This document shows positions 1-64,000 of a DNA stretch of 64,000 bases, piece by piece. The DNA comes from Archangium gephyra (GTDB lineage Bacteria > Myxococcota > Myxococcia > Myxococcales > Myxococcaceae): NCBI RefSeq assembly GCF_001027285.1, contig NZ_CP011509.1, positions 1,744,501-1,808,500 on the forward strand. Reading direction: 5' to 3'. The notes under the pieces were generated by a model that did no database searches, had not been told where the DNA came from, and worked only from the letters and a program-made list of their open reading frames with translations. The translations under genes and the position numbers were made by a program. Position 1 is the first letter of the stretch, and every line of letters begins with the position of its first letter.

Positions 1-1
1 G

Positions 2-148
2 GCGCGCGACACGCTCACCTGGTTCAACGGGCTGCCCCCGGAGCGTCAGGCGGAGCTGCGGAAGCGGGCCGGCCTCCCCCCGGAGCGTGAGCGCGAGGTG
101 CTCGCCGCCTGGCACCAGCAGCAGTCCGGGGCGGCCCACGCCCCCTGA
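2..148 (+). CDS. C-terminal fragment of an unidentified protein (partial, runs off the left edge)
   Basis: The open frame enters from the left edge and stops with TGA at 146-148, leaving 48 residues. It is rich in Glu, Arg and Leu and contains two similar phrases, LPPERQAELRKRAG and LPPEREREVLAAW. Repeated LPPE-R helices of this sort occur in DUF3106-like periplasmic helical proteins, but the fragment is too short to assign. It is followed at once by the hairpin at 164-205 and faces a minus-strand gene. Confidence 0.5.
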   Translation, partial: ARDTLTWFNGLPPERQAELRKRAGLPPEREREVLAAWHQQQSGAAHAP

Positions 149-163
149 GGGCCGGGAGCGGGC

Positions 164-205
164 AAAAAAACGGGGGATGCCCGGTGTGAACCCTGGCATC
201 CCCCC
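164..205 (-). terminator. Rho-independent terminator, best oriented for the minus-strand gene
   Basis: GGGGGATGCC (172-181) pairs perfectly with GGCATCCCCC (195-204) around a 13-nt loop. The plus strand has seven A at 164-170 just before the stem. The minus-strand transcript therefore reads stem-loop then U7, a textbook intrinsic terminator for the gene ending at 286. It may also slow transcription of the plus-strand gene ending at 148. Confidence 0.75.
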
Positions 206-285
206 TCACTCCGGCCTCGACTGCGCTGCCCTCCCCCTCTGAAGGGCAGGCGTCGTCCGGCCGTCCACCTCGAGGTCCCGAGGTG

Positions 286-716
286 CTACCAGCTGTAGAT
301 GCCACCCACATCCACGCCCAGGTCGAGGTCGTGGCCGTAGGACGGCTCGAAGTCCCGCGCTCTGGCGAGCACGATGGGGGCCACCGCCAGCCGGGGTGAG
401 AGTGGCCGGACCGCGGCGAGGCACGTCACCCCCGTGACCACCTCGCGCAGCCCGTCCGTCACCCCGGTCTCTGTCAGCACCACCAACTGGCTGCGCTTCG
501 CCCCCGCGAAGGTCGCCAGCCGGGGTACCGTCAGCCGGTTGCCCCCATCGCGCTCGGACTGCCCGGCCGTCGGAGACAGCCGGACCAGAGCCTTCATCAC
601 CGGCGCGTTCTGCTCCCCCCCACGTGCAGCACCACCCCCGCCTTGCCGTTGCCCCGCCGCATTCCGTGGACCTGATGACGCGTCGCCTTCATGCTGTTCT
701 CCAGCTCGCGCTGCAT
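286..716 (-). pseudogene. Small unknown gene interrupted by a one-base frameshift in a C7/G7 run
   Basis: Reading from ATG at 716 (upstream G-rich GGGGGGGAG could be the ribosome site), the frame gives MQRELENSMKATRHQV and continues to about position 621. It then stops early after a run of seven C on the plus strand (615-621). With one extra base in that run the frame continues as EQNAPVMKALVRLSP and stays open to the stop at 286, giving about 143 residues. Codon use downstream of the run is like that of real genes here. I do not recognise the protein; no signal peptide or membrane segment is visible. The break could be a true mutation, a phase-variable tract or a sequencing error in a homopolymer. 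Confidence 0.5.
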
Positions 717-992
717 GGGCTCCCCCCCGTGTCACACCCGTGAGCGAGATCGGTGACAGGCCCGAATATGGCCAAGGTGGGCCTGGGAGTTTTCCTCGCG
801 GACGCCAACTGGTTGCGTCAGGGCGCCAACCCGGGGGGGAAGCGCCTCGTGGGCATGCTGGAGGGCGATCAGCATCACCCCGCGTGCCTGCCTGCCCGCT
901 CTCCGAGCCAACGGGCGTGCGCGCTGAACGGCCTTGCAGGTGGGTGGGGGCGGCGCGGTATGGAACGATGTAGGCCGCGATGAGGGATGAAC
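717..992. other. Intergenic region, no gene seen
   Basis: About 275 bases separate the start of the broken minus-strand gene from the start of topB/recQ. It must hold both divergent promoters, but I see no convincing -35/-10 pair, inverted repeat or small gene. A short open frame here lacks gene-like codon bias. Confidence 0.5.
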
Positions 993-3900
993 ATGGGTGA
1001 CGGAGGAGGACGGGGCGTGCTGGCCGTGGTGGCGGAGAAGCCGGCCATGGCGCGCGACATCGCTCGGGCGCTGGGCGCTCGCGAGCAGGGCGACGGGTTT
1101 CTGCGCGGCAACGGCTACGTGGTGACGTGGGCCATTGGCCACCTGGTGGGGCTGGCGCAGCCGGACGAGATGCGGCCCGAGTGGAAGCGCTGGAATCGCG
1201 AGCTCTTGCCCATGCTGCCGGGAGACTGGCCGCTGGTGGTGCAGGACAAGACGGCGAGCCAGTTCAAGGTGGTGAAGCGGGTGATGAACGCGCCCGAGGT
1301 GGACACCGTGGTGTGCGCCACGGACGCCGGGCGCGAGGGTGAGCTCATCTTCCGCTACATCTACGAGGCGGCCGGGTGCCGCAAGCCGGTGAAGCGGCTG
1401 TGGGTGTCGTCGCTGACGGAGGGGGCCATCCGGGATGGCTTCCGCGCGTTGAAGCCGGGGCGCGAGTACGAGCCCCTGGCGGACGCGGCGAAGGGGCGGA
1501 GCCGGGCGGACTGGCTGGTGGGGATGAACCTGACGCGCCTGTACACGCTGGCGTGCGGCGGGGACATGCTCTCGGTGGGGCGGGTGCAGACGCCCACGCT
1601 GGCGATGGTGGTGGAGCGCGAGCTGGCCATCCGCGACTTCGTGCCCAAGGACTACCTGGAGATCGTGGCCACCTTCGGGCCGGAGGGCCCCGAGGGGCCG
1701 CGGGGCAGCTACCAGGGCACGTGGTTCCGTCCCGCGGAGCCGGGCAAGGAGAAGGAGTGGGACGCGCGCGAGGCCCGGCGCCTGTCCGCGGACGGCGAGG
1801 AGGCGGGGCGCATCGTCGAGCGGGTGAAGACGGGCCGCGCGGCGGTGGAGTCCGTCACCGCCGAGACGAAGCGGATGGCGCCGCCGCTGCTCTACGATTT
1901 GACGGAGCTGCAGCGCCACGCCAACCGGCTGTATGGCTACAGCGCCCAGCGGACGTTGGAGCTGGCGCAGGCGCTGTACGAGAAGCACAAGCTGCTGAGC
2001 TACCCGCGTACGTCGAGCCGGCATCTCACCAGGCAGATCGCCGACACGTTGCCGGAGGTGGTGGGCGCCATCCGGGGGCCGTGGGAGGCGTTGCTGGCGC
2101 CGGGGACGGGGGATCGCCCGCTGGGGCGCCGCTTCGTGGATGACGCGAAGGTGGCGGACCACCACGCCATCATCCCCACGACGACGTCGCCGGAGAGCGC
2201 GAGGCTGGCGCAGGACGAGCGGCACATCTACGAGCTGGTGTGCCGGCGGCTGCTGGCGGCGTGGCACGAGGACTTCGTCTGGTCGGTGACGACGGTCATC
2301 ACGGCGGTGACGTCGGCGTCGGAGGTGGACCGGTTCCACAGCGCGGGCACGATGGTGGTGCGCGAGGGCTGGAAGGTGCTGGACGTGGGGGGAGGGCAGA
2401 AGGCGCCGAAGCCGCGGGAGGCGGGGAAGAAGGGGAGCGAGGCGGAGGCGGAGGAGCCGGAGGACGAGCAGGAGTTGCCGCCGGGGCTGGCGAAGGGGCA
2501 GGCGAGGGCGGTGCGGGACGTGAAGCCGGTGACGAAGCGGACGAGGCCGCCGCCGCGGCTGACGGACGCGAGCCTGCTGACGGCGATGGAGACGGCGGGG
2601 CGGACGCTGGACGACAAGGAGCTGGCGGACGCGATGAGGGAGTCGGGGCTGGGGACACCGGCCACGCGCGCGGCGATCATCGAGACGCTGCTGGATCGCG
2701 GCTATCTGGTGAGGCGGGGCAAGTCGTTCGAGGCGACGGAGAAGGGAATCGGGCTCATCCGGGTGGTGCATCCGGACGTGAAGAGTCCGGCGATGACGGG
2801 GCAGTGGGAGGCGTGGCTGCAGCGCATCGAGCAGGGCAGCGGGGACCTGGAGTCGTTCCTGCGAGGAATCGAGGCGTACATCATCGAGGTGGTGGGCAAG
2901 GTCCCGCCGCACCTCTCCATGCCCCAGCTGGCCGTGAGAACGGCCGCAAGAGCGCCCACAACCCCAAGAACCACCCCTCTCCCCTCGGGAGAGGGACGGG
3001 GTGAGGGTATCTCGGCCCCCAGGTTGAGTCCGCGTGAATCCCCTCTCCCTGTGGGAGAGGGTCAGGGTGAGGGTCAACGCCGCCCCGCGCGCAACCAGGT
3101 CGCCACCGAGCCCCTGCCCAGGAACACCGCGCGCCCGGCCCTCACCCTCGTCTCCCCGGGACCCACGGGCCGTCCCGAGCGAATCCCGCGCCAGCCCACG
3201 CGCCCGTCCGAGCTCCGAGGACTGCTCAAGCAGGTCTTCGGCTTCGAGGACTTCCGGCCGTACCAGGAGGCGGTGTGCCGGGCGGCGACGGAGGGCAAGG
3301 ACCTGCTGCTCGTAATGCCGACGGGAGCGGGCAAGTCCCTCTGCTACCAGCTCCCGGGCCTCGCACGCGCGGGGACCACACTGGTCATCAGCCCGCTCAT
3401 CGCGCTGATGGAGGACCAGGTGGCGCGGTTGCAGTCGCTCGGACTGGCGGCGGAGCGCATCCACTCGGGGAGGGACCGGGCCACCTCGCGGCAGGTGTGC
3501 GCGGACTACCTCGAGGGGCGGCTGGACTTCCTCTTCATCGCGCCGGAGCGGCTCGGGGTCCCGGGCTTCGTGGAGCTGCTGGCCCGGCGCACGCCGGCAC
3601 TGGTCGCGGTGGACGAGGCGCACTGCATCTCCCAGTGGGGGCACGACTTCCGCCCGGACTACCGTCTGCTGGGCTCGCGGCTGCCCATGCTGCGTCCCTC
3701 GCCCGTCATCGCGCTCACGGCCACGGCGACGCCGGACGTGCAGCGCGACATCGTCCAGCAGCTCGGGCTCGAGGGGGCGGCGAACGCGCCCGCGCGCACC
3801 TTCATCCACGGTTTCCGGCGCACCAACATCGCCATCGAGGTGCGCGAGCTCAACCCGAGCCAGCGCTCGGACGCCATCCGCGAGCTGCTCGCGGACCCCT

Positions 3901-5429
3901 CGCACCGTCCGGCCATCGTCTACGCATCCACGCGCAAGCACGCGGAGCGGTACACGGACGAGCTCGGCGCGGACTTCCGCACGGGCACGTACCACGCGGG
4001 CATGAGTGCGTCGGATCGGGACGAGGTGCAGACGGCGTTCCTCGGGGGCCGGCTGGAGGTCATCGTGGCGACGACGGCCTTCGGCATGGGCATCGACAAG
4101 GCGGACGTGCGCACGGTGGTGCACGCGGCGCTGCCGGCGAGCCTGGAGGGCTACTACCAGGAGCTGGGCCGCGCGGGCCGCGACGGAAAACCCTCGCGCG
4201 CGGTGCTGCTGCACTCCTTCATCGACCGGCGCACGCACGAGTTCTTCCACGAGCGTGACTACCCCGAGCCCTCGGTGCTCGAGCGCATCTACCGCGCGGC
4301 GCGCGAGGAGCCGGAGCCCAAGGAGTCGCTGGCGGCCCGGGCGCGCGTGTCGGTGGACACCTTCGACAAGGCGCTCGAGCAGCTGTGGATCCACGGCGGC
4401 GTGGAGGTGAGCCCGGACGAGTCGGTGCGCCGGGGCAAGCCGGGCTGGGCGGCCTCGTACGCGGCGCAGCGCGAGCACAAGCACTCCCAGTTGGAGCACA
4501 TGGCCCGCTACGCCGAGTCACACGGGTGCCGGATGAAGCACCTGGTGGACCACTTCGGCGACCTGCAGGACACGGGCGCGGCCTGCGGCCTGTGTGATGT
4601 CTGCGCGCCCGACACCTGCGCCACCCTGCGCTTCGGCGAGCCCACCGCCACCGAGCTGCATGCGCTCGGACGCATCCTCGAGGCGCTCCACGAGCGCGAC
4701 GCCCAGGCCACGGGCCGGCTCCACCGCGAGCTGTTCGGCGAGGCGCTGCCCCGGCGCGACTTCGAGCGGCTGCTCGGGGGACTGGTGCGCGCCGGGCTCG
4801 TGCGCCTGTCCGAGGACACCTTCGAGAAGGACGGCCAGAGCATCACCTTCCAGCGTGTGGCGCTCACCCCCGAGGGCCGGCGCACGCACGAGCCCGCTCC
4901 TGGTCAGGTGCAGCTGCCCCGGCCGCCGGACGAGGCCCCCGCGCGTAAGCGCCGCGGCTCGCGGGCCAAGGGCACCCGGGCGGAAGGGGGCCGCAAGAAG
5001 GCCTCGCGCCGCAAGGAGTCCGCCTCCGGAGGCAAGCGGAAGCGCCAGGCCCTGGAGCGGGCCGAGCCCGCCTATTACGAATACGAGGCTCAGGACGAAG
5101 CGCGGAACGAGGCGCGCCCCTCCCCGGCACCTCGCGGCCGGGAGGCGCTGACGCGGGCCCTGGAGCGCTCGCGGCGCAGCGGGGAGACGCTCGGGGTGGG
5201 CACGCCCTCGCCCCAGCTCGTGGAGGCCTTGAAGGCGTGGCGGCTCGCCGAGGCCCGCCGCCGGCGCGTTCCCGCCTTCCGCATCCTCACCGACAAGGTG
5301 CTCGGGGCCATCGCCACCGCGCGCCCCCGGGACGGCCTGGCGCTGGAGCGCATCCACGGCGTCGGCCCCAAGCTGGCCGAGCGCTATGGCGAGGCCATCC
5401 TCGGCCTCGTTGGCCGCATGTCCTCCTGA
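993..5429 (+). CDS. topB/recQ: Fused DNA topoisomerase III - RecQ helicase
   Basis: A 1478-residue fusion of the two enzymes that act together to resolve recombination intermediates. The N-terminal half is a type IA topoisomerase: Toprim motifs VVAEKPAMARDI and ATDAGREGELIF, the SVGRVQTP motif, and catalytic Tyr337 in LLSYPRTSSR. A low-complexity linker (about 650-730) follows. The RecQ half has Walker A MPTGAGKS with Lys781, DEAH box 874-877, helicase motif YYQELGRAGRDG, a four-Cys zinc site (C1179, C1198, C1201, C1204) and a C-terminal HRDC-like helical domain (about 1400-1478). The start at 993 is preferred over the in-frame ATG at 987, because GAGGG at 982-986 abuts 987 but sits 6 nt from 993. 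The linker encodes two copies of the genomic palindromic repeat (2974-3009, 3040-3074). Confidence 0.93.
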   Translation: MGDGGGRGVLAVVAEKPAMARDIARALGAREQGDGFLRGNGYVVTWAIGHLVGLAQPDEMRPEWKRWNRELLPMLPGDWPLVVQDKTASQFKVVKRVMNAPEVDTVVCATDAGREGELIFRYIYEAAGCRKPVKRLWVSSLTEGAIRDGFRALKPGREYEPLADAAKGRSRADWLVGMNLTRLYTLACGGDMLSVGRVQTPTLAMVVERELAIRDFVPKDYLEIVATFGPEGPEGPRGSYQGTWFRPAEPGKEKEWDAREARRLSADGEEAGRIVERVKTGRAAVESVTAETKRMAPPLLYDLTELQRHANRLYGYSAQRTLELAQALYEKHKLLSYPRTSSRHLTRQIADTLPEVVGAIRGPWEALLAPGTGDRPLGRRFVDDAKVADHHAIIPTTTSPESARLAQDERHIYELVCRRLLAAWHEDFVWSVTTVITAVTSASEVDRFHSAGTMVVREGWKVLDVGGGQKAPKPREAGKKGSEAEAEEPEDEQELPPGLAKGQARAVRDVKPVTKRTRPPPRLTDASLLTAMETAGRTLDDKELADAMRESGLGTPATRAAIIETLLDRGYLVRRGKSFEATEKGIGLIRVVHPDVKSPAMTGQWEAWLQRIEQGSGDLESFLRGIEAYIIEVVGKVPPHLSMPQLAVRTAARAPTTPRTTPLPSGEGRGEGISAPRLSPRESPLPVGEGQGEGQRRPARNQVATEPLPRNTARPALTLVSPGPTGRPERIPRQPTRPSELRGLLKQVFGFEDFRPYQEAVCRAATEGKDLLLVMPTGAGKSLCYQLPGLARAGTTLVISPLIALMEDQVARLQSLGLAAERIHSGRDRATSRQVCADYLEGRLDFLFIAPERLGVPGFVELLARRTPALVAVDEAHCISQWGHDFRPDYRLLGSRLPMLRPSPVIALTATATPDVQRDIVQQLGLEGAANAPARTFIHGFRRTNIAIEVRELNPSQRSDAIRELLADPSHRPAIVYASTRKHAERYTDELGADFRTGTYHAGMSASDRDEVQTAFLGGRLEVIVATTAFGMGIDKADVRTVVHAALPASLEGYYQELGRAGRDGKPSRAVLLHSFIDRRTHEFFHERDYPEPSVLERIYRAAREEPEPKESLAARARVSVDTFDKALEQLWIHGGVEVSPDESVRRGKPGWAASYAAQREHKHSQLEHMARYAESHGCRMKHLVDHFGDLQDTGAACGLCDVCAPDTCATLRFGEPTATELHALGRILEALHERDAQATGRLHRELFGEALPRRDFERLLGGLVRAGLVRLSEDTFEKDGQSITFQRVALTPEGRRTHEPAPGQVQLPRPPDEAPARKRRGSRAKGTRAEGGRKKASRRKESASGGKRKRQALERAEPAYYEYEAQDEARNEARPSPAPRGREALTRALERSRRSGETLGVGTPSPQLVEALKAWRLAEARRRRVPAFRILTDKVLGAIATARPRDGLALERIHGVGPKLAERYGEAILGLVGRMSS
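2974..3009 (+). repeat. Palindromic genomic repeat, copy 1 (inside topB/recQ)
   Basis: Core is CCCTCTCCCCTCGGGAGAGGG, a hairpin with CCCTCTCCC/GGGAGAGGG arms, followed by the tail GGGGTGAGGGT. It is read in frame as a PLPSGEGRGEG peptide in the linker between the topoisomerase and helicase. The same unit recurs at 3040, 40417, 40518 (reverse), 42583 (reverse, degraded), 48090, 49079 (reverse) and 49144 (reverse). Confidence 0.85.
3040..3074 (+). repeat. Palindromic genomic repeat, copy 2 (inside topB/recQ)
   Basis: Direct second copy 30 bases after copy 1, with the same orientation: CCCTCTCCC loop GGGAGAGGG then CAGGGTGAGGGT. It is also in frame, encoding PLPVGEGQGEG. The spacing leaves the helicase frame intact. 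Confidence 0.85.
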
Positions 5430-5585
5430 GGCCTACAGCGTCTCCGTGTGTCCTCTTTCAAGAGAGGGAGTGGCGGAGGCGTTTTTCTCTATGAGAAAGT
5501 GAGCACTGTCTTCCGACGAGGGCAGCGCTCCGCCTCCGGAGCCGCTTTCCTGGCAGGGCGCCGATGAGGTGCCGAAGGGATCTTC

Positions 5586-6161
5586 ATGCCGCCGGAGAAA
5601 GTGGTGTTCGCCACCGCCGTCGAGGCCCTGTTCGTCCGGGCGCTGGGGGCGAACCTGTCGAGTCTCGCCCGGCGACGGCTGAGCGAGGCGGGATTGGACC
5701 TGGAGAAGCCGCTGGCGGTCTCCTACCCGCTGGATGACTGGAAGACGTTCGTGCACGTGGCCTCGGGGGCCCTCTACTCGCACCTGACTCCCGTCGAGGC
5801 GCACTGGTGGATGGGCATCCACTTCATGGAGGGCTACCTGCAGACGTTCACCGGGCGCATCGTGGCGGAGCTGGCCCCGGCGCTCGGTCCCCGGCGCATG
5901 CTGGAGCGGATTGGCCAGGATCTGCGCAGCGGCAACAACTTCAGCGAGGTCGAGCTGGTGGGGCACTCCCCGCGCCACTACGAGCTGTGGATGAATGACG
6001 TCCTCGACGACGTGCCCTCCTTCGCGGCGGGCTTCATCCTCCGGGCCCAGCAGCTGGCCGGCGCGCGCGGCGTGCACGTGGACGTGGCCTCCTACGACGG
6101 CACCGCCTGCACCTTCGACATCCGCTGGCGCGAGGCCCTCCCCCAGGCCGCCAACGGCTGA
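5586..6161 (+). CDS. DUF2378 (TIGR02265) family protein, paralogue A
   Basis: A 191-residue protein of the DUF2378/TIGR02265 family, a lineage-specific paralogous family of myxobacteria with no known biochemical role. Family-like features include the central AHWWMGIHFMEGYLQTFTGR segment, the conserved GNNFSEVELVG phrase and the terminal YDGTACTFDIRW strand. It has no signal peptide or membrane segment, so it is probably cytoplasmic. AAGGGAT about 5 nt before the ATG can serve as ribosome site. It is convergent with the cardiolipin synthase gene, 12 bases away. Two more members lie at 50458 and 55835. Confidence 0.8.
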   Translation: MPPEKVVFATAVEALFVRALGANLSSLARRRLSEAGLDLEKPLAVSYPLDDWKTFVHVASGALYSHLTPVEAHWWMGIHFMEGYLQTFTGRIVAELAPALGPRRMLERIGQDLRSGNNFSEVELVGHSPRHYELWMNDVLDDVPSFAAGFILRAQQLAGARGVHVDVASYDGTACTFDIRWREALPQAANG

Positions 6162-6173
6162 GGCGCGGCGGGC

Positions 6174-7631
6174 CTACAGGTATGGCGACAGCAGCCGGGC
6201 CACGCCGTCCCTCAGGCGGATGGGCAGCGGCCGTGCATTCAGCTCCTCCAGCGTGATGAGCCGTGAGCGCGACAGCCGCTCCTCGATGAGCGCGTCCAGC
6301 TGCATCGCCAGCCGCGCGTCGTAGCACTCCACGTCGAACTCGAAGTTGAGCCGCAGCGAGCGCGGGTCCCAGTTCGCCGAGCCCACGAGTGACCACACCC
6401 CGTCCACCACCATCAGCTTGGTGTGATCGAACGGCGGCGCGGTGAGGAAGACGCGGCTGTGGGGGCGCATCACCTGCCACAGCTGCGCGATGGAGGCCCA
6501 CTGCACCACCGGGAGGTTGAGCTTCTCGGGCAGCACCACGTCCACCCGCACGCCCCGCAGCGCCGCCACGTTCAGCGCGGTGATGAGCGCCGAGTCCGGG
6601 AGGAAGTACGGCGTGACGATGCGCACCGTGCTCCGCGCGCACGCCAGCGCTCCCAGCAGCGTCAGGCGCAGCGTCTCGAAGTCCTCGTCCGGGCCATCCG
6701 GTATTCCCCGCGCCATCACCGGCCCGGCGGGCTCCAGCGGGGGAAACCACGTCTCCCCGTGCAGGCGCTCCTTCGTGGTGAAGGCCCAGTCCTCGGCGAA
6801 CGTCTCCTGCAGCTGCCCCACCACCGGCCCCTCCACGCGGAAGTGCAGGTCTCGCGCGTCACCGTGGCCCGGCAGGAAGTGCTCGCGGATGTTCATCCCC
6901 CCGGTGAAGCCCACGCGGCCATCCACCACCAGCAGCTTGCGGTGGTTGCGCAGGTTCATGAAGGGCAGGCGCGCCGGTATCAGCAGCGTGGGCAGGAAGC
7001 GCGCCACCCGCACCCCGGCGCGGCGCAGGCGGCCGGTGATGGGCGGCCAGTCGTAGCGCGCGCCCAACGCGTCGATGAGCACGCGCACCTGCACCCCGCG
7101 CTCCACCGCCCGCCCCAGCGCCTCCACGAACTGCCGGCCCGCCGCGTCGTTGTCGAAGATGTAGCTGCACAGGGAGATGGAGGTGCGCGCCGCCTCGATG
7201 GCCTCCAGCATGGCCGGGTAGGCGCCACCGCTGGCCTCCAGCGGCACCAGCTTGTTGCCCGGCAGCAGCGGCCGGTGATGCACCACCTCGTCCACCAGGC
7301 GGGCCAGCGAGGCCAGGTGCGCCGCCGGAGGCACCTCCGCCGCGAGCTGCTCCGGTGTGCACGGGGCCACCCCGGGCTTCGGGGGGAACTGGCCATGCTC
7401 CTGGCGCAGCGTCAGCGAGCGGGCGTGGCGGCGGATGCGGTTGATGCCGAGAATCAGGTACAGCACCACCCCCACCAGGGGCACCAGCCACACCAGTCCC
7501 ACCCAGGCCACCGCCGCGCGCACGTCCCGCTTGCGCAGCACCGCGTGCCCGGTGGCCAGCAGGTTGGCCACCACCGCGAACGCCGCCGCCACGTGGGGCC
7601 AGACCTCCAGGAGCAGCGATTCCAGCGTCAT
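6174..7631 (-). CDS. cls: Cardiolipin synthase (phospholipase D family)
   Basis: A 485-residue membrane enzyme that would condense two phosphatidylglycerol molecules into cardiolipin. The N-terminus has two hydrophobic helices (about 10-30 and 38-60), ending with the LGINRIRRHAR motif typical of bacterial ClsA. Two HKD active sites are visible: NHRKLLVVDGRVGFTGG and HTKLMVVDGVWSLVGSAN. Length matches the family. GGAGGAGGG directly precedes the ATG at 7631. The gene stands alone, convergent with the DUF2378 gene and divergent from the Rieske gene. Confidence 0.92.
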   Translation of the reverse strand: MTLESLLLEVWPHVAAAFAVVANLLATGHAVLRKRDVRAAVAWVGLVWLVPLVGVVLYLILGINRIRRHARSLTLRQEHGQFPPKPGVAPCTPEQLAAEVPPAAHLASLARLVDEVVHHRPLLPGNKLVPLEASGGAYPAMLEAIEAARTSISLCSYIFDNDAAGRQFVEALGRAVERGVQVRVLIDALGARYDWPPITGRLRRAGVRVARFLPTLLIPARLPFMNLRNHRKLLVVDGRVGFTGGMNIREHFLPGHGDARDLHFRVEGPVVGQLQETFAEDWAFTTKERLHGETWFPPLEPAGPVMARGIPDGPDEDFETLRLTLLGALACARSTVRIVTPYFLPDSALITALNVAALRGVRVDVVLPEKLNLPVVQWASIAQLWQVMRPHSRVFLTAPPFDHTKLMVVDGVWSLVGSANWDPRSLRLNFEFDVECYDARLAMQLDALIEERLSRSRLITLEELNARPLPIRLRDGVARLLSPYL

Positions 7632-7733
7632 CCCTCCTCCGTCCGGTCCACGGACCGGGCGTGAAGATCAATATGTGCATGCTCCGCGCCCGGGAGCGGG
7701 CGGGGAGGGGGGCTCCGTCCAGCACCCTTCAGA

Positions 7734-8828
7734 GTGACCCCGGAGGTCATATACTCTGCCGCCGTGGAGTCCCTGCCCAACGCGCCCCTGCCCGATGTCA
7801 CCCGCTTCTTCCACCCCGTCCTCCCCGCCCGGAAGCTGAAGGACAAGCCGGTGCGGGTGGAGCTCGCGGGCCGGGCCTATGCCCTCTTCCGCGACGCCCA
7901 GGGCCGCCCCGCCGCGCTCGCCGATGCCTGCCCCCACCGCATGGCCCCCCTCTCCGCGGGCCGCGTCACCCGCGAGGGCCAGCTCGAGTGCCCCTACCAC
8001 GGCTGGCGTTTCGACGCCGACGGCCGTGGCCGCAGCCCCAGCCAGCCGGAGCTCAAGAAGTGCGACGCGCGCGCCTTCCAGCTCGTCGAGCGCTTCGGCT
8101 ACCTGTGGCTCTCCGCGCGCGACACGCCCCTGTCCGCCTTCCCCGACTTCGCCCCCGAGGGCTACGGCTTCAACGGCGCCTTCTCCATGCTCTTCCGCGC
8201 GCCGCTGCACGTGACGCTCGACAACTTCAGCGAGGACGAGCACACCCCCTTCGTCCATACCCGCCTCGGGTGGGATCGCTCCCAGACGAAGGACATCTCC
8301 TACGAGGCGCACAACCTCGAGGACCGCACCGAGGTGCGCTACCGCGCTCCCCAGCGGCGCTCCTTCCTCATTCCCCTGCTGCTGCTGCGCAACGGGGACT
8401 TCTTCCAGAACCACTGGGTGACGCGCTTCGATCCGGTGCGCACCGACTACACCCTCACCTGGACGGGCCCCGCCGGCGAGCAGCGCCCCTTCACCACCCG
8501 CGCCATCATCTTCTTCGTGCCGGAGACGGCGCACACCACGCGCCTGCACACCTTCTCCTTCGCCCAGCTCCATGACGAGCGCCTGCGCCCGCTGATGCCC
8601 CTGGTGCGCCGGGTCACGCTCGTCCTGAGCTGGTTCGAGATTCGCGACGACGCGCGCTTCATCCCCCTGGTGGCCCACACCCCCTACAGCCTCAAGGGCA
8701 TGCGGCTGGGCAAGTACGACAAGCCCCTCATCCACCACCGCAAGCTGCTCGAGCGCCTCTACTTCGCCCAGGGCGAGGCCTCCTCTCCGCCCACGCCCCT
8801 CCCGTTGCCCGAGGCCGCCAACGGCTGA
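7734..8828 (+). CDS. Rieske non-heme iron oxygenase, alpha-subunit type
   Basis: A single-component Rieske oxygenase of the vanillate O-demethylase / phthalate-dioxygenase-like group, probably hydroxylating or dealkylating an aromatic or cyclic substrate that cannot be told from sequence. The [2Fe-2S] ligands are clear: C66-P-H68 and C86-P-Y-H89. The mononuclear iron site is suggested by DNFSEDEHTPFVH. No ferredoxin or reductase gene is next to it. The start is uncertain: GTG 7734 gives 364 residues, and GTG 7764 gives 354 and removes an unusual N-terminus. The protein has no signal peptide. Confidence 0.82.
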   Translation: MTPEVIYSAAVESLPNAPLPDVTRFFHPVLPARKLKDKPVRVELAGRAYALFRDAQGRPAALADACPHRMAPLSAGRVTREGQLECPYHGWRFDADGRGRSPSQPELKKCDARAFQLVERFGYLWLSARDTPLSAFPDFAPEGYGFNGAFSMLFRAPLHVTLDNFSEDEHTPFVHTRLGWDRSQTKDISYEAHNLEDRTEVRYRAPQRRSFLIPLLLLRNGDFFQNHWVTRFDPVRTDYTLTWTGPAGEQRPFTTRAIIFFVPETAHTTRLHTFSFAQLHDERLRPLMPLVRRVTLVLSWFEIRDDARFIPLVAHTPYSLKGMRLGKYDKPLIHHRKLLERLYFAQGEASSPPTPLPLPEAANG

Positions 8829-8877
8829 GCCCCGCATCCGCTCGGGTCCGGATTCCGGAAGGGCGGACTGTTGTAGC

Positions 8878-8903
8878 CCAAATGATTTGGGTACATAGTT
8901 TTT
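8878..8903 (+). terminator. Possible weak terminator of the Rieske gene
   Basis: A 6-bp stem (CCCAAA/TTTGGG) with a 3-nt loop, followed after a short gap by five T. The stem is AT-rich and short, so it could instead be a protein-binding palindrome. Confidence 0.35.
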
Positions 8904-9197
8904 GAGAAGGGGTGTAGTCTGACGCTGTGAATGGAATGGGGCAGGGGAGTGGCCCCTTTTGCCCCCGGAGGGTCTGCCGGGGACGGGAGGTGTGGGCCCG
9001 CTGTCCAATTCCACAACATCGGCGTCCGATTCCCGGACGGTCAGAATGTTATTGGCGCAAGCCCTCGGAATCCCAGGGGATTTCGGGTGGGCGTGTCAGG
9101 ACTCTTTACGCGAAAGCCTTGAGAGCCTGGAGTGACGGTACTCCACGGCTATTCGCGTTGTTCCGGCCAAGTCCTTGATTTCGGGGGAGTCCGCTTG

Positions 9198-9214
9198 TTG
9201 GCACGGAGGGTGCT
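9198..9214 (+). promoter_or_regulatory. Candidate sigma-54 (-24/-12) promoter of the secreted protease
   Basis: TTGGCACG-GAGG-GTGCT matches the RpoN consensus TTGGCACG-N4-TTGCW except at one T. The invariant GG (9200-9201) and GC (9212-9213) are exactly 10 nt apart. Transcription would start near 9225, giving a leader of about 70 bases. Sigma-54 promoters are frequent in myxobacterial developmental and predation genes. Confidence 0.5.
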
Positions 9215-9296
9215 CAAGCGGACCGGCGCGAGGTCGCGGCTGGTCCTCCAGGCGGCCCGTCAACCCCCACGTTGTCCCCCGGAAAAGGAATCCCCC

Positions 9297-10094
9297 ATGC
9301 GTAAGCTTTCCATGGCGTTGCTGGCTGGTGTGGCTCTCGTTGGTTGCGGTGGGCCCGAGGTCGCCGAGCAGAAGACCCAGTCGTGGGAGGAGTTCAGGGC
9401 CTCGGCCATCAATGACGAGGGCGACGTGTACGTCGTCAACGGCGACGAGGCCGTGCAGGGCCTCGAGAACCTGCGCTCGTACTATGACAACTTCGTCGCC
9501 AACGGCGACGTGGGCGCCACCGAGGGCGGTCTGGCCGTGTACTACATCGGCAGCGACATCAAGTACAGCGCCACCCAGGCCCGCAACCTCACCTACTGCA
9601 TCAGCTCCTCCACCTTCGGCACGCGCTACAGCACCATGGTGAGCGCGATGAACAGCGCGACCGCGGCCTGGGAGGCCACGGCCAACGTCAACTTCATCCA
9701 CTCCAGCAGCTACGACTCCAACTGCACCGCGTCCCAGACGGGCGTCTTCTTCGACGTGCGCATGGTGAGCGGCCAGTCCTACCTGGCGCGCGCGTTCTTC
9801 CCGAACTCCAGCCGCTCGGGCCGCAACGTCCTGGTGGACAGCAGCTCCTTCGGCAGCATCTCGCCCTGGACCCTCACGGGCGTGCTCCGCCACGAGCTGG
9901 GCCACGTGCTGGGCTTCCGTCACGAGCACACCCGCTCCACCGCCTCGGGCTGCTACGAGGACGCCAACTGGCGCGGCCTGACCACGTACGACCGCTACTC
10001 GGTCATGCACTACCCCCAGTGCAACGGCCTGCAGACGGGCGACCTCGTGCTCACCTCGTCCGACAAGACCGGCGCCCGCGCCCTGTACCCGTAA
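9297..10094 (+). CDS. Secreted zinc metalloprotease lipoprotein (HExxHxxGxxH, M10/M12/M57-like)
   Basis: A 265-residue exported protease. A lipoprotein signal, MRKLSMALLAGVALVGCGG, ends in the lipobox Cys. The metzincin zinc site is H199-E-L-G-H203-V-L-G-F-R-H209, with a Met-turn-like SVMHYP further on. The myxobacterial M57 (HEIGH) proteases are the closest group I can name. AAGGA about 8 nt upstream sets the start at 9297; the open frame runs further upstream but without coding character. It is probably transcribed from the sigma-54-like site at 9198 and ended by the hairpin at 10121. The substrate is unknown. Confidence 0.85.
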   Translation: MRKLSMALLAGVALVGCGGPEVAEQKTQSWEEFRASAINDEGDVYVVNGDEAVQGLENLRSYYDNFVANGDVGATEGGLAVYYIGSDIKYSATQARNLTYCISSSTFGTRYSTMVSAMNSATAAWEATANVNFIHSSSYDSNCTASQTGVFFDVRMVSGQSYLARAFFPNSSRSGRNVLVDSSSFGSISPWTLTGVLRHELGHVLGFRHEHTRSTASGCYEDANWRGLTTYDRYSVMHYPQCNGLQTGDLVLTSSDKTGARALYP

Positions 10095-10120
10095 GCCGTC
10101 CGCTCGCCTGAGCTGACAGA

Positions 10121-10176
10121 AGGCCGGGGATGCACGCCTCCACGGGGGGCGGGGCATCTCCGGCCTCTTCGTTTTT
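10121..10176 (+). terminator. Rho-independent terminator after the metalloprotease
   Basis: AGGCCGGGGATGC pairs with GCATCTCCGGCCT (one mismatch), followed by TCTTCG and TTTTT at 10172-10176. It sits between convergent genes, its T-run touching the stop codon of the minus-strand gene. Confidence 0.75.
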
Positions 10177-10550
10177 CACGCCGGGGCCGAGGCCTCCTCG
10201 AGCAGCTCCCGCGACTCGAAGTGGATGAGCGTCTTCACGTGGTCCTCGTCCTCGATGTCGAGGCAGGCGAGCTCCCCGGTGTCGCTCTCCTCGGCCCAGA
10301 CGTGTACCGGGCGCGCAATCCGGTGGGTGAGCTCCTCGCCGGGATGGCCCACCGTCACCTCGATGGCGCCCTCCTCGCTGCCCTTCTCCTCGACGGAGAT
10401 CTCCACCAGCGGCAGGTTCCACGCCACCGTCTGGTCTCCCAGCTCCGGCCCCTCGGCCAGGATGCGGACCTGCTGGTCGCGCTCGATGGTGCTCAGCAGG
10501 AGGAGGTAGTCGGCCCACCCCTCCCGGGGAATCTCTCGCGTGTGCTGCAT
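10176..10550 (-). CDS. DUF5335 family protein
   Basis: A 124-residue acidic cytoplasmic protein starting MQHTREIPREGWADYL. The pattern of an N-terminal W-x-x-Y/F helix, then short beta strands with LGDQTVAWNLPLVEISVEE and a C-terminal acidic helix, resembles DUF5335. That family has no established function. GAGGTG sits 4 nt before the ATG at 10550; upstream in-frame codons look non-coding. It lies 28 bases after the small lipoprotein gene on the same strand, so the two may be cotranscribed. Confidence 0.6.
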   Translation of the reverse strand: MQHTREIPREGWADYLLLLSTIERDQQVRILAEGPELGDQTVAWNLPLVEISVEEKGSEEGAIEVTVGHPGEELTHRIARPVHVWAEESDTGELACLDIEDEDHVKTLIHFESRELLEEASAPA

Positions 10551-10578
10551 GGTGCACCTCACCGGACGGCGGGAGGAC

Positions 10579-11031
10579 TCACTTCCCCTGGGGCGCGGAA
10601 GCCCCCTGGAGCAGCTCCACGGTGGTGGCCTCGTAGTGGCCCTCGTCCTCGTCATAGGCGGCGCGCACCTGCATGCCCTCGCGCAGCTGCCCCCGGGCCG
10701 CCTGCTGGCCCTGGCGGAGGAAGCGGGTGTCCTCGTCCAGCACCAGCGTCATCGTGGTGCCGCCCCGGTCCCGCACCGTGACGCTGCCGGCGGCCATCCC
10801 CGTCACCGTCCCGTAGATTTCCTGGTCCGCCAGGTCCTCGCCGCCGGTGAGGTCCGGGCGCCCCTCGGTGATGCTCTGCTCGTCGTTGGGCGTCTCATCC
10901 CCCTGGTTGCCGCTCACCACCTTCGAGCCACTCTCGGGGCCCGGGGTCTCGCTCGTCCGCTCCTTGCAGCCGGAGGCCAGCCCGAGCAGGGCCACCGCCG
11001 CCAGGCTCCACGTCCATTTGTGCATGGCCAT
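10579..11031 (-). CDS. Small lipoprotein with an OB-like (DUF5666-type) domain
   Basis: A 150-residue lipoprotein: signal MAMHKWTWSLAAVALLGLAS, then the Gly-Cys lipobox. After a Glu/Ser-rich spacer comes the beta-rich segment IYGTVTGMAAGSVTVRDRGG, ending in LREGMQVRAAYDEDEG. This layout (short-range 'GTV...V.D..G...T.L.V...T' strands, then 'L.EG..V.A.Y') recalls DUF5666/OB-fold periplasmic proteins. A second protein of the same design is at 39989. GAGGAG 4 nt before ATG 11031 supports this start. Confidence 0.65.
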   Translation of the reverse strand: MAMHKWTWSLAAVALLGLASGCKERTSETPGPESGSKVVSGNQGDETPNDEQSITEGRPDLTGGEDLADQEIYGTVTGMAAGSVTVRDRGGTTMTLVLDEDTRFLRQGQQAARGQLREGMQVRAAYDEDEGHYEATTVELLQGASAPQGK

Positions 11032-11195
11032 TCGCTCCTCACCGTGTGTCCCACAAGCCGATGCTTCCAAGGTGGGCAGCCGGAGCGGGCGCGGCCACGG
11101 GCCAGCGGGCGGGGAGCGGAGCGGACGAGCCTGTCCGGGGAGCGGGCATCCAGGCGGGCCTCGGGCCCTCGAGGGGAGGGCGGGCCACGGCCCGG

Positions 11196-11232
11196 AAAAG
11201 CAACCGCCCCGCCCGGTCAGGGGCGAGGCGGT
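11196..11232 (-). terminator. Rho-independent terminator of the HEAT/M23 operon
   Basis: ACCGCCCCGCCC (11203-11214) pairs with GGGCGAGGCGGT (11221-11232) with one mismatch. On the minus strand the stem is followed by TTG then CTTTT (plus-strand AAAAG at 11196-11200). It lies a few bases after the stop of the M23 peptidase gene. Confidence 0.65.
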
Positions 11233-11244
11233 GGGGACAACGGA

Positions 11245-11790
11245 TTACAGCGTGGGGTAGCCGACAACGTTGCCGCAGTAGGCGCTGGAGCCGCAGGTGG
11301 TGCCCTTGCTGGTGTACCAGGCCGACTTGCGGGTGCCGTACTGACGGTTGTCCGCGTGCACGTGCGCGCCCGTGGAGTTGCCGGTGGAGCCGACCAGGCC
11401 CAGCGCGCAGCCGTCGCACGTCTTGGAGCCGGAGCTGGTGTTGGCGTTGAGGTGCAGCTGGCGGAAGTCCCAGCCGCTGCCGCCCGTGACGACGTAGTAG
11501 TTGCCGGCGCCGCCGTTGCAGGTGGTGCCGCCGCTGCAGTTGGCCGCACAGCCGCCGTAGTAGGCGTAGTAGCGGCTGCCGGCGATCATCGCGCGGTGGT
11601 TCCACTCGCTGCAGGTGCCGTTGCTCATGTCGAGCGCGGTGTGGCTGCTGCCCGAGCACGAGTAATACGTGGTGGAGCCCACGCGAGCGGCGGTGTCGCA
11701 GATGGCACCGTTGGCGGTGGCGGCGCTGGCCACGCCCGCGAAACCGGCGACGAGCGCCGCGGCGGCGTACATCATGTTCTTCACGTTCAT
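11245..11790 (-). CDS. Secreted M23 family peptidoglycan endopeptidase (LasA/lysostaphin-like)
   Basis: A 181-residue exported protein that likely cuts peptide cross-bridges of peptidoglycan. After a signal peptide (1-23) the compact catalytic domain shows the M23 zinc site: H50-T-A-L-D54 (HxxxD), a middle His113 and H143-V-H145 within GLVGSTGNSTGAHVH. Ten cysteines in the mature part suggest disulfides and therefore extracellular action. There is no SH3 or LysM targeting domain and no evident propeptide. AGGAGG 6 nt before ATG 11790 is an excellent ribosome site. It is the last gene of a leftward operon with two HEAT-repeat proteins (gap 55 bases). Confidence 0.82.
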   Translation of the reverse strand: MNVKNMMYAAAALVAGFAGVASAATANGAICDTAARVGSTTYYSCSGSSHTALDMSNGTCSEWNHRAMIAGSRYYAYYGGCAANCSGGTTCNGGAGNYYVVTGGSGWDFRQLHLNANTSSGSKTCDGCALGLVGSTGNSTGAHVHADNRQYGTRKSAWYTSKGTTCGSSAYCGNVVGYPTL

Positions 11791-11845
11791 ACTTCCTCCT
11801 GGGGGGTTGCACTGCGGGGGGTACTGCGTTGAGGGCGTTGGACCG

Positions 11846-12838
11846 CTACTTGCGGATCCGTTCCTTCTCCCGGAGCACCAGGGTCCATTCCTGGAGGCCG
11901 CGACGCAGCACGGTCTCCCAGGCGGCGATCTCCGGGTCGAGCGCGGGCGCCACCCCGCGCAGCGAGCTGAGGGTGGGCAGTGCGCCGCTCAGGCCGAGCC
12001 GGGCGATGCCCTGCAGCGCGGCCTTGCGCACCGCGGGGTCCTTCTCGTTGCGGTACAGCTCGACGAGGGAGCTGGTGGCCCCCGCCGACTCGGAGCCCGG
12101 CACACCGCCGAGCGCGCTGGCCGAGGCCGCGCGCAGGGTGGGGCTCTCCGACTTCAGCTGGCCGGTGAGCTTGCGCACCGTCTCGGAGCCCACCTGCTCC
12201 ATGGACACCTCGCGCAGCAGCTTCGCCGCCACCTCCGGGTCCGGCGAGGCCAGCGCGGTGTTCACCGCCGTCTCGGACACGGTGCGGTCATGGCCGGAGT
12301 AGACCGTGGCGTCCTCCTGCACCAGGTTGCCCACCACCGCCTCGCGCACCTCGGGCGAGGGGTCGCGGATGAGCTGCTCGTACGACACCGTGTGGCCGTT
12401 CTTCGACAGCGTCTCCACCGAGCCGGTGCCGCGCAGTCCTCGCACCGCCGCCGCGCGCGCCGCCGGGTCGGCGTCCTGCGACGCCCGCTTCAGCAGCGGC
12501 TGCAGCACGGAGGGATCCTCGGTGAAGCCCGCGTGGGTGGCCAGGGCCGCGCCCAACGCCTCCAGCACGGCGGGGTCCCTCTCCTGCTCCACCGCCGCGC
12601 GCAGCTCGTCCGGAGGCATGGAGCGGGCCGCCTCCTTCAGGTGCTGCAACAGGTACTTGCGGTAGGCGGGCGAGCCCGTCTTCAGCCCCGCGCGCAGGTC
12701 CTCCAGCATGTTGCCGAACGAGCACGTCACCCGCTCGATGGGGAGCTTGTCCTGGGCGCCGGCGGGGGCGGGCAGCAGCCAGGCGGCGGCGGCGAGCAGC
12801 GCCACGCGCCAGGTGGGAGAGCGGTGGGCGTGAAGCAT
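11846..12838 (-). CDS. Exported HEAT-repeat protein (second of operon)
   Basis: A 330-residue protein with a signal peptide (MLHAHRSPTWRVALLAAAAW, cleavage after PAPAGA) followed by alpha-helical HEAT/PBS-lyase-type repeats, e.g. DPAARAAAVRGLRGTG, DPSPEVREAVVGNLVQ and KDPAVRKAALQGIARLG. Such arrays are protein-binding scaffolds; no catalytic motif is present. ATG 12838 has GAGGA 9 nt upstream; the alternative ATG 12847 has none at a usable distance. It is 32 bases after the first HEAT gene and 55 before the M23 peptidase gene, so a partner, chaperone or inhibitor role towards that peptidase is possible but unproven. Confidence 0.75.
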   Translation of the reverse strand: MLHAHRSPTWRVALLAAAAWLLPAPAGAQDKLPIERVTCSFGNMLEDLRAGLKTGSPAYRKYLLQHLKEAARSMPPDELRAAVEQERDPAVLEALGAALATHAGFTEDPSVLQPLLKRASQDADPAARAAAVRGLRGTGSVETLSKNGHTVSYEQLIRDPSPEVREAVVGNLVQEDATVYSGHDRTVSETAVNTALASPDPEVAAKLLREVSMEQVGSETVRKLTGQLKSESPTLRAASASALGGVPGSESAGATSSLVELYRNEKDPAVRKAALQGIARLGLSGALPTLSSLRGVAPALDPEIAAWETVLRRGLQEWTLVLREKERIRK

Positions 12839-12870
12839 GGACGTCATTCCTCGAGAGTGCACGGGGCTCA

Positions 12871-14046
12871 TCAGTGGGGCGCCCCTTCTTCCATCAGGCA
12901 GTTGTGGCGCTCCTCCACTCCCAACCAGATGCGGGCGAAGTCCACCGTGCCCTCGGCGTAGAGCCGCTGGAAGTTCTGGAGGTCCGCGGCGAAGCGGGGA
13001 TCCTGCGCGGCGAACTGCTGCAGCAGCGGCAGGGCGTTGGGGCCGGCGGCCCGGACGGCGAAGCGGAAGAGGGCCCAGCGCACGCACTCGTCCTGCTCGG
13101 TGGGGAAGGCGTTGCGGTAGGCCTCCAGCGCCTTCTCCGGCTCCTCGGTGACGGCGAGCCGGAAGGCGGCCATCTCCCGCACGTCCCGCTCCCGGTCCGT
13201 GGTCATGATTTTACTGAGCCGGTCGATGGACTCCCCATCGAGGACGGGGTTGGAGTAGCTGGGCATCTCCAGCGCGAGCAGGCGCACGGCCATGTCGTCG
13301 GACTTCTCGCTCAGGTCCATCAGCTCCTTCCAATAGGGAGCGAAGGTGCCGGTGCGCTCGAAGTCCTCCTTCATCACCCGGCCGATGGTGCGCGTGGCCA
13401 GCCAGGACGTGGAGTCCAGCGACTCGTCCAGCGCGAGGGCCTTCACCCGCTGGAGCTGGGCCGGGCCGAGGCGCTTCTGCGTGTCCAGCGCGTCCAGCAC
13501 GGCGCCCCGGTTGATGAGCAGCGCGCCCTTGTCCTCGCCAATCTTCAGCAGGGCGTCCACCACCTTCGGGCTGTGCACGGCGTCCGAGGCCTTGAGCGCC
13601 TCGATGAAGACCCCGAGGTACGGCGCCTGGGCTCCCTCCGCCCAGGCCACCACCTGGAGCGCGCGGTTCACGTCGCCGCCGATCAGCTCCGTGAGGCGCT
13701 CCTGGAGGTAGCCCGCGAGGTAGCGATCCGGCCCGGCGACGGCGGCCTCCAGGGCCTGGCGGAAGTTGTCGAACGAGAGGTTCTTGTCCAGCTCCCCCAG
13801 CCCCTTCCAGCACAGGGGCATGGGCAGCAGCTCCTTCGCCGGGGGACGGGGCTCCTCGGAGCCGGTGGGGGCGCTCCCGGAGGGACGCGAGCCGGCCCGC
13901 GTCCCGGAGGCCTCGGCCGTGGCCTCGCCGGAGCGCGAGGCCTCCTCGCGCGAGGAAGCGGAGCGGCCCGACAGCAGCGCCGCCCCGAAGATGATGAGCA
14001 GCACGGCGCCCAGCAGGACACCGACTTTGGTAGATGTGCGATCCAT
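12871..14046 (-). CDS. Membrane-anchored HEAT-like repeat protein (first of operon)
   Basis: About 391 residues. The N-terminus has a single membrane helix, VGVLLGAVLLIIFGAALLSG, then a Ser/Glu/Pro-rich tether and an all-helical domain from about residue 75 with HEAT-like units (DRERDVREMAAFRLAV, EQDECVRWALFRFAVRA). It would sit in the inner membrane with the repeats in the periplasm. The start is not certain: ATG 14046 has AGGAA about 15 nt upstream, inside an inverted repeat. It is the first gene of the operon and is divergent from the aminotransferase gene by only 73 bases. Confidence 0.68.
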   Translation of the reverse strand: MDRTSTKVGVLLGAVLLIIFGAALLSGRSASSREEASRSGEATAEASGTRAGSRPSGSAPTGSEEPRPPAKELLPMPLCWKGLGELDKNLSFDNFRQALEAAVAGPDRYLAGYLQERLTELIGGDVNRALQVVAWAEGAQAPYLGVFIEALKASDAVHSPKVVDALLKIGEDKGALLINRGAVLDALDTQKRLGPAQLQRVKALALDESLDSTSWLATRTIGRVMKEDFERTGTFAPYWKELMDLSEKSDDMAVRLLALEMPSYSNPVLDGESIDRLSKIMTTDRERDVREMAAFRLAVTEEPEKALEAYRNAFPTEQDECVRWALFRFAVRAAGPNALPLLQQFAAQDPRFAADLQNFQRLYAEGTVDFARIWLGVEERHNCLMEEGAPH

Positions 14047-14058
14047 GATGTGAACGAG

Positions 14059-14081
14059 TATTCCTGGTATCACAAGGAATA
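14059..14081. promoter_or_regulatory. Inverted repeat in the divergent HEAT-operon/aminotransferase gap
   Basis: TATTCCT (14059-14065) and AGGAATA (14075-14081) are perfect inverted arms with a 9-base spacer. They lie in a markedly AT-rich 73-base divergent intergenic region. The size and spacing fit a dimeric regulator site that could control both directions. Confidence 0.45.
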
Positions 14082-14119
14082 ATCGAAGTTCAAGAATTTC
14101 CCAAGGAGTGAGGGACAAA

Positions 14120-15268
14120 ATGCCCCGCCATCCCAGCTACGCCCCATCGGTCTCGGGCATGTCGAGCTCGCTGTACTCCGCGCTGGCGGAGCGGCTGGCG
14201 AGCAGGCCCGGTGAGGTGTACCCGCTGCACGTGGGGGACACGTGGATGGAGCCGCCCGAGGGCTGCCGGATGGAGGACTTCCGGGTGGCGGAGCACCCCG
14301 GGATGCACCGCTACGCGCCGGTGCAGGGGATGCCGGGGCTGCTGGAGGCCATCGTGGAGCGGGTGCGCGCGAAGACGGGCGTGGCCACGGAGCGCTCGCA
14401 GGTGCTCGTCACCACGGGGGCCACGGGCGCGCTGGGGGCGATCATCGGTGGGCTGGTGGCGCCGGGCGAGGAGGTGCTCATCCTCGCGCCCTACTGGCCG
14501 CTGATTTCGGGCATCGTCACGGCGTTCCACGGCAGGCCGGTGCCGGTGCCCTTCCTGGACTGCGAGGGCCCTGAGGCGCTGGTGGCGGCGGTGCGCGAGC
14601 GGCTCACGGAGCGGAGCGTGGCGCTCTACCTCAACACGCCCAACAACCCGTCGGGGCGGGTGTTGCCGCGGGGGTGGGTGGAGGCGCTGGCGGAGCTGGC
14701 CCGGCGCGAGGGGCTGTGGCTGCTCTCGGACGAGGTGTACGAGGACTACGTGTACGAGGGCGAGCACACGTACGCGCGTGCGCTGGCGCCGGAGCGGACG
14801 CTGTCCTCGTACTCCTTCAGCAAGGCGTACGGCATGGCGGGCAACCGGTGCGGCTACGTGGTGGGACCCGAGGAGGCGGTGGCGCAGCTGCGCAAGGTCA
14901 GCACGCACTCCTTCTACAGTGCCCCCACCGCCGCGCAGCTGGCCGGAGAGCGGGTGTTGCGGGGGCCGGGAGACGCCTGGGTGGCCAGGGCCTCCGCGCG
15001 CTACCGCGACACCGGGACGAAGGCGGCCGCGCGCCTGGGCGTCCCGCCTCCCCAGGGCAGCACCTTCCTCTTCCTGGACGTCTCCGCGCACCTGGACGAG
15101 GGGGGCCTGGCGGGGCTCTTGGAGCGGTGCGTCGAACGCAACCTGCTGGTGGCTCCGGGGCCCAGCTTCGGGCCCTTCCCGCATCACATCCGGCTGTGCT
15201 TCACCTGCTCGCCGCCCGAGGTGGTGCTGAGGGGGGTGGAGGTACTGGCGGAGATTCTGCGCGGGTAG
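14120..15268 (+). CDS. PLP-dependent aminotransferase, class I/II
   Basis: A 382-residue fold-type I aminotransferase of the AspC family; the amino donor cannot be told. Visible motifs are VTTGATGALGAI (PLP phosphate cradle), YLNTPNNPSGRVLP with the conserved Asn, LSDEVYEDYVY with the PLP-ring Asp and Tyr, the Schiff-base Lys in SYSFSKAYGMAGNRCGYV, and the substrate Arg in HHIRLCFTCS. ATG 14120 is chosen, with AAGGAG at 14103-14108; an in-frame GTG at 14108 is possible. No biosynthetic partner gene is beside it. Confidence 0.88.
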   Translation: MPRHPSYAPSVSGMSSSLYSALAERLASRPGEVYPLHVGDTWMEPPEGCRMEDFRVAEHPGMHRYAPVQGMPGLLEAIVERVRAKTGVATERSQVLVTTGATGALGAIIGGLVAPGEEVLILAPYWPLISGIVTAFHGRPVPVPFLDCEGPEALVAAVRERLTERSVALYLNTPNNPSGRVLPRGWVEALAELARREGLWLLSDEVYEDYVYEGEHTYARALAPERTLSSYSFSKAYGMAGNRCGYVVGPEEAVAQLRKVSTHSFYSAPTAAQLAGERVLRGPGDAWVARASARYRDTGTKAAARLGVPPPQGSTFLFLDVSAHLDEGGLAGLLERCVERNLLVAPGPSFGPFPHHIRLCFTCSPPEVVLRGVEVLAEILRG

Positions 15269-15345
15269 ACGCAACTTTCCCACACCAGTTCCCGAGAATT
15301 TCTCTGAGTTTGTGACTTCGGAAATCTTGCCTCGGGGATCAGGCC

Positions 15346-16041
15346 ATGAGCTACCGCATCAAGTCCGGTGACACGCTGTCGGGTATCGCGAGCCGCTACA
15401 AGACGTCGGTCAGCGCGCTGATGAAGGCCAACCCGCAGATCAAGAACGCCAACCTGATCTACGCGGGCAAGTCGCTGAACATCCCGGGCTCGCGCGACAG
15501 CTACGACCACGGTCCCACGCGGCCCGGTGGCAATCGTCCGGGGGGCAGTCCCTCCACGGGTGGGACGCAGGCGCCGGGCTCGACGGGCACGCCCTCGCGG
15601 GGCCCGGGCGGCAGCCCGTTCGACATCGCCAAGGCGCAGCTGGGCAAGAACGCCGGCAGCCTGAAGCTGGAGAAGGGCGGCGTGGGCTCGGACATGGAGG
15701 ACTGGGTTCCGAACAACGTCAACTGCGCCAACTTCGTGTCCGCGTGCCTGGAGCAGGCGGGGCAGATCAAGAACGGCCAGCACCACAACGCGGTGGTGGG
15801 CCTGCAGGCCAACCTGGACAAGGATCCGAACTTCAAGCGCGTGTCGCTGTCGCAGGCGAAGCCGGGCGACGTGGTGAGCATGAAGACGCCGGGCGGCCAC
15901 CACGTGGTGATGTTCGCCGGGTGGAAGAACGGCAAGCCCGAGTTCATCGGCTCCAACAACATCAACAGCGATGGCTCGCAGCGCATCTCGATGACGCAGA
16001 TGAACTACCCCATCATGTCCATCCACCAGTACCGCGGCTGA
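15346..16041 (+). CDS. LysM domain plus cysteine amidase/peptidase (NlpC/P60- or CHAP-like)
   Basis: A 231-residue protein that binds and probably cleaves peptidoglycan. An N-terminal LysM (3-47: [18 protein letters not shown]) is followed by a Gly/Pro/Thr linker (50-90) and a papain-like domain. Candidate catalytic residues are Cys127 in [16 protein letters not shown] and His185/186 in [11 protein letters not shown]. There is no signal peptide: translation starts right at the LysM. It may therefore leave the cell by a non-Sec route or act on lysis. A strong terminator follows (16101-16140). Confidence 0.78.
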
Positions 16042-16100
16042 GCGGAGCCGTGCCGAGCCAGGGGGGCACTCGAGGAGGCTTCCCGGGACCTGGATGGACG

Positions 16101-16140
16101 CGCGGTGCCGGAACCCACCCCGGCACCGCGTTTTTCTTTT
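16101..16140 (+). terminator. Strong rho-independent terminator after the LysM gene
   Basis: CGCGGTGCCGG pairs with CCGGCACCGCG around a short loop, followed by TTTTTCTTTT. This is the clearest plus-strand terminator in the window. Confidence 0.9.
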
Positions 16141-16149
16141 GGGAGGGCC

Positions 16150-17292
16150 TCAGTCCGCGACGGTGCGCACCTGCTCGCCGTCGAGCACCAGGCGCACGGT
16201 GGCCACCTGCGGCTCACCGAAGTGGTCGTACGCGGCGCGCTCCAACTGTGGCACCAGGGCGGCGCGCAGGCCGCGGGCTCCCGTCTCGCGCTTGAGCGCC
16301 CGCGCCACCACCCACTCGCGCACCGCCGGCTCCACCACCAGCGTCAGCCCCTCGTGGGAGAACTCGCGCTCGTAGGCGCGCAGCACGTTGTCCTCGAGGA
16401 TGTTGCCCAGCGTCTTCGTGTCCAGCGGCGAGAACGACACGATGCGGCTGAAGCGGCCAATCAGCTCCGGAATGAAGCCGTAGCGCGCGAAGGCCGTCGT
16501 CTGTTCAATCTGATCGTCCGTCACCTTCTCCGCGATGGCCGTCTCGCGCTTGCCCGTCTCGCGCCCGAAGCCCATCCGCTCCTTGTGGCCGCCCATCTCC
16601 TCCGCCGTGTGCTTCAGGCCACTGAAGGCCCCGCAGGCGATGAAGGTCAGCGCCGACAGCTCCAGCGGCATGGGCGGCGTGCGGCTGGTGAAGCCGAAGT
16701 CCGGCGGGAAGTCCGCCCGCGGCGCGCTCAGCAGGTTGAGCAGGCTGCGCTGCACGCCAAAGCCGCTCACGTCCTTGGTGGTCTGCTGTCCGGCGAAGCG
16801 CGCATCGGAGCGGCTGGTGGCGAGCTTGTCGAACTCGTCCATGCAGATGGCCCCGCAGGCCGCCCACGCCACGTCTCCGCCCGCCGCCTCGTACAGCCGC
16901 GAGAGCATCGTCGTCACGTCGTCGCCCACGTAGCCCGTCTCGGAGAACTGCGTGGCGTCCACGATGACGGTGGGCACCCCGAGAATCTCCTTGAAGAGCA
17001 GCTCCACCAGGAACGTCTTCCCGCTGCCCGTGGGCCCCAGGAACAGACAGTTCTCCCGCGTCCCCGGCTCGGGAGCCAACCCCTCCAGGTGGATGCGCCG
17101 CAGCCGCTGCAGGTGACGGTAGGCGAGCACCGACGCCGCGCGCCGGGCTTCCTGCTGGCCTCGATAGCCCAGCTCGGAGAGACGTTGATCGATCTCACGG
17201 GGAGAGAGCACCTCCAACGCGGCGACGCGCTCGCGGATGGACTCGTCGCGCTCGATGGGGAGGGCCTGCAGGTGGTCGGGACGTGGGCTCAT
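16150..17292 (-). CDS. ClpX-like AAA+ ATPase lacking the zinc-binding domain
   Basis: A 380-residue AAA+ unfoldase related to ClpX. It has Walker A GPTGSGKT (86-93), pore loop GYVG (120-123), Walker B AICMDEFDK (148-156), a sensor/arginine-finger region ELIGRFSRIVSF and a C-terminal sensor-2 helix in KRETGARGLRAAL. The N-terminal zinc-binding domain used by ClpX for adaptors is absent and replaced by about 80 helical residues. The region where ClpX has its IGF loop for docking ClpP reads ERMGFGRE (MGF at 240-242), so peptidase binding is conceivable. ATG 17292 is chosen; upstream in-frame ATGs exist. It is divergent from treZ. Confidence 0.82.
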   Translation of the reverse strand: MSPRPDHLQALPIERDESIRERVAALEVLSPREIDQRLSELGYRGQQEARRAASVLAYRHLQRLRRIHLEGLAPEPGTRENCLFLGPTGSGKTFLVELLFKEILGVPTVIVDATQFSETGYVGDDVTTMLSRLYEAAGGDVAWAACGAICMDEFDKLATSRSDARFAGQQTTKDVSGFGVQRSLLNLLSAPRADFPPDFGFTSRTPPMPLELSALTFIACGAFSGLKHTAEEMGGHKERMGFGRETGKRETAIAEKVTDDQIEQTTAFARYGFIPELIGRFSRIVSFSPLDTKTLGNILEDNVLRAYEREFSHEGLTLVVEPAVREWVVARALKRETGARGLRAALVPQLERAAYDHFGEPQVATVRLVLDGEQVRTVAD

Positions 17293-17477
17293 GAAGTGGA
17301 CGGCATCTTTCCGGTTCGGGACAGCCCTGGACAAGCGTTGCCTGCTCTTCATGCCAGTGCCCGCCCGCTCTCGGAGGGGGCATCCACCGGCCGAGCCGGG
17401 CCACCAGTGAACATCTCTCCGCCCTATTGACCCGCGAGACACGTTCCTCTGGCGTGAGGGTGGATAAGTAGGAGGGC

Positions 17478-19325
17478 ATGGAACGAGCGGAGAGTACGCG
17501 AGGGCAGGCTCCTCGCCTGGGCGCCTGGGTGGAGCCCGGGGCCGGAGTGCGGTGGCGCGTCTGGGCACCCGGACACCGCGAGGTGCAGGTGGTGCTGTAT
17601 GGACGGGACGGCCAGCAGCCGGGCGCCACGGTCCCCATGGTGGACGAGGGAGGAGGCTTCTTCTCCGCGACCCTCGCCAGCGAGGGTCCGGGCGTGCGCT
17701 ACAAGCTGAAGGTGGACGGAGAGGGGCCCTTCCCGGATCCCTGGAGCCGTTCACAACCGGACGGTGTGCACGGCCCCTCCGAGGTGGTGGTGCCCGACTT
17801 CCCCTGGACGGACGCCGCGTGGAAGGGGCCGGATCCCGAGGCCCAGGTCCTCTACGAGGTGCACGTGGGCACCGCCACGCCCGAGGGCACCTTCGAGGCG
17901 CTCATCCCCCGGCTGCGCTCCTTCAAGGAGCTGGGCGTCACCACGCTGGAGCTGATGCCGCTGGCCAGCTTCCCGGGGGTGCGCAACTGGGGCTACGACG
18001 GGGTGGACCTCTTCGCCCCGCTCGCGGCGTATGGCGGCCCCCAGGGCCTGCGGCGCCTCGTGGACGCCGCCCACGCCGAGGGGCTCGCGGTGCTCATCGA
18101 CGCCGTCTACAACCACTTCGGGCCGGACGGGAACTACCTGCGCTGCTACTCGCCGCACTACTTCACCGGCCGCCACCACACGCCCTGGGGCGATGCCGTC
18201 AACTACGACGGCGAGGGCTCCGCGGTGGTGCGCCAGCTGGTGCTCGCCAACGTGGAGATGTGGATCCGCGACTACCACGCGGACGGGCTGCGCCTGGACG
18301 CGGCCCACGCCATCCTCGATGACGGCTCGCCGCACCTGCTCACGGAGATCTCCGAGCGCGCCCGGGCCTCGGCTCCTGGCCGCCGCGTGGTCGTCATCGC
18401 CGAGGACGAGCGCAATGACACGCGCCTGGTGCGTCCCCGGGAGAAGGGCGGCTACGGCCTGGATGGCGTCTGGGCGGATGACTTCCACCACCAGATGCGC
18501 CGCGCCTTCGCGGGGGACCACGAGGGCTACTACGCCGACTACACCGGCACCATGGAGGACCTGGCCCGCACGCTGCGGCAGGGCTGGTTCTACGAGGGGC
18601 AGGTGTCCCAGGTGCATGGCCACGCGCGCGGCACGCCCGCGAAGGAGGCGCAGCCCTGGCAGCTCGTCCACTGCATCCAGAACCATGACCAGGTGGGCAA
18701 CCGGGCGCATGGCGAGCGGCTGGGCGCGGATGTCTCCCCGGCGGCCTTCCGCGCCATGAGCGCGCTGCTGCTGCTGTCCCCCTACACGCCGCTGCTCTTC
18801 ATGGGGCAGGAGTGGAACGCGAGCACGCCCTTCCTCTACTTCACGGACCACAACGCCGAGCTGGGCAAGCTGGTGACGGAGGGACGGCGCAAGGAGTTCG
18901 CCGGCTTCACCCGCTTCTCGGGGGACACGGTGCCGGATCCCCAGGCCGTGGAGACCTTCACGCGCTCGAAGCTCGACTGGAGCGAGGCGGCGAAGCCGGA
19001 GCACGCCGGGGTGCTCTCGCTCTACCGCGAGCTGCTGCGCCTGCGCGCCACGGACCCGTGTCTCAAGGACAACCGCCGGGGCCCCTTCGACGCGCGGCCC
19101 ACCGGTGAGCACGGGCTGGTGCTCGAGCGCCGCGGCCCCCGGGGCGCGCTCCTCGTCATCCTCAATGTGCGCGGGACGTTGGAGCACCGGCTGCCCGAGC
19201 GCTCCGAGCTGCTCCTGTGGACCGAAGCACCCCGCTTCGGCGGCACCACGCACGAGGCGCCGCTGCGAAGCGGGGGAGTGAGGCTCGAGGGGCCCGCGGC
19301 CGTGGTGGTGCGTCTCACGGACTGA
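17478..19325 (+). CDS. treZ: Malto-oligosyltrehalose trehalohydrolase (TreZ)
   Basis: A 615-residue GH13 enzyme that releases trehalose from maltooligosyl-trehalose. It has an N-terminal early-set (CBM48-like) domain (about 15-95, RWRVWAPGHREVQVVLYG), a TIM barrel with EVHVGTATPEGTFEA, and a family-typical VLIDAVYNHFGPDGNYL. Catalytic residues are the Asp in DGLRLDAAHAI, the Glu in VVVIAEDERND and the Asp in IQNHDQVGNR, with a C-terminal beta domain. Length is normal for TreZ. TAGGAGGG just before ATG 17478 is a strong ribosome site. No treY or treS is adjacent, so the pathway partner must lie elsewhere. Confidence 0.92.
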   Translation: MERAESTRGQAPRLGAWVEPGAGVRWRVWAPGHREVQVVLYGRDGQQPGATVPMVDEGGGFFSATLASEGPGVRYKLKVDGEGPFPDPWSRSQPDGVHGPSEVVVPDFPWTDAAWKGPDPEAQVLYEVHVGTATPEGTFEALIPRLRSFKELGVTTLELMPLASFPGVRNWGYDGVDLFAPLAAYGGPQGLRRLVDAAHAEGLAVLIDAVYNHFGPDGNYLRCYSPHYFTGRHHTPWGDAVNYDGEGSAVVRQLVLANVEMWIRDYHADGLRLDAAHAILDDGSPHLLTEISERARASAPGRRVVVIAEDERNDTRLVRPREKGGYGLDGVWADDFHHQMRRAFAGDHEGYYADYTGTMEDLARTLRQGWFYEGQVSQVHGHARGTPAKEAQPWQLVHCIQNHDQVGNRAHGERLGADVSPAAFRAMSALLLLSPYTPLLFMGQEWNASTPFLYFTDHNAELGKLVTEGRRKEFAGFTRFSGDTVPDPQAVETFTRSKLDWSEAAKPEHAGVLSLYRELLRLRATDPCLKDNRRGPFDARPTGEHGLVLERRGPRGALLVILNVRGTLEHRLPERSELLLWTEAPRFGGTTHEAPLRSGGVRLEGPAAVVVRLTD

Positions 19326-19352
19326 GGCCCCCGGGAGCCTGGGCGGTGTGCC

Positions 19353-20000
19353 TCAGAACGCGCCGCCCAGCTGGATGCCGACGTTGACGATGTTGCCATC
19401 CTGCGCCAGTCCCAGGTCCTCGCCGCCCAGGAACCGGTAGGTGGCGCGCGCGCCGGCGGTGAGGCCGCCCAGCTTGTAGTCCACGCCCGCGGCCAACGGC
19501 ACCTCGGTGACGACGTCGTTGTCGAAGAGGATCTCCGCGTCCTCGCTCGGGTTGAGCAGACTCACGCCGATGCCCGCGCCGACGAAGGGCATCAGGTTGC
19601 CATTGGCGCCGAGCGCGGGGCCCACCTTGGCGAGCGCGCCCACGTTGTGCCGCCACAGGCCGCCATTGATGTCCTCGAACGGGTTGCGCGCGCCCTCGTA
19701 GCCGAGCTCCAGGCCCACCAACGGCAACGGCCGCGAGTTGGCCTGCACGCCGAGGAATCCACCCGTGCCCGTGTCGTCACCGATGTCACCGGTGTACGCG
19801 TTCAAACCGCCCGTCACGGAGACGTTGAAGTCATTGAAGAGCCCTCCGCTCCCGCCGCGGCCCATGGTGTCCGCGTCGTAGATGCTCTCGTCCCGGCCGG
19901 TGTCGTCGTCCGGGATGTAGTCGTCCTGGGCGAACGCAGGCGCGGCCAGCAGCACGGCCGCGGCGAAGGCGCCGAGACCCCATCTCGTCTTGAAGCTCAT
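19353..20000 (-). CDS. Small outer-membrane beta-barrel protein
   Basis: A 215-residue exported protein: signal MSFKTRWGLGAFAAAVLLAA ending in AFAQ, an acidic region, then alternating amphipathic strands (VSVTGGLNAYTGDIGDD, LVGLELGYEGARNPF, LMPFVGAGIGVSLLNP, GVDYKLGGLTAGARATYRF) ending GIQLGGAF with a terminal Phe. This fits an 8-stranded OmpW/OmpX-like barrel. GGGAGG 7 nt before ATG 20000 supports the start. It is convergent with treZ; function unknown. Confidence 0.72.
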   Translation of the reverse strand: MSFKTRWGLGAFAAAVLLAAPAFAQDDYIPDDDTGRDESIYDADTMGRGGSGGLFNDFNVSVTGGLNAYTGDIGDDTGTGGFLGVQANSRPLPLVGLELGYEGARNPFEDINGGLWRHNVGALAKVGPALGANGNLMPFVGAGIGVSLLNPSEDAEILFDNDVVTEVPLAAGVDYKLGGLTAGARATYRFLGGEDLGLAQDGNIVNVGIQLGGAF

Positions 20001-20445
20001 GGTGTTGCCTCCCTGTATCCCCCCCGTCCCTTTGGGGGGGTCTGTCGAAAACTGGGCGCGAGCCCCGAGGACTGGAAGCGCACCCCCCACGCCCGTCTCC
20101 GCCACACCACCCCTCCAGGCGGGCAGCGTTCCGCTCCCGAGGCTGGCTGGGGGTGGCACGCGGAATGTGACTTGTTATACCCCTGACTCCCTACCCACCT
20201 GTCAGGTCGGTAGACAAGCAGCCGGCGGTCGCCCCCCAGGGGGCCGGACGCCTGCACCCGGTTCGGAGGTCCATCGGCCCGATGTGACCTCGCAGGGAGG
20301 GCTGCGCCCGTAACTCCTTGAAAATACTCAGAAATCTGAGGGAATTGATTGGGGGAACGAGTGTTTGGAGCCCAACACACGGGATGGGGTGCACCGGAAA
20401 TTCCCCCGGACGCGCCGATCCCCTCACACGAAGGAATGCGACACA
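20001..20445. other. Intergenic region with a short palindrome
   Basis: A 445-base divergent gap. It holds TTGAAA (20318-20323) and the palindrome CTCAGA-AA-TCTGAG (20327-20340) in its AT-rich right part, plausibly promoter/operator elements for the secreted protein at 20446. I see no gene: open frames crossing it lack codon bias. Confidence 0.45.
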
Positions 20446-21732
20446 GTGAATCACTCCTCTACCCGCCGCACGCGGCTGTTCGCCTTCGGACTCGTCTCTG
20501 TCCTTGCCCTCTCCGCCTCTCCGGCGCTGGCGGCTGGCGGCTTCACCTCCGCGACCGCGAGTGGAAATGACGGCAACCTGCCCGCCAACGCCATCGACGC
20601 GAACCTGTCTACCCGCTGGTCCGCGGATGGCGTCGGCCAGTACCTCACGGGAGACCTGGGCGCCGTGAAGTCCCTCACCGCGCTCGACATCGCCTGGTAC
20701 CGCGGCAATGAGCGCGCCAGCAAGTTCGTCATCTCGACGTCCACGGATGGCACCACCTACTCGCAGGCCTTCTCTGGCACCTCCGCGCTGACGAGCTCGG
20801 CCCAGCGCTACACCTTCGCGGCGAGGAACGCCCGCTATGTGCGCGTGACGGTCAATGGCAACACCCAGAACACCTGGGCGAGCATCTCGGAAATTGCCGC
20901 CACCACCGGCACCACCCCCAGTCCAACGCCCACGCCGACTCCAACGCCCACGCCCACGACGGGCACCGACGTCTTCGGCGTGAAGATGATCTACCCGACG
21001 AAGACGGGCGGCGAGACGTGGTTCCTCAAGGACGCGGCGCTGACGGACACGCGCTTCGATCCGCAGGACCCCATTACCCGCAACGCGGATGGCTCCTGGA
21101 AGATGAAGAGCACCCAGGTGCGCATGCACGCGCTCACCTCCACCGGCTACGACGCGAGCAGGATTCCCACGTATGACCGGGACGTGCTGGCGGGCCGTGG
21201 CTACATGCAGACCGCCAACGACTGGAAGAACGTGGAGATGACGGGCTTCATCAAGGTGAACGCCGTCAGCGACGCGAGCGACAACTTCGCCTGGTACGCG
21301 CGCGGTGGCCGTCACACCGATGGCCTGGAGTGCGAGGGCTCCTCGTACAAGGGCAGCCTGCACTACGACGGCCGCGTGCGCTGGCAGAAGGAGTCCTGGC
21401 ACGTGAGCTACGACCAGACGGCCTACAAGACGGGCACCACCGCGCTCAAGGGCCGCTGGGTGGGCTTCAAGTCCATCATGAAGAACGTCCTCTACAACGG
21501 GAAGCCCGCGGTGAAGCTGGAGATGTGGCTCAACGAGAACGCGGACAAGGTGACGTGGAAGCAGGTCTACGACGTCACGGACTACGGCCAGATGGGCGGC
21601 AATTCCACCAACTGCGGTGGCTCCGTGGACGCCATGCCCATCACCTGGGGCGGCCCGCTGGCCACCTTCCGCTGGGACAGCGCCTCGGACGTGGACTTCA
21701 AGTGGCTGAGCGTTCGTGAGATCGCCGAGTAG
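20446..21732 (+). CDS. Secreted protein with F5/8-type (CBM32) domain and a C-terminal lectin/lyase-like domain
   Basis: A 428-residue exported protein. The Sec signal (about 1-30) ends in ALAAGG. A discoidin/F5/8 type C domain (about 30-150) has LSTRWSADGVGQYLTGDLG and ARYVRVTVNGN. A (PT)n linker (about 160-175) leads to a 250-residue C-terminal domain with WFLKDAALTDTRFDP, NFAWYARGGRHTDG and GRWVGFKSIMKNV, which looks like a concanavalin-type beta-sandwich. It likely binds or degrades a polysaccharide; I cannot name the CAZy family. GTG 20446 is chosen, with AAGGA 10 nt upstream. It ends in a strong terminator. Confidence 0.72.
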   Translation: MNHSSTRRTRLFAFGLVSVLALSASPALAAGGFTSATASGNDGNLPANAIDANLSTRWSADGVGQYLTGDLGAVKSLTALDIAWYRGNERASKFVISTSTDGTTYSQAFSGTSALTSSAQRYTFAARNARYVRVTVNGNTQNTWASISEIAATTGTTPSPTPTPTPTPTPTTGTDVFGVKMIYPTKTGGETWFLKDAALTDTRFDPQDPITRNADGSWKMKSTQVRMHALTSTGYDASRIPTYDRDVLAGRGYMQTANDWKNVEMTGFIKVNAVSDASDNFAWYARGGRHTDGLECEGSSYKGSLHYDGRVRWQKESWHVSYDQTAYKTGTTALKGRWVGFKSIMKNVLYNGKPAVKLEMWLNENADKVTWKQVYDVTDYGQMGGNSTNCGGSVDAMPITWGGPLATFRWDSASDVDFKWLSVREIAE

Positions 21733-21753
21733 CCAGCGCCTCACCCACCAGGG

Positions 21754-23529
<1,776 letters not shown>

Positions 23530-23570
23530 ACGTTGGGAGCGGGCGGGGGGGCCGTCTATACCGGCGCCCC

Positions 23571-24878
23571 ATGGAAGCACTCGAGCGTCTCTTCCACATT
23601 CGTGAGCGGGGCTCGTCCGTCGGGACGGAGCTGCGCGCGGGCCTGGTGACGTTCCTGACCATGGCGTACATCCTGCTGGTCAACCCGCAGATTCTCTCGG
23701 AAGCGGGGATGCCGGCGGCGGACGTCACGGTGGCCACGGCGCTGGGCGCGGCGTTCGGCACGTTGCTGATGGGGCTGTACGCCAACTTCCCCTTCGCGCT
23801 GGCGCCGGGCATGGGGCTCAACGCCTACTTCACCTATGGCGTGGTGAAGGGCCTGGGCGTGGACTGGCGCTTCGCGCTGACGGCGGTGTTCGTCGAGGGC
23901 CTGCTCTTCATCGTGCTCTCCTACGGCGGCATCCGCACGCTCATCCTCCGGGCCATTCCGCCGCCCATCAAGCTGGCCACCACCACGGGCATCGGGCTGT
24001 TCCTGGCGCTCATCGGCTTGAGGAACGCGGGGCTGGTGGCGGACAGCCCGGCCACGCTGGTGCAGCTGGGTGTGCTGCACGCGCCGGTGCCGCTGCTGGC
24101 GCTGGCGGGGCTGGTCATCATCGGCGTGCTGTCGTCACGCAAGGTGCAGGGCGCGCTGTTGATCGGCATCGCGGCGGTGGCGGTGGCGGCGTGGGGGCTG
24201 GGACTGGCGAAGGCGCCGGCCACGTGGGTGAGTGTGCCCTCGCTGCCGCGCGAGACGTTCTGGGCCTTCGACTTCTCGCAGGTGCTGACGGGGAAGTTCC
24301 TCACGGTGATGCTGGCATTCCTGTTCGTGGACGTGTTCGACACGGCGGGCACGCTGCTGGGCGTGGGGCGCATCGGCGGCTTCCTCAAGCCCAATGGAGA
24401 GCTGCCGGGCGCGGGCCGGGGCTTCATGGCGGACGCGGTGGGCACCGTGGCGGGCGCGGCGTTCGGGACGAGCACGGTGACGTGCTACATCGAGTCGGCG
24501 GCGGGCGTGGAGGAGGGTGGGCGCACGGGGCTGACGGCGGTGGTGGTGTCGGTGCTCTTCCTGCTGTCGCTCTTCTTCGTGCCCACGCTGGCGGCGATTC
24601 CGCCGGTGGCCACGGCGCCGGTGCTGGTGGTGGTGGGCGCGCTGATGATGAGCGGGGCGCGCGAGCTGGAGTGGAACCGGATGGATGATGCGCTGCCGGC
24701 GTTCCTCACCATCGCGCTGATGCCCTTCACGTACTCCATCGCCAACGGCATCAGCGCCGGCATCGTGTCCTACGCGGCGCTCAAGCTGCTGTCGGGGCGC
24801 CCGCGCGAGGCCCACCCGGTGGTGTACGTGCTGGCGGCGCTGCTGGTGCTGCACTACGCCACCAGCGGTGGCGCCTGA
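23571..24878 (+). CDS. NCS2-family purine (guanine/hypoxanthine) permease, AzgA/PbuG type
   Basis: A 435-residue inner-membrane transporter with about 12-14 hydrophobic helices. Signature segments of the AzgA/GhxP/PbuG group are GLVTFLTMAYILLVNPQILS near the N-terminus, LAPGMGLNAYFTYGVV, FLFVDVFDTAGTLLGVG and FGTSTVTCYIESAAGVEEGG. It should import a purine base with protons. The start ATG 23571 has a weak ribosome site. The upstream kinase gene could control it, but nothing in the sequence proves that. Confidence 0.88.
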   Translation: MEALERLFHIRERGSSVGTELRAGLVTFLTMAYILLVNPQILSEAGMPAADVTVATALGAAFGTLLMGLYANFPFALAPGMGLNAYFTYGVVKGLGVDWRFALTAVFVEGLLFIVLSYGGIRTLILRAIPPPIKLATTTGIGLFLALIGLRNAGLVADSPATLVQLGVLHAPVPLLALAGLVIIGVLSSRKVQGALLIGIAAVAVAAWGLGLAKAPATWVSVPSLPRETFWAFDFSQVLTGKFLTVMLAFLFVDVFDTAGTLLGVGRIGGFLKPNGELPGAGRGFMADAVGTVAGAAFGTSTVTCYIESAAGVEEGGRTGLTAVVVSVLFLLSLFFVPTLAAIPPVATAPVLVVVGALMMSGARELEWNRMDDALPAFLTIALMPFTYSIANGISAGIVSYAALKLLSGRPREAHPVVYVLAALLVLHYATSGGA

Positions 24879-25039
24879 GTCCGAGGGGGAGAAAAGCCTG
24901 GGGAATGGACGTCCGGGACCCCGGGTTACCTCCTCAGCCGCCAGTCGCGGGGGCCACATTCCGAAGATATTCGGAGGGGGTCCCCTAGGCACGCGCCTCG
25001 AAACGTGACACACGGCAATGGTCGCCCCTCACTTGGGTG

Positions 25040-25067
25040 CGGCCTCCGGCTCAACTCATTGAGGCCG
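25040..25067 (+). promoter_or_regulatory. Stem-loop in the leader of the cold-shock gene
   Basis: CGGCCTC (25040-25046) and GAGGCCG (25061-25067) form a 7-bp stem. An alternative inner pairing is CTCAA/TTGAG, sharing bases with the outer stem. It lies 21 bases before the csp ATG; cold-shock mRNAs often use switching leader structures. Confidence 0.4.
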
Positions 25068-25088
25068 GACAAGAAAGAAGACGAGTAA

Positions 25089-25292
25089 ATGGCAACTGGT
25101 ACCGTGAAGTGGTTCAACGACGCGAAGGGCTTCGGATTCATCACGCAGGACGGCGGGGGCGAGGACCTCTTCTGCCACCACAGCGCGATCCAGTCCGATG
25201 GCTTCCGCTCCCTGCAGGAAGGGCAGAAGGTCGAGTTCGACGTCGCCCGCGGCCCCAAGGGCCTGCAGGCGCAGAACGTTCGCCCCTCCTGA
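25089..25292 (+). CDS. csp: Cold-shock protein (CspA family)
   Basis: A 67-residue single cold-shock domain, normal length. RNP1 reads KGFGFITQ and RNP2 DLFCHHSAI (usually LFVHHSAI, with Cys in place of Val). It binds single-stranded nucleic acid as an RNA chaperone. The leader is AG-rich (AAGAAAGAAGACGAG) before the ATG and contains the stem-loop at 25040. A terminator follows at 25316. Confidence 0.95.
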
Positions 25293-25315
25293 AGACGCGC
25301 CGTCAGGACCGGCAC

Positions 25316-25351
25316 AGGGCCTGGTCTCCTCGCGAGGCCGGGCCCTTTTCA
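25316..25351 (+). terminator. Rho-independent terminator after csp
   Basis: GGGCCTGG pairs with CCGGGCCC (one G-T wobble) around a GC-rich loop, followed by TTTTC. Confidence 0.7.
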
Positions 25352-25529
25352 TTCCGGGGTACGAGGAGTGGCATCTCCCGCCCCAGGTGCTTAATTTGAT
25401 GCTCACGGCTCCCACTGGAGGCACGGCTGTGTCCGGTGGGCCGACCTAGGCATTTTCTCATTCAGTAGGCATGGGTCCGCTCTCGGGAAGGGAACGGGCC
25501 TGGGCTCTCACTCTCTTCCTTGGAGACCT

Positions 25530-25712
25530 ATGACGGTCACATTCATCAAGCGTCAGAAAGAGCGAGCGCGTCAGCAGCGCAATCAGGACAAGCAGGTCAA
25601 GCGCGAGGAGCGCAAGCGCGAGAAGGCCGAGCGGCCAACCCGCGCCGTGGGTGAGGCGGATCCGGACATCGCCCACATCGTCCCGGGCCCTCAGCCGCCG
25701 CTGGACATGTGA
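25530..25712 (+). CDS. Small highly basic protein, unknown
   Basis: A 60-residue protein with a very basic, glutamine-rich N-terminal helix (KRQKERARQQRNQDKQVKRE) and a short Pro-rich tail. TTGGAGA about 5 nt before the ATG and the strong terminator right after it support a real gene. The charge pattern suggests nucleic-acid or ribosome binding, but I recognise no family. Confidence 0.65.
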   Translation: MTVTFIKRQKERARQQRNQDKQVKREERKREKAERPTRAVGEADPDIAHIVPGPQPPLDM

Positions 25713-25730
25713 GCGCTTGCTCGCCCGCCA

Positions 25731-25772
25731 GGGGGACACCTGTCCGGAGACTTCCGGACAGTGTCCCCTTTT

Positions 25773-25774
<2 letters not shown>
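25731..25774 (+). terminator. Strong terminator between convergent genes
   Basis: GGGGACACCTGTCCGGA pairs with TCCGGACAGTGTCCCC (one bulged base), then TTTTCT. The T-run overlaps the stop codon of the convergent kaiC gene (25773-25775). Confidence 0.88.
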
Positions 25775-27190
<1,416 letters not shown>

Positions 27191-27194
<4 letters not shown>

Positions 27195-27481
27195 TGCCTC
27201 CGCTCTACCCCGGAATGGTCCAACAAGTCCGCAACGAGCGTGGTGTCCTCCAGGTCGCCCACCACCCAGGTTCGCGGCAGGGGGCTGCGCTGGACGAGCG
27301 TCGGCGTGAGCAGGATGTGGTCCTCATCCGCCGAGGCGGGCCGGCCTTCCGCCAGGTCGATGATCTTGAAATCCACCTGGGCGGCCTCGTAGCCGGACAG
27401 AAGGGTCTTCATCTGCCGGAGCGCTCGCAGCGAGGCGGCGGAACGGCCCGCTGTGTAGAGCACCAGCTCGATTCGCGACAT
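27191..27481 (-). CDS. kaiB: Possible internal start giving free KaiB (alternative product)
   Basis: In the same frame as the receiver-KaiB fusion, ATG 27481 is preceded by CAGGAGAGTGCC, an AGGAG core with 6-nt spacing. Starting here gives a 96-residue protein close in length to cyanobacterial KaiB (about 102) and covering exactly the KaiB domain. This is an inference from the ribosome site; the full fusion frame is also open. Confidence 0.5.
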
Positions 27482-27901
27482 GGCACTCTCCTGCGGACCT
27501 TGGCCCTGTGCGGCTGCCCGGGGAGCCGGGGCTCCCAGGAGCTTCAACACCTGGGCCACGATGTGGTCCGTCCCCCGCTGCTTGGAGACGATCTTCAGGC
27601 CCGCGGCATCCTCGACGTGCGTGCTGCCGGTGAAGATCAGCACCTCGGTGCCCTCCAGCAAGCCCGCGGAAGAGGCCTGCTTCAGCATCCACGTCCCCGT
27701 GCCGTCCGGCATGCGGTAGTCGCTGATGACCAGGTTGAACCGGCGGCGCCTCAGCACCTCCAACCCCTCCCGGACGCCACCGGCCGTGGTGACGGCGAAC
27801 CCCGCCAGCTCGAGCGCTCGCCCGAGGAGGTAACGGGCGGCCTCGTCATCGTCTACGCACAGCACTTGTCCGTTGGGCCGGGTTGCTTCGGAGACTCCCA
27901 T
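27191..27901 (-). CDS. Receiver domain fused to a KaiB-like domain
   Basis: A 236-residue protein. Residues 8-125 are a CheY-like receiver: acidic pocket CVDDDE, phospho-Asp61 in LVISDYRMPDG, Thr91 and a late Lys. Residues 141-236 match KaiB: SRIELVLYTAGRSAASLRAL, a DFKIIDLAEG strand, then ILLTPTLVQRSPLPRTWVVG with the conserved cis-Pro region, and VGDLEDT. The pair would let a phosphorelay input act on the KaiC gene product encoded directly downstream. ATG 27901 has no clear ribosome site. Inside the gene, ATG 27481 (Met141) has AGGAG 6 nt upstream, so free KaiB may also be made. Confidence 0.82.
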
Positions 27902-28025
27902 ATAGGGCGAAGATGATACCGGGAATGGCGTCCCGTGCGTGCCTTGCCGTGTTCCGGGCGCGGTGCTAGGGCTGCTCGCCGCAACCCCTCCACCGGCGGC
28001 GGCTCGCGCCGCCACGAGGTTCCAG

Positions 28026-28958
28026 ATGGGTGAACTTCACGCGGCGTCCCGGTATATCGGTCTCATCGCCCTGGCCGCGGGTGTCCTGGAAGCGCTGCTG
28101 CTGACGTTCGTCTTCAAGCGCTCCTACGACTGGCGCGCGGGCCTGGCCTCCCTCGCGGTGGCGGTGATCCGCTCCTTCAACCTGCTCATCCCCGTGGCGT
28201 TCGCGCTGCCGGGGGCGTACTGGCTCCAGCAGCACCGGCTCGTGGATGCCTCGAGCCTGGGCGTGGGCTCGTGGGTCATCCTGTTCCTGGGCGTGGAGTT
28301 CCTCTACTACTGGTACCACCGGCTGGGGCACCGCACGCGCTGGTTCTGGCTCTCGCACGCGGTGCACCACACGCCCAACGAGCTCAACCTGACCACGGTG
28401 AGCCGCCTCGGCTGGACGAGCAAGCTCACGGGCGCCTACGCCATCTTCACGCCGCTGGCCCTGCTCGGCTTCACGCCCGAGTCCATCCTCACCGCCTACA
28501 GCCTGAACCTCTCCTACCAGTTCTGGATTCACGCGGACTGGTTCCCGAAGCTGGGCCCGCTCGAGGGCATCCTCAACACGCCGTCGGCCCATCGCGTCCA
28601 CCACGCGGCGAACCTCGAGTACCTGGATGCCAACTACGGTGGCGTGCTCCTCCTCTTCGACCGGCTGTTCGGCACCTACGTCCCCGAGCGCGACGACTTG
28701 CCCTGCCGGTACGGACTGGTGCACCCGCTGAACACGTACAACCCGTTCAAGATCGCCCTGCATCAGTTCGGCCCGTTCCTGCGAGACCTGGGGAGTGCGC
28801 GGAGCGCGCGCGAGGTGCTCGGCTACTTCTTCGCGCCGCCGGGCTGGCGGCCGGATGGCAACGGCGAGACCACCGAGGACCTGCGGCGCGAGGCCGCGGC
28901 CGGGAGGCAGCAGGCCGCGGTGGCCCAGCAGGAGCCCGCACCAGCGACCGCCGCGTAG
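28026..28958 (+). CDS. Membrane fatty-acid/sterol hydroxylase superfamily protein (di-iron)
   Basis: A 310-residue integral membrane protein with several hydrophobic helices. It has the eight-His di-iron signature of the sterol desaturase / fatty acid hydroxylase superfamily: YHRLGHRTRWFW, LSHAVHHTPNE and SAHRVHHAANLEY. It would hydroxylate or desaturate a lipid. ATG 28026 is chosen with GAGG 6 nt upstream. It is divergent from the kai operon (124 bases) and is followed by the Hsp20 gene 35 bases on. The C-terminal tail is Ala/Gln-rich and cytoplasmic. Confidence 0.83.
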   Translation: MGELHAASRYIGLIALAAGVLEALLLTFVFKRSYDWRAGLASLAVAVIRSFNLLIPVAFALPGAYWLQQHRLVDASSLGVGSWVILFLGVEFLYYWYHRLGHRTRWFWLSHAVHHTPNELNLTTVSRLGWTSKLTGAYAIFTPLALLGFTPESILTAYSLNLSYQFWIHADWFPKLGPLEGILNTPSAHRVHHAANLEYLDANYGGVLLLFDRLFGTYVPERDDLPCRYGLVHPLNTYNPFKIALHQFGPFLRDLGSARSAREVLGYFFAPPGWRPDGNGETTEDLRREAAAGRQQAAVAQQEPAPATAA

Positions 28959-28993
28959 GGTTGGGGTAAGAGAGCGGGGAGGAGGGGATTTTC

Positions 28994-30352
28994 ATGCCGG
29001 AGAGCATCGATCTCAGCTCATGGCGTACGGGAGCGGATGTCCACGAGGTGGAGTGGCGCGAGGGCCGCTGGGCGCCCGCCACGGATGTGTCCGAGTCCGC
29101 TGACCAGCTCCTGTTCGAGGTGGAGCTGCCGGGCCTGGTCCAGAAGGACATCGAGCTCACCTTCGCCGGTACGCACCTCGTGCTCGAGGGGGTCCGCCAT
29201 CCCCCCGCGGTGGAGGGGCGGCTGCTGGTGGCGGAGCGCCAGTTCGGTCCCTTCAAGCGGGAGCTGCTCCTTCCCCGGGAGCTCGCGCACGAGCCCGAGG
29301 CGGGCTACCGCGACGGGGTGCTCACCATCCGCTTCGCGAAGCGGGGGCGCATGGAGGGGATGGACACGGAGTCCGTGCCGGCGCAGGGGCAGTGGCCGCC
29401 CATCGACGTGCTGGATACCGGGCACGGGCTGATGCTGCTGGCGGATCTGCCGGGCGTTGCCCAGGCGGCCATCGACGTGCGCTTCGAGGGGCGGACGCTC
29501 ACCCTGCGCGGACGGCGGGAGGTGGAGACGGCGCGCAGGCGCTACTTCCAGTCCGGGCGGCGCGCGGGACAGTTCTTCCGCTCCATCCTGCTGCCCGAGG
29601 GGATGGACGGTGACCGCATTGAAGCCTCCTTCAAGGAGGGCGTGCTGTCCGTGGAGTTGCCGGCGAGCGGGGCCACCTCGCGTCCCCGGAAGATGCTGGG
29701 ACGTCCCTCCCGGAGTCCCTCCAAGGCCGAGGACCCGCTCCAGCAACTGCGCGGAGAACTCGAGGAGCTTCGCGAGCAGCACCAGTCCCTGCGCAACGAG
29801 GTGGATGGCTTCTGGCTGGCGCTCGGGTGTGGACTGCGAATCGCGCAGCTGCCGCTCCACCAACATCTCCCGGTGGAGGTCTCCCTGCGCGACGGCGAGC
29901 CCGCCGTGCAGCGGCAGGTGATGGAGGCGGTGCGGCGGTTCGTGGAGTTCGCCGGGTTCGAGGTCTGGCGGGAGTACCCCTCCGAGAGCGGGCCCTTCCT
30001 CGAGCGGTGGCAGGTGCGGACGCGGCGCAAGGAGAGCCAGCTCGAGCTCCAGCAGCGGGTGCTCCGCATGCAGGAGACGCTGGAGCTGGCCCGCTGGGGC
30101 GCGACGCAGGAGCGGGAGCCCCGGCCCGAGGACTTCCAGAACGCCGGGCATCAGCAGCTTCCGGGGGAGGCCGCCGAGGCCTGGGTGGAGACCGTCTTCA
30201 CGCTCGCCCAGGCCCTGCGCACGGCCGCCGCCGGGGCCTCGCTCCTGCTGGGCACCCTGTCCCTGGAGAAGCAGGAGATGGCCCTCGTCCTGCGGGCCCT
30301 CGGCGAGGAGGAGCTGGCCTCCCGCCTGAGGAGCTGGGCCGCGGCGGACTGA
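28994..30352 (+). CDS. Protein with two Hsp20/alpha-crystallin domains and a C-terminal unknown domain
   Basis: A 452-residue protein. Domain 1 (about 27-120: DQLLFEVELPGLVQKDIELT) and domain 2 (about 135-232: MLLADLPGVAQAAIDVRFEG, ending GVLSVELPAS) are both alpha-crystallin folds. A coiled coil (about 240-275, LRGELEELREQHQSLRNEVD) follows. Then comes an alpha/beta domain (PVEVSLRDGEPAVQRQVMEA, GFEVWREYPSESGPFLERW) and a helical end. Typical Hsp20 proteins have one domain and 140-180 residues. The C-terminal domain recalls small domains seen in bacterial conflict-type NTPase systems, from memory only. No partner gene is adjacent. Confidence 0.75.
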   Translation: MPESIDLSSWRTGADVHEVEWREGRWAPATDVSESADQLLFEVELPGLVQKDIELTFAGTHLVLEGVRHPPAVEGRLLVAERQFGPFKRELLLPRELAHEPEAGYRDGVLTIRFAKRGRMEGMDTESVPAQGQWPPIDVLDTGHGLMLLADLPGVAQAAIDVRFEGRTLTLRGRREVETARRRYFQSGRRAGQFFRSILLPEGMDGDRIEASFKEGVLSVELPASGATSRPRKMLGRPSRSPSKAEDPLQQLRGELEELREQHQSLRNEVDGFWLALGCGLRIAQLPLHQHLPVEVSLRDGEPAVQRQVMEAVRRFVEFAGFEVWREYPSESGPFLERWQVRTRRKESQLELQQRVLRMQETLELARWGATQEREPRPEDFQNAGHQQLPGEAAEAWVETVFTLAQALRTAAAGASLLLGTLSLEKQEMALVLRALGEEELASRLRSWAAAD

Positions 30353-30363
30353 GGGCCCGCCGC

Positions 30364-31947
30364 CTACGCCTTGCGGAGGCCCACGACTTCCCCGTAGCCG
30401 CCGGGGATGAAGAAGTCGTGGGTGTCCATGCCCATGATGCGCAGCGCGCTGGTGACGACGTCCGCGGCCCGGGGCACGCGCTTCGAGGGCTGGCCGTTCT
30501 CCTCGATGATGTCCACCGGCACGCCGAGCCCACGCGTCGTGTACGAGCCCACCTGGCGGTTGGCCGCCACGTTTCCGCCCGCGAAGCAGACCGAGGTGAA
30601 CGGGTGGTGGTCATCCGGCAGCGAGTAGGTGCCGTCGCTTCCACGCGAGGCCCAGCTGCGGCCGAACTCGCTCATCACCAGCACGAGCGTGTCATCCAGC
30701 AGCGTCTTGCCCGGCTTGCCGGGAGCGGGCGCGGCCTTGAGCTCGCCGAGGAAGCGCGCGACGCAGTCCATGAGTCCGCGGCCGTGCGCGTAGCTGTAGG
30801 AGTGGCCGAAGCCGTTGTGCGTGTCGAAGTCGAGCTGCAGCGAGACGTGCACCGAGGTGCAGAGGTCCGACTTGAGCAGGCGCAGCGCCAGGTCCATGCG
30901 CGGATCCAACCCGGTGAGGTGGAAGTTCGCGTTGCCGAACGTGTACGTGAACGACTGGTTGCCGAGGTAGCTCGACATGTACGCGGGACGGTTCGCCGTC
31001 AGCTGGTCGATGCCCTTGATGCCCTCCAGCACGGACACCACATCCGTCGCGAGCACGCGCGAGACGGACGTCAGCGAGCCATGCAGGCCCTCGAGGTAGT
31101 TGTCCACCTTCGCCGTCGAGCGGCCCATCATCCCCGGGGTGCGCGAGAGCGAGAAGCGCTCGATGGTGGTCGTCTTCAGGGAGGCGCCGGTGGGCTGGCC
31201 GCGGGCGTTCATCTCGGCACTCGAGGCGCGTGCATCGAGCCCCGTCCACCAGGGGTTGTCCGTGGGCTTCGCGGAGAGCTGCGGCTTGAGCGCCTGGATG
31301 GACGGAACGCGCACGGGTGAGGCGTGCGAGGGCAGTCCCATCCCGAGCGGCGTGCCGCGCTCACCGGAGACGACGACGAAGGGCAGGGGCCGGCTCTCGC
31401 GGTACTTCTCGTACAGGTGGTTGGCGATGACGGAGTGGATGGCGGGCGCCCGGTAGTCCGCCCCGGCGACACCGCACATCGAGGCGATGAAGGCACTCGA
31501 GTGGTCGTTGCTGCCCTGGTCGATGCCGTGCAGCACGCTCAGCTGCTCATGCAGTGCGAAGTGCGAGAAGCCGTACATGAGCGGGCTGTAGGTGGGGTTG
31601 CGCTCGGCGGGGTTCGCGGGGTTCCACGACTGACAGGTGCGCAGCGGCTTGTAGGGGCCGTTCGCGGGCGCGAGATTCACCACCTTGCTGGCGCCGAAGA
31701 AGATGGGCTCGTCGCCGTAGGTGGTGGGCGTGGGCACGCAGAGCGGAATGTCCGCGTCGTCCATGGGGGTGAAGTAGTACGCCGGCCGGTAGCCGCCCGG
31801 GATGTAGAGGACGGCGAGCCGGGAGGGGACGTCGATGTCCGCGGCGTGCGCGGCGCCCGAGCCGAGCAGTCCCGCGCGCTCGAGGAGCGCGAACTGTCCC
31901 GCCCCGAGGGCCCACTTGAGCAGGGTGCGACGAGAAGTGGTCGTCAT
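30364..31947 (-). CDS. Tat-exported DUF1501/DUF1552-type protein
   Basis: A 527-residue exported protein. A twin-arginine signal, TSRRTLLKWALGAGQFALL, opens it. The C-terminal half has the alkaline-phosphatase/sulfatase-like segments of DUF1501/1552 (TLVLVMSEFGRSW, DDHHPFTSVCFAGGNV). These families are abundant in planctomycetes and myxobacteria, usually beside CxxCH-containing DUF1585/1588/1592 proteins, as here. GAGG 5 nt before ATG 31947 and a 12-base gap from the upstream gene show it is the last gene of a three-gene leftward operon. The substrate is unknown. Confidence 0.8.
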   Translation of the reverse strand: MTTTSRRTLLKWALGAGQFALLERAGLLGSGAAHAADIDVPSRLAVLYIPGGYRPAYYFTPMDDADIPLCVPTPTTYGDEPIFFGASKVVNLAPANGPYKPLRTCQSWNPANPAERNPTYSPLMYGFSHFALHEQLSVLHGIDQGSNDHSSAFIASMCGVAGADYRAPAIHSVIANHLYEKYRESRPLPFVVVSGERGTPLGMGLPSHASPVRVPSIQALKPQLSAKPTDNPWWTGLDARASSAEMNARGQPTGASLKTTTIERFSLSRTPGMMGRSTAKVDNYLEGLHGSLTSVSRVLATDVVSVLEGIKGIDQLTANRPAYMSSYLGNQSFTYTFGNANFHLTGLDPRMDLALRLLKSDLCTSVHVSLQLDFDTHNGFGHSYSYAHGRGLMDCVARFLGELKAAPAPGKPGKTLLDDTLVLVMSEFGRSWASRGSDGTYSLPDDHHPFTSVCFAGGNVAANRQVGSYTTRGLGVPVDIIEENGQPSKRVPRAADVVTSALRIMGMDTHDFFIPGGYGEVVGLRKA

Positions 31948-31959
31948 GGTGTCCTCGGT

Positions 31960-33003
31960 TCAGTAGGTGAGCCACAGCGGGTGACGGATGAGGGACGCGC
32001 AGACGCCAATCCAGCCCAGGCGCGCGCTCTGCGCCTCGAGCGGCAGATAGACCTGCTCGAACAACTGCTTCGCTTCTGCTTCCGACGGCGGCTGTCCGAG
32101 CATGCGCAGGTAGAGCGCGCGCAGGTTCTTCTGCACCGCGTCCGGGTTCTTCGCGGAGGTGTCGGCGAGCGTCACGTAGCGCAGCACCGCCGTGTTGCCC
32201 CTCTTGTCCACCGCGCGCGCGCACCACGCCTGGGACATCTGCACCAGCGTCTGCGCGGCGGAGGGGCCGAAGCCCACGTCCTTCTTGCGGTACACGAGCG
32301 AGTTGCCGCCTCCGAGGGCGTCGAAGCGCTCGACGCTGCGGGAGTCGGAGACGTACTCGGTCGAGATGCCGGGGGACCAATCCCCGGGCCACACGAAGAG
32401 CTTGCCGCCATTCACCACGTACGCCTTGTTGCGCCAGTTGGGGTCCGTGGTGCTGACGAAGTCCTCGAGCACGAGCCCGAGCTGATCCATCAGGCTCACC
32501 ACCATCTCCTCGGCGGAGAGCCGGCGGACGGTGAACTCCTTCGGATCCGCAGCCTCCAGCCGTCCGGGCGGAGGCGGCAGCTCGCGAATCCAGGCCTTCA
32601 CCTGCTCGGTGGTCAGCGTGACGTGGCCGCTGGCGACGAGCTCGTCATAGCGCTGACCCAGCGGCATCTGGGGGTAGCTTCCCGGGGCGTTGCCCACGAG
32701 CAGCTGCACCAGCAGGCTGTTGTCGGGGTCTCCGGGCTTCACGTACCGCTCGTCGTACACGAGCCCGTTCTCGAACGCGGTGAGCGAGGCGAAGAAAGGC
32801 TTGTTGCCGGTGAGGTGGCAGCCCTCACAGGCGGGCGCGAGCCCGAGCCGGATCTCATCGTTCCTGTTCTCGGGGGCGCACGTCGTCCCGCCATCGTCCG
32901 GGGGATTGGGGCCGCCGCCCGGTGGTTTCTCGGTGCAGGCCCCCACGGTGAGCGCGAGGCAGAGCAGCGCGGCGGTTCTCGGCATCCAACGCGGCGTACG
33001 CAT
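31960..33003 (-). CDS. Lipoprotein with one CxxCH motif (DUF1585/1588-type operon partner)
   Basis: A 347-residue lipoprotein: signal with lipobox ending at Cys23 (ALTVGAC), a Gly/Pro-rich tether, then C59-E-G-C62-H63, a c-type heme attachment motif. The rest (VKAWIRELPPP, SAEEMVVSLMDQLGL, YLRMLGQPPSEAEAKQLF) is helical and resembles the cytochrome-like/DUF1588-1592 modules that accompany DUF1501 proteins. Its ATG overlaps the stop of the upstream gene (TGATG), so translation is coupled. Confidence 0.68.
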   Translation of the reverse strand: MRTPRWMPRTAALLCLALTVGACTEKPPGGGPNPPDDGGTTCAPENRNDEIRLGLAPACEGCHLTGNKPFFASLTAFENGLVYDERYVKPGDPDNSLLVQLLVGNAPGSYPQMPLGQRYDELVASGHVTLTTEQVKAWIRELPPPPGRLEAADPKEFTVRRLSAEEMVVSLMDQLGLVLEDFVSTTDPNWRNKAYVVNGGKLFVWPGDWSPGISTEYVSDSRSVERFDALGGGNSLVYRKKDVGFGPSAAQTLVQMSQAWCARAVDKRGNTAVLRYVTLADTSAKNPDAVQKNLRALYLRMLGQPPSEAEAKQLFEQVYLPLEAQSARLGWIGVCASLIRHPLWLTY

Positions 33004-34832
33004 CACAGGCCCCTCCGCAGCTCGGGCTGCTCGAAGAGATAACGGATGAAGGGACGGAGCTTGCGATCTCGTGCGACGAACTCCTTCGCGAGCTTGTCGA
33101 TGAAGTGCTTCTCGGAGGCCGGGTTCAGCTCCCGGCCGATGAACATGGCGTACAGCTTGCGCGTGGCGCAGCGGTCGAACTCGCCGGAGCGCACGAGCAG
33201 CTTTCCGAAGCCGAGCGGCCCCATGGTGCCGTCGCCGTGCATTCCGAGCAGCGTGTACGACTCGGGCATCGTGTCGAGCAGCACCGCCTCCGGATTGGCG
33301 GCGATCTGCTCGAGGGTGACGGGGGTCATCACGGTATTGGGGAGGAACGCGTTCCTCCACCGGTAGCCCGGGGAGGAGCCGCTGTGCGGATACTTGCCGG
33401 AAATCCACTCCTTCGTGATGCGATGCCTGCCCACGCCCGGCATGAAGGGCCACGGGACGTAGGAGCTCATGAACGGCGTGAAGTCCCATCGCTTGAAGGC
33501 GATGGCCGCCGGGTCGAGCGTCTTGTGGCAGTGCAGGCACGTGCCGCCGGTCGCGGGGTCGGTCTCGTACGGCGGGAAGTGCACGTCCGCGGGAGGCGGC
33601 GAGAAGCTCTGGCAGGCGAACATCTCGAGGAAGCGCGCGGCCCGGACGCGCTCGCGTGGGAACGAGGACATCGCGCCAATCATGGTGAGCACCCCGGCGG
33701 TGGGCAGGCCCTTGGGCGCCTCGAGCGTGGTGCGGGGATCGTAGCTGTACGTGCGCTCGAGGCTGCCGGAGCGGGCCTTGCCGGCGGTGAGCGCGAGGTG
33801 GAAGGGCTCCAGGTCCTCGACCACGAACTCGCGCCACGCCTGCGGGTCATTGGGCGTGGGGTGCAGCGGGTCGCGCGGGGCACTGTCCGCGTCCGGGCGC
33901 CACCACGTCGTGTTCGCGTCCAGCGCGCTGCTGCCCATCTGCCGGCCGAAGCGCACGTACAGCGCGCGCAGCCAGTTGGTGCCGACCGAGTAGTTGCCGA
34001 GGACGAGGTCCGACAGCGGCCGGTCGTGCCACGCCATGTGGGCGAACAGGCGCGCGGGCTCCTCGTACGGATGGCGCCGTTGAAGGGCGAGGTTGTGGTT
34101 GCTCCCGCTGATCAGTCCGGCGAGCGGGGCGCACCACACCAGGTTCGGTCCACAGCCGCACCCCTTGGACAGCATGGGGTCGTAGTAGCCACCGCTCGCG
34201 ATGCCGCAGTCGAGTGTCTTTCCCGTACTGTCGACGACCTGCGTGATGTTGGAGCCGGCCTTGCCGAGCACCTGGACGGTGGTTCCCGGAGCCCACCAGG
34301 GCTCGACCGAGTTCACCTCGGCCACGGCGGGGTTGCCGTCCGGGTCCTGGTCGTTGCACTGCTTGCTCGGGGACGCCGACTCGTTCACGTGGTAGTACGC
34401 GCCCGGGTGCAGGGTGTTGCCGGCGCACGTGTGGAGGTGGCCCGACATGTCGCCCTGGTACGCGTCGCCGGAGGCGCCGGTGGTGTACGCGCCCACCGCG
34501 AGCCACTCGTGCCCGAAGCGCAGCATGCGCTCGTAGAACTTCGGCGAGGCGAGCGCCTCGTCGAGCGTCGAGCGCAGGAGCGTCTCTCGTGCCTCGGGCG
34601 TGGCCGCGGCCATCATCGCTTCGTACTGCTCGAGCGTCGGCGTGGTGCCGGTGAGTCCGAGCAGGATGCGCCGCATGAGCCGCGTGTCACTCATCCGGTC
34701 ATTGGGAGGCTCGACCTCCGCTGGAGCCTCGGGGCCGCATTGCTGGGCGTGCGCATCGGCTCCGGCGAGGCCGGAGATGGCAAACATCACGGCCAGCATG
34801 GCCGCGCGCTTCGAGTGCAAATGCCAGTGCAT
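33003..34832 (-). CDS. Exported CxxCH protein with DUF1592/DUF1588/DUF1585-like regions
   Basis: A 609-residue exported protein. After a signal peptide (about 1-30, ending ADAHAQQ) it has a helical region (SDTRLMRRILLGLTGTTPTLEQ, like PSD-type domains) and a Cys-rich insert (KGCGCGPNLVWC). The heme motif lies in TGGTCLHCHKTLDPAAIAFKRWD. It ends in YAMFIGRELNPASEK and the helical IRYLFEQPELR. This order matches DUF1592-1588-1585 proteins of planctomycetes and myxobacteria. ATG 34832 is preferred over a TTG at 34868. It is the first gene of the operon; the next gene overlaps its stop. Confidence 0.72.
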   Translation of the reverse strand: MHWHLHSKRAAMLAVMFAISGLAGADAHAQQCGPEAPAEVEPPNDRMSDTRLMRRILLGLTGTTPTLEQYEAMMAAATPEARETLLRSTLDEALASPKFYERMLRFGHEWLAVGAYTTGASGDAYQGDMSGHLHTCAGNTLHPGAYYHVNESASPSKQCNDQDPDGNPAVAEVNSVEPWWAPGTTVQVLGKAGSNITQVVDSTGKTLDCGIASGGYYDPMLSKGCGCGPNLVWCAPLAGLISGSNHNLALQRRHPYEEPARLFAHMAWHDRPLSDLVLGNYSVGTNWLRALYVRFGRQMGSSALDANTTWWRPDADSAPRDPLHPTPNDPQAWREFVVEDLEPFHLALTAGKARSGSLERTYSYDPRTTLEAPKGLPTAGVLTMIGAMSSFPRERVRAARFLEMFACQSFSPPPADVHFPPYETDPATGGTCLHCHKTLDPAAIAFKRWDFTPFMSSYVPWPFMPGVGRHRITKEWISGKYPHSGSSPGYRWRNAFLPNTVMTPVTLEQIAANPEAVLLDTMPESYTLLGMHGDGTMGPLGFGKLLVRSGEFDRCATRKLYAMFIGRELNPASEKHFIDKLAKEFVARDRKLRPFIRYLFEQPELRRGL

Positions 34833-34918
34833 GCGAGGCACGGTACCGGGTGCCTTGTTCCAATGCAAAGGATTGTCGCGACTATCCGGTCTGTGCTCCT
34901 AAACCGGTTTCTGGCCCG

Positions 34919-36091
34919 TCAGGCGCCGAGGTGCGGAGAGCCCGGCGGAGGCGCGTAGCTGTGCGACGCAGGCGCCGCGTCGATGGCGGCGGCGAACGCG
35001 GTGATGTCCTGCGCCCAGGTGCGTCCTTCGCTCAATTTCTCAGAAGCGAAGTGAACCTTCGTTTCCACGCCTCCACTGGCCCATTGCGCGATGAGGGCGC
35101 GTTGGCCGGTACGGGGAATCCCTGAGCCCAGCGGCTCGGACGCTCCCGCGATGCGGCCGTAGACGAAGCGGCGATCCCCCTTGCTTCCCGGCGCGTTCAT
35201 CGCGCCCGCGGGGAGCACGATGTCCGTGAAGATGTCCGGAGCATGGCCCTGCGGTGGCGGTTGGGGATGCGGGGTCGCCGCCAGGAAGAGCGCCTTGTCT
35301 CCGTGGAGCTGGCCCTCGTGGCTGGCCTGGTCATGCTTCAACTTGCAGAGGAAATAGACACACTCGGGCACCTCCGTCACGCGATAGGAATTGGCCTCGT
35401 TCCCCGGGGTGAGGCTCACCTGGCCCCGCAGCAGGAGGCCCACCCTCACGAAGTTCCTCAACTCCTCGCTCAGCCGCGCGTCGCCGATGACCACGAATTT
35501 CTGGGGGTGGACGCGGATGCCCAGCACACCGTCGGGTGAGAGTTGCACACGCCCGGTGACGAAGTCGGAACCGCTGCCCGGCGCGAACTCCTGGACGAGC
35601 AACGTGTCCCCCTTCACGTCGGGCCAGCCTCGCACGGTCACCACGCTCCCCAGGAAGGCGGACACCTCACCTCCCCACGCGCGCAACGTGTCCTGGGGGC
35701 TCGCGAGGGTGAAGGTCCGGCCCGCGGTGACCAGCTGCACGTACTCCCCCCGCATCTTCACGGAGCCGGTGAAGGCCGGTGGCTCGCTCCCCGCCTTCAT
35801 CTCCCAACCGCGGGTCCGCAGGCGTGCCGCCTGCTCCGGCTCGAAGCCCCCGGTCGCGACCTCGAGCAGCCCTGGGAAACGCTCGAGGGCGCCGTTCAGC
35901 TTCTTCTCCCGGGAGGGGCTGCCCTCACCGAGTGCCTCGATGAGCGCTTCGATTCCCGCGGGCCTGGCACCGGCCGCGTGCGCGACCTCCACGAGCCACC
36001 GGGCCGCACCGGCTGCATCCTGCTCCCAGAAGGACTGGAGATCCGCATGGGTCCGTAGGCTCTTGTCGAACAGTCCAGCTGCGCTTGTCAT
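34919..36091 (-). CDS. Unknown protein, 390 residues
   Basis: I do not recognise this protein. The first 100 residues are helical and Ala/Glu-rich (SLRTHADLQSFWEQDAAGAA). The middle is beta-rich with short repeated strands (GSVKMRGEYVQLVTAGRTFTL, GSVVTVRGWPDVKGDTLLV) resembling small barrel or OB-like units. The end is Pro-rich. There is no signal peptide or membrane segment. GAGGA 8 nt before ATG 36091 supports the start. It is divergent (67 bases) from the unknown/RpiA operon and upstream of the DUF1501 operon on the same strand. Confidence 0.6.
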   Translation of the reverse strand: MTSAAGLFDKSLRTHADLQSFWEQDAAGAARWLVEVAHAAGARPAGIEALIEALGEGSPSREKKLNGALERFPGLLEVATGGFEPEQAARLRTRGWEMKAGSEPPAFTGSVKMRGEYVQLVTAGRTFTLASPQDTLRAWGGEVSAFLGSVVTVRGWPDVKGDTLLVQEFAPGSGSDFVTGRVQLSPDGVLGIRVHPQKFVVIGDARLSEELRNFVRVGLLLRGQVSLTPGNEANSYRVTEVPECVYFLCKLKHDQASHEGQLHGDKALFLAATPHPQPPPQGHAPDIFTDIVLPAGAMNAPGSKGDRRFVYGRIAGASEPLGSGIPRTGQRALIAQWASGGVETKVHFASEKLSEGRTWAQDITAFAAAIDAAPASHSYAPPPGSPHLGA

Positions 36092-36158
36092 GTAGGGGTT
36101 CCTCGGTTCCTTCACGAGGGAACTTGCCGCATCGCGTTCGGGTTTGACCAGGAGGAAC

Positions 36159-38042
36159 GTGCATTGCCCGCCGCGCGCGGACCGCTGCATGATGCCGCTG
36201 CCTATGACGATGGTCTCGCGGCAGTCGGAGCGCATCGAGCGCTCATTCAGTGTCGGGGAGTTCAAGCGGCTTGCCCTCGATGAGCTCGATGAGCTCCTCA
36301 CCCGGGTCCGGGAGCGCGAGGAGCTCGCGAGCAGCCACGGCTTCGTGAAGCGCACGCCCACGCCCCTGCTCAGCCACATGACGCTGGAGGAGCTTGCCTC
36401 GCGGGTACGTGGGGCGGCCAGTGCCCTGGGCGAGCAGTTCCCCGCGCGGCGGTCTTTCGCGCAGCGCGCCAGCGAGAGCCTTCAGGCGCTGCTCTCGGCC
36501 CGGGACAGCGGGCTGCTGGTGCTCGAGGCCTATCATCGGATGCTGGACCTCGCGGACGAGGTGCTCGAGCGGCCTCACGGCGACACCGGGGGGCGGCTGC
36601 GGATGACGGCCGATGCCAGGCGCATCTATCTGCTCGCGACGAGTGACCCCGCGCAGACGCCGGTGGGCCGCGCCGCGGCCGAGGACGCGGAGGATCTGCG
36701 CTTCCTCGCGGCGACCGTCGAGCTGCTCGGGCGGCTGCGGGAAGCGGGGCACGCTCCGGACCGTGACGAGGTGACCGCCCTGCGTGCGGCCTATCGGCTC
36801 ATCGAGCGGGGCGTGCAGCTGCCCACCGCCTACCAGTCGCTCGGTACCTCTGGATTCCGGCCCGTGCAGACCTGTCTCTCCCTGGCGGATCCAGGAGAGG
36901 GGCATATCCGGATCACCTGCCAGGATGCCCGGCTGATGCGGGGCACCGTCATCCATGTCGAGCACATCGACCGGGACAAGGAGTTCAACAAGGAGCTGGT
37001 GGAGCCCTACCGGCTGCCCGCGGCCATCAACGCCGCGCGTGTCCGCCTGCACGCGGGCGACGCGGCCCCGGTCACCGCCTTCATCGGCCGCCCCGTCTTC
37101 GAGAGCCAGCATGTGCGGAGGGATCTGCTGAAGTCCGTCCACCTCATCGCCAGCGCCTGCACGGCCATGTTCATGAATGGCATTGCCGACTGCAAGATTG
37201 GCATCGAGCGGATGACCGCCTCCGAAGCCGTCGAGGTCATGCGGGGCATCGTCGGCAATGTCTTCCGCGACTCGAGCCGCCAGTACCTCTCCGCCGCCTT
37301 CAACCTCAATACGCCCATCCTCCAGGACCTCGATGGCCAGAAGCGCGAGGTGACGGATCGTTTCGAGCTGGGGCTGCTCGGCATCGAGCTGGCGAGGCGT
37401 GGGGGTTTCGACAAGGTGACGTGGGACGGCGCCTCCAACAAGGTTCCGAGCGAGCCCATCGTGGAGCAGCTCACCCACGCCCAGCTCGTCGAGTTGGTGC
37501 ACCGGGCCCACGAGGTGGGCCTGGAGACGTATATCTCCGCGGGACTGCTTCCCCAGCACATGCGGGTAGCCACCCACGCGGGAGTGGGAGGCGTGGGGAT
37601 CGGGACCAGCCTCCACTACATCGACTCGGACACCAAACTGATGGGGGCCTTGAAGCCGGAGGCCATCCTCGAGGTGCTGCACGTCCGCGACGAGGCCGCG
37701 CGGGAGCCGCTGGGGCGCGCGGCCTGGCTGTTGGCCCGGCTCGACCGGCTCTACTTCGAGAAGGCACTCTCCCAGGACGACGAGCCCCTCCGGCAACAGC
37801 TCTTCGCGGCGGTGCGGGAGCGGAACGAGGCGCAGGCGAGCGCGCTCTTCGAACGTCTGGGCCACGTGGTGGCGATGGACGTGGACCGGGTCCACCCGGT
37901 GCTGGCCCGGGCCCACCGGCTGCTCGAGGCCACCAGTCCCCTGGCGCAGGTCCGCCGGGCAGGCGAGTGGCCCCACCTGCGAGCCACGGTCGCGCGGCTT
38001 GCCGCGATGCACGATGTGAGCGCCCTCAAGGAGCTTCTATGA
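36159..38042 (+). CDS. Unknown large protein with a TIM-barrel-like C-terminal half (operon with RpiA)
   Basis: A 627-residue protein I cannot assign. The N-terminal half is helical and Arg/Leu/Glu-rich. The second half has strand-helix units such as AAINAARVRLHAGD, LIASACTAMFMNGIADCKIG, RGGFDKVTWDGASNKVPSEP and VGLETYISAGLLPQHMRVA. It ends in THAGVGGVGIGTSLHYID, a Gly-rich turn like the phosphate-binding end of TIM barrels. It looks like an enzyme acting on a phosphorylated substrate; that is inference. Start: AGGAGG (36150-36155) lies 3 nt before GTG 36159; ATG 36189 is an alternative. Its stop overlaps the next ATG (ATGA). Confidence 0.62.
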   Translation: MHCPPRADRCMMPLPMTMVSRQSERIERSFSVGEFKRLALDELDELLTRVREREELASSHGFVKRTPTPLLSHMTLEELASRVRGAASALGEQFPARRSFAQRASESLQALLSARDSGLLVLEAYHRMLDLADEVLERPHGDTGGRLRMTADARRIYLLATSDPAQTPVGRAAAEDAEDLRFLAATVELLGRLREAGHAPDRDEVTALRAAYRLIERGVQLPTAYQSLGTSGFRPVQTCLSLADPGEGHIRITCQDARLMRGTVIHVEHIDRDKEFNKELVEPYRLPAAINAARVRLHAGDAAPVTAFIGRPVFESQHVRRDLLKSVHLIASACTAMFMNGIADCKIGIERMTASEAVEVMRGIVGNVFRDSSRQYLSAAFNLNTPILQDLDGQKREVTDRFELGLLGIELARRGGFDKVTWDGASNKVPSEPIVEQLTHAQLVELVHRAHEVGLETYISAGLLPQHMRVATHAGVGGVGIGTSLHYIDSDTKLMGALKPEAILEVLHVRDEAAREPLGRAAWLLARLDRLYFEKALSQDDEPLRQQLFAAVRERNEAQASALFERLGHVVAMDVDRVHPVLARAHRLLEATSPLAQVRRAGEWPHLRATVARLAAMHDVSALKELL

Positions 38043-39181
38043 GCGAGGATGTCGTGGGACGGCGGGGTGTCTACGAAGGGGCGGATGGGCACGGCGGAGT
38101 GCTCCGTCTGCCTCGCCACGTGGACCCCCAACTCGATGGCACCCGTCTGGCCAGCCACCACCCCCAGCGGTACCGCGTCGATCTGCCCGCCGACAGCGTG
38201 GAGCAGGCCGACTTCGATGCCCTCCTCGAGGCGACCATTCCCCGCGAGGTCCTCGCCCGCACCGAGCAGGTCCTCCAGGAGGCGCGGCGGCTGGCCGGGC
38301 AGGGGCTGGCGGACACGCCGCCGATCGACGCCGCTTCCTGGCGGCGGGGCATCCTCCTGTCCTGGCTCCATGCCCGGGATCTCGCCGTCATCCTCGATGC
38401 GCTCGGCCATCCCCGAGACGTGGCGAACGTGCATGACGTCGAGGAGTTCGCGCTCGGCAAGCGGCTCAAGGAGCGCCTGGGCAGCGCGGACCCCTGGTAC
38501 CGCGACTGGGTGCTGTCGCTCCCGGACGAGGCGCGCATCAACGTGGGCTTCTTCAACCCCCACCTGGCCGCCTCGATGTTCAAGTGGGGGGATGCGAAGA
38601 GCGGGGTGCAGAACGCGATGGATGCCCATCGGCTGGCCGCACACCATGTGGGGACACCCGAGGCGCCCCTGGAGTGGATGGAGCGTGCCGCCAATTTCGT
38701 CGTCCACCACATCCCCCGTGAGCATCTGGGCATCCGCCACGAGCCGCGAGGAGCGTGGTCGGACCTCGAGCAGCGGCTGAAGGAGGACTCCGCCATCAAC
38801 CGCTCGGAGGTCGGTCAGCAGATCGCTCGCGACGCGGCACACCTGGCCGCGTTGTTGGAGCGCGAGGGGAAGATCATCCCCTGGCAGCTCCTGCGGGTTC
38901 CCACGGGTGTCCAGCCCCAGCAGGTGGAGCACGCCATGCTGGTGCTCCGGGCAAGGCGGCACGAGGCCGCCGCGGCCCTCCAGGCCGATGCGAGCGCCGC
39001 TTCCGAGGCGGAGGGCGGGGTGCAACTCGATGGGTTCGACGCGCTCGTCGAGAAGGCCTTGCGCGTGTTCGAGCGTGTCCCCGAGGCGATCGCGGTGGAG
39101 TCCAGCTCCAGGCCCCACCTGGCCACGCTGTACAAGGGGTGGCTCGAGGAGCTCGCGAGCGGCGGCGCGCGGATTGTCTGA
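38039..39181 (+). CDS. Unknown 380-residue protein (operon with RpiA)
   Basis: No family recognised. It is soluble, with no signal or membrane helix. Notable conserved-looking phrases are QADFDALLEATIPREVLART, WRRGILLSWLHARDLAVIL, SLPDEARINVGFFNPHLAAS, HHIPREHLGIRHEP and a C-terminal ESSSRPHLATLYKGWLEEL. The cluster of His, Arg and Asn residues would fit an enzyme with a charged substrate. The ATG overlaps the stop of the preceding gene by four bases, and rpiA starts 12 bases after its stop, so all three proteins should be made together. Confidence 0.6.
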   Translation: MSEDVVGRRGVYEGADGHGGVLRLPRHVDPQLDGTRLASHHPQRYRVDLPADSVEQADFDALLEATIPREVLARTEQVLQEARRLAGQGLADTPPIDAASWRRGILLSWLHARDLAVILDALGHPRDVANVHDVEEFALGKRLKERLGSADPWYRDWVLSLPDEARINVGFFNPHLAASMFKWGDAKSGVQNAMDAHRLAAHHVGTPEAPLEWMERAANFVVHHIPREHLGIRHEPRGAWSDLEQRLKEDSAINRSEVGQQIARDAAHLAALLEREGKIIPWQLLRVPTGVQPQQVEHAMLVLRARRHEAAAALQADASAASEAEGGVQLDGFDALVEKALRVFERVPEAIAVESSSRPHLATLYKGWLEELASGGARIV

Positions 39182-39193
39182 GGGCACGAGACC

Positions 39194-39892
39194 ATGGCGG
39201 ACCTGGAGAAGGAGAAGGAGTCAGCGGCGCGCAAGAGCCTCGAGTGGGTGCGGGACGGAATGGTGCTCGGGCTGGGCACGGGAAGTACCGCCGCCTACGT
39301 GATCCGGTTGCTGGGCCTTCGGGTCCGCGAGGGGCTGCGGATCCGGGCGGTTCCCACCTCCGCCAGCACCGAGGCGCTCGCACGTGCCGAGGGCATTCCG
39401 TTGGTGACGTTCGCCGACGTGAAGGAGCTCGATGTGGCCATCGATGGCGCGGATGAGGTCGATCCCTCGCTGCGGCTCATCAAGGGCGGAGGAGGGGCGC
39501 TGCTTCGCGAGAAGATCGTCGCGGCCGCGGCCCGCCAGGTGCTCATCCTCACGGACTCCAGCAAGCCCCGGGAGTCACTCGGCCGGTTCCCGCTGCCAGT
39601 CGAGGTGGTGCGCTTCGGCTGGGAGCTGGTGGCGGAGCGGCTGTCGCGCCTGGGCGTGACACCGCGGTTGCGGCGGGGCCGGGAGGGCACGCCCTTCGTC
39701 ACCGACGAGGGCCACTATCTGCTCGACTGTCCCTTCGGCACCATCGCCGACCCCGAGGCGCTCGCCCGGACGCTCGACGCGATGCCGGGCGTGGTCGAGC
39801 ATGGGCTCTTCCTGGACCTGGCGGACGTCGTCCTCGTGGGCCGGGGTGAGTCCGTCGAGGTGCGAGAGCGAGGGCGCGAGCCGGGACGGTGA
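39194..39892 (+). CDS. rpiA: Ribose-5-phosphate isomerase A
   Basis: A 232-residue RpiA, interconverting ribose-5-phosphate and ribulose-5-phosphate. The motifs are clear: MVLGLGTGSTAAYVI (phosphate loop), VAIDGADEVDPSLRLIKGGGGALLREK with the catalytic acid and Lys, and DSSKPRESLG. Length is normal. It is the third gene of a tight operon behind two unrecognised proteins, which points to use of a pentose phosphate (or an analogue) in their pathway rather than plain housekeeping. The C-terminus ends with an Arg/Glu-rich tail. Confidence 0.93.
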   Translation: MADLEKEKESAARKSLEWVRDGMVLGLGTGSTAAYVIRLLGLRVREGLRIRAVPTSASTEALARAEGIPLVTFADVKELDVAIDGADEVDPSLRLIKGGGGALLREKIVAAAARQVLILTDSSKPRESLGRFPLPVEVVRFGWELVAERLSRLGVTPRLRRGREGTPFVTDEGHYLLDCPFGTIADPEALARTLDAMPGVVEHGLFLDLADVVLVGRGESVEVRERGREPGR

Positions 39893-39988
39893 AGCACCCC
39901 AGGCAGGGCCGCCTGCTGTCCGGGAGGGCAGGGGCGGGTTGGCGGGGAGGGGGGGGCGGATGCATCTTTCGCCGCAGGAGGAGTGCCC

Positions 39989-40408
39989 ATGCGCTCATGG
40001 ACCGTACTCGCCGGGCTCACCGTGGCCACGCTCGCCCTGGGCGCGGCGAGGGCCGAGGATCCCACCCCCCCGGTGCTCAAGGACGTCCAGGAGAAGGCCA
40101 CGCCTGGGGACCAGTTCACCGAGACGGAGGCCGGCTCGTTTCAGGGCACGGTGAAGGGAGCCACGGGGAACGTCCTCACGCTCGACGTGGGCCGGAAGGC
40201 GCCGCTGGTGCAGGCCGTCGTGAAGGACGAGGACACGGTGCGCATCCGTCAGGAGGGCCGGCCGGAGCCGATGGCCCTCGAGCAGCTGCGGGAGGGCACG
40301 CGCGTGCGCACCTCCTTCCGCAACGAGGGCGGTGTCCGCGTGGTGACTTCCATCGAGGTGCTCGAGCCCGCCACTGGTTCACAGAGCCAATCGCCGTCAG
40401 GCAAGTGA
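39989..40408 (+). CDS. Small exported OB-like (DUF5666-type) protein
   Basis: A 139-residue exported protein: Sec signal MRSWTVLAGLTVATLALGAA cleaved at RAE, then beta-rich segments SFQGTVKGATGNVLTLDVG and LEQLREGTRVRTSFRNEGG. The layout matches the lipoprotein at 10579, so they may be paralogues. AGGAGGAG 5 nt before ATG 39989 is a very strong ribosome site. It ends just before repeat copy 3, which could act as its terminator. Confidence 0.7.
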   Translation: MRSWTVLAGLTVATLALGAARAEDPTPPVLKDVQEKATPGDQFTETEAGSFQGTVKGATGNVLTLDVGRKAPLVQAVVKDEDTVRIRQEGRPEPMALEQLREGTRVRTSFRNEGGVRVVTSIEVLEPATGSQSQSPSGK

Positions 40409-40416
40409 GCCAATGT

Positions 40417-40451
40417 CCCCTCTCCCTTCGGGAGAGGGTCAGGGTGAGGGT
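40417..40451 (+). repeat. Palindromic genomic repeat, copy 3 (forward)
   Basis: CCCTCTCCCTTCGGGAGAGGG followed by TCAGGGTGAGGG. It faces copy 4 (reverse) across about 65 bases, so the pair forms a larger inverted structure between convergent genes. Confidence 0.88.
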
Positions 40452-40517
40452 GTCCGGGTCCGTTCTTCAACCCGTGGACCACACGGTGGACAGGGGGTTC
40501 AACCCGGGATGCGTGGC

Positions 40518-40553
40518 ACCCTCACCCCGTCCCTCTCCCGGAGGGCGAGGGGA
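40518..40553 (-). repeat. Palindromic genomic repeat, copy 4 (reverse)
   Basis: Plus-strand ACCCTCACCCCGTCCCTCTC then CCGGAGGGCGAGGGG; the reverse complement of the unit. Together with copy 3 it brackets 40452-40517. Confidence 0.88.
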
Positions 40554-40567
40554 AATACTCGACGGAC

Positions 40568-41389
40568 TCAGCGAAGCAGGACCTGCTCGATGTGGGCCGC
40601 GAGCGCGCTGGGGTTGAGCTTGCCGGGGGACTGCGTCACCAGTTTCCCCTCCCCATCGAGCAGGGCGAGATACGGAATGTTCTGTGGGTACGTCCCTCCG
40701 AAGTCATTCACCACGCGCGTGAGGCTCTCGGGGTCATGGGGCGCGGCGCGCAGGGCCGTGAACACGGGGCGCGAGCGCTGCAGGTAACGGACGAGCTCGG
40801 ACTCATCCGTGTCGAGCGAGAGCGCCACCACCTCCAGGCCCTGCTCCCGGTAGTTGCGGGCCACCGCGTTCACGGTGGGAAACATCTTCCGGCAGGACGA
40901 GCACGACGAGGCGTAGAGGAAGACGAGGGTGGCCTTGTTTCCCGCGCGTGTCCGCTCCAGCAGCGTGTCCACCTCCACGGTCTCGACGCGTCCATTGAAG
41001 TCCGGCGGCTCGCGAGGGTTCGCCGCCTGGGTGGCGTCATCCTCGCTGGCCACCTGGAGTTGCGGAATCCCGGCGAGGTCGTCCGCCACCTTGGACTTCA
41101 TCGCCTCCTGCTCTTTCAGGACACGCTGCCGCTCCTGGTCGATGCGCGCGAGGAGCCGGGCCGCGGCCTCCGCGTCCATGCTCTGGGGAGGCACCTGGCG
41201 CAGCAGCCCCTCGATGACCGTCATCTCCGGGTCGACATAGGCCAGGTCCGCCTTCGTGGCCGTCAGCCGTCCGAAGGCGAGATAGGCCTGGGTGTACTCC
41301 TCGGAGGGCTTCCTCTTCGTGCCGCAGGCGAGGCCCGTCATCAACAGCAGGCACGCGAGCAGCGAACGGGAGCGGAGCGATGGAGACAT
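40568..41389 (-). CDS. Thioredoxin-like lipoprotein (TlpA/ResA type)
   Basis: A 273-residue lipoprotein with lipobox Cys22 (MTGLAC). A helical, Gln/Glu-rich region (about 30-120) precedes a thioredoxin fold with the redox pair in FLYASSCSSCRKMFP, then VVALSLDTDESELVRYL and the cis-Pro in QNIPYLALLDG. It would work as a thiol-disulfide oxidoreductase or peroxiredoxin-like protein in the cell envelope. The gene lies 12 bases after the serine hydrolase gene on the same strand and ends 15 bases from repeat copy 4. Confidence 0.8.
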   Translation of the reverse strand: MSPSLRSRSLLACLLLMTGLACGTKRKPSEEYTQAYLAFGRLTATKADLAYVDPEMTVIEGLLRQVPPQSMDAEAAARLLARIDQERQRVLKEQEAMKSKVADDLAGIPQLQVASEDDATQAANPREPPDFNGRVETVEVDTLLERTRAGNKATLVFLYASSCSSCRKMFPTVNAVARNYREQGLEVVALSLDTDESELVRYLQRSRPVFTALRAAPHDPESLTRVVNDFGGTYPQNIPYLALLDGEGKLVTQSPGKLNPSALAAHIEQVLLR

Positions 41390-41401
41390 GTCTCCCCCAG
41401 T

Positions 41402-42544
41402 CTAGCGTGCGTTGGGGAAGGTCTCGAAGGGCCAGGGAATCGCCCCGGGGCTTCCGAGCCACAGGTCCGCCACCCGCTGGGCGAGCCTCCACGGCTCCCC
41501 GCCCGCCCGGTTCGTCAGGACGATGACCGTGAGTCGCTGCTCCGGGTACTTCACGATGGCGTTGGTGAAGCCCGACGTCTCGCCATGGTGCGACAGGCGC
41601 GGCCGTCCTCCGTCGTCATCGATGAACCAGCCGAAGCCATAGCGCCCGGAGGTGCCATCCGGCAGGACCGGGGCCGTCCACGCGAGCCGCTGGGTGTCCT
41701 CGCGGATGAGCGCGTGCGTGTCCAGGGCCCTGTCCCACGCCACCCACTCCTCCACGGACGAGTAGATGCCCCCATCTCCCAGCACGGCGCTGGTGGGGCT
41801 CTGGTCCCGAGGGCGGAAGCCCTTCGCATCGGCCACGTAGCCGTACGCGCGCTGGGGCACCGTCGTCACCCCCGCCTCGTGCGCGACCGTCGAGCGCATG
41901 CCCGCGGGGGTGAAGACCCGCTCGTGGAGGAAGCGGGCGAACGGCATTCCACTCACCTGCTCCACGAGGAGGGCGAGCACCGCGTAGCCGGAGTTGCTGT
42001 AGCGCACCGCCGTCCCGGGCGGGAAGTACGTGCGCTCGGCGCGGGAGAGGAGCGCGAGCACGTCGCGGTCCTTCACCTGCACGCTCTGGGTGTCCGGGAC
42101 GAAGGCCTCGTAGTCCCAGAGGCCCGAGGTGTGGTGGAGCAGGTGGCGGATGCGGACCTCGCTCGCGTGGGCGGGGAAGCCCGGGAGCACCTCGGCCACG
42201 CGGTCGTCGTAGCGGAGCCTGCCCTCCTCGGCGAGCCGCAGGATGGCCAGGGCCGTGAACTGCTTGGAGAGCGAGGCCAGCCGGTAGTGCGTCGCCGTCG
42301 TGGCGGGCGTGCGCTCCGGGAGCTCCGCCAGCCCATAGGCGCGGCGGAGCACGGCCTTCCCCTCGTGGATCACCACGACGCTGGCGCCGGGAGTTTCCGG
42401 GCCGGCATAGCTGGCGAAGAGCGCGTCCACGGTGCTCACGTCCGGGGCCGGGAGCGTTCGGACGCTCGACGTGGCTCCGGTACACCCGGCGAGCAGGGCA
42501 AGGGCGGCGAAGAGGGCGGCGGTCGTGAGGGAGGAGTCGTGCAT
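41402..42544 (-). CDS. Serine beta-lactamase-like hydrolase, lipoprotein
   Basis: A 380-residue lipoprotein (lipobox LLAG-Cys21) of the class C beta-lactamase / penicillin-binding-like / esterase EstB family. The catalytic motifs are SLSKQF (SxxK), YSNSGY (YxN) and HHGETSG (the KTG-like HxG). Its family covers esterases, D-aminopeptidases and cell-wall enzymes, so the substrate is open. GGAGGGAG 5 nt before ATG 42544 fixes the start. It probably forms an operon with the thioredoxin lipoprotein. Confidence 0.85.
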   Translation of the reverse strand: MHDSSLTTAALFAALALLAGCTGATSSVRTLPAPDVSTVDALFASYAGPETPGASVVVIHEGKAVLRRAYGLAELPERTPATTATHYRLASLSKQFTALAILRLAEEGRLRYDDRVAEVLPGFPAHASEVRIRHLLHHTSGLWDYEAFVPDTQSVQVKDRDVLALLSRAERTYFPPGTAVRYSNSGYAVLALLVEQVSGMPFARFLHERVFTPAGMRSTVAHEAGVTTVPQRAYGYVADAKGFRPRDQSPTSAVLGDGGIYSSVEEWVAWDRALDTHALIREDTQRLAWTAPVLPDGTSGRYGFGWFIDDDGGRPRLSHHGETSGFTNAIVKYPEQRLTVIVLTNRAGGEPWRLAQRVADLWLGSPGAIPWPFETFPNAR

Positions 42545-42582
42545 GCGACTCCCTCCATACCTCACACGTGCCCTTCGCCACC

Positions 42583-42612
42583 TTCACACCGTCCCTCTCC
42601 CGGAGGGACAGG
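42583..42612 (-). repeat. Palindromic genomic repeat, degraded copy 5 (reverse)
   Basis: CACACCGTCCCTCTCCCGGA followed by GGGACAGGGG: the stem half of the unit is kept but the CCCTCACCC tail has decayed. It sits between the Ser/Thr kinase stop and the serine hydrolase start. Confidence 0.6.
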
Positions 42613-42618
42613 GGCGCG

Positions 42619-44202
42619 TCAACGGCCCGTCTTGATGCCCAGCGCGGCGGGGTTGCGGCGCGGCTTCTTCGGCGTGAGCTTCACCGAGAACGAGGGCGCG
42701 TTCTCGGCGGACACCCGGTGCTCCTCCGTCTCGTAGCCTTCCATCTTCAGCGCCACCTTCACCGGCGGCGCATCCGGAGGGAGCGGCAGGTCCATCGGCG
42801 TCGCGCCGTACTGCTTCCCATCCACTTCCACCAGCGCGCCCGCCGGCTCCGAGAGCACCTTCAGCTTCACCGGCTGCGGCTCCACCGGCGCGGGCGGCTC
42901 AACGGGCGCCGGCCCGGGCTCCGTCCGCACCACCGGGGCGGGCTCCGTCACCCGGGGAGCCTCGGCCGGCTGCTGGCGCGACATGACGATCGCCGCCCCC
43001 GCGCACACGAGCAGCGTGCCCACGCTGGCCAGGATGGCCACCCGTGGGACGCGCCGCTTGGGCTCGGGAGCCGGGGGGATCGACAGCGTGTGCCGGCTGC
43101 GGCCATTCGTCAGCGGACGCGGCGGCGGGACCACGGGCGTTCCCGTCCCCGCCGGAGTGGAGATGCGTGCCCCGGCGGCCTGCTGCGAGACCGAACGCGC
43201 GTTGCTGCGCGACGAGTTGGACTTCGCGTCCAGGTCCGCGTCCTCGGCGAGCTGATCCAGGTTGACCGGATCCGACTCGCGCGTGATGCGCTCGGTGTAC
43301 AGGTCCCTCAGGTACGCGGACAGGTGCGCGTTGCTGGCCGGCAACCGGTACTGGAGGATGTAGTCCTCGATGGCCAGCCGGAAGGCACCGCAGTCCGGGA
43401 AGCGTCCCTCCGGCGTGGGCGCCAGCGCCCGGAGCACCAGCTCGTCCACGCCCGGCGGCAGCTTCGGGTTGAGCTGCGAGGGCGGCGGCACCTGGCAGTC
43501 GCGCACCAGCCGCAGCGTCATCAGGTCCGACTCGCCCTTGAACAGGCGCCGGCCCGTCAGCATCTCCCAGAGCACCACGCCCAGGGCGAACAAGTCACTG
43601 CGCGCATCCACCGGCTGGCCGTTGGCCTGCTCGGGGGACATGTACGGGTACTTGCCCTTGAGCACCCCGGTGGCCGTGTTCGACGCGCTTCCCGCCGCCT
43701 TGGCCACGCCGAAGTCGATGACCTTCACGCCTCCGTCGAAGCCCACCAGGATGTTCTGCGGCGACACGTCCCGGTGCACCAGCTGCAGCGGCTGGCCCTG
43801 CGGATTGCGCGCCTGGTGCGCGTAGTGCAGCCCCGCCGCCGCCTCCGCGATGATGCGCAGCACCAGCCCCACCGGCAGCGGCTTGCCCTGCGCCCGCGCG
43901 TACTTCTCCAGCCGGCGCACGTCGTCGCCCTGCACGTACTCCATGGCCAGACAGTGCCGGCCGTCTATCTCCGTCAGCTCCAGGATGGTGATGAGGTTGG
44001 GGTGCGCCAGCCGCGCCACCAGCCGCGCCTCCTCCAGGAACATCGTGAGGAAGTCCTCATCCTCGGCCAGGTGCGGCAGGATGAGCTTGAGGACGACGAG
44101 TCTCTCCAGACCCGCGCCCCGCTCGAGCGCCAGGAACACCTGGCCCATCCCGCCGGAGGCAATCTTGCGCAGCAGCTGGTACTTGCCGAAGGGGACAGCC
44201 AT
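42619..44202 (-). CDS. Membrane Ser/Thr protein kinase with C-terminal PEGA domain
   Basis: A 527-residue eukaryote-like kinase. The catalytic domain (about 7-280) has the Gly-rich loop [11 protein letters not shown], catalytic loop [13 protein letters not shown] (SPQN in place of KPEN, common in myxobacteria), DFGVAK and the SPE motif YMSPEQ. A Ser/Pro-rich juxtamembrane stretch and one membrane helix ([20 protein letters not shown]) follow. A Pro/Glu spacer then leads to a PEGA domain ([20 protein letters not shown]) outside the membrane. No paired phosphatase or target is next door. ATG 44202 lacks an obvious ribosome site. Confidence 0.9.
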
Positions 44203-44295
44203 GACGCAACACGATAACCCGGCTTCTGAGAATCAGCGAATGTCCTCGCCGCGACATTCGGTCGCGGAGCAGGCAGGCAACCGAGCCCTGGCCAC

Positions 44296-45057
44296 TCAGG
44301 CTTTCAGTTTGTAACCAGAGCGTAACGCGGCCCACGCCACGCCTGTTGCCACCAAGGCTACAGCCACGAGGATGCTGGCGCCCAACAGGGGCGAGAAGCC
44401 ACTCTGGCCCAGCATGCCGTAGCGCAGCCCCTCCACCATGTAGACCATGGGGTTGAAGAGGCTGACGTGGTTCCAGGGCGAGGGCAGCTGGCGCACCGAG
44501 TAGAAGATGCCGCCCAGGAAGGTGAGCGGCAGCATCACGAAGGTGGGGAAGAAGTTGATCTGCTCGAACTTCTCGGCCCACACGGCCGCCAATATCCCCA
44601 GCACGCTGAAGGTATAGGAGGACAGCAGCAGGAAGAGGAGCGCGGCGGGCGCGTGCTCCAGGCGGAAGCCGGTGAAGAGCGTGGCCACCGCCCAGGTGAG
44701 CCCGCCCACCAGCAGCCCGCGCACCATGGCCCCGCCGATGAAGCCGGCCATCAGCTCCAGCGGCCCCAGCGGCGCCACCAGCAGGTCCACCACCGTGCCC
44801 TGAATCTTGGTGATGAAGAGCGAGGAGCTGCTGTTGAGGAAGGCGTTGTTGGCCAGGCCCATGAAGACGAGGCCCGGGACGATGAACTGCAGGTAGGGCA
44901 CGCCCTCCACCTCGTGCACGCGGCCGGAGAGCGAGTAGCCGAAGACGAGGAAGTAGAGCGAGGTGCTGATGAGCGGTGAGAGGACCGTCTGGCCCGGCAC
45001 GCGCATGAAGCGGCGGACCTCCTTCACCAGCAGGGACTTCATCCCAATCGTGTTCAT
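44296..45057 (-). CDS. ABC-2 type transporter permease (YadH-like)
   Basis: A 253-residue permease with six hydrophobic helices and the ABC-2 signature near the C-terminus (NFFPTFVMLPLTFLGGIFYS, then LFNPMVYMVEGLRYG). It is closest in layout to E. coli YadH, and its ATPase partner is the next gene upstream. The substrate is unknown. ATG 45057 is chosen; ATG 45042 is possible. It follows the ATPase gene by 44 bases on the same strand. Confidence 0.87.
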   Translation of the reverse strand: MNTIGMKSLLVKEVRRFMRVPGQTVLSPLISTSLYFLVFGYSLSGRVHEVEGVPYLQFIVPGLVFMGLANNAFLNSSSSLFITKIQGTVVDLLVAPLGPLELMAGFIGGAMVRGLLVGGLTWAVATLFTGFRLEHAPAALLFLLLSSYTFSVLGILAAVWAEKFEQINFFPTFVMLPLTFLGGIFYSVRQLPSPWNHVSLFNPMVYMVEGLRYGMLGQSGFSPLLGASILVAVALVATGVAWAALRSGYKLKA

Positions 45058-45101
45058 AGAGTCGTCGTGGGGGTCGTCGTGCGAAGGCGTGTGGAGGGCG
45101 C

Positions 45102-46049
45102 TCAGGCGGCGCCAGCGGCGGCGGGCTTGCCGCGCAGGATGTCGATGAGGATGTCTTCCAGGCGCGAGTGGCGTGTCTCCACGTCGCTCACCGGGAGGCC
45201 GTGGGTGTAGAGGGCGCGGAGGATGTCCCCGGCCGGAGCGCTGCCCTCGCGCTCGGGGTAGGTGACGGTGCGGCCGTCGGCGGAGAGCGTGGCGCCCGCC
45301 TTGCGCACGGACTCGGGCAGCGGGGCGGTGATGGGCTCGGTGAGGGTGACGATGAGGCGCTTCTCGCCCAGCCGGCGCAGCAGTGCCTTCTTTTCCTCCA
45401 CCAGCAGCAGCTTGCCCTCGTTGATGATGCCCACCCGGTCCGCCAGCTCCTCGGCCTCCTCGAGGTAGTGCGTGGTGAGGACGATGGTGGTGCCCTCGGC
45501 GGCCAGCTTGCGCACGTAGTTCCACAAGTCCCGGCGCAGCTCCACGTCCACGCCCGCGGTGGGCTCGTCCAGGAAGACGAGCCGCGGCTTGTGCACCAGC
45601 GCCTTGGCGATGAGCAGCCGGCGCTTCATGCCGCCCGACAGCGCCCGCGTGAGCGAGTCCGCCTTGTTCTGGAGGTTGAGCGCGGTGAGCACCTCCATCA
45701 CCCGCGCCTCGTCCCGCTTCTGCCCGTAGTAGCCCTGCTGGATGTAGAGCGACTCGGCCACCGAGAAGAAGGGATCGAAGTTGATCTCCTGCGGCACCAG
45801 GCCCACCTCGTAGCGCGGGCGCACCGGGTCCTCGTCCAGGTCGTGCCCGAAGACGAGAATCTTGCCGCTCGTCTTCTTCACCAGCCCGCAGACCGAGCCG
45901 ATGAGCGTCGTCTTGCCGGCGCCGTTGGGGCCGAGCAGGGCGAAGATCTCCCCGGGACGGATGGTGAGGTTGACGTCGGTGAGGGCCGTGAGCTTGCCGC
46001 CGTAGTTCTTGGTGAGGCCGCGGAGCTCGAGCGCGGGAGTGGAGGACAT
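45102..46049 (-). CDS. ABC transporter ATP-binding protein (YadG-like)
   Basis: A 315-residue ATPase that would drive the adjacent ABC-2 permease. Walker A is [12 protein letters not shown]; the signature is LSGGMKRRLLIAKAL; Walker B is RLVFLDEPTAGVD and the H-loop LTTHYLEEAEELAD. The C-terminal 90 residues form the extra domain typical of YadG/CcmA-like exporters. ATG 46049 has no clear ribosome site; an in-frame GTG lies at 46076. It is divergent from ettA. Confidence 0.88.
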   Translation of the reverse strand: MSSTPALELRGLTKNYGGKLTALTDVNLTIRPGEIFALLGPNGAGKTTLIGSVCGLVKKTSGKILVFGHDLDEDPVRPRYEVGLVPQEINFDPFFSVAESLYIQQGYYGQKRDEARVMEVLTALNLQNKADSLTRALSGGMKRRLLIAKALVHKPRLVFLDEPTAGVDVELRRDLWNYVRKLAAEGTTIVLTTHYLEEAEELADRVGIINEGKLLLVEEKKALLRRLGEKRLIVTLTEPITAPLPESVRKAGATLSADGRTVTYPEREGSAPAGDILRALYTHGLPVSDVETRHSRLEDILIDILRGKPAAAGAA

Positions 46050-46365
46050 GGTGGAGGACGCCTTTAGCACCCCCACGGCCGCCGGGAAGTCCCGAGCGCG
46101 TTTCCGTGAGGCGGGAGGGGGGAGGAGGGGCGGGGGTGGCGCGGAGCGTCGTGGGGGCTACCCCGGCTGGAGGGCAGGGGGGCTCGGAAGGGTGGGGGAG
46201 GGGAGGACGCGGGGCGGGAGCCGGGCTGTTCTGGGTCGGAAGGGGCGGAACCCCGGGAAACCCGTGTCCTGAATCGTGAGCGGGCGGCCGAGCGCCTTGA
46301 GCCCGCCGCGGCTCCTTGGTATCCGCCAGCGTCCACGTCACCGAGTCGGAGGCAGAAAGAGCACG
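46050..46365. other. Intergenic region with a G-rich, quadruplex-prone tract
   Basis: A 316-base divergent gap between the ABC exporter and ettA. The plus strand carries dense G-runs at 46113-46136 and again at 46155-46205, with few C, an unusual strand skew. No gene or clear promoter is visible. Confidence 0.45.
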
Positions 46366-48045
46366 ATGGCCCAGAATTTCATCTTCACCATGCAGGACCT
46401 GCGCAAGGTCAAGGGCGGCAAGGACATCCTCAAGGGGATCTACCTGTCGTTCTTCCCGGGCGCGAAGATTGGCGTCATCGGCCCCAACGGCTCCGGTAAG
46501 TCGACGCTGCTGCGCATCATGGCGGGCGTGGACACGGAGTTCTTCGGCACGGCGAAGCCGGACCCGAGCGCGCGCGTGGGCTACCTGGCGCAGGAGCCGC
46601 AGCTCGACCCCACGCTGGACGTGAAGGGCAACGTGGAGCTGGGCCTCAAGCCCATCCGCACGCTGCTGGACCGCTTCAACGAGGTGAGCGCGAAGTTCGC
46701 TGAGCCCATGGACGACGCGCAGATGGAGAAGCTGCTGGCCGAGCAGGGCCGGCTGCAGGACGCCATCGACGCGTGCAACGGCTGGGAGCTGGACCGGACC
46801 CTGGAGATGGCCATGGACGCGCTGCGTCTGCCGCCGGGGGACGCGGACGTGACGAAGCTGTCCGGTGGTGAGAAGCGCCGCGTGGCGCTGTGCCGGATTC
46901 TGCTGGAGAAGCCGGACCTGCTGCTGCTGGACGAGCCCACCAACCACCTGGACGCCGAGAGCGTGGCGTGGCTGGAGCAGGCCCTCAAGGAGTACAAGGG
47001 CACCATCGTCTGCATCACGCACGACCGCTACTTCCTGGACAACGCGGCCGAGTGGATTCTCGAGCTGGACCGCGGCGAGGGCGTGCCCTGGAAGGGCAAC
47101 TACTCGAGCTGGCTGGAGCAGAAGCAGAAGCGGCTGGAGCTGGAGGAGAAGTCGGAGAGCGCGCGGCAGAAGACGCTCAAGCGCGAGCTGGAGTGGGTGC
47201 GCGCGTCGCCCAAGGCGCGTCAGGCCAAGAGCAAGGCGCGTATCTCGGCGTACGAGGATCTGCTCAACCAGACGCAGGACAAGCGGGACGCGACGGGCGA
47301 GGTGACGATTCCGCCGGGGCCGCCGCTGCGCGGGCTGGTGGTGGAAGCCAAGGGGCTGCGCAAGGCGTTTGGTGAGCGGCTGCTCATCGACGACCTGAAT
47401 TTCCGGCTGCCGCCGGGCGGCATCGTGGGCGTGATTGGCCCCAACGGCGCGGGCAAGACGACGCTCTTCCGGATGCTCACGGGCGTGGAGAAGCCGGATG
47501 GGGGCGAGCTGCGCGTGGGCGAGGCCGTGAAGATGGCGTACGTGGACCAGAGCCGCGACGCGCTGAACGGCGACAAGAGCGTCTTCGAGGAAGTGAGCGG
47601 CGGGCTGGACTACATCGACCTGGGGCGTGCGGGGCAGATGCCGAGCCGCGCGTACCTGGCGGGCTTCGCGTTCAAGGGACAGGATCAGCAGAAGCGGGTG
47701 AAGGACCTGTCGGGCGGCGAGCGCAACCGGGTGCACCTGGCGAAGATGCTCAAGAGTGGCGGCAACCTGCTGCTGCTGGACGAGCCCACGAACGACCTGG
47801 ACGTGGAGACGCTGCGGAGCCTGGAGGACGCGCTGCTGAACTTCGCGGGCTGCGCGGTGGTCATCAGCCACGACCGTTGGTTCCTGGACCGCATCGCCAC
47901 GCACATCCTGGCGTTCGAGGGAGACAGCCGGGCGTTCTTCTTCGAGGGCAACTTCCAGGACTACGAGGCGGACAAGAAGAAGCGCCTGGGCCCCGAGGCC
48001 CTGGAGCCGCACCGCATCCGCTACCGTCCGCTCACGAAGAGCTGA
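46366..48045 (+). CDS. ettA: Energy-dependent translational throttle protein EttA (ABC-F)
   Basis: A 559-residue ABC-F protein that binds the ribosomal E site and gates elongation by the ATP/ADP ratio. Two ATPase domains are visible: Walker [10 protein letters not shown] and GPNGAGKTT; signatures [17 protein letters not shown] and [16 protein letters not shown]; Walker [15 protein letters not shown] and [14 protein letters not shown]. The linker between them is the charged helical arm ([20 protein letters not shown]) and ends in the family-typical [14 protein letters not shown]. Start [15 protein letters not shown] and length match EttA. It is transcribed alone. Confidence 0.93.
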
Positions 48046-48089
48046 GCGAAGCGCGGATACACTCGCGCGGACACAGTGAACCCCTCCCT

Positions 48090-48132
48090 GAACCTCTCCC
48101 TCTCCCGCCGGGAGAGGGTCGGGGTGAGGGTA
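48090..48132 (+). repeat. Palindromic genomic repeat, copy 6 (forward)
   Basis: CCCTCTCCCGCCGGGAGAGGG followed by TCGGGGTGAGGGTAT, just downstream of ettA, where it could act as a terminator-like hairpin. Confidence 0.88.
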
Positions 48133-48223
48133 TCGGAGCTCCCAGGTTGTGCCGGGCGGCGGTGTTACGCTGGCTCGCCCTCGGAGGGCCTGCGGGCCAC
48201 GGGGCTGAACCTGGAGCCCACCC

Positions 48224-49060
48224 ATGGAAGTGCGTCCACGTCTTTCCCTGCCACTGACCGCGGAGGGCTACGCCGCGGCCAATGAGGCCTTCCGGCGTTG
48301 TTGGTCCGCGGACCGTGAGGAGGTGTTGTCGTTCCTCCGGGCCCATCCCCCCTCCGCGGGCGCCGAGGGCCTGAACGTGCTGGGGATCGGAGTCGGAGAT
48401 GGCTCGTTCGACCTCCGGCTCATCGAGACCCTGCGCACACTGCGTGGCGAGGTGCCCCTCTCCTACGTGGCCGTGGAGCCCAACGAGGCACAGCTCGACG
48501 GCTTCCGCTCGCGTGTGAGCGGGGAGGCGAAGGGGGGCACCCACTTCACCTTCCTGCCGCTCCGGGCCGAGGACTACGTGCCGGATCGGCGCTTCGACCT
48601 CATCCACTACATCCACTCGCTCTACCACATGCCCGGCGGCGAGGAGCGCCTGGTCCGCATGTCCCTGGAGCAGCTGCGTCCTGGTGGCAGATTGCTGATT
48701 GCCCTCTCCTCCGAGCGGGGCGGCATCTACCAGCTGATGCAGCGCTTCTGGAACGACATCGACTACAGCTTCTTCACCCGGGGCCTGTTCGGCCAGGAGA
48801 GCCTGCGCGAGTTGTTCGAGCGCCATGGCATCGCCTACCGCTACGAGCTCTACCCCCAGGTGTCGATCGATGTGAGCGCCTGCTTCGAGCCGGACTCGGC
48901 GCTGGGCAGACACCTGCTCGACTTCCTGCTCCAGGCCGATCTGCAGCGCGCTCCCGAGTCCCTGCGCCAGCGAGTGCTCGAGGCGCTGGCGGAGCTGTCG
49001 CGGCACGTCCATGGCCGGCGCCTGCTGCCCCACCCGAGCGGCGTGTTCATGGCGGGGTGA
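48224..49060 (+). CDS. Class I SAM-dependent methyltransferase (histamine N-methyltransferase-like)
   Basis: A 278-residue Rossmann methyltransferase. Motif I is LNVLGIGVGDGSFDLRLI, motif II YVAVEPNEAQLDGF, then DLIHYIHSLYHMPG and LRPGGRLLIAL. The wording of motif I and the Tyr-rich middle resemble the histamine N-methyltransferase group, but the substrate cannot be assigned. GGAG 6 nt before ATG 48224. It is framed by repeat copies 6 and 7. Confidence 0.78.
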   Translation: MEVRPRLSLPLTAEGYAAANEAFRRCWSADREEVLSFLRAHPPSAGAEGLNVLGIGVGDGSFDLRLIETLRTLRGEVPLSYVAVEPNEAQLDGFRSRVSGEAKGGTHFTFLPLRAEDYVPDRRFDLIHYIHSLYHMPGGEERLVRMSLEQLRPGGRLLIALSSERGGIYQLMQRFWNDIDYSFFTRGLFGQESLRELFERHGIAYRYELYPQVSIDVSACFEPDSALGRHLLDFLLQADLQRAPESLRQRVLEALAELSRHVHGRRLLPHPSGVFMAG

Positions 49061-49078
49061 CACCGGCGCTCATTCCCA

Positions 49079-49115
49079 GACCCTCACCCCAACCCTCTCC
49101 CAGGGGGAGAGGGGG
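49079..49115 (-). repeat. Palindromic genomic repeat, copy 7 (reverse)
   Basis: Plus-strand GACCCTCACCCCAACCCTCT then CCCAGGGGGAGAGGG; reverse orientation. Copy 8 follows in the same orientation about 30 bases on. Confidence 0.86.
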
Positions 49116-49143
49116 TTGACTCGGGCTCGACCCGGGGCCCGGG

Positions 49144-49180
49144 CACCCTCACCCCGTCCCTCTCCCGGAGGGAGAGGGGA
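49144..49180 (-). repeat. Palindromic genomic repeat, copy 8 (reverse)
   Basis: Plus-strand CACCCTCACCCCGTCCCTCT then CCCGGAGGGAGAGGGG. With copy 7 it makes a direct tandem, mirroring the tandem inside topB/recQ. Confidence 0.88.
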
Positions 49181-49292
49181 GGGGGCTCCCGGTGGAGGAG
49201 GGGGTGTGTGACGGTTTCACCCTCGGGAAGTGGGCGCCGCTCCGGGTCGCGCTATGGTGCCGCCGAGCAGGAGGCCTCGCCCGAGCCCGTCC

Positions 49293-50453
49293 ATGAACGT
49301 CGTCTTCATCTCCCCCCACTTCCCTCAGCAGTTCTTCCACTTCGTCTCCGCCCTGCGCGAGCGCGGCGTCAAGGTCCTGGGCATCGGCGATACCCCCTAC
49401 GACTCCCTCCGCCATGAGCTCCGGGAGTCCCTCTCCGAGTACTTCTTCACCCCCAACCTCAACGACTACGACGCCCTCCTGCGCGCCACCGGCTACCTCA
49501 CCTGGCGCCATGGCCGCATCGATCGCATCGACTCGCTCAACGAGACCTGGCTCGAGGTCGAGTCCCGCCTCCGCGAGGACTTCCACGTCCCCGGCCTCCT
49601 CCCCGCCGACATCGCCCGCCTGCGCACCAAGATGGGCATGCACGATGTCTTCAAGCAGGCCGGCGTCGCCCACCCCAGCTGCATCCCCGTCCAGGACGCC
49701 GCCGGTGTGAAGGCCTTCGCCCAGAGCGTCGGCTACCCGCTCGTCCTCAAGCCCGACGTGGGCGTCGGCGCCGCCCGCACCTTCAAGGTCTCCTCCGACT
49801 CCGAGGTCGATGCCGCCCTGAAGGAGCCCCTCCCCCACTACGTCGCCCAGGCCTTCGTGCGCGGCGCCATCGTCACCTATGACGGGCTCGTGGACCGCGA
49901 GGGCAACATCATCTTCCGCCTCAGCCACGAGTACAGCGACGGCGTCATGGAGGTGGTGCTCGAGCAGCGCGACATCTCCTTCTGGAGCCTCAAGGAGATT
50001 CCTCCCGCCCTCGAGACGCTCGGCCGCCGCGCCGTGGCCGCGCTCGGCCTGCGCGAGCGCTGGTTCCACCTCGAGTTCTTCCGCCTCTCCGATGGCAGCT
50101 ACGTCGCCCTCGAGGCCAACCTGCGTCCGCCCGGCGGCTTCATGACGGACCAGATGAACTACGCCTGCGACATGGACGTCTACCGCCTCTGGGCCCGCCT
50201 CCTCACCGGCGATGACCTGCGCGGCTTCCGCTACACGCCCAGGTACCACGTGTGCCACGTCGCCCGGCGCTCTTCCCGCCGCTACCGCTACTCCCACGCG
50301 GAGCTGGTGGCGAAGCTCGGCGATTCACTCCTGCTCCACCGCGAGCTGCCCGCCGTCTACCACAACGCCATGGGCAACGAGATGTACCTCACCCGCCACG
50401 AGAGTCTCGCCGCCAAGGAGGACGCCGTACGCCTCATCCAGGCCACCGTCTGA
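49293..50453 (+). CDS. ATP-grasp family carboxylate-amine ligase-like protein
   Basis: A 386-residue ATP-grasp protein starting MNVVFISPHFPQQFFHF. N-terminal Rossmann-like pre-ATP-grasp domain (about 1-110); ATP-binding core with LVLKPDVGVGAARTFKV (Lys/Gly loop), VAQAFVRGAIVTYDGLVD and metal ligands in FHLEFFRLSDGSYVALEANLRPPGG. It would link a carboxylate to an amine or thiol using ATP; substrates unknown. AGGAGG at 49269 is too far to serve, so the start has no clear ribosome site. It is convergent with the DUF2378 gene with only 4 bases between the stops. Confidence 0.84.
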   Translation: MNVVFISPHFPQQFFHFVSALRERGVKVLGIGDTPYDSLRHELRESLSEYFFTPNLNDYDALLRATGYLTWRHGRIDRIDSLNETWLEVESRLREDFHVPGLLPADIARLRTKMGMHDVFKQAGVAHPSCIPVQDAAGVKAFAQSVGYPLVLKPDVGVGAARTFKVSSDSEVDAALKEPLPHYVAQAFVRGAIVTYDGLVDREGNIIFRLSHEYSDGVMEVVLEQRDISFWSLKEIPPALETLGRRAVAALGLRERWFHLEFFRLSDGSYVALEANLRPPGGFMTDQMNYACDMDVYRLWARLLTGDDLRGFRYTPRYHVCHVARRSSRRYRYSHAELVAKLGDSLLLHRELPAVYHNAMGNEMYLTRHESLAAKEDAVRLIQATV

Positions 50454-50457
50454 CGCC

Positions 50458-51027
50458 TCAGCGCTCCTTCCAGCGCAGGACGTAGACGGTGCCCTCCTCC
50501 TCCCTGCGCACGATGGCCGCGTGGGGCTCCACCGCTCCACTGGCCCTCAGGAAGCTCACGAAGAGGGCCTCGGCGTAGCCCGGCATGTCCAGCACCGAGT
50601 TCATCCACATCTCCCAGAGGCCGGGCTCCAGCTCCTTGAGCCGCACCTCGGTGTAGTTGTCCCCGCCGCGCAGCGCCTGCACCATCTGCCGCACCGTGCG
50701 CTTGGGCCCCAGCAGCCGCAACAGCCGCATCATGGCCCGCCCCACCAGCGTCTGCCCGTAGCCCTCCACGTGGTGCGCCGCGAGCAGACGGAAGCCCTCC
50801 TCGCGCGGCACGCCCGGGTACACCTCCTCCAGGATGATGTGGAGGCAGTACATCCACTGGCTCACCGGGTAGGCCGGCAACAGCGGCCGGTCCAGGTCCA
50901 ACCCCACCTGCCTCAGCCGCTCGCGCAGCCGCGGCGTCACGCGCTCTCCCACTCCGTGACGCAGCAGCCCCTCCACCACCTGGAGGAAGACCCTCCGGTC
51001 CTCCGGCTTGACCTCGCGGGGCTTCAC
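50458..51027 (-). CDS. DUF2378 (TIGR02265) family protein, paralogue B
   Basis: A 189-residue member of the same myxobacterial family as the genes at 5586 and 55835. Aligned landmarks with paralogue A: LLAAHHVEGYGQTLVGRAMM (against the HWWMGIHFMEGYLQTF segment), RGGDNYTEVRLKEL (GNNFSEVELVG) and a C-terminal EEGTVYVLRW. GTG start at 51027 with GAGG upstream. It follows the esterase gene by 10 bases, so the two form an operon. Confidence 0.78.
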   Translation of the reverse strand: MKPREVKPEDRRVFLQVVEGLLRHGVGERVTPRLRERLRQVGLDLDRPLLPAYPVSQWMYCLHIILEEVYPGVPREEGFRLLAAHHVEGYGQTLVGRAMMRLLRLLGPKRTVRQMVQALRGGDNYTEVRLKELEPGLWEMWMNSVLDMPGYAEALFVSFLRASGAVEPHAAIVRREEEGTVYVLRWKER

Positions 51028-51037
51028 CCGGGCCTCG

Positions 51038-51811
51038 TCACCCGAGCAGCCAGTTCATCGCCAGCGGCAACCGCCGCTGCCAGGCCGACTCGTGGTGCAG
51101 CCCCTCCGGCTCCAGCACCAGCGCCAGCTCGTGGTCCGCGTACCCCAGCTGCTTGAGGTGGACGTAGAAGTCGCGCGTGGCCTCGCCGTAGGGCAGCGGC
51201 ACGCCCCCGGGGTTGATCCACTCGTGCGTCCCGGCGTCCAGGTAGATGCGCGACCAGCGCCGGCTGTGGGCCTTCCAGTGCTCGAAGAGCTTGTACTCGC
51301 TCCACATCACCGAGGGCGACAGCGCGCCGATGCGGCCGAACACCTCGGGGTACTTCCAGCCGATGTACAGCGACATGAGCCCACCCAGCGACGAGCCCAT
51401 GATGGCCGTCCACTCGGAGCCCTGGCGCGTGCGGTAGGCCCCATCCACGTAGGGCTTGAGCGTCTCGACGACGAAGCGGGCGTAGGCGCCCCCCCGGGCC
51501 TGGACGTTGGCGCGCGACTCGTTCCAGGGCGAGTACTCCTCCAGCCGCCCGGGGCCCGAGTCGACGGCCACGATGATCCACGGCTCCGCGCGGCCCTCGC
51601 CCACCATCCGCTCCAGGGTGAGGTTGGCACACCACGTGTCGAAGACGGCCGACTCGGGATGGGCGAAGACGTTCTGCCCGTCGTGCATGTAGAGGACGGG
51701 GAACCGGTGGTGGGGGGCCTGGTCGTACCCGTCCGGCGTGTAGATGCGAACGGTACGGGTGAAGCCCTCCTGCGGGGAGGCGAAGTCTCGGATGATGTGC
51801 ACGTGACCCAT
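51038..51811 (-). CDS. Esterase of the Fes/IroE/esterase-D type alpha/beta-hydrolase family
   Basis: A 257-residue alpha/beta hydrolase. It has VLYMHDGQNVF near the N-terminus, nucleophile Ser in MGSSLGGLMSLY, an acid in LDAGTHEW and a His in GLHHESAWQRRLPLAM. The YMHDGQN/GSSLGG pair is typical of Fes/IroE-like esterases and feruloyl-esterase-like proteins (PF00756). There is no signal peptide, so a cytoplasmic ester (siderophore or storage type) is more likely than a polymer. ATG 51811 is chosen; the frame is open far upstream but crosses the divergent region. Confidence 0.82.
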   Translation of the reverse strand: MGHVHIIRDFASPQEGFTRTVRIYTPDGYDQAPHHRFPVLYMHDGQNVFAHPESAVFDTWCANLTLERMVGEGRAEPWIIVAVDSGPGRLEEYSPWNESRANVQARGGAYARFVVETLKPYVDGAYRTRQGSEWTAIMGSSLGGLMSLYIGWKYPEVFGRIGALSPSVMWSEYKLFEHWKAHSRRWSRIYLDAGTHEWINPGGVPLPYGEATRDFYVHLKQLGYADHELALVLEPEGLHHESAWQRRLPLAMNWLLG

Positions 51812-52016
51812 GGGGCGCCGGTGAAAAGCTGGATGCAAAGATAGATGGCCCCGCGCTCCCGGCCAACCCTCTGCGAGATGGACTGGATACGCCAGCAGTA
51901 TGGGCTGGCGCTGTCCCGGGTCCGCGGCCTGGATGGGCGTTTCCGGCCCGGGACACCTCGGAAGTGGGGTCCCCGAGGTGTCCTCGTTGGTCTCCTTCGT
52001 GCAGTGCGCCGGCCGC

Positions 52017-54095
52017 GTGAAAGCCGCCTGCCCGCCTGCCCTGCTGACGACCTGGTTGCTCCTCGCCGTGACGGGCGCACGGGCCGAGCCGTACGACGCG
52101 GAGCTCTCCATCAGCGGAGAGGCGGACCTCCGCGCGCTGTATGAGGACGGCGTTCTCGGGGAGGAGGAATTCGAGACGCTGCGGGAGCTGCTGCGCACCG
52201 GGGTGGATGTGCGCACGGCCTCCCGCGAGGCGCTGTACGCGCTGCCGGGCCTCACCTGGGCCCAGGTGGATGCGCTGCTGGCCTACCGGGCGCGAGGGGC
52301 GGGGGCCTTCGAGCCAGAGGCGCTCGTCGAGGCCGGGGTGCTCACCGAGGCCCAGCTCCAGCGGGTGCGGCCCTTCCTGGCCCGAGAGGCCGGCGCCACG
52401 AGAACCGTGTCCGGGCGCCTGCGCCTGCTGACCGCGTATGGGGCGGCGGACACGCTGGTGCCGCCGGTGCTGCTCCACGCCCAGGCCGAGGGACCCCTGG
52501 GCTTGAAGGGCGGAGCCGTGGTCTCGCTCAGCCGGCGCCGCCTGGAGGCCGTGCGCTACGAGCCTCGCCGCCGTTCCCTGGTGGCGGAGCTGCCCGGCGT
52601 GGCCCCCCGGCTGCCCAAACTCCACCTGCGCTGGGAGGGCGAGCACGCCTCGGTGCTGGTGGGGACGTACCGGCTGGGTTTCGGGCAGCGGCTCACCCTG
52701 GACACCACGGGCCGCCCGGCACCGGATGGCTTCGTGCCCGATGACGGCTTCCAACCGCCCGGTAGTCCCGAGCGGCGCTGCATGCTGACGGGCCCGGGCG
52801 CCTGTCCGGTGGAAGAGCCCCCGGGACGTGTCACCCCGGACTTCGGCTGGACCGAGGGCTTTCGCGGCGTCGCCGGCACCGTGCGCGGGCAGGTGGAGGG
52901 CGTGGCGCTGGCCTTCACGGGTTTCGGCTCGCACCAGTCGCGCGACCTCTCGCCGTACGAGTTGCTCGACACGAGGACGCGCAAGACGCCGGACGTGCTC
53001 GCCGTGCTCCCCGGCAAGCAGGTGCCGGGCACCGTGCGCTTCGTCTCGCGCACCCTGCCGGATGTCTTCCATGAGCTGGCCGGAGGTGGCCATGTCTCCG
53101 TGGGCTTCTCCCCGAGGGCTCGCGTGGGACTGACGGGGTGGGGCGCCTGGCCGCTGTGGGCGGCGGAGGGCATGGGGCTCGAGCTCCAACCGGGCTCGCG
53201 TTTTCCCGCGGGCGGTGGCTATGGCGCGGTGGGTGCCGATGCCACGTGGGGCACCGGGCCGGTGGACCTCTTCTTCGAGGCCGCGCGGAGCGTCTCGGGG
53301 GTGGGTGGAGGCTTCGGCGCCGTCCAGCGCACCGTGCTCGGGGACCGGAGGCGCGAGCTGGAGCTGACGCTGCGTCATTACGAGCGCGGCTTCGACAATC
53401 CCCACAGCCGCCCCGTCTCCAGCCCCGACGAGTCCGAGGGCCTGCGCGCGAGCAACGAGTTGGGTGCCCGGCTGCGCTACCTGCACCAGACGGAGGACGG
53501 TGCGTGGCGCATGACGGGGAAGGTGGACGTGTGGACGCAGCCTCCCGGTGGCGAGGCCTCCGGCACCTTCCACCTGGGGACCTCCGCCCGGGTGGACTAC
53601 GTGGGCGTGCCGGAGCTCCAGCCCTCGGTGTGGGTGGAGCTTCGCAACAAGGACCTCGGCCAGAACGGACCCGGGCTGTGTTTCGAGGGCGAGGATTGCG
53701 CCGGTGAGCAGTACCGCGTCGCGGGCCGTGTGCGGCTCGACGCCACCGAGAGCCTGCGCCTGGCCGCGCAATACCAGCACACCCTGGTGGGCAGCCGGCA
53801 GCGCCCTGGCAGCTTCCAGCAGGACAGCCGGGCGTTGTTGGAGGTGGTCGTGCGGCCACTGCCCTCGTTGAACGTGCACGGGCGCGCGAGCTGGCTCGAC
53901 GAGGACCTCTCCGAAAACACCCGGCTCACGCAGACGGTGCGCACCTCGCTGGAGGTGGCCTGGGACGCCATCGCCGGGCTGGGCACACGTGCCCGGTACG
54001 AGCTCGTGCTCGACCTGAAGGCACCCGTGGGCGCGCGCTCGCCGCCCGAGCTTCCGCAACACCTCTTCCGGCTGGAGCTGGAAGGCCGTTTCTAG
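52017..54095 (+). CDS. Exported protein with N-terminal helix-hairpin-helix DNA-binding motif and a large beta-barrel-like region
   Basis: About 692 residues. Signal peptide (ALLTTWLLLAVTGARA), then two ComEA-like helix-hairpin-helix units (about 40-100: TASREALYALPGLTWAQVDA, VEAGVLTEAQLQRVRPF). From about 110 on it is a long series of amphipathic strands (ASVLVGTYRLGFGQRLTLD, RTVLGDRRRELELTLRHYER, SLRLAAQYQHTLVGS) ending LFRLELEGRF with a C-terminal Phe, as in outer-membrane barrels. A periplasmic DNA-binding plug on a barrel would be unusual. The start is uncertain (GTG 52017 gives the cleanest signal). Its stop TAG abuts the next ATG. Confidence 0.68.
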   Translation: MKAACPPALLTTWLLLAVTGARAEPYDAELSISGEADLRALYEDGVLGEEEFETLRELLRTGVDVRTASREALYALPGLTWAQVDALLAYRARGAGAFEPEALVEAGVLTEAQLQRVRPFLAREAGATRTVSGRLRLLTAYGAADTLVPPVLLHAQAEGPLGLKGGAVVSLSRRRLEAVRYEPRRRSLVAELPGVAPRLPKLHLRWEGEHASVLVGTYRLGFGQRLTLDTTGRPAPDGFVPDDGFQPPGSPERRCMLTGPGACPVEEPPGRVTPDFGWTEGFRGVAGTVRGQVEGVALAFTGFGSHQSRDLSPYELLDTRTRKTPDVLAVLPGKQVPGTVRFVSRTLPDVFHELAGGGHVSVGFSPRARVGLTGWGAWPLWAAEGMGLELQPGSRFPAGGGYGAVGADATWGTGPVDLFFEAARSVSGVGGGFGAVQRTVLGDRRRELELTLRHYERGFDNPHSRPVSSPDESEGLRASNELGARLRYLHQTEDGAWRMTGKVDVWTQPPGGEASGTFHLGTSARVDYVGVPELQPSVWVELRNKDLGQNGPGLCFEGEDCAGEQYRVAGRVRLDATESLRLAAQYQHTLVGSRQRPGSFQQDSRALLEVVVRPLPSLNVHGRASWLDEDLSENTRLTQTVRTSLEVAWDAIAGLGTRARYELVLDLKAPVGARSPPELPQHLFRLELEGRF

Positions 54096-55292
54096 ATGGA
54101 GCCGACCCTGATGAGAGCCGTTCCCCTTCGCTGTGCTTCCCTGGCCCTGGTGCTGATGTGTGGTGCCTGTGGCCCGTTGTTCGATGACGTGGAGCCCGCC
54201 TGTGACGGGTGGAGGCCCGGAGACGTCGTCCTCACCGAACTGCTGCCCGACCCCGAGGGGACGGACACCGGGCAGGAGTGGCTGGAGCTCCACAACCCCG
54301 GGCGCTCGGCGGTGGACCTGCGCGGGCTGCTGCTCTACGCGGCCCGCCCGGATGGCTCGCAGGAGCGGGCCTACCTCTTCGAGGAGTCCGTGCCCGTGGA
54401 GGCCAGGGGCTATGTGGTGCTCGGCGACGTGCGCTCCGACGCTCTGCCCGCCCAGGTGACTCACTCGTACGGCGACACCCTGGGCTCGCTGGGCAACTCG
54501 GGCGGGCTCGTCGGCCTGCGCTGTGGCTCCGTCGTCGTCGACGAGGTGCGCTACACCGGACCCCTCCGCTCGGGCGTGGCGCGCATCTACGACGGGCGGC
54601 TCGTCCCGGACGCGGTCGACAACGACGAGGCGAGCCGCTGGTGTGATGCGCCCGCTCCCGCTTCGGACGGTGGCACGCGGGCGAGCCCCGGTGCCGCGAA
54701 CCCGGCCTGTGCGGAGGCCGCCACGGATGGAGGCGTGCCCGCGGGCTCGTGTCTGTCTTCACGCACGGGGATGGTCCGGAGCCTGTCGCGTCCGCGTCCG
54801 GGAGACCTGGTCATCACCGAGGTCATGGCCGATCCGAAGGCCGTGGCGGACACGCAAGGGGAGTGGGTGGAGGTGTATGCCCTGCGCGAGGTGGACCTCA
54901 ATGGCGTGACGCTCGCCAACGAGGGGAGTGGCCGGGCCCTGCTCGGTGACTCGCGGTGTCTGGAGTTGAAGGCGGGCACCCATGGTGTGCTCGCCCGGAG
55001 CGCGGAGGCCACGCTCAATGGTGGGCTGCCTCCCGTCCTGGGCACCTTCGCGTTTGGCTTGAGCAACGGCCCGGAGCCCCATGCGCTCCGGTTGTCCCTC
55101 GAGGAGACCTTGCTCGACGAGGTGTCCTGGACGAGCGCCGCGACGCCCGGGGTGTCCCGGCAGCTCGACCCGGCACGCAGGGATGCCACGCGCAACGATG
55201 CGCCGGAGGGCTTCTGTCTGACGCCCAAGGACTTCCGCTTCGGTCTGGGAGACCAGGGCACCCCTGGCGCGGAGAACCGTCCATGCACCTGA
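54096..55292 (+). CDS. Lipoprotein with two lamin-tail domains
   Basis: A 398-residue lipoprotein (lipobox in LALVLMCGAC). Two lamin-tail (LTD) folds are seen: about 40-150 (GDVVLTELLPDPEGTDTGQE, WLELHNPG, RGYVVLGD) and about 235-340 (GDLVITEVMADPKAVADTQG, EWVEVYALREVDLNGVTL). In bacteria LTDs occur in secreted nucleases and phosphatases and next to DNA-uptake proteins. It starts immediately after the stop of the HhH/barrel gene (ATG 54096; ATG 54111 possible) and overlaps the SNase gene by 10 bases. Confidence 0.76.
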   Translation: MEPTLMRAVPLRCASLALVLMCGACGPLFDDVEPACDGWRPGDVVLTELLPDPEGTDTGQEWLELHNPGRSAVDLRGLLLYAARPDGSQERAYLFEESVPVEARGYVVLGDVRSDALPAQVTHSYGDTLGSLGNSGGLVGLRCGSVVVDEVRYTGPLRSGVARIYDGRLVPDAVDNDEASRWCDAPAPASDGGTRASPGAANPACAEAATDGGVPAGSCLSSRTGMVRSLSRPRPGDLVITEVMADPKAVADTQGEWVEVYALREVDLNGVTLANEGSGRALLGDSRCLELKAGTHGVLARSAEATLNGGLPPVLGTFAFGLSNGPEPHALRLSLEETLLDEVSWTSAATPGVSRQLDPARRDATRNDAPEGFCLTPKDFRFGLGDQGTPGAENRPCT

Positions 55293-55783
55293 GTCATGGC
55301 TGGCGGGTGCTGTGCGTGGTGCTCGGGCTGGGGCTCGTCGTGCTGTGCGCGTGCGGCTCGGAGTCCTCGTGTGGCCCGGGTGCCGGTGTGGTGTCGAGGG
55401 TCGTGGATGGGGACACCCTCGTGCTCCAGAGCGGCGAGCGCGTGCGCTACCTGCTCGTGGACACCCCGGAGAGCACGGGCGGCAAACACGAGTGTTTCGG
55501 CGCCGAGGCCCGGGACTTCAACCGCTCGCTCGTGGAGGGGCGCCTGGTGCGGCTGGAGTACGGCGAGGCGTGTACCGACCGCTATGGGCGGCTGCTCGCG
55601 TATGTGACGGTGGACGGACGCGAGGTGAATGCACTGCTCGCGGAGGGTGGGTACGCCTGCGTGCTGTACATATCTCCCGCGGGCAAGTCCCGGCGCTCGG
55701 AGTTCGAGGCGCTCGAGTCCGCGGCCCAGCGCGCCGGGCGCGGCCTGTGGGGCCAGTGTTCTGTCGCGCCCTGTGCACGGTGA
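55283..55783 (+). CDS. Micrococcal-nuclease-like (SNase) lipoprotein
   Basis: A 166-residue lipoprotein (lipobox LVVLCACG) with a staphylococcal-nuclease fold: RVVDGDTLVLQSGERVRYLL (calcium Asp and catalytic Arg region), VDTPESTG with the catalytic Glu, ACTDRYGRLLAYV with the second Arg, and EVNALLAEGGYACVLY. It should be a calcium-dependent nuclease on the cell surface. ATG 55283 lies inside the end of the lamin-tail gene, showing coupling. This gene closes a three-gene operon of surface proteins. Confidence 0.85.
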   Translation: MHLSHGWRVLCVVLGLGLVVLCACGSESSCGPGAGVVSRVVDGDTLVLQSGERVRYLLVDTPESTGGKHECFGAEARDFNRSLVEGRLVRLEYGEACTDRYGRLLAYVTVDGREVNALLAEGGYACVLYISPAGKSRRSEFEALESAAQRAGRGLWGQCSVAPCAR

Positions 55784-55834
55784 GGCCATGGCCGGACGAA
55801 GGGCGGGGCACCCCATGGTAGGTTCCGCCCGGTG

Positions 55835-56443
55835 ATGGTCTCGAATCAGGATGCGGCGGAGCTGGCTTCACCGCGCGAGCTGGAGCTGCGGTTGAAGCTG
55901 ATCCCTCCCGGCGACACCGTGCGAGGCTATTTCTTCAACTGCGCCCTGGAGCAGGTCCGTCTCCAGGGGGATGAAGAGGCGCTGCGGCGCTGTGTCGAGG
56001 CGAGCGGGCTGGAGTCGCCCACGGCCTTCTTCAAGTACCCGATGAGCGCCCTGCTGCGGCTGCTCTACCACGTGGCGTGGGCCCTGAATGACTCCCGCGG
56101 AGGTTTCGAGGCGTCCCTGCGGCTGCTCGGGCAGTGGACGGCGAAGGAGTTCCTGCGGGGCTCGGTGGGCAGGACGATGTTGTTGTTGGCCGGAAGGAAC
56201 CTGAAGCGGCTGGCCGATTATCTGCCCACCGCCTACGGCACGGGCTGGGAGCACGGGTGGGGCGAGGTGATGTGGACCGGCTCCGGCCAGTGCCTCGTGT
56301 CCATCCACGGCAACGTCGTTCCCTACCCGTACTTCGAAGGTGTCTTCCTGGAGGTGTTCCAGGCCGCGGGCGCCACGAACCTGAAGGTCAGGGGATGGCA
56401 GCTGGGCACCGCCCACACGCGCTACTCACTCTCCTGGGACTGA
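55835..56443 (+). CDS. DUF2378 (TIGR02265) family protein, paralogue C
   Basis: A 202-residue, more divergent member of the family at 5586 and 50458. Landmarks are DTVRGYFFNCALEQVRLQG, KYPMSALLRLLYHVAW and a C-terminal NLKVRGWQLGTAHTRYSLSW. The start could be GTG 55832 or ATG 55835. It lies 51 bases after the SNase gene on the same strand and is convergent with the next gene. Confidence 0.72.
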   Translation: MVSNQDAAELASPRELELRLKLIPPGDTVRGYFFNCALEQVRLQGDEEALRRCVEASGLESPTAFFKYPMSALLRLLYHVAWALNDSRGGFEASLRLLGQWTAKEFLRGSVGRTMLLLAGRNLKRLADYLPTAYGTGWEHGWGEVMWTGSGQCLVSIHGNVVPYPYFEGVFLEVFQAAGATNLKVRGWQLGTAHTRYSLSWD

Positions 56444-56466
56444 GCGGGTCTTCCCCGCAGACGCGA

Positions 56467-56895
56467 CTAGAGGTTGTCCTGGAGGCCGCGCTGCCTGAAG
56501 CCCACGGTGTGATGGGCATCGTCTCTGGGGCGGCCCCCTGGCTGGATGCCAAAGGCGCGGGGATTGAACCCATCGTAGTGCAACAGGCCGTTGGGCCCGG
56601 CATCCATGCCATACAGCACCAGCAGCTCCAGCAGGGATTGATCCCTGACCCGCAGCGCCCGCTGGATCGTCACGATCTTCTGCCGGTGGCTGCTCATGAT
56701 GGCGTTGGAGTAGCGCTGGTTCCGGGTGGTCAGGTAGTGCTCGATCCAGTCCAGACACGAGCCAGCGCAGATTCCCATCGCGGCCACGGACTCATCGCCG
56801 AAGTAGTGCTCCAGATCCGGGCTGCCGTGGGCCTGGGAGAACTGCCGGTAGAAAGTCCCACCGTAGAGCAGCAGGGTATCGTCGAACAGGCCCAT
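56467..56895 (-). CDS. Unknown protein, 142 residues
   Basis: Not recognised. Starts MGLFDDTLLLYGGTFYRQF; contains MGICAGSCLDWIEHYLTTRN, a helical middle (IVTIQRALRVRDQSLLELL) and a polar tail. The N-terminal extension in the same frame (to 56949) is Arg/Pro-rich and probably not translated. No ribosome site is clear. It is on the same strand as the hydrolase gene upstream, 71 bases away. Confidence 0.55.
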   Translation of the reverse strand: MGLFDDTLLLYGGTFYRQFSQAHGSPDLEHYFGDESVAAMGICAGSCLDWIEHYLTTRNQRYSNAIMSSHRQKIVTIQRALRVRDQSLLELLVLYGMDAGPNGLLHYDGFNPRAFGIQPGGRPRDDAHHTVGFRQRGLQDNL

Positions 56896-56966
56896 ACCCG
56901 GCAGTAGGCCGCGCGCGGGAGAAGCCTTCAAGGCAGGGGCACGCCGCACCCATGGCTCCCCTCGCG

Positions 56967-57809
56967 TTACACGCCGTGAGCCCGGCGTGGGAACTCGAGC
57001 GGTGATGCGCTCGGGTCCTCCGGGCGCGCGAGGCTCGCCCGCCCGGAGTCAGGGCTCGTGAGGAACTGGCCGTACCAGCGGACCAGGGCCTCGTACAGCG
57101 AGGGATGCCGCGGAGTGTGGGAGCTGCCCGGAAGCAGGAGCAACTCCTTGGGCGCGAGGGCCACCTCGTGCAGCAGCCGCGAGTCGTCCGAGGGCACCGT
57201 CGCATCCTCCGCGTTGTGGATGAAGAGGGCGGGCACGTGCCACCGCCGCATCCGTTCCACCATGCCGTGGCCCGCCGCATCGGTGAAGAAGTGCGGCCCG
57301 ATGTCACACCGCGTTCCGAGCGACGTATGGCGGCTGGAGACCCCTCGTGGGTTGTAGCCCTCGCCCATGAAGGCGGGGAGGTACTCCAGCGGCCGGGCGG
57401 GTGTCGCCATCAGCACCGCGCAGCGGATGTGCTCCGGGGCGAGCGCCAGAATCGTATTCACGCCCATGCAGTGGCCCAGCAGTCCGAGGCGCCCGGTGTC
57501 GACCTCGGGCAGGGTCCGCGTGAACGCGAGCATCACTCCGAGCTCGGCCACCATCTTCGTGGGGGAGGTGTCGACGTAGCGCCCCTCGCTCTCGCCACAT
57601 CCGGAGAAGTCGAAGCGGATGACCGCGAGCCCGTTGCCGGTGAGCGCCCGGGTGACGGCGTCGAAGAGCCCCCGCTCCTCCTTGGTGCCGAAGAAGCCAT
57701 GCACGAGGAGCACCGTGGGCAGGGGGCCCTCGAGGTGCTCGGGGCGGGCCGCGAGCCCCACGAGCCGTTGCCCCTCATGATTCGTCGTGAAGACCTGGGA
57801 TTCGATCAT
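56967..57809 (-). CDS. Alpha/beta hydrolase with a Cys nucleophile (dienelactone-hydrolase-like)
   Basis: A 280-residue hydrolase. The nucleophile elbow is GLLGHCMGVNTILAL, with Cys where most relatives have Ser. Acid Asp in FIHNAEDATVP and His in LLPGSSHTPRHP complete the triad; VLLVHGFFGTKEERG forms the oxyanion region. Cys nucleophiles in this fold are known in dienelactone hydrolases. The ATG overlaps the stop of the glycosyltransferase gene (ATGA, 57806-57809), so the two are translationally coupled and probably act in one pathway. Confidence 0.8.
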   Translation of the reverse strand: MIESQVFTTNHEGQRLVGLAARPEHLEGPLPTVLLVHGFFGTKEERGLFDAVTRALTGNGLAVIRFDFSGCGESEGRYVDTSPTKMVAELGVMLAFTRTLPEVDTGRLGLLGHCMGVNTILALAPEHIRCAVLMATPARPLEYLPAFMGEGYNPRGVSSRHTSLGTRCDIGPHFFTDAAGHGMVERMRRWHVPALFIHNAEDATVPSDDSRLLHEVALAPKELLLLPGSSHTPRHPSLYEALVRWYGQFLTSPDSGRASLARPEDPSASPLEFPRRAHGV

Positions 57810-58780
57810 GCCGCCAGCGCCTGGGGCCAGGGGTGAATGCGGAGCTGACCCTGCTCCAGCGTCAGCGCGAAGCTCGGCGAGCCCGTGGACAGCATCCAGC
57901 GCCGTAGCTCGTCGGACAGGTAGTCCATGGTCTGCAAGCGTTTGCCCAGGTCGAGGAAGCCATGGAAGCCCATGGCGTGATGACCCGAGGGGGGTAGGGG
58001 CTCCTGGAACAGCCGCTCCACGTGCTCGCCCGCGCTGGCGTCGTAGATGACGTCGCAGGTGTCGAGGTGCCGGGTGGCCACCTTGCCGGGGAACCGGCCC
58101 AGCGCGAAGTGGTGGTAGAGGACGTACTCGGACGCCGCGTTCCATTTGGTGACGTCCACGCCATCCATGAACGCCCGCCAGAAGGGCTTCTGGTGGTGGG
58201 CCTCCGCGAGCGCCATCAGCTCCTCGAGGATGTCGCGCTGGAGCAGCAGATGGTGGTGCATGCCGCTGAAGGCGTGGCGGGAGGAGAAGCCGGGCACGAG
58301 GTTGCGGGCGAACGTGGCGTGGACGTGCTCCTCGCGGTCCGGATCCTCGCGGCCCTGCAACTCCCAGTGGAGGGGATAGCCCAGGGCCAGGAGGGCCCGG
58401 CCGTCCTCGTCCAGGAATTCCACCTCGCCGGTGAACACGAAGTCCGAGTCCAGGATGAGTGTGTCTGGCAACAGGTCCGGGATGACGCGGAACACGTAGA
58501 GCTTGAGGAGCTGCTGGTAGTACCAGGAGCCATTCGGGTACGCGCACCCGCGCGAGGCGAGCACCCGGGTGACCTCCGCGAGCGTGAAGGGGAAGCGTTC
58601 CTCACCGTGCTGCCGCACCTGCTCCGGAAGACACCCCTCCGCCAGATGGATGGGCGTGGGGGAGATCACATGGAGGGTGCGGATCGGGTTCTTCGAGCAC
58701 CGGAGGATTCCCTCGATGCAGCGGCGCAGTTTGAAGAAGTCCTTGGGGGCCACGGGGATGACCACATCCATCTGTCTCAT
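57806..58780 (-). CDS. Putative glycosyltransferase (DUF6492-like)
   Basis: A 324-residue GT-A-like protein. It starts MRQMDVVIPVAPKDFFKLRR, with the metal-binding DxD in DTLILDSDFVFTGEVEF, then SGMHHHLLLQRDILEELM and YVLYHHFALGRFPGKVATRH. This pattern (VVIP..., DSD, HH, W/F-rich middle) resembles the DUF6492 glycosyltransferases. GGAAGG 6 nt before ATG 58780 supports the start over the upstream in-frame region. It is the first gene of an operon with the Cys hydrolase and is divergent from the ArsR gene. Confidence 0.72.
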   Translation of the reverse strand: MRQMDVVIPVAPKDFFKLRRCIEGILRCSKNPIRTLHVISPTPIHLAEGCLPEQVRQHGEERFPFTLAEVTRVLASRGCAYPNGSWYYQQLLKLYVFRVIPDLLPDTLILDSDFVFTGEVEFLDEDGRALLALGYPLHWELQGREDPDREEHVHATFARNLVPGFSSRHAFSGMHHHLLLQRDILEELMALAEAHHQKPFWRAFMDGVDVTKWNAASEYVLYHHFALGRFPGKVATRHLDTCDVIYDASAGEHVERLFQEPLPPSGHHAMGFHGFLDLGKRLQTMDYLSDELRRWMLSTGSPSFALTLEQGQLRIHPWPQALAA

Positions 58781-58901
58781 GCGATGCCTTCCACTCCGGT
58801 TGCGAACCTCGCTCGAGAGGCTGCGCGAAGTTCCCGGCGAGTGCCACCCCCCTGGGGCTCGTCCCGGTCTTGAAGAGGTTGGGTTCCAAAGGACCCGCGA
58901 C

Positions 58902-58931
58902 TTGACATGCAACCCGAAGGTTGCATATTGC
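58902..58931 (+). promoter_or_regulatory. Promoter with embedded operator for the ArsR/SRPBCC operon
   Basis: TTGACA (58902-58907), an 18-base spacer, then TATTGC (58926-58931). The spacer is exactly the inverted repeat TGCAACC-CGAA-GGTTGCA (58908-58925). A repressor on this palindrome would block RNA polymerase; the obvious candidate is the ArsR-type protein encoded next, acting on its own promoter. Confidence 0.72.
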
Positions 58932-58940
58932 TAGGGATAG

Positions 58941-59264
58941 ATGGACATGGACATCGTGTTCAAGGCACTCGCCGACCCGAGCCGCCGGCAGCTCCTGGAC
59001 CTGCTGTACCAGGAGAACGGGCGGACGCTCGGCGAGCTCTGCGAGCACCTGGACATGTCCCGTCAGGCGGTCACCAAGCACCTGGACGTGCTCGAGGAGG
59101 CCAACCTCGTCGCCGTCGTGTGGCGGGGCCGAGAGAAGCTGCACTACCTCAATCCCGTGCCGCTGCAGGACATCTACGAGCGGTGGATCGGGAAGTTCGA
59201 GCGTCAGCGCCTGCACGCGCTGCACACGCTCAAGACAAGGCTGGAAGAAGATGACGAATCCTAA
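58941..59264 (+). CDS. ArsR-family winged-helix regulator
   Basis: A 107-residue regulator: winged helix with FKALADPSRRQLLDLLYQEN, recognition helix in LDMSRQAVTKHLDVLEEANL and the wing VWRGREKLHYLNP. No Cys metal site is present, so it is of the non-metal subgroup that pairs with SRPBCC proteins. AGGGA about 5 nt before ATG 58941. It probably represses itself through the palindrome in its promoter. The SRPBCC gene overlaps its end by 14 bases. Confidence 0.9.
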   Translation: MDMDIVFKALADPSRRQLLDLLYQENGRTLGELCEHLDMSRQAVTKHLDVLEEANLVAVVWRGREKLHYLNPVPLQDIYERWIGKFERQRLHALHTLKTRLEEDDES

Positions 59265-59715
59265 GCCGCAGTTCGTCTACGTCACGTACATCCAGACGAC
59301 GCCGGAGAAGGTCTGGGCCGCCCTGCAGGACCCCGAGATGACCCGGCAGTTCTGGGGCATGCACAAGAACGTCTCCGACTGGAAGCCCGGCTCGCGCTGG
59401 ACGCATCAGGACTATGAGTCCAACGAGGTGCGCGTCACCGGCCAGGTGCTCGAGGCCGAGCCGCCCAGGAAGCTCGTCCTCACCTGGGGCTGGCCCGAGG
59501 GGCGTCCCGGGGCCGAGCCTCCGTCCAGGGTCACCTTCCTCATCGAGCCCTTCATGGGCACGGTGCGCCTGACGGTGCTGCACGACGAGCTCGTCGAGGG
59601 CGGCGCCATGATGAAGGGAATCTCCCAGGGCTGGCCGCCCATCCTCTCGAGCCTCAAGTCGCTGCTCGAGACTGGCCAGCCGCTGGCGATGACCACGAAG
59701 CGCTGGGGTGGCTAG
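59251..59715 (+). CDS. SRPBCC/AHSA1-family protein
   Basis: A 154-residue START-like (AHSA1/Bet v 1) protein that would hold a small hydrophobic ligand. Typical phrases are YVTYIQTTPEKVWAALQDPE near the N-terminus, GQVLEAEPPRKLVLTWGW and the C-terminal helix GWPPILSSLKSLLETG. ArsR plus SRPBCC pairs are a common two-gene arrangement; the ligand and signal are unknown. GGAAGAAG directly before ATG 59251. The transcript probably ends at the hairpin 59751-59777. Confidence 0.88.
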   Translation: MTNPKPQFVYVTYIQTTPEKVWAALQDPEMTRQFWGMHKNVSDWKPGSRWTHQDYESNEVRVTGQVLEAEPPRKLVLTWGWPEGRPGAEPPSRVTFLIEPFMGTVRLTVLHDELVEGGAMMKGISQGWPPILSSLKSLLETGQPLAMTTKRWGG

Positions 59716-59750
59716 CGTCGTTCCGGCGACCTTCCGGCCGCGAGTGGTTC

Positions 59751-59777
59751 CAACTGGTCCGACTGTCGGACCAGTTG
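59751..59777. terminator. Perfect 12-bp hairpin between convergent genes
   Basis: CAACTGGTCCGA (59751-59762), loop CTG, TCGGACCAGTTG (59766-59777): 12 of 12 pairs. It lacks a T-run on either strand, but it sits midway between two converging stop codons, so a bidirectional, U-less terminator or a protein site is likely. Confidence 0.6.
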
Positions 59778-59817
59778 CTCGCGCTCGCGCCCGGAGGCCG
59801 CTCCCCAGCGGACCGCT

Positions 59818-61803
59818 TCACTCGCTCCGGCGCCTGCGGCGGGCCAGCGCGGTGAACGTGCCCAGGCCCAGCAGCACCCACGAGGCGTCTCCTCCCGTGG
59901 CCGAGCAGCCACTGCCCAGCAGGGCGAGGTCCGCACCCGTGACGCGGAAGCTCCGCGTGGCCGGGCTTTCGTCCACGTTGCCCGCCGCATCCCGGGCCCG
60001 CACCTGCAGGGTGTACGCACCCTCGACGAGCCCGTTGAGGGTGAGGCTCACAGGGCACGGGGTGAAGTCCGCACCATTCAGGCTGCACTCGTAGGTGACG
60101 CCCGGCTCCGTCGCGCTGAACTCGAACGTCGCGGTGTTCTGCCGGGTGAAGCCAGACGGGCCGGTGACGATGGTGGTGTCCGGCGCAACGGTGTCCACCG
60201 TGAAGGTGTTGATCGCGCTCCTCGGACTGCTCACCGCCAGCACCTCCGAGACGGCCTGCACGGTGTGCGGGCCATCGGACAGGTCGGCGGGGGGAGTGAA
60301 GGTGTAGTTGCCGCTGGCGTCGGATGTCTGGCTGCCTGCGTAGTTGCCATCGATGTAGAGGAGCACCGTGACACCCGCGGGCCGGGCCTCGCCAGTAATG
60401 GGGGGACGGCGGTTGCTGGTGACCGAGCCGTTGGCCGGCGTGATGATCGTGGGGACCTCGGGCACGACGAAGCCGCCCGGCAGCAGGGTGGGGTCGACCG
60501 CCGTGCCCGCCTGGGCTCCGTAGGACGGCTCCGAGGACTCCAACTGAACGCCGGCCGTCGCACCATTGGCGACGATGGGGCAGGAGCCTCCCTCGGCCTG
60601 GAACAGCACCCGTCCTCCTCCGCCACCCCCTCCCGGTCCCACCCGGAGGGTGTTGACGTTGCCGCCGATGCCTCCCGTGACGGAGACCGCACCGCAGTCG
60701 GCCGTCCTGACGAAGCGCAGGTAGACGGAGCCACCCGCGCCACCGCCACTGCCTCCATCCAGGTTCGAGGCGTTGGCCGAGCCACCCGAGGCGGTGATGG
60801 TGCCCGACCCCGTGAGCTGGCCGGCCCGGATGAAGATGGCGCCACCTCCACGCCCTCCCGGTACGCCCGTGCCGCTGGAGCCATGACCGGACCCGCCGCC
60901 ACCGCCGAACGTCCATTGGGTCAAGGGTTCGTAGGTGAGCGCCGCGCCTCCCAGCCCGCCCACGTCCCGCCCTCCGTCGCTCGAGCGCCCTCCCTTGCCA
61001 CCCACCCCGCCATGTCCACCGCCTCCTCCGCCCGACTTCTGGCAGACACCTCCGCCCGCGCCATTGGCCACGTTGCCACGCCCGGTCTGGGCGGTGCCGT
61101 AGCGCGAGCTGACGATGCCCTCGCCCTTCTGCGCGCCCGAGGGGGCTGGCTGCTCCGGTGTCAGCGCTCCCGAGCAGCCCGAGGCCCCCGTGGTGTCATT
61201 CACGTACTGGCCCCCGCGGAACCCCAGGGCGCTGGCGCTGATCACCCCCATGTTGTTCACCGTGCCAGTGGCCAGGAACGCGATGATGCCTCCCGTGCTC
61301 CCATCCCAGGCCGGAGCCGTGATGATGCCCGTCGAGGCGATGGTGATATTGGTGTACTCGGGCACCCGGATGACCTGGGTCACGTTGGGCGCGTACCCCC
61401 GGATGAGTGGGGCCGTGAGCACCAGCCTCGCCTCTGTCGTCCCCGCGTCCAGCCGCGCGAACTCCCAGCGCCCCACTCCCTCCGAAGCGGCCGTGATGTC
61501 GACCGGCTCCGGGGTGGGGGCCTTCACGAGGCCCGTTGTCTGGTACACCAGCACCAGGTCACCGGCGGCGAAGCAGGTGGCGTTTCCGGTACACGCTCCG
61601 ATGGGGATGGCGGTGCTGCCCACCTCCAGCGAGGCCGTGACGGGGGCATAGCTGTTGATCGTACTGGCCGCATCCACCGAGAGCCCCAGGTTGCGCCCCG
61701 AGCCCACGCCGAACGTGTCGGCCTCGGCCAGGGCCGCGCTCGAGCCGAGCGCCAGCACGCACACCGCGGCCGCGAGCCACGTCTTCATGAATGGAGTCTT
61801 CAT
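59818..61803 (-). CDS. Surface protein with Gly-rich region, Ig-like domains and MYXO-CTERM tail
   Basis: A 661-residue exported protein. It has a signal peptide (MKTWLAAAVCVLALGSSAAL) and an N-terminal beta domain. A long Gly-rich region with beta-helix character (GGGGGHGGVGGKGG, GRGGGAIFIRAGQL) is followed by two Ig/FN3-like domains near 440-620 (VLLYIDGNYAGSQTSDASG; YECSLNGADFTPCP). The tail is a MYXO-CTERM sorting signal: a Cys in LLGSGCSATGG, a hydrophobic helix and RRRRR. Myxosortase-type processing would leave it on the cell surface. It resembles gliding-associated AgmC-type proteins in layout, but I would not assign that name. Its ATG overlaps the stop of the OmpA gene (ATGA). Confidence 0.8.
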   Translation of the reverse strand: MKTPFMKTWLAAAVCVLALGSSAALAEADTFGVGSGRNLGLSVDAASTINSYAPVTASLEVGSTAIPIGACTGNATCFAAGDLVLVYQTTGLVKAPTPEPVDITAASEGVGRWEFARLDAGTTEARLVLTAPLIRGYAPNVTQVIRVPEYTNITIASTGIITAPAWDGSTGGIIAFLATGTVNNMGVISASALGFRGGQYVNDTTGASGCSGALTPEQPAPSGAQKGEGIVSSRYGTAQTGRGNVANGAGGGVCQKSGGGGGGHGGVGGKGGRSSDGGRDVGGLGGAALTYEPLTQWTFGGGGGSGHGSSGTGVPGGRGGGAIFIRAGQLTGSGTITASGGSANASNLDGGSGGGAGGSVYLRFVRTADCGAVSVTGGIGGNVNTLRVGPGGGGGGGRVLFQAEGGSCPIVANGATAGVQLESSEPSYGAQAGTAVDPTLLPGGFVVPEVPTIITPANGSVTSNRRPPITGEARPAGVTVLLYIDGNYAGSQTSDASGNYTFTPPADLSDGPHTVQAVSEVLAVSSPRSAINTFTVDTVAPDTTIVTGPSGFTRQNTATFEFSATEPGVTYECSLNGADFTPCPVSLTLNGLVEGAYTLQVRARDAAGNVDESPATRSFRVTGADLALLGSGCSATGGDASWVLLGLGTFTALARRRRRSE

Positions 61804-63629
61804 TCGTTCCCCGGGGTGACGATGGTGAACGCCACACGGCGGTTGGCCGCGCGGCCCTTGGCGGTCTTGTTGGACAGCAGGGGCTTGTCCGGCCCGAAGC
61901 CCTTCGCCTCCAGGCGCGAGGCCTCCACGCCCTTCTTCACGAGGTAGTCCTTCACCGACTGCGCCCGCGCCAGCGACAGCCGGCGGTTGACGTCCGGGTC
62001 GCCGACGTTATCGGAGTGGCCCTCGATGATGATCTTCTCGATCTCCGGGTGCTGTTGGATGACCCAGGCGACCTGGTCCAGCATCCGGAAGGAGCGCTTC
62101 TGGATGAGGGCCCTGCCGGTGGCGAAGAACACCGCCTGTTTGATCTCCAGCTTGCCCTGCTGGATGGCCACGAGCTGCTCGTCCTTGGCCGGGCAGCCCT
62201 GGTTGGTGGCCTCGCCCTTCTCCTTGGGGCAGTTGTCCAGGTGGTCCGCCACGCTGTCGCCGTCGTTGTCCTTCGCCGGGCAGCCGCGCAGCTCCACCAG
62301 TCCCGCCTCGGTGGGGCAGTTGTCCCGGTCATCCACCACACCGTCCCCATCCGTGTCCTTCACCGGGCAGCCCTGACGCGCGGCCGGGCCCGCCTCGCGG
62401 GGGCACTTGTCCATGGCGTCCAGGACACCATCTCCGTCCCGGTCCTTCGTCGGGCAGCCCCCGTTGTCGGCCGAGCCCGCGTCCTGGGGGCACTTGTCCG
62501 CCGAGTCCGGGATGCCATCGCCGTCCGAGTCCTTGCCCTTCACCACGTCCGTGCAGCCCTGGCTCTCGGCCGGGCCCGGCTCGCGGGGACACCGATCCGC
62601 CGAGTCCACGATGCCGTCCCCATCCGTGTCCTTCACCGGGCAGCCCTGGCTCGCCGCCGGGCCCGCCTCCGTGGGGCACTTGTCCTGGTCATTGCTCACG
62701 CCATCCCCGTCGTCATCCCGCGCGGTGAGGGGCTCCTCGGTCTCGCTGCCTCCCAGCGCCACGCCGAGCAGCACGCGGAAGGCGGGCGTGCCCGGCGTGT
62801 CTCCGAAACCGGGTCCTCCCAGCGCGTACACCTCGCCCAGCTTCCCCAGCGGCATCCGGACGCCGGCGAGCAGCTCCAGCGAGCCCGGCTGGCGGGTGAG
62901 TGGCACGGTGCCGCGCACGTTGAGCTCTCCGCGCAGCCCGCTGCCCGTGGTGGCCAGCACCGCGCCCAGGCGCAGCTCGTTGCCCACCTCGTCCTGGACG
63001 TTCTCGTCCGCGATGAGGGTGGCGGTGGGCCGCACCAGCGCGCCCGCCTCCACGCCGGCACGGAGCAGGCCGAAGCGCCGGCCCACCATCACCTTCGGCG
63101 AGAAGCGGAAGGTGGTGTCGCGCGAGAGTGCCTCCGCGCTGCCCACGGGAAGGCCCACGCCCAGCTCGACGGCCAGGTCCACCGGGTTCTCCCGCCGCTG
63201 AGAGAGCAGCCCCACCCGCACGTGCGCCGAGGGCGTGGACAGGCCCATCACCGCGGGTGCCGCGAGGCCCCGGCCGCTGAGGTCATCCCCTTGTTGCCAC
63301 ACCACCATGGGCAACTGGGCGCCGAGCTCCAGCCACCGCAGCGGAGCCCAGGCCACCAGCAGGTGCGCCGTGGCCCGGTGCCCCACCAGCGCGCCCACCG
63401 GGCTGCCGTCCGCGTACAACACCAATGGATCCTTCTCGTAATGCCCCAGCAGCGAGAGGCGGAAGCCGCCCGCGGGCAGCAGCTCGCCGGTGCCCATCAC
63501 CAGCGAGCCGCGCGCATTGGGGTTCAACTCCAGACGCTCCAGCTCGAAGCCCGGCACGCCCGCGGGCTGGGCGAGCGCGGCCGAGGCGAGCAACAAGGTT
63601 GCGACGGCGGATAGACGCACGTGGCTCAT
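61800..63629 (-). CDS. OmpA-family outer-membrane protein with thrombospondin type-3 repeats
   Basis: A 609-residue protein. Signal peptide (ending ASAALAQ); N-terminal barrel (about 25-300); seven Asp-rich TSP3-type calcium repeats (about 305-460; e.g. DTDGDGIVDSADRCPREPG, DRDGDGVLDAMDKCPREAG); C-terminal OmpA peptidoglycan-binding domain (IIIEGHSDNVGDPDVNRRLS, AKGRAANRRVAFTI). It would anchor the outer membrane to the wall. GGAGGG 3-4 nt before ATG 63629. Its stop overlaps the start of the MYXO-CTERM gene. Confidence 0.88.
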   Translation of the reverse strand: MSHVRLSAVATLLLASAALAQPAGVPGFELERLELNPNARGSLVMGTGELLPAGGFRLSLLGHYEKDPLVLYADGSPVGALVGHRATAHLLVAWAPLRWLELGAQLPMVVWQQGDDLSGRGLAAPAVMGLSTPSAHVRVGLLSQRRENPVDLAVELGVGLPVGSAEALSRDTTFRFSPKVMVGRRFGLLRAGVEAGALVRPTATLIADENVQDEVGNELRLGAVLATTGSGLRGELNVRGTVPLTRQPGSLELLAGVRMPLGKLGEVYALGGPGFGDTPGTPAFRVLLGVALGGSETEEPLTARDDDGDGVSNDQDKCPTEAGPAASQGCPVKDTDGDGIVDSADRCPREPGPAESQGCTDVVKGKDSDGDGIPDSADKCPQDAGSADNGGCPTKDRDGDGVLDAMDKCPREAGPAARQGCPVKDTDGDGVVDDRDNCPTEAGLVELRGCPAKDNDGDSVADHLDNCPKEKGEATNQGCPAKDEQLVAIQQGKLEIKQAVFFATGRALIQKRSFRMLDQVAWVIQQHPEIEKIIIEGHSDNVGDPDVNRRLSLARAQSVKDYLVKKGVEASRLEAKGFGPDKPLLSNKTAKGRAANRRVAFTIVTPGNE

Positions 63630-63705
63630 GGGCCCTCCGTATCAACTTGTAGCCCGCTGGCAATGAAACGTCGCTCGCCCGGCCTCCGAGCCCGGAGGAC
63701 CCTGC

Positions 63706-64000
63706 TCAGAACTTCACGCCGATAGAGGAGCGCAGTTGCGTGTCGAACCGCGACACTGTAGCGGGCGGGGCCGCGTCGTACGTGAGGACGAAGCCCATGC
63801 TGAAGATGAAGCGTTTGTTGGGCTCCACCGTCAACAGCGTCTCGTTGAGCACCCGCACGTCCCGCCACTGTGTCAGCCGCGGCTGCACGTACAGCGTCTC
63901 CACCAGGCTCATGTTCTCCATCAACCTCACCCGGCCCATCACGTAGCTGCTCAGCCGCGGGTCCAACCGCTCCTGGCCCGCGTCCGGCTCGCCGTCATTG
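63706..64000 (-). CDS. C-terminal part of a DUF481-like outer-membrane protein (partial)
   Basis: The frame enters from the right edge and stops at 63706, leaving about 98 residues of alternating beta strands: VMGRVRLMENMSLVETLYVQ, RDVRVLNETLLTVEPNKRFI, FSMGFVLTYDAAPP and a final RSSIGVKF with terminal Phe. This is the end of a DUF481 (YdiY-like) barrel. It is 76 bases upstream of the OmpA gene on the same strand, so it may open that operon. Confidence 0.72.
   Translation of the reverse strand, partial: NDGEPDAGQERLDPRLSSYVMGRVRLMENMSLVETLYVQPRLTQWRDVRVLNETLLTVEPNKRFIFSMGFVLTYDAAPPATVSRFDTQLRSSIGVKF

Follow-up and report, generated by a model that had tools for sequence, protein, structure and literature searches.

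A receiver-KaiB fusion encoded together with its own KaiC in Archangium gephyra

In a 64,000-nucleotide stretch of the Archangium gephyra genome (the window; contig NZ_CP011509.1, positions 1,744,501 to 1,808,500 of the forward strand), a CheY-like receiver domain and a KaiB domain are encoded in one reading frame, and a kaiC gene follows at once. The start codon of kaiC lies within the ATGA overlap that closes the fusion gene. The positions of the genes, domains and motifs are collected in Table 1. Also present in the window, at 28994-30352, is a gene for a 452-aa protein with two tandem HSP20-type Pfam matches, an unusual doubled form of a small heat-shock protein.

Table 1. Features of the fusion gene and of kaiC (window coordinates)
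Feature	Position	Strand	Basis or remark
Receiver-KaiB fusion gene	27191..27901	(-)	236 aa, stop included; translation; both Pfam domains (Response_reg, KaiB) exceed their cut-offs
CheY-like receiver domain, residues 13-122	27536..27865	(-)	PF00072 match at residues 13-100 and aligned residues D17-D19, D61, T91, K107
DYRMP motif with Asp61, predicted phosphorylation site	27707..27721	(-)	D-Y invariant in 7 aligned fusions
Linker, residues 123-140, with variable length and sequence	27482..27535	(-)	Codon alignment with A. violaceum; protein alignment
AGGAG, candidate internal Shine-Dalgarno	27488..27492	(-)	6 nt before ATG 27481; use doubtful
In-frame internal ATG (Met141), candidate start for a 96-aa KaiB	27479..27481	(-)	Paired with AGGAG at one of the 8 other fusion loci
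KaiB domain, residues 141-236 (Pfam match 148-227)	27194..27481	(-)	PF07689; PDB sequence matches are KaiBs; fold match
kaiC, 473 aa	25773..27194	(-)	ATGA overlap with the fusion gene; clade with KaiCs of other fusion loci
KaiC CI segment DLTRPMEGPTHVSGNFDVEGL, region holding the KaiB-binding B-loop	26859..26921	(-)	Shared by all 7 fusion-linked KaiCs; the genome's other KaiCs lack it
KaiC CII motif STIPD, Ser416-Thr417	25935..25949	(-)	Aligned to Ser431-Thr432 of S. elongatus KaiC

How complete are the two fused domains? The receiver matches Pfam Response_reg (PF00072) with 50.9 bits against a cut-off of 30.2, and in the alignment it keeps the full residue set: the acidic pocket D17-D19, the phospho-acceptor D61, T91 and K107. 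The K/D/T/D columns are invariant across seven aligned fusions, a distant one at 42% identity included. The C-terminal boundary of the domain (residue 122) was placed by eye. Two features set this subtype apart: the conserved proline that follows the receiver lysine is missing, the motif reading KQ or KE, and no switch aromatic stands three residues ahead of the lysine. Because of these two losses, phospho-signalling by the receiver could be altered.

The second domain matches PF07689 (KaiB) with 44.8 bits against a cut-off of 27, over profile positions 2-80 of 82. Its best matches by sequence among solved structures are Legionella Lpp1115 KaiB (E 4e-11) and S. elongatus KaiB (7e-11). A profile of the nine fusion-type KaiB domains described below scores 54 bits with KaiB structures and 23 with SasA; a generic thioredoxin identity was considered and rejected, there being no thioredoxin among the matches of this profile. 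The NCBIfam equivalogs for circadian KaiB, TIGR02654 and PRK09301, are missed, with 39-43 bits against cut-offs of 145 and 110. On these scores the domain is a divergent member of the KaiB family, other than the canonical clock KaiB.

KaiB is a protein with two folds, and the KaiB-domain model bears on which of them is adopted. The model of residues 141-236, of fair quality (mean pLDDT 70, alignment of two sequences), has as its top fold matches Legionella KaiB and a fold-switch-stabilised KaiB, with thioredoxins ranking lower; ground-state KaiB structures come far down the ranking (TM about 0.4, rmsd about 11 A). A model of the full-length fusion protein was too poor (mean pLDDT 54) and was discarded. 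In place of the GLDL segment of KaiB, all nine aligned fusion-type domains have DLL. Since the changes G88A and D90R within GLDL favour the switched fold (PMC12618002) and the segment is DLL here, the domain may reside mostly in the thioredoxin-like, KaiC-binding fold. The preliminary description of this DNA, made from the letters alone, had claimed a CheY-like receiver with a phospho-Asp61, a complete KaiB-like domain and an ATGA coupling to kaiC, and all three are borne out. It had also raised the prospect that residues 141-236 would fit a generic thioredoxin fold better than KaiB; KaiB comes first both by profile and by fold.

The co-encoded KaiC passes NCBIfam PRK09302 (434 bits, cut-off 408) and misses the stricter TIGR02655 (360 bits, cut-off 546). 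Fusion-linked KaiCs (n = 7) retain both Walker A motifs, the catalytic Glu pairs, the CI B-loop region and the CII Ser-Thr pair; two ATPase domains with Glu pairs, a B-loop region and a Ser-Thr site are the sequence features expected of a KaiC with KaiB-type regulation. All seven stop short of the A-loop motif, which ordinary KaiCs have. In the tree the seven form one clade with support of 100/100, which adjoins the KaiCs that accompany ordinary KaiB in the phylum and stands apart from the genome's other KaiCs, paralogues flagged for their long branches. A published survey reported the B-loop as missing from the myxobacterial KaiCs examined (PMC11832031); judged by sequence, the fusion-linked clade is an exception.

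Of interest is how these components are distributed within the genome, a single contig of 12,489,432 bp. It has one KaiB, that of the fusion, and among its KaiC paralogues the alignment finds the B-loop region and the Ser-Thr pair kept solely by the fusion-linked one. The sole KaiB is encoded with the sole KaiC to possess both features, and the two make a matched pair. Neither mark of a KaiABC oscillator is present: no KaiA was found in the genome by PF07688, a profile that a very divergent KaiA would escape, and the A-loop tail of KaiC is wanting. Several other KaiC paralogues lie directly beside receiver domains (genome contig near 180000, 3380100, 11068400 and 12285600), and the association of KaiC with receivers is therefore general in this genome, even without KaiB.

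How widespread is the fusion? KaiB matches were found in 18 of 195 genomes of the phylum. Fusion-type domains, defined by at least 128 bits with the fusion-type profile (the phylum's other KaiBs score below 60), occur in nine of the 18: five in Archangium, two in other genera of the family and two in other families of the order. Receiver and KaiB are in one frame in eight of these nine genomes, A. gephyra included. At locus L040 (126-898, minus strand) they are in different frames, the break coinciding with a run of C, while the kaiC there ends after about 15 codons; this represents either a draft-assembly error or a decaying copy. At seven of the nine loci kaiC stands directly behind the fusion with an overlap of a few bases, and the fusion at L039 has no kaiC alongside. 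As they are conserved in related genomes, the fusion and its coupling to kaiC can both be taken as beyond chance. The genes that flank the pair vary between groups (fatty-acid hydroxylase, beta-lactamase-like, globin, TetR and others), and thus the conserved unit is a two-gene cassette. A conserved partner kinase was sought in the neighbourhoods of the fusion loci, and none travels with the cassette.

Beyond the phylum, a sample of 1143 genomes belonging to four other phyla gave KaiB matches in 89, all with 62 bits or less. No same-frame receiver-KaiB was present in about 65 loci fetched from these 89 genomes; the coverage of the four phyla is by sampling and not by census. A scan of genome contigs picked up receiver motifs and returned one true fusion, that of A. 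violaceum Cb vi76. Viral contigs and plasmids scanned with the KaiB domain yielded no relatives, and plasmid matches to the sister-type protein were to receivers only, with at most 75% of the query covered.

In three genomes of Pseudomonadota (L167, L170 and L172) a separate receiver gene is situated just upstream of kaiB, so the partnership of receiver and kaiB occurs elsewhere as two genes. The Kai clusters L008 (34-1470), L170, L172 and L167 each have, adjoining kaiB, a gene that encodes one or two receivers plus a C-terminal helical domain. Such a receiver-plus-helical gene beside kaiB resembles the receiver-KaiA chimera KaiA3, and one case, L008, is in a myxobacterium. A KaiA match was not found by sequence for the receiver-plus-helical proteins, the helical C-terminal domain of L170 included. 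How did the fusion originate? One possible origin is that a receiver-plus-helical gene upstream of kaiB lost its second half. The profile of the fusion's receiver scores 46 bits with the first receiver of L008 and 3 bits with the second.

What might a receiver do on KaiB? The best reading of the domains, residues, operon and clade, together with the lack of a recognisable KaiA and a lone KaiC with the B-loop region, is a KaiA-less KaiBC module in which KaiB carries its own phosphorylation input; we give it about an even chance. The receiver-KaiB gene and its own kaiC would constitute a two-gene cassette, with a single fused protein produced from the former. The KaiB domain, in its predicted thioredoxin-like fold, would dock on its partner KaiC, at the CI ring. 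Receivers pass their phosphorylation state on to attached domains. Phosphorylation of Asp61 by an unlinked histidine kinase would change the readiness of the KaiB domain to bind. Because KaiC has a Ser-Thr phosphosite and ATPase residues and is without an A-loop tail, receiver-KaiB would supply the regulatory input that is given elsewhere by KaiA or by the ATP/ADP ratio. In the KaiA-less system of R. sphaeroides, KaiB binding to CI drives the dephosphorylation of KaiC (PMC10076222). This precedent and the two-gene pairing of receiver and kaiB in Pseudomonadota count in favour of the reading; the altered surroundings of the receiver lysine, the fair quality of the KaiB-domain model, the neighbourhoods with no conserved kinase and the fusion at L039 with its missing kaiC count against it. 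The idea that a phosphorelay is plugged into a Kai-type module outside cyanobacteria had been put forward at the start. It stands as the best reading, in so far as a real KaiB, intact receiver residues and a KaiC with KaiB-response features are all there; binding, phosphorylation, the direction of control, a timer function and the role as a whole are what we infer from them.

Could the signal flow in the reverse direction? The main rival has KaiC controlling the receiver: the KaiB domain would be a docking module as in SasA, KaiC would be the input, and the fusion would report the state of KaiC to a two-component pathway. By binding in one state, KaiC might gather six receivers on its ring or hide them, and so affect their recognition by a kinase or phosphatase. 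The modelled thioredoxin-like fold, as in SasA, and the DLL segment with its bearing on the switched fold are in keeping with such a scheme, as is the fact that a kinase is not co-encoded. However, the domain is much nearer to KaiB than to SasA in sequence, and a receiver with no further output domain requires another reader of its state. Reverse flow seems possible, on the unlikely side.

A different proposal is that the receiver has ceased to be phosphorylated and serves as a structural or dimerising appendage, the protein behaving as an ordinary KaiB. The linker and the loop after the lysine are variable, the Lys-Pro motif has been lost in the subtype and there is no cognate kinase in cis, all of which fit with this. 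A mere appendage needs no phosphorylation residues, but these are invariant over all the aligned fusions, the most divergent one included, and the proposal is considered unlikely.

The preliminary description went further and suggested that one gene gives two products, the full-length receiver-KaiB and a free KaiB of 96 residues that starts at ATG 27481. As a reading of the system, their ratio or competition would set the behaviour of KaiC. The elements themselves are as described: the ATG is in frame and exactly at the domain junction, the AGGAG precedes it with a spacer of 6 nt, and the product would have 96 aa. In the codon alignment, CCGCAGGAGAG.G.CATG is kept in A. violaceum amid a linker otherwise altered by insertions and deletions. 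There is no obvious Shine-Dalgarno at the full-length start in either A. gephyra or A. violaceum, and for this reason that start may be leaderless or weak, a point in favour of the two-product proposal. A TATCAT element is found 7-11 nt before the full-length ATG in both species (A. gephyra 27902-27925; A. violaceum, L033), as in leaderless messages.

Is the internal site conserved more widely? Of the eight other fusion loci it occurs only in that of A. violaceum, the closest relative; the other seven, which include other genera and a more distant genome, do not have an ATG with AGGAG at the junction, and in three congeners a GTG lies one codon away, lacking a well-placed ribosome site. Conservation between A. 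gephyra and A. violaceum is not decisive, since the same stretch has another internal Shine-Dalgarno with ATG that the two species conserve just as well. In the window, 10 of 238 internal ATGs, which belong to 9 of the 43 called genes, are preceded by a 5-nt Shine-Dalgarno at 4-10 nt; because those internal ATGs have sites as good as this one, the site does not clearly exceed chance. The predicted RNA accessibility at 27481 is 0.18, against 0.38 +/- 0.10 for 95 background internal ATGs in the window, and is the lowest of the 96 sites compared; the equivalent A. violaceum site is predicted to be average (0.41). Poorly conserved, common by chance and predicted to be poorly accessible, the internal start lends the two-product half of the proposal little weight, and by the test set out with that proposal, conservation in related myxobacteria, this half appears close to refuted. 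Dual products are accordingly a quite improbable account of how the locus works.

At the speculative end is a larger picture: a KaiA-less timer in a non-photosynthetic, multicellular bacterium, reset by a phosphorelay via KaiB, with the internal start of the two Archangium species that possess it yielding free KaiB from the one message, so that the ratio of switchable to unswitchable KaiB is set. The combination is very improbable.

A KaiB with its own phosphorylation input would bear on a more general question, how signals enter KaiA-less KaiBC systems. Such systems are thought to act as hourglass timers that depend on a cue from outside (PMC10076222). A receiver-bearing KaiB offers a directly testable input point. 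In the multicellular-life-cycle bacteria concerned here, kaiC genes are common and functionally unstudied (PMC11832031). The fusion is a plausible route by which ordinary signalling might reach a clock-like timer in some myxobacteria.

A paper describing a receiver-KaiB fusion was not found in the open-access literature, the part of the literature covered. The arrangement with KaiC is rated as worth a specialist's attention and not as a new kind of system. How does it compare with systems already known? The nearest described is that of the receiver-KaiA chimera KaiA3 (KaiA3-KaiB3-KaiC3; PMC11372060), which is also present in some non-cyanobacteria (PMC11372060). In both cases a receiver with a phosphorylation site is fused to a Kai protein in a kai cluster. 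In KaiA3, however, the receiver is joined to a KaiA domain and KaiB is separate, whereas in A. gephyra the receiver is joined to KaiB, a KaiA is not recognisable and KaiC is without the A-loop tail. The KaiBC-only timer of Rhodobacter sphaeroides (PMC10076222) likewise consists of KaiB and a double-domain KaiC with KaiA missing. Its KaiB is free-standing and in its KaiC an exposed A-loop is accompanied by a long coiled-coil tail, in contrast to the receiver-bearing KaiB of A. gephyra and a KaiC that ends short of the A-loop. SasA also combines a KaiB-like domain of thioredoxin fold, one able to dock on KaiC CI, with a two-component module, but that module is a histidine kinase instead of a receiver, the domain order is reversed and the A. 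gephyra domain is much closer to KaiB. The clusters L167, L170 and L172 of Pseudomonadota share with A. gephyra a receiver immediately upstream of kaiB within a kai cluster; there the two are separate genes, and the cluster adds a receiver-plus-helical protein and a second kaiB.
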